Shown here piece after piece: positions 1 to 7,600 of a DNA stretch of 7,600 bases (positions are counted from its first letter, which is position 1; the number at the start of each line of letters is the position of its first letter). The DNA is taken from positions 1-7,600 of the forward strand of contig DAXF01000038.1 in NCBI GenBank assembly GCA_002506255.1, read 5' to 3'. Position numbers and translations under genes: made by a program. Source of the DNA: Methanomassiliicoccaceae archaeon UBA367. GTDB taxonomy: Archaea > Thermoplasmatota > Thermoplasmata > Methanomassiliicoccales > Methanomethylophilaceae. A model generated the notes under the pieces. That model was given only the letters and a program-made list of their open reading frames with translations. It searched no databases and was not told the DNA's origin.

Positions 1-115
1 CATCGGTGCCTTCTAGGTGTTTGCAGAGCCAATTATACACCATTCTACGAGTGTACTCGTCGAGTTTCTTTATTTGTCTGACTGCATCCTCAGAGAATTC
101 GACGGAGTAACTCAA
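1..115 (-). CDS. RelE/ParE-superfamily toxin, N-terminal fragment (partial)
   Basis: This is the start of a RelE-type toxin that runs off the left edge; 38 codons are visible. Members of this family are small ribosome-dependent mRNA endonucleases (RelE) or related toxins, neutralised by the antitoxin encoded just upstream. The visible protein begins (L/M)SYSVEFSEDAVRQIKKLD, the usual beta-strand then helix opening of RelE proteins, followed by a basic helix (RRMVYNWLCKHLEGTD). The start is a TTG at 113-115, which overlaps the antitoxin TGA (112-114) as TTGA, so the two genes are probably translationally coupled. A strong Shine-Dalgarno core (GGAGG on the minus strand, 120-124) lies 4 bases upstream within the antitoxin 3' end. 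The catalytic C-terminal residues lie outside the window, so activity and exact subtype (RelE, YafQ, ParE) cannot be judged. The fragment is too short for the automatic ORF length cutoff but is well supported by homology pattern and context. Confidence 0.8.
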   Translation of the reverse strand, partial: MSYSVEFSEDAVRQIKKLDEYTRRMVYNWLCKHLEGTD

Positions 116-327
116 TACTCCTCCCTCATGAGGTCCTTGAGAGTGCGTGTCTTTGGATCGTTGAGGTATTTTTCATACGCGACTTCACCGACGGCTATAT
201 CGTACTCGTCCTCTATCTTCTCGAACAATGCCTGTTTGAATGCTTCCCCCAGAGACATGCCGTTCAGCGCAGCGTATTTCTTGGCCAGCGTTTCCTCTTC
301 CTCAGTCATCCTTACAGAAAATGCCAT
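112..327 (-). CDS. RelB-like ribbon-helix-helix antitoxin
   Basis: This is a 71-residue antitoxin of a type II toxin-antitoxin pair. The N-terminus (AFSVRMTEEEETLAKKYAAL, then NGMSLGEAFKQALFEKIEDEYD) fits a ribbon-helix-helix fold: a short DNA-contacting beta strand (residues 2-7) and two helices (about 8-21 and 25-39). The acidic and charged C-terminus (about 40-71, ending LKDLMREEY) is the expected toxin-wrapping segment. Such proteins usually dimerise, bind an operator in their own promoter, and inactivate the partner toxin. The ATG at 325-327 has a G-rich ribosome-binding site (GGGGGG, 334-339) 6 bases upstream. The next gene starts inside its stop codon and looks like a RelE toxin, which supports the assignment. 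A 15-base perfect palindrome 20 bases upstream is the obvious candidate operator. It resembles the RelB/DUF6290 group from memory; the exact family was not searched. Confidence 0.85.
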   Translation of the reverse strand: MAFSVRMTEEEETLAKKYAALNGMSLGEAFKQALFEKIEDEYDIAVGEVAYEKYLNDPKTRTLKDLMREEY

Positions 328-333
328 ATTCTG

Positions 334-339
334 CCCCCC
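334..339 (-). promoter_or_regulatory. Ribosome-binding site of the antitoxin gene
   Basis: A run of six G on the minus strand lies 6 bases before the antitoxin ATG. It is a G-rich Shine-Dalgarno-like element, not a perfect GGAGG. Confidence 0.45.
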
Positions 340-347
340 GTTATATG

Positions 348-362
348 TAGTACATTGTACTA
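348..362. promoter_or_regulatory. Perfect palindrome, probable autoregulatory operator of the toxin-antitoxin pair
   Basis: The sequence TAGTACATTGTACTA is a perfect inverted repeat: two 7-base arms (TAGTACA and TGTACTA) around a central T. It lies 20 bases upstream of the antitoxin ATG and directly abuts the AT-rich repeat that probably supplies the TATA element. Ribbon-helix-helix antitoxins typically bind such short palindromes in their own promoter, so binding here would block the basal transcription machinery. Palindrome and position are seen directly; the operator role is inferred. Confidence 0.6.
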
Positions 363-392
363 TTTATTTATTTATTTATTTATTTATTTATT
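361..392. repeat. (TATT)8 tetranucleotide microsatellite in the toxin-antitoxin promoter region
   Basis: Eight exact, uninterrupted copies of TATT occupy 32 bases (AATA units on the minus strand). The tract sits 34-65 bases upstream of the antitoxin start. Its proximal end (about 361-370, centred near 365) could be the archaeal TATA box, which would put transcription start near 339, just ahead of the ribosome-binding site. Slippage in the tract could change promoter strength or spacing. The tract is certain; the promoter role is inferred. Confidence 0.9.
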
Positions 393-435
393 CGTCTCCA
401 AGTTGTTTCATGTTCAGATCTCATCTTCATCTTCT

Positions 436-454
436 TAGAGATGTACAATCTCTA
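436..454. repeat. Inverted repeat (7-base arms, 5-base loop) between the aldehyde dehydrogenase stop and the toxin-antitoxin promoter
   Basis: TAGAGATGTACAATCTCTA has perfect 7-base arms (TAGAGAT and ATCTCTA) around GTACA. It lies 31-49 bases beyond the aldehyde dehydrogenase stop codon, where a 3' end would be expected. No T-run follows it on the minus strand, so a classic intrinsic terminator is not supported. The 7-mer GTACAAT also occurs, on the other strand, inside the palindrome at 348-362, so a second operator for the antitoxin is possible. The function is uncertain. Confidence 0.5.
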
Positions 455-485
455 CATGGCAAGAAGAAATTTCTCCGACCAGCGG

Positions 486-1847
486 TCATGGTGTAAGGAT
501 AACGGTCTTCTCCGTGAGATACTGCTCCAGAGCATCGAGACCGTTCTCACGGCCGATGCCGCTGTCCTTAGTACCGCCGAACGGCACTTCCGGTGGTATC
601 CTGAGATGGCGATTGATCCAGATGATGCCGGAATCTATCCTCTCCACGGCCTCATAGGCCGCATCCAGGTCCTTGGTCCATATCGATGCACCGAGCCCGA
701 ATTTGGAATCATTCGCCATATCTATAGCCCCATCCAAGTTCTCGAACCTCATGATCGGCAGCACAGGACCGAACACTTCCTCTGTCAGCAGTCTGCTCTT
801 CGGTTCCGGGTCAAGGACCAGCGTCGGCCGGTAGAAATTACCAGGACCACCTAGTCTGGAGCCGCCGGCGATTATCTTCCCGTGACTTCCGATACTCTGA
901 ACGAAACTCTCCATATCCTTCAGCCCGGAAGCGCTGCTCAGAGGGCCCATCTGCGTTCCTCCGACCGCACCGTCCCCTACGATCAGCGATTCCGCACCCG
1001 CCCTGAGCCTGGATACGAACTCATCGGCGATGCTGTCAGCTACGAAAAGCCTCTTGACGGCGGCGCACGTCTGACCGCAGTTGAAGAACCTCCCGGATAT
1101 CGCGCCCGCTACAGCCCGGTCCATATCGGCATCCCCGCACACGATCATGGGATCGCTCCCTCCCAGTTCCAGAGTCAGGCGTGTCCTTCCGGGATCGATC
1201 ATCCTTGCGATCCTTCCCCCCGTATCAACGGACCCGGTGAACGAGAGATGTCTGATCCTCTCGTCACGCGCTATGGCAGCACCTGCGATGCTGCCATTCC
1301 CGGTGACCACGGCGAGGGTGTCCCGAGGAAGCCCCGCACTGAAAAGCGCATCGGCGATCCCGATGTTCGTGAGGGGCGTGGCGGAAGCCGTCTTCAATAT
1401 CACCGTGTTGCCGGTTACCAGTGCCGGGCAGACCTTCCATGCCATTATCAGTGCCGGCATGTTCCACGGGATTATCGCGCCGCATACTCCCAGCGGGCTC
1501 TTCTTCGTGAATGCATAGCCGTAATCCGCCCTCGGCAGAGTACGGCCGCTGATCGTCCCCGCTATGGAAGCGTAGAATTCCATGACCGCTGCGGCCCCCA
1601 GTATCTCATTCCTTGCCTCATGCAGAGGCTTGCCCTGCTCGGCCGTCAGGATCGATGCCAATCTGTCCTTATCCTGTCTCACGATCTCCGCGGCCTTGAA
1701 CATGATCCTGCTTCTTGCCGCGGAACTGCATCCGGACCATCCGGCGAATCCTTTCTCGAGGGTTCCGACGGTATCGTGCACCATCTCCTCTGTGAATTCC
1801 TGCACCTCTCCTATCTTCCTGTTGTTGGCGGGGTTGATAATGTCCAT
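486..1847 (-). CDS. NAD(P)-dependent aldehyde dehydrogenase (succinate-semialdehyde dehydrogenase-like), last gene of the aks-type operon
   Basis: This 453-residue enzyme oxidises an aldehyde to a carboxylic acid using NAD(P)+ in the cytoplasm. The full ALDH catalytic set is present: PWNMP with N129, K152 in VILKTAS, FTGS at 203-206 in the cofactor fold, E227 in LELGG, nucleophile C261 in GQTCAA, and E357 in EEVFGPV. The C-terminal PFGGTKDSGIGRE (422-434) is also typical. The length is slightly short compared with the 455-500 usual for this superfamily, with no missing core. The substrate cannot be read from the sequence; overall it resembles succinate-semialdehyde or lactaldehyde dehydrogenases. 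The ATG at 1845-1847 has a GAGGAGAT ribosome-binding site that overlaps the aksF stop codon, and the gap to aksF is only 12 bases, so it belongs to the aks operon. That context suggests an omega-oxo acid substrate such as 7-oxoheptanoate, made upstream by chain elongation and decarboxylation. This is inference. Confidence 0.93.
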   Translation of the reverse strand: MDIINPANNRKIGEVQEFTEEMVHDTVGTLEKGFAGWSGCSSAARSRIMFKAAEIVRQDKDRLASILTAEQGKPLHEARNEILGAAAVMEFYASIAGTISGRTLPRADYGYAFTKKSPLGVCGAIIPWNMPALIMAWKVCPALVTGNTVILKTASATPLTNIGIADALFSAGLPRDTLAVVTGNGSIAGAAIARDERIRHLSFTGSVDTGGRIARMIDPGRTRLTLELGGSDPMIVCGDADMDRAVAGAISGRFFNCGQTCAAVKRLFVADSIADEFVSRLRAGAESLIVGDGAVGGTQMGPLSSASGLKDMESFVQSIGSHGKIIAGGSRLGGPGNFYRPTLVLDPEPKSRLLTEEVFGPVLPIMRFENLDGAIDMANDSKFGLGASIWTKDLDAAYEAVERIDSGIIWINRHLRIPPEVPFGGTKDSGIGRENGLDALEQYLTEKTVILTP

Positions 1848-1859
1848 GATCTAATCTCC

Positions 1860-2819
1860 TCAGCTGAGCCTGTCCATCAAGGCGTTGGTGAATGATACGG
1901 TATCCGCTGTTCCCCCCAGGTCCTTTGTCTTTATACCTGAAGATATGACTGCGGTTATGGCTTCCTCTATCTCCTCGTAACATCTTATCCCGTTATGCTC
2001 GAGCAGCATGCCCGCGCTCCTCACAGCCGCAATAGGATTGGCGATGCCCCTACCGGCGATATCGGGCGCACTGCCATGCACAGGCTCGAAGAGCGCATGT
2101 CTCTCGCCTATGTTCGCGCTGGGGAGCATCCCCAGTCCGCCAACGAGATGGCCTAAGGCATCGCTGAGTATGTCTCCGAAGAGATTCGTGGTGACTATCA
2201 CATCGTACCGTTGAGGATTCTGTATGGCATCGAAGGTCAGGGCATCTATGTATGCCGTTCTGTAAGGAACTCCCATTTCCTCAGCTACTCTTATGCATGT
2301 ATCGCGGAAGAGCACATCCGACTTCATGACATTGGCTTTGTTCCCTATGGTCAGGGTTCCGTTCTCAAAATCTTTCAATAATACGCCGCATGCGCATCTT
2401 GCGATGCGCTCGCTCGCTTTCTTTGTGACCACCCGAAGGGTCGTGGACCTTTCCTCGCCTATCTCCTCTATCCCGGAATACAGGCCCTCAGAATTCTCGC
2501 GCACCACCATTATATTGAAGTCTTCCCCGTGCACCGGTCTGAGATTGGCATAAAGACCCAGGTCCTTTCTTATTTTCAGCATGACGCTCTTGTACTTCGG
2601 GTCCGGAGGAGTGGTTATGGCGCCGAAGAGGATCGAGTCTGCCTTTCTGAGGGATTCGATATCCCCGTCATCGCATCCGGTCCCGCACCTCTCCCATTTG
2701 CCGTATCCGATCTCCACTTCGAAGTATTCGGAATCGGGCGCATAGTGCTCAAGGACCCTGACGGCCTGAGGTATCACCTCTTTGCCTATGCCGTCGCCCC
2801 TGACCACGGCGATCTTCAT
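1860..2819 (-). CDS. aksF: Homoisocitrate dehydrogenase (AksF-type beta-decarboxylating dehydrogenase)
   Basis: This 319-residue enzyme catalyses the NAD(P)+-dependent oxidative decarboxylation of (homo)n-isocitrate to the lengthened 2-oxoacid, the last step of each elongation cycle. It belongs to the isocitrate/isopropylmalate dehydrogenase family: GDGIGKEVI at 8-16; substrate arginines R84, R94 and R107 (IRKDLGLYANLRP and RENSEGLY, with Y114); lysine K161 in KANVMK; metal-binding aspartates D192, D216 and D220 (FGDILSDALG); and LFEPVHGSAPDIAG at 243-256 for the cofactor. The PKYKSVMLKIRK stretch before the arginines resembles AksF and homoisocitrate dehydrogenases (YKSP.. or YRGA..) more than LeuB. 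The small size also fits AksF. The ATG overlaps the aksE stop as ATGA and has a GGGAG ribosome-binding site. The nearest alternative is 3-isopropylmalate dehydrogenase (LeuB); the neighbours and the homoaconitase motif in AksE favour AksF. Confidence 0.85.
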   Translation of the reverse strand: MKIAVVRGDGIGKEVIPQAVRVLEHYAPDSEYFEVEIGYGKWERCGTGCDDGDIESLRKADSILFGAITTPPDPKYKSVMLKIRKDLGLYANLRPVHGEDFNIMVVRENSEGLYSGIEEIGEERSTTLRVVTKKASERIARCACGVLLKDFENGTLTIGNKANVMKSDVLFRDTCIRVAEEMGVPYRTAYIDALTFDAIQNPQRYDVIVTTNLFGDILSDALGHLVGGLGMLPSANIGERHALFEPVHGSAPDIAGRGIANPIAAVRSAGMLLEHNGIRCYEEIEEAITAVISSGIKTKDLGGTADTVSFTNALMDRLS

Positions 2820-3286
2820 TTCTCCCTTCTCCTAAGCTCTATGATGCCGCCCGCATCTATTATCTCCTTCATCTTGTCAGACAGTTTCAGCGCCCGGTAT
2901 CTGCGTCCGTCGATCTCCACGGACGATTCCTCAAGGGAGATCGAGATCCCGTCACCGTCTTCGCATGTGAAGCCTTCCGGTATCTCGAACATGGGTATGC
3001 CCCGGTTGATGGCATTCCTGAAGAATATCCTGGCGAAGCTCTCTGCGACCACCGCGATGACACCCGCCTCCTTGAGCGCCATGGCCGCCTGCTCCCGAGA
3101 TGAGCCGCACCCCATGTTCTTTCCAGCTACGATTACACTGCCCTTCAGGCGGGAGGCCAGGCTCGGATCGAGATCCTCGAATGCATGCTCGGCCCAGACG
3201 GATTTGTCTTTAGTTCTGAGATATCTGCCGGCGATTATCTGATCCGTATCGACATCGTCGCCGAGCCTTATCGCGACGCCTTTCAT
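2816..3286 (-). CDS. aksE: Homoaconitase small subunit
   Basis: This 156-residue small subunit forms the swivel domain of a two-subunit aconitase-family hydro-lyase and pairs with the gene immediately upstream. It converts (homo)n-citrate to (homo)n-isocitrate through the unsaturated intermediate. The family signature is clear: DDVDTDQII at 10-18, GCGSSREQA at 59-67 with R64, and AESFARIFFRNAINRGIP at 81-98. The specificity loop reads YLRT (residues 22-25). From established work on Methanocaldococcus jannaschii, YLRT marks homoaconitase small subunits, whereas isopropylmalate isomerase small subunits carry a different, non-Arg version of this loop. The loop arginine contacts the distal carboxylate of the longer substrates. 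This is the best single piece of evidence that the operon makes dicarboxylic 2-oxoacids and not leucine. The start ATG overlaps the aksD stop (ATGA), with a G-rich Shine-Dalgarno upstream, so the subunits are translationally coupled. Confidence 0.9.
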   Translation of the reverse strand: MKGVAIRLGDDVDTDQIIAGRYLRTKDKSVWAEHAFEDLDPSLASRLKGSVIVAGKNMGCGSSREQAAMALKEAGVIAVVAESFARIFFRNAINRGIPMFEIPEGFTCEDGDGISISLEESSVEIDGRRYRALKLSDKMKEIIDAGGIIELRRREK

Positions 3287-4491
3287 TGAAGGTCCCCCGG
3301 TAAGGCTATCTCTCCCTTCAATGCGGAGAATGCCGCGGTGGTAGGCGACGAAAGGAAATACTTAGCGCCCACGCCCATGCGGTTCTTGAAATTCCTGTTG
3401 GCAGTGGATAGCCCTGTCTCACCTTCTCCCAGAACACCTTGATGCGCTCCGAGGCAGGGGCCGCATCCGGGGTTGCCGATTACGGCCCCGGACTCTATGA
3501 TATCTCTCAGAATGCCCGTATCCACTGCTCTGAGGAGAACAGCCCGTGAGGCGGGGACCACGATCGTCCTTACCTTCACCTTCTTCCCCCTCACGATGTC
3601 CGCGAAGCGTTTCAGGTCTCCGTATCTGCCGTTCGTGCATGTACCTACGAATACCTGGTCCAACGGAGTCCCTTCGAAATCGGATACAGGTCTGACATCA
3701 TCCACTCTGTGAGGCACCGCGAGCAGAGGTTCCATATCATCAAGCTGTATGATCTCCTCTCTTACGTAATCGCAATCCTCCCTTTTCTGCGGGGTTGCGT
3801 TCCTTCCGTGGTTTCGAAGATATCTGCAGGTAACGTCGTCAGCGTAGAACAGCCCTGCCTTCGCACCTGATTCCACGGACATGTTGGATATGGTCAGCCT
3901 GTCATCCATCCCAAGGTCGTTGTCGCCCGTGAACTCTATTGCCTTGTAGGTCGCCCCTCCGGCCCCCAACAAACCTACGTAACGGAGGGCCGCGTCCTTC
4001 GCCTCAACGTATCTGGGAAGCTCACCCTCTAGTCTGATGTTGATGGTCTCCGGTATCTTGAACCAGGTATCGCCGGTGGCCCAGATCGATGCCATGTCGG
4101 ATGCCCCGACCCCTGTGGCGAAGGCTCCGAAAGCGCCCATGGTACAGGTGTGCGAATCCGCCCCCACGACGATCTCGCCCGGAGTGACGATGCCCTCGCT
4201 CATCACCTGATGGCATATCCCCTCGCCGATATCATGCAGATCTATACCACTATCGAGGGCGAATCTTCTCAGCTCGGCCTGCAGATCCGCCGTAGTGGAA
4301 TTGTTGGCCGGCACTATGTGATCGTAGACTATCGATATCCTGTCCGGTCTCGATACTATGCCGATGCCCATCTCCCTGAATGCCATCAGGGCCTGGACGC
4401 CCGTCCCGTCATGTGCCAGAGCGCGGTCCACAGCCACATCGACGAAGCTTCCCGCGTCGCCCTTCAGTATCTTCTCGGATAATGTGCTCAA
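3283..4491 (-). CDS. aksD: Homoaconitase large subunit, [4Fe-4S] hydro-lyase
   Basis: This 402-residue catalytic subunit of an aconitase-family enzyme works with AksE on homocitrate and its longer homologues. The iron-sulfur ligands are C285 (VGTCTNGR) and the C343/C346 pair in NPGCGPCLGAHQGVL. Other hallmarks are YDHIVPANN at 56-64, GADSHTCTMGAFGAFATGVG at 110-129, KIPETI at 145-150, and STANRNFKNRMG at 362-373. The length matches the archaeal two-subunit form of about 400-430 residues. The start is a TTG (4489-4491) directly abutting the aksA TGA. No ATG or GTG start in this frame lies between that stop and the conserved N-terminal STLSEKIL, so TTG is the best choice; a GGGGG element lies 9 bases upstream. 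The large subunit alone cannot separate homoaconitase from isopropylmalate isomerase; that call rests on the small subunit and the operon. Confidence 0.9.
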   Translation of the reverse strand: MSTLSEKILKGDAGSFVDVAVDRALAHDGTGVQALMAFREMGIGIVSRPDRISIVYDHIVPANNSTTADLQAELRRFALDSGIDLHDIGEGICHQVMSEGIVTPGEIVVGADSHTCTMGAFGAFATGVGASDMASIWATGDTWFKIPETINIRLEGELPRYVEAKDAALRYVGLLGAGGATYKAIEFTGDNDLGMDDRLTISNMSVESGAKAGLFYADDVTCRYLRNHGRNATPQKREDCDYVREEIIQLDDMEPLLAVPHRVDDVRPVSDFEGTPLDQVFVGTCTNGRYGDLKRFADIVRGKKVKVRTIVVPASRAVLLRAVDTGILRDIIESGAVIGNPGCGPCLGAHQGVLGEGETGLSTANRNFKNRMGVGAKYFLSSPTTAAFSALKGEIALPGDLQ

Positions 4492-5616
4492 TCACTTCGT
4501 CCCCCTGGCATTGCGAATGAGCTCCTTGAGAACATCAGAGGTTATGGCGCATTTCCCCTCGCTTCTCTCTTTTACATCATGCAGGACCCTATCTATCTGA
4601 GAATCATCGAGCTCGCACCCGAAGGTTCTGGCTATGTGCTCCAGGGCTCTTCTTCCGGTGTGCTTCCCCAACACGAACCTCTGTTCGCCGCCCACCATCT
4701 TCGGTGGGAAGTATTCGTAGGTATTGCTGTCGACCAGCAACGCTGCGATATGTATGCCGCTCTCATGGGAGAATGCATTGTCGCCCACCACAGCCTTGGT
4801 CCTGGAGACAGAAAGGCCGGAGTACTTGGAGACCATTTTGGAAAGGCCAGTAAGATGTGTCAGATCATATCTGTCCACTCCGCCCTTCATCCTCAGCGCC
4901 ACTAAGAGCTCCTCAAGGCTCGCATTGCCTGCACGTTCGCCTATCCCGTTCACGGTGGTGTGGAGCTGGAATGCTCCGCATTCGGCTGCGGTGAAAGCGT
5001 TGGCGGTGGCCATTCCCATGTCGTTATGGAAATGCACGCATAGTCTGTTCTTCAGGTCCTTTGTCAGCTCTCTGACCATGTCGGCGGTTTGCAGGGGAGT
5101 GAGGCAACCCACTGTATCAGCCAGGCTGCTGTACGTGGCCTTGTGCTCGTATCCCTGTCTGAACATCTCCTTCAGGAATGAGATATCGGTCCTTGAACCG
5201 TCTTCGGCCGAGAATCTGACCTGCAACCCGTGATCCACCGCGTGATCCACCGCAGCCAGCGCCTGTGCGAGCATCTCCTCTCTTGTCTTCTTGTATTTGA
5301 CCTTTATATGCAGGTCGGATGTGGCGAAGAAGATGCTCACCAGATCCACGTCGCAGCCTATGGCCGCATCCACGTCGGATATGATCGATCTGGAGAGGCA
5401 GCATATGCGGGCATCCAGTCCGGCGTGGGAGATTTTCTTTATGCATTCTCTCTCGCTATCGCTGACGCTGGGGAATCCCGCTTCGATCACCTCAATGCCT
5501 ATTGCGTCAAGACTGTGGGCGATGTCAAGTTTCTCCTGACACGTGAATGATACCCCGGGAGTCTGCTCCCCGTCTCTGAGTGTTACATCGCATATCTCAA
5601 TATCTAATGATTTCAT
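4492..5616 (-). CDS. aksA: Homocitrate synthase family, AksA-type 2-oxoacid elongating synthase
   Basis: This enzyme condenses acetyl-CoA with 2-oxoglutarate (and, for AksA, with longer 2-oxodicarboxylates) to give homocitrate and its homologues, opening each elongation cycle. Numbering here is from the first possible Met (ATG 5623-5625, 377 residues). The DRE-TIM barrel motif TLRDGEQTPGV spans 15-25, EDGSRTD 141-147, the metal-binding HFHND 198-202 (H198, H200), TTVNGIGERAGN 223-234, HESGIH 287-292 and GKHTGR 320-325. The C-terminal allosteric LeuA domain is absent, as in AksA and NifV and unlike leucine-regulated isopropylmalate synthases. Start: a GGAGG (5626-5630) touches the first ATG with no spacing but lies 9 bases from the second (5614-5616), so the second is preferred (374 residues). 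The gene overlaps the upstream TPP gene by about 20 bases. Isopropylmalate or citramalate synthase are the alternatives, less favoured by context. Confidence 0.87.
   Translation of the reverse strand: MKSLDIEICDVTLRDGEQTPGVSFTCQEKLDIAHSLDAIGIEVIEAGFPSVSDSERECIKKISHAGLDARICCLSRSIISDVDAAIGCDVDLVSIFFATSDLHIKVKYKKTREEMLAQALAAVDHAVDHGLQVRFSAEDGSRTDISFLKEMFRQGYEHKATYSSLADTVGCLTPLQTADMVRELTKDLKNRLCVHFHNDMGMATANAFTAAECGAFQLHTTVNGIGERAGNASLEELLVALRMKGGVDRYDLTHLTGLSKMVSKYSGLSVSRTKAVVGDNAFSHESGIHIAALLVDSNTYEYFPPKMVGGEQRFVLGKHTGRRALEHIARTFGCELDDSQIDRVLHDVKERSEGKCAITSDVLKELIRNARGTK
5229..5252. repeat. 12-base tandem duplication inside aksA
   Basis: CGTGATCCACCG occurs twice in direct tandem. On the coding strand it encodes the repeated VDHA/VDHG at residues 126-133 of AksA. 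The reading frame is kept, and the repeat lies in a surface-type helix ahead of the EDGSRTD motif. Confidence 0.7.
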
Positions 5617-6664
5617 GTTTTTCATCCTCCGGACACTTTGCTTCGAAAATGAATGTGATAGGTCTGGTGACTGGCTCTTTGAGAACTCTCAAATCGTCTA
5701 ATTCCCGCGGGTCCGCCCATTGTATGTATTTCGCAACATCAGCTATATCCCCGCCCGTCATCCCCATCCTGCAGTTCTTCAGCACGATCGTTAGAAGAGG
5801 CAGCCTCTTCTCGTATACGTCTGCCAGGGCATTCATGCCAGAATGCAACAATGCGTAATCCCCGGTTATCGCTATACCGACGGAACGTGCGGCGACGGCA
5901 ATGGAGGACCCCAATCCGTAATTCGCCATTCCTATGCTATAAGGGTCCTTCATAGCCAGTAAGACACAACCGGTATCCAATATGACATCTATCTTCTCTT
6001 TGGAGATATACTCGAGCAGAGGCTTGTAGGGGCAGTTCTTGCAGAATGTCTTGCTGTATCCCTTGCTTTGGAAGGTCTCCGGTTCTTTATATTCCCCTTT
6101 GAGAAGATTGTCCGCATGTTCGGAACGGCCCTTCATGGTGAGGTCCCTGTCTGTCAGCCTTCCGTATCCCCTGGCCTTCGATACTGCGGGGATACGCCGG
6201 TCGCCGATCACCTTTCTCAGCTGTAGATCGGTCACTCTCAGGAGTGCCACTCTTGAATATCTCTCTGATTCTTCGAATGCTTTCTCAAGGCTGCCGTAGG
6301 CATCTCCTGTGCACAATTCAATCAAGGGAATCGAGGCCACTTCCGAGTAAGGCCGGGTATCCTGGCGGTTCTGCGAGCCCTCTGCCGTGGTATCATCGCC
6401 TGATATCAGGACCACACCCCCGATCAAACCCTGGGTGGTGGCATTCACCAGCGGGTCCGCGAGAGCGTTTACACCCACGTTCTTCACGATCACAACGGAT
6501 CTTTTACCCGTCAGGGAATCGCCCAACGCATACTCCATGGCTGTTTTCTCGTTGATGGCGAAGACAGCATCAGAATACTCGGCAAGCTCGGTTATGGGAT
6601 ATCCTGGCACAGAATACGATGTGTCGCTCAGCGCTCTTATGCAATCGGCCAATAATCTTCTCAT
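5597..6664 (-). CDS. Short IorA-like thiamine pyrophosphate enzyme, candidate 2-oxoacid decarboxylase
   Basis: This 355-residue TPP-dependent enzyme resembles the alpha subunit of indolepyruvate ferredoxin oxidoreductase (IorA) but is much shorter. Residues 1-150 form the Pyr domain: PGYPITELAEY (20-30), NEK with E39 as the probable TPP-activating glutamate, KNVGVNALADPL (61-72) and SQNRQDTR (97-104). A linker of about 55 residues leads to the PP domain (about 205-345): CKNCPYKP (C208, C211), DTGCVLL, GLGSSIAVA, and the Mg-TPP motif GD(269)Y...N(297). IorA proteins have about 600 residues, with an extra middle domain and a C-terminal ferredoxin domain with two 4Fe-4S cysteine clusters; both are missing, and no iron-sulfur motif is seen. 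This favours non-oxidative decarboxylation over CoA-acylating oxidation. It is the first gene of the operon and overlaps aksA. Upstream of the ATG at 6662-6664, no alternative ATG, GTG or TTG start precedes an in-frame TGA, so the start is firm. The substrate is unknown; 2-oxosuberate or another elongated 2-oxoacid is inferred from context. Confidence 0.85.
   Translation of the reverse strand: MRRLLADCIRALSDTSYSVPGYPITELAEYSDAVFAINEKTAMEYALGDSLTGKRSVVIVKNVGVNALADPLVNATTQGLIGGVVLISGDDTTAEGSQNRQDTRPYSEVASIPLIELCTGDAYGSLEKAFEESERYSRVALLRVTDLQLRKVIGDRRIPAVSKARGYGRLTDRDLTMKGRSEHADNLLKGEYKEPETFQSKGYSKTFCKNCPYKPLLEYISKEKIDVILDTGCVLLAMKDPYSIGMANYGLGSSIAVAARSVGIAITGDYALLHSGMNALADVYEKRLPLLTIVLKNCRMGMTGGDIADVAKYIQWADPRELDDLRVLKEPVTRPITFIFEAKCPEDEKHEIIRY
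5626..5630 (-). promoter_or_regulatory. Ribosome-binding site deciding the aksA start
   Basis: A perfect GGAGG on the minus strand lies inside the 3' end of the upstream TPP gene. It is 9 bases before the second candidate ATG (5614-5616) and immediately against the first (5623-5625), so the second ATG is the more workable start. Confidence 0.7.
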
Positions 6665-6708
6665 AATGGGTCGATTCTCGTACGGGATGTCTCTGCATCA
6701 CTATAGCC

Positions 6709-6720
6709 GTATATTGATTT
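6709..6720 (-). promoter_or_regulatory. Possible archaeal TATA box for the TPP-aks-aldehyde dehydrogenase operon
   Basis: In the 88-base gap between the transporter stop and the TPP gene start, the minus strand reads AAATCAATATAC. The AATATA core lies about 48 bases from the ATG, so transcription would begin about 22 bases upstream of the start codon. This is the only AT-rich element of that kind in the gap. No strong Shine-Dalgarno precedes the TPP gene. Read-through from the transporter gene is the alternative. Confidence 0.35.
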
Positions 6721-6752
6721 TCATATCGCAGCACCACTTGCACGCAGGGCAA

Positions 6753-7600
6753 TCAAGAGACCTCATCCGCCGTCGCTGCAGCTCTGTCGTCCGAGATCTT
6801 CAGCAGGAACACCAAGACAAAAGCCGCAGCGCACGCGATCGCAGATATGACGAACGCAGGAGTGAGGTCCGAGTCCGAAACCAAAGTGGACAGGAACGGG
6901 AACAGCAACGCAGAGGCCCCGAATCCCAGGGTCACCATGCCGTAGTTCGTTCCCATATACTTGGTGCCGAAGTGGTCCGCCGTCACCGCTGCGAATGTGC
7001 CAGAAGCACCTCCGAAAGCCAGGGATATCAGAGCGACGCACACCAGGAAGAGGATTCCGTGTGCGAAGATCATGGCGAGCACACCCACGGCGGTCATGAG
7101 TATTATCAGGAACAGGGCCTGTGTGCGCCCTATCCTGTCGGACAACCACGTTATCAGAAGGCGCCCGGATGCGCTGAACAGGCCTGTGATAATGACTCCG
7201 GAGACCGCGTAGCTTCCGAGCCCTCTTTCTGCGGCAAGGGTGACAAGATGGGGATTCAGCACGAAGAATGCCGGGAGGGTGAAGAACATCGCGAGGGTGA
7301 TGAGGTGGAATGTGCGCATCCTCAGCACCTCTCTCGGCATATACTGCCTCTGTTCCATGTTCCTTTTAGCTGTTATGCCTGGCACAGTATATCCTGCGGG
7401 GGGATTCCTGAGCACCATGGACGCGGCCACGCAGATGATCATAAATGATATACCTAGTATCATGAAGGTCTCAGGAACACCCACATCCTCCAGGAGGAAG
7501 TTGGCCAGAGGGGAGAATATCACCAACGAGAAACCGAAGGACCCCACCATGGCGCCTGTGGCGAAACCGCGTCTGTCAGGGAACCATTTCTGCACGCAGG
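6753..7600 (-). CDS. MFS transporter, oxalate/formate antiporter (OFA)-like, C-terminal part (partial)
   Basis: The reading frame stays open to the right edge; about 281 residues are visible and the N-terminus (about TM1-4) is missing. The visible start CVQKWFPDRRGFATG matches the loop and TM5 signature (W-F-P-x-R-R-G) of the OFA group of major facilitator proteins, which exchange or carry small mono- and dicarboxylates. Eight hydrophobic segments follow, consistent with TM5-12, counted from the V of VQKWF: about 11-33, 43-62, 95-117, 131-150, 158-178, 180-203, 216-238 and 246-266. A central hydrophilic loop lies at 63-94, and an MFS motif-A copy (SDRIGR) at 152-157 joins TM8 and TM9. The short cytoplasmic tail ends in TADEVS. 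An apparent GTG start at 7593-7595 is internal and not the real start. The gene is on the same strand as the operon, 88 bases ahead of it, so it may be co-expressed. The substrate cannot be told from this fragment. Confidence 0.85.
   Translation of the reverse strand, partial: CVQKWFPDRRGFATGAMVGSFGFSLVIFSPLANFLLEDVGVPETFMILGISFMIICVAASMVLRNPPAGYTVPGITAKRNMEQRQYMPREVLRMRTFHLITLAMFFTLPAFFVLNPHLVTLAAERGLGSYAVSGVIITGLFSASGRLLITWLSDRIGRTQALFLIILMTAVGVLAMIFAHGILFLVCVALISLAFGGASGTFAAVTADHFGTKYMGTNYGMVTLGFGASALLFPFLSTLVSDSDLTPAFVISAIACAAAFVLVFLLKISDDRAAATADEVS

Follow-up and report, generated by a model that had tools for sequence, protein, structure and literature searches.

What does an operon make that joins the four chain-extension genes of coenzyme B (CoB) synthesis to a ThDP (TPP) enzyme at one end and an aldehyde dehydrogenase (ALDH) at the other? 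Methane-forming archaea depend on CoB, and the chain-extension enzymes are known: AksA, AksDE and AksF elongate 2-oxoglutarate stepwise to 2-oxosuberate. Past 2-oxosuberate the CoB route is expected to need a decarboxylase (the original prediction for this DNA named coenzyme B and passed over this simpler conclusion). A 2011 account (PMC3087415, section 14.5) names enzymes for the CoB chain-extension steps only, and excerpts of the open-licence PMC literature name no gene for the decarboxylation or sulfur steps; among the matches listed from that literature, no paper assigns a 2-oxosuberate decarboxylase gene or the gene group of this operon. The locus in the window (the whole 7,600-nucleotide stretch analysed here) and its Methanomicrobiales relatives provide specific candidates for these steps.

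The chain-extension core

All six open reading frames are found in 486..6664 on the minus strand (Table 1), as the single tight unit originally described, and profile searches assign to them the domains that the gene names first given to them imply. From the ThDP gene to aksF, successive genes overlap by 29, 0, 4 and 4 bases; a 12-base gap separates aksF from the ALDH gene.

Table 1. Genes of the operon, in the order of transcription
Gene product	Positions	Strand	Size and matches
ThDP (TPP) enzyme, IorA-derived, candidate 2-oxosuberate decarboxylase	5597-6664	-	355 aa
AksA-type 2-oxoacid chain-extending synthase, HMGL family	4492-5625	-	377 aa; PF00682 + HCS_D2
AksD, homoaconitase large subunit	3283-4491	-	402 aa, TTG start; IPMI_arch
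AksE, homoaconitase small subunit with YLRT loop	2816-3286	-	156 aa; best PDB match 2pkp
AksF, homoisocitrate dehydrogenase family	1860-2819	-	319 aa; four best PDB matches are homoisocitrate dehydrogenases
Aldehyde dehydrogenase (ALDH), accessory member	486-1847	-	453 aa; PF00171 489 bits

The proposal that AksA, D, E and F carry out chain extension holds up well: homologues of all four subunits are present together. None of the stringent NCBIfam thresholds set for the Aks proteins of methanogens (HacA_Meth, HacB2_Meth and AksF2_Meth) is reached. AksD scores 434 bits with HacA_Meth against a cut-off of 550, the HacB2_Meth score is 146 bits against 230, and AksF scores 308 bits with AksF2_Meth against 540; broader subfamily models alone are exceeded, such as LEUD_arch and IPMI_arch (488 bits for AksD). 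The set is best regarded as putatively Aks-type by homology, and not as a member of the equivalog models. The four best PDB matches of AksF are homoisocitrate dehydrogenases. AksE has the homoaconitase-type YLRT loop, which we take to be a determinant of homoaconitase specificity; it is visible in the M. jannaschii homoaconitase sequence 2pkp and, across 34 AksE sequences (that of the window included), reads YLRT in 33 and YLRS in one. Since AksE keeps this loop and homoisocitrate dehydrogenases are the closest matches of AksF, the operon most likely encodes the CoB chain-extension set. The same two features, with RYLVYT standing in 3vba where AksE has YLRT, argue against chain extension in the service of leucine, isoleucine or lysine, as does the presence in operon-bearing relatives of further HMGL proteins, which are long frames (~520-550 aa) and LeuA-/CimA-like by length and score only; that the families are homologous to LeuA/C/D/B is what can be said for such a role, which we hold to be extremely improbable. 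The operon resembles the methanogen Aks pathway in its full complement of AksA, D, E and F and its retained YLRT loop, and differs from it in including an IorA-like ThDP enzyme.

Gene order and the company of the ThDP gene

The nearest relatives of the window genes are found in Methanomassiliicoccales. The order ThDP-aksA-aksD-aksE-aksF-ALDH recurs in all eight complete loci from that order (L040, L042-L045, L047-L049), with per-gene identities to the window of 59.6 to 97 percent, and the six-gene arrangement is therefore not due to chance. At a ninth related locus (L041) the contig breaks off once aksE has begun; a contig from Methanomicrobiaceae (L004) shows the first three operon genes and then ends. 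In Methanomicrobiales, the ThDP gene precedes aksA-D-E, and then aksF, at 20 of 20 fetched loci (hand-picked, mostly from large contigs, and not a random sample).

Genome-wide counts concern relatives of the window's organism: 147 genomes of the order Methanomassiliicoccales and 120 of Methanomicrobiales. The former is the order of RumEn M2, which, in the part of PMC10658910 that treats it, lives by methyl-reducing methanogenesis. The ThDP gene and aksA are jointly present or jointly absent in 117 of the 120 Methanomicrobiales genomes (both in 102, neither in 15, the ThDP gene only in two, aksA only in one), an association with a Fisher p of 5e-16 when genomes are taken as independent; the limits (E 1e-50 for ThDP, E 1e-135 for AksA) were chosen after the lists had been inspected, and the 51-percent AksA of G172 is scored as absent. 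Contigs end inside the ThDP gene in both ThDP-only genomes (G174 and G240) and at aksA in the aksA-only genome (G238). The original prediction looked for both flanking genes beside aks in relatives, and for the ThDP gene that is what these loci and genomes present.

Within the window's order, high-identity matches to the ThDP gene and to aksA come from one and the same set of nine genomes out of 147. A further genome (G012) has only a fragment of the operon's ThDP family (42-48 percent), and 137 have no member of it; many of the latter show IorA-type matches only, and dozens hold another, diverged AksA-like protein. Because 137 of 147 genomes lack the family, the ThDP enzyme must be dispensable to some CoB makers, for which a substitute must exist. 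The excerpted text of Borrel et al. places CoM and CoB synthesis genes in their three Methanomassiliicoccales genomes (PMC4153887).

In a tree of AksA sequences (11 rows were marked beforehand for exclusion as duplicates, as near-identical or, in one case, as a fragment, and the CimA-like L119, L142, L170 and L177 carry a long-branch warning), the operon AksA nests within the operon AksA sequences of Methanomicrobiales. Its place among them suggests lateral transfer from Methanomicrobiales to a Methanomassiliicoccales lineage. In relatives with the operon, no further close AksA accompanies the operon copy; another of their HMGL proteins falls with the usual AksA-like proteins of the order, but its branch is very long.

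A candidate 2-oxosuberate decarboxylase

At 355 aa (the homologues compared span roughly 355-425 aa), the ThDP protein is shorter than IorA (~605 aa), and its 118 bits against the NCBIfam IOR_alpha cut-off of 651 place it outside that equivalog. It shares with IorA both ThDP-binding halves, the ThDP-binding residues (the glutamate and the GD...N motif) and four core cysteines; in alignment, it is without the C-terminal 2x[4Fe-4S] ferredoxin domain of IorA, and an IorB/gamma-subunit partner gene is absent from the six genes of the operon. The fold of two ThDP-binding domains is that of a ThDP-dependent 2-oxo acid decarboxylase. A phmmer search of PDB sequences with the ThDP protein yields no match, and a PDB profile search returns oxalyl-CoA decarboxylase only. 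NCBIfam includes models for ComD and ComE; the ThDP protein matches neither, IOR_alpha being the sole NCBIfam model reported at E 0.001. In that respect it differs from sulfopyruvate decarboxylase ComDE, which it resembles as a proposed ThDP decarboxylase of a 2-oxo acid in methanogen coenzyme synthesis (ComDE acts on a short one, according to part of PMC3787637).

On these comparisons we consider it likely that this is a coenzyme B operon, in which Aks chain extension would be followed by decarboxylation of 2-oxosuberate by the ThDP enzyme, with the ALDH as an accessory. As homologues of the enzymes of the known pathway, AksA, AksDE and AksF would take 2-oxoglutarate to 2-oxosuberate in three rounds; the IorA-derived enzyme may then remove the 1-carboxylate of 2-oxosuberate (we infer both reaction and substrate), giving 7-oxoheptanoate, a presumed precursor of 7-mercaptoheptanoate. 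As a guess, the ALDH might oxidise omega-oxo acids that escape when C5-C7 2-oxo acids are decarboxylated too early. The observations underlying this proposal are gene order, co-occurrence, the YLRT loop and the position in the tree.

The cysteines bear on the chemistry. Cys208, 211, 233 and 344 are invariant across 18 aligned proteins of the ThDP family and also in a joint alignment of eight family members, 12 longer (~500 aa) relatives and six IorA sequences. In 2-oxoacid:ferredoxin oxidoreductases, cysteines of this kind are the ligands of a [4Fe-4S] cluster, and a plain decarboxylase needs no Fe-S cluster. The four residues suggest that the ThDP enzyme holds one, and their invariance speaks for an IorA-like oxidoreductase that would decarboxylate 2-oxosuberate oxidatively, passing electrons to the cluster, or whose cluster would supply electrons or sulfur for making the thiol. 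The missing ferredoxin domain and partner gene make this unlikely. Fold look-ups with the ThDP protein also lean the other way, returning decarboxylases, lyases and synthases among the matches listed, with no 2-oxoacid:ferredoxin oxidoreductase in the best 50 matches of either look-up, a result with which an oxidoreductase is still compatible.

The aldehyde dehydrogenase, the product and the neighbouring genes

The ALDH has its PWN, ELGG and GQTC motifs, and it resembles the models for SSADH and betaine-aldehyde dehydrogenase, with every score below cut-off. Its constancy in the eight complete Methanomassiliicoccales loci speaks for some link to the operon in the window's lineage, and to that extent its predicted conservation beside aks stands. 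It largely fails to extend to Methanomicrobiales, where the best ALDH match per genome lies beside the aks operon in four of 120 genomes and ~17 kb off in two more, and where two Methanomicrobium-like genomes (G235 and G239) have an ALDH and neither the ThDP gene nor aksA. The ALDH looks like an optional extra, and one such neighbour can point to a wrong product.

In the original prediction the product of the operon is an alpha,omega-dicarboxylate, be it glutarate, adipate or pimelate, the last of these serving as a source of biotin. In favour are the fixed place of the ALDH at the operon end in 8/8 loci and its catalytic motifs. A C7 dicarboxylate, as in pimelate/biotin synthesis (BioW/F/A/D/B), is in principle derivable from the same intermediates; White is said to have proposed that 2-oxosuberate might feed biotin too. 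The ALDH distribution just described tells against a dicarboxylate product, and the biotin gene searched for, bioB, is above cut-off in 0/147 genomes of the window's order and in 4/120 Methanomicrobiales (two with the ThDP gene and two without), which undercuts the biotin route. (The sub-cut-off bioB matches include other radical-SAM proteins, one of them a LipS-like gene in G009.) We judge the whole proposal to be very improbable; a dicarboxylate for some non-biotin use is possible. Slim prospects also attach to the idea, for which the resemblance of the ALDH to SSADH models speaks, that the ThDP enzyme decarboxylates 2-oxoglutarate and the ALDH then oxidises succinate semialdehyde, as an offshoot of central metabolism with no more than a shared operon to connect it to aks: the ThDP gene keeps company with aks in Methanomassiliicoccales and also in Methanomicrobiales, where an ALDH is mostly lacking beside them, and it is absent together with aksA.

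The neighbouring genes also speak for a role in CoB synthesis. Clustering of the genes around the 20 Methanomicrobiales loci finds the marker 11 family at all 20, a radical-SAM gene at 16, HdrC at 15, Ftr at 13 and HdrB at 12. The ~500-aa ThDP homologue, which occurs in other Halobacteriota, stands immediately after a marker 11 gene at 12 of the 14 loci fetched (hand-picked, mostly from large contigs and non-random; 12 were aligned, L182 and L183 being left out). In the other two a radical-SAM gene intervenes after marker 11, and both also contain aksA/D/E/F; a full aks set is present within 20 kb in only 2/14 loci, and AksA is in range in L177 (whole) and L174 (cut). Tentatively, and with somewhat less than even confidence, marker 11, a LipS-like radical-SAM protein, the IorA-like ThDP enzyme and AksADEF can be read as a near-complete CoB assembly line, in which the ThDP enzyme would be an Fe-S-containing 2-oxosuberate decarboxylase whose C7 product would be converted to 7-mercaptoheptanoate with the help of the radical-SAM and marker 11 proteins.

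DUF7714 (the XcbA family) lies inside the aks group or adjacent to it at 20/20 Methanomicrobiales loci and elsewhere in the nine operon-bearing Methanomassiliicoccales genomes. Its candidacy as the thiol-forming enzyme of CoB is weakened by G235 and G239, which retain it without the ThDP gene and aksA.

The radical-SAM gene is kept in four genomes that lack the ThDP gene (G172, G196, G250 and G262), and it too is missing from G235 and G239. The relevant portion of PMC10658910 lists Methanomicrobium mobile as requiring coenzyme B; by kinship only, G235 and G239 may be CoB auxotrophs. Genomes that lack these candidate genes together look like natural deletion lines.

The operon and its nearest relatives

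The original prediction of a tight six-gene operon is borne out by gene calls and by Pfam and NCBIfam, with which the family names of all six proteins are consistent. On the minus strand, a thiamine diphosphate (ThDP) protein of 355 aa, the four Aks proteins AksA, AksD, AksE and AksF, and an aldehyde dehydrogenase (ALDH) are encoded in one unit, with successive overlaps of 29, 0, 4 and 4 bases and a single 12-base gap. The conservation of gene order that the prediction proposed to check also holds: the order is identical in all 8 related loci with complete context, a ninth being cut by a contig end.

Coordinates of the terminal operon genes and of the neighbouring transporter gene
Feature	Position	Strand and placement	Remarks
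ALDH	486-1847	minus; last operon gene
ThDP protein	5597-6664	minus	IorA-derived
MFS transporter	6753-7595	same strand as operon; upstream by 88 bases; runs off window	L-lactate/oxalate family models, below cut-offs

Genome-wide statements refer here to relatives' genomes, not to the window's own. The ThDP protein is 88% identical to proteins of Methanomassiliicoccales archaeon RumEn M2 and UBA381, and is found at 60-88% identity in 9 of the 147 Methanomassiliicoccales genomes, the same nine that carry the operon AksA (80-97% identity). In a tenth genome (G012), a 4.9-kb contig bears a fragmentary and more divergent ThDP protein (42-48% identity); the remaining matches listed for the order are mostly frames of IorA length. 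The MFS neighbour is 83-92% identical in the three closest relatives and was not found next to the operon in the loci of more distant ones. A 78% homologue lies ~5 kb from a radical-SAM gene in another locus (L186).

A gene group shared with Methanomicrobiales

The order ThDP-aksA-aksD-aksE-aksF recurs in 20/20 fetched Methanomicrobiales loci (chosen, not random). Clustering of their genes, with each cluster named from single members, gives the recurring neighbours as the methanogenesis marker 11 family (20/20, mostly in two copies), a LipS2-like radical-SAM protein (16/20), HdrC (15/20), polyferredoxin (14/20), Ftr (13/20) and HdrB (12/20). A DUF7714 (XcbA family) gene is inside or beside the aks group in all 20 (L070-L089), between aksE and aksF in 17 and divergent upstream in 3; eight aligned DUF7714 proteins share several invariant cysteines.

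Among 120 Methanomicrobiales genomes, 102 have both the ThDP gene and aksA, 15 have neither, 2 have only the ThDP gene and 1 only aksA (Fisher p = 5e-16, on the assumption of independent genomes, which these are not). All three exceptions fall at contig ends: G174 and G240 stop inside the ThDP gene, which marker 11 and the radical-SAM gene precede, and G238 stops at aksA. In other Halobacteriota, 12 of 14 fetched loci have a ThDP homologue of ~500 aa directly after a marker 11 gene. The two exceptions (L178 and L179) have the radical-SAM gene in between, with a further 2.7 kb in L179; both hold marker 11, the radical-SAM gene, the 500-aa ThDP protein, aksA/D/E/F and DUF7714 within ~11 kb.

The radical-SAM gene is present in 9/9 operon genomes (37-39% identity). 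Where the ThDP gene and aksA are both absent (15 genomes), it is missing in 10 (best hit no better than 1e-5), full-length in four (G172, G196, G250, G262) and partial in one (G198).

Two Methanomicrobium-like genomes, G235 and G239, retain HdrBC, Ftr, one marker 11 gene, DUF7714 and ALDH side by side; the second marker 11 gene, the radical-SAM gene, the ThDP gene and aksA-F were not found at this locus. Genome-wide, they have no aksA match, ThDP relatives at IorA level only and no close radical-SAM relative. In their loci (L166, L167), the second marker 11 gene and what follows it up to and including aksF look to have dropped out, except DUF7714, which is kept directly before ALDH. The G235 ALDH finds seven proteins at 88-96% identity, both named ones being from Methanomicrobium sp. 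A table in a review lists coenzyme B, biotin, isovalerate and 2-methylbutyrate as requirements of Methanomicrobium mobile (PMC10658910), and we infer that the two genomes have similar ones.

A probable role in coenzyme B synthesis rather than dicarboxylate formation

It was originally proposed that the operon could elongate and decarboxylate a 2-oxoacid and oxidise the product to a dicarboxylate, pimelate being a possible source of biotin. Gene context gives good support to chain extension plus decarboxylation, with the ThDP protein as candidate decarboxylase, within the synthesis of coenzyme B; oxidation to a dicarboxylate is not supported. The ALDH, which has the catalytic motifs of its family, is present in 8/8 complete Methanomassiliicoccales operons. 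Its best match lies directly downstream of aksF in 4/120 Methanomicrobiales genomes (G155, G161, G173, G223); in 2/120 (G149, G179) it and the ThDP gene are separated by ~17 kb. Because most ThDP-aks groups there are without ALDH, and G235 and G239 have it without ThDP gene or aksA, ALDH cannot catalyse an obligatory following step in Methanomicrobiales; oxidation of stray omega-oxo acids is our guess at its role. As to biotin, bioB was above cut-off in 0/147 Methanomassiliicoccales genomes and in 4/120 Methanomicrobiales, two of these four carrying the ThDP gene, and the pimelate proposal is therefore without support here.

According to Borrel et al. (PMC4153887), three Methanomassiliicoccales genomes contain the genes needed to make CoM and CoB. 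A 2011 account (PMC3087415, section 14.5) has CoB synthesis pass via 2-oxosuberate and 'suberate semialdehyde'; the enzymes it names there are those of chain extension only. No assignment of a decarboxylase gene was found in open-licence papers; being limited to these, the search is weak evidence of novelty.

Identity and origin of the chain-extension genes

The closest PDB match of AksE is the homoaconitase small subunit 2pkp, which we take to be the M. jannaschii protein, and the YLRT loop, presumably what sets specificity for carboxylated substrates, is kept. Across 34 sequences including the window's the loop reads YLRT in 33 and YLRS in one (L178); the isopropylmalate/citramalate isomerase 3vba has RYLVYT at that position. 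The top four PDB matches of AksF are all homoisocitrate dehydrogenases. The operon proteins do not reach the strict NCBIfam equivalog cut-offs for methanogen Aks proteins, models that, at a guess, derive from other orders.

Relatives carry further HMGL proteins in long frames (~520-550 aa), LeuA- or CimA-like by length and score. A third HMGL protein of the operon genomes (L130-L134; frames of 393-412 aa) joins the remaining AksA-like proteins of the order in the AksA tree (97/89), but its branch there is very long (2 changes per site), which makes it unlikely to be the ordinary AksA; one might guess at a Re-type citrate synthase. The operon AksA stands apart from these other AksA-like proteins. 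It nests, with those of its relatives, within Methanomicrobiales (97/91 at the starred fork, 18 rows), finer placement being open, and lateral transfer of the operon would be the simplest reading of the tree.

In four Methanomassiliicoccales loci without the operon (L135, L139, L140, L142) an AksA-like gene adjoins a DUF7714 gene; the surrounding genes resemble, by eye, those of cysteine synthesis, and a LipS-like radical-SAM gene lies near the pair in the first three. DUF7714 genes with one in-frame TAG occur in three genomes (G135:C16, G107:C73, G096:C23) of an order known for pyrrolysine.
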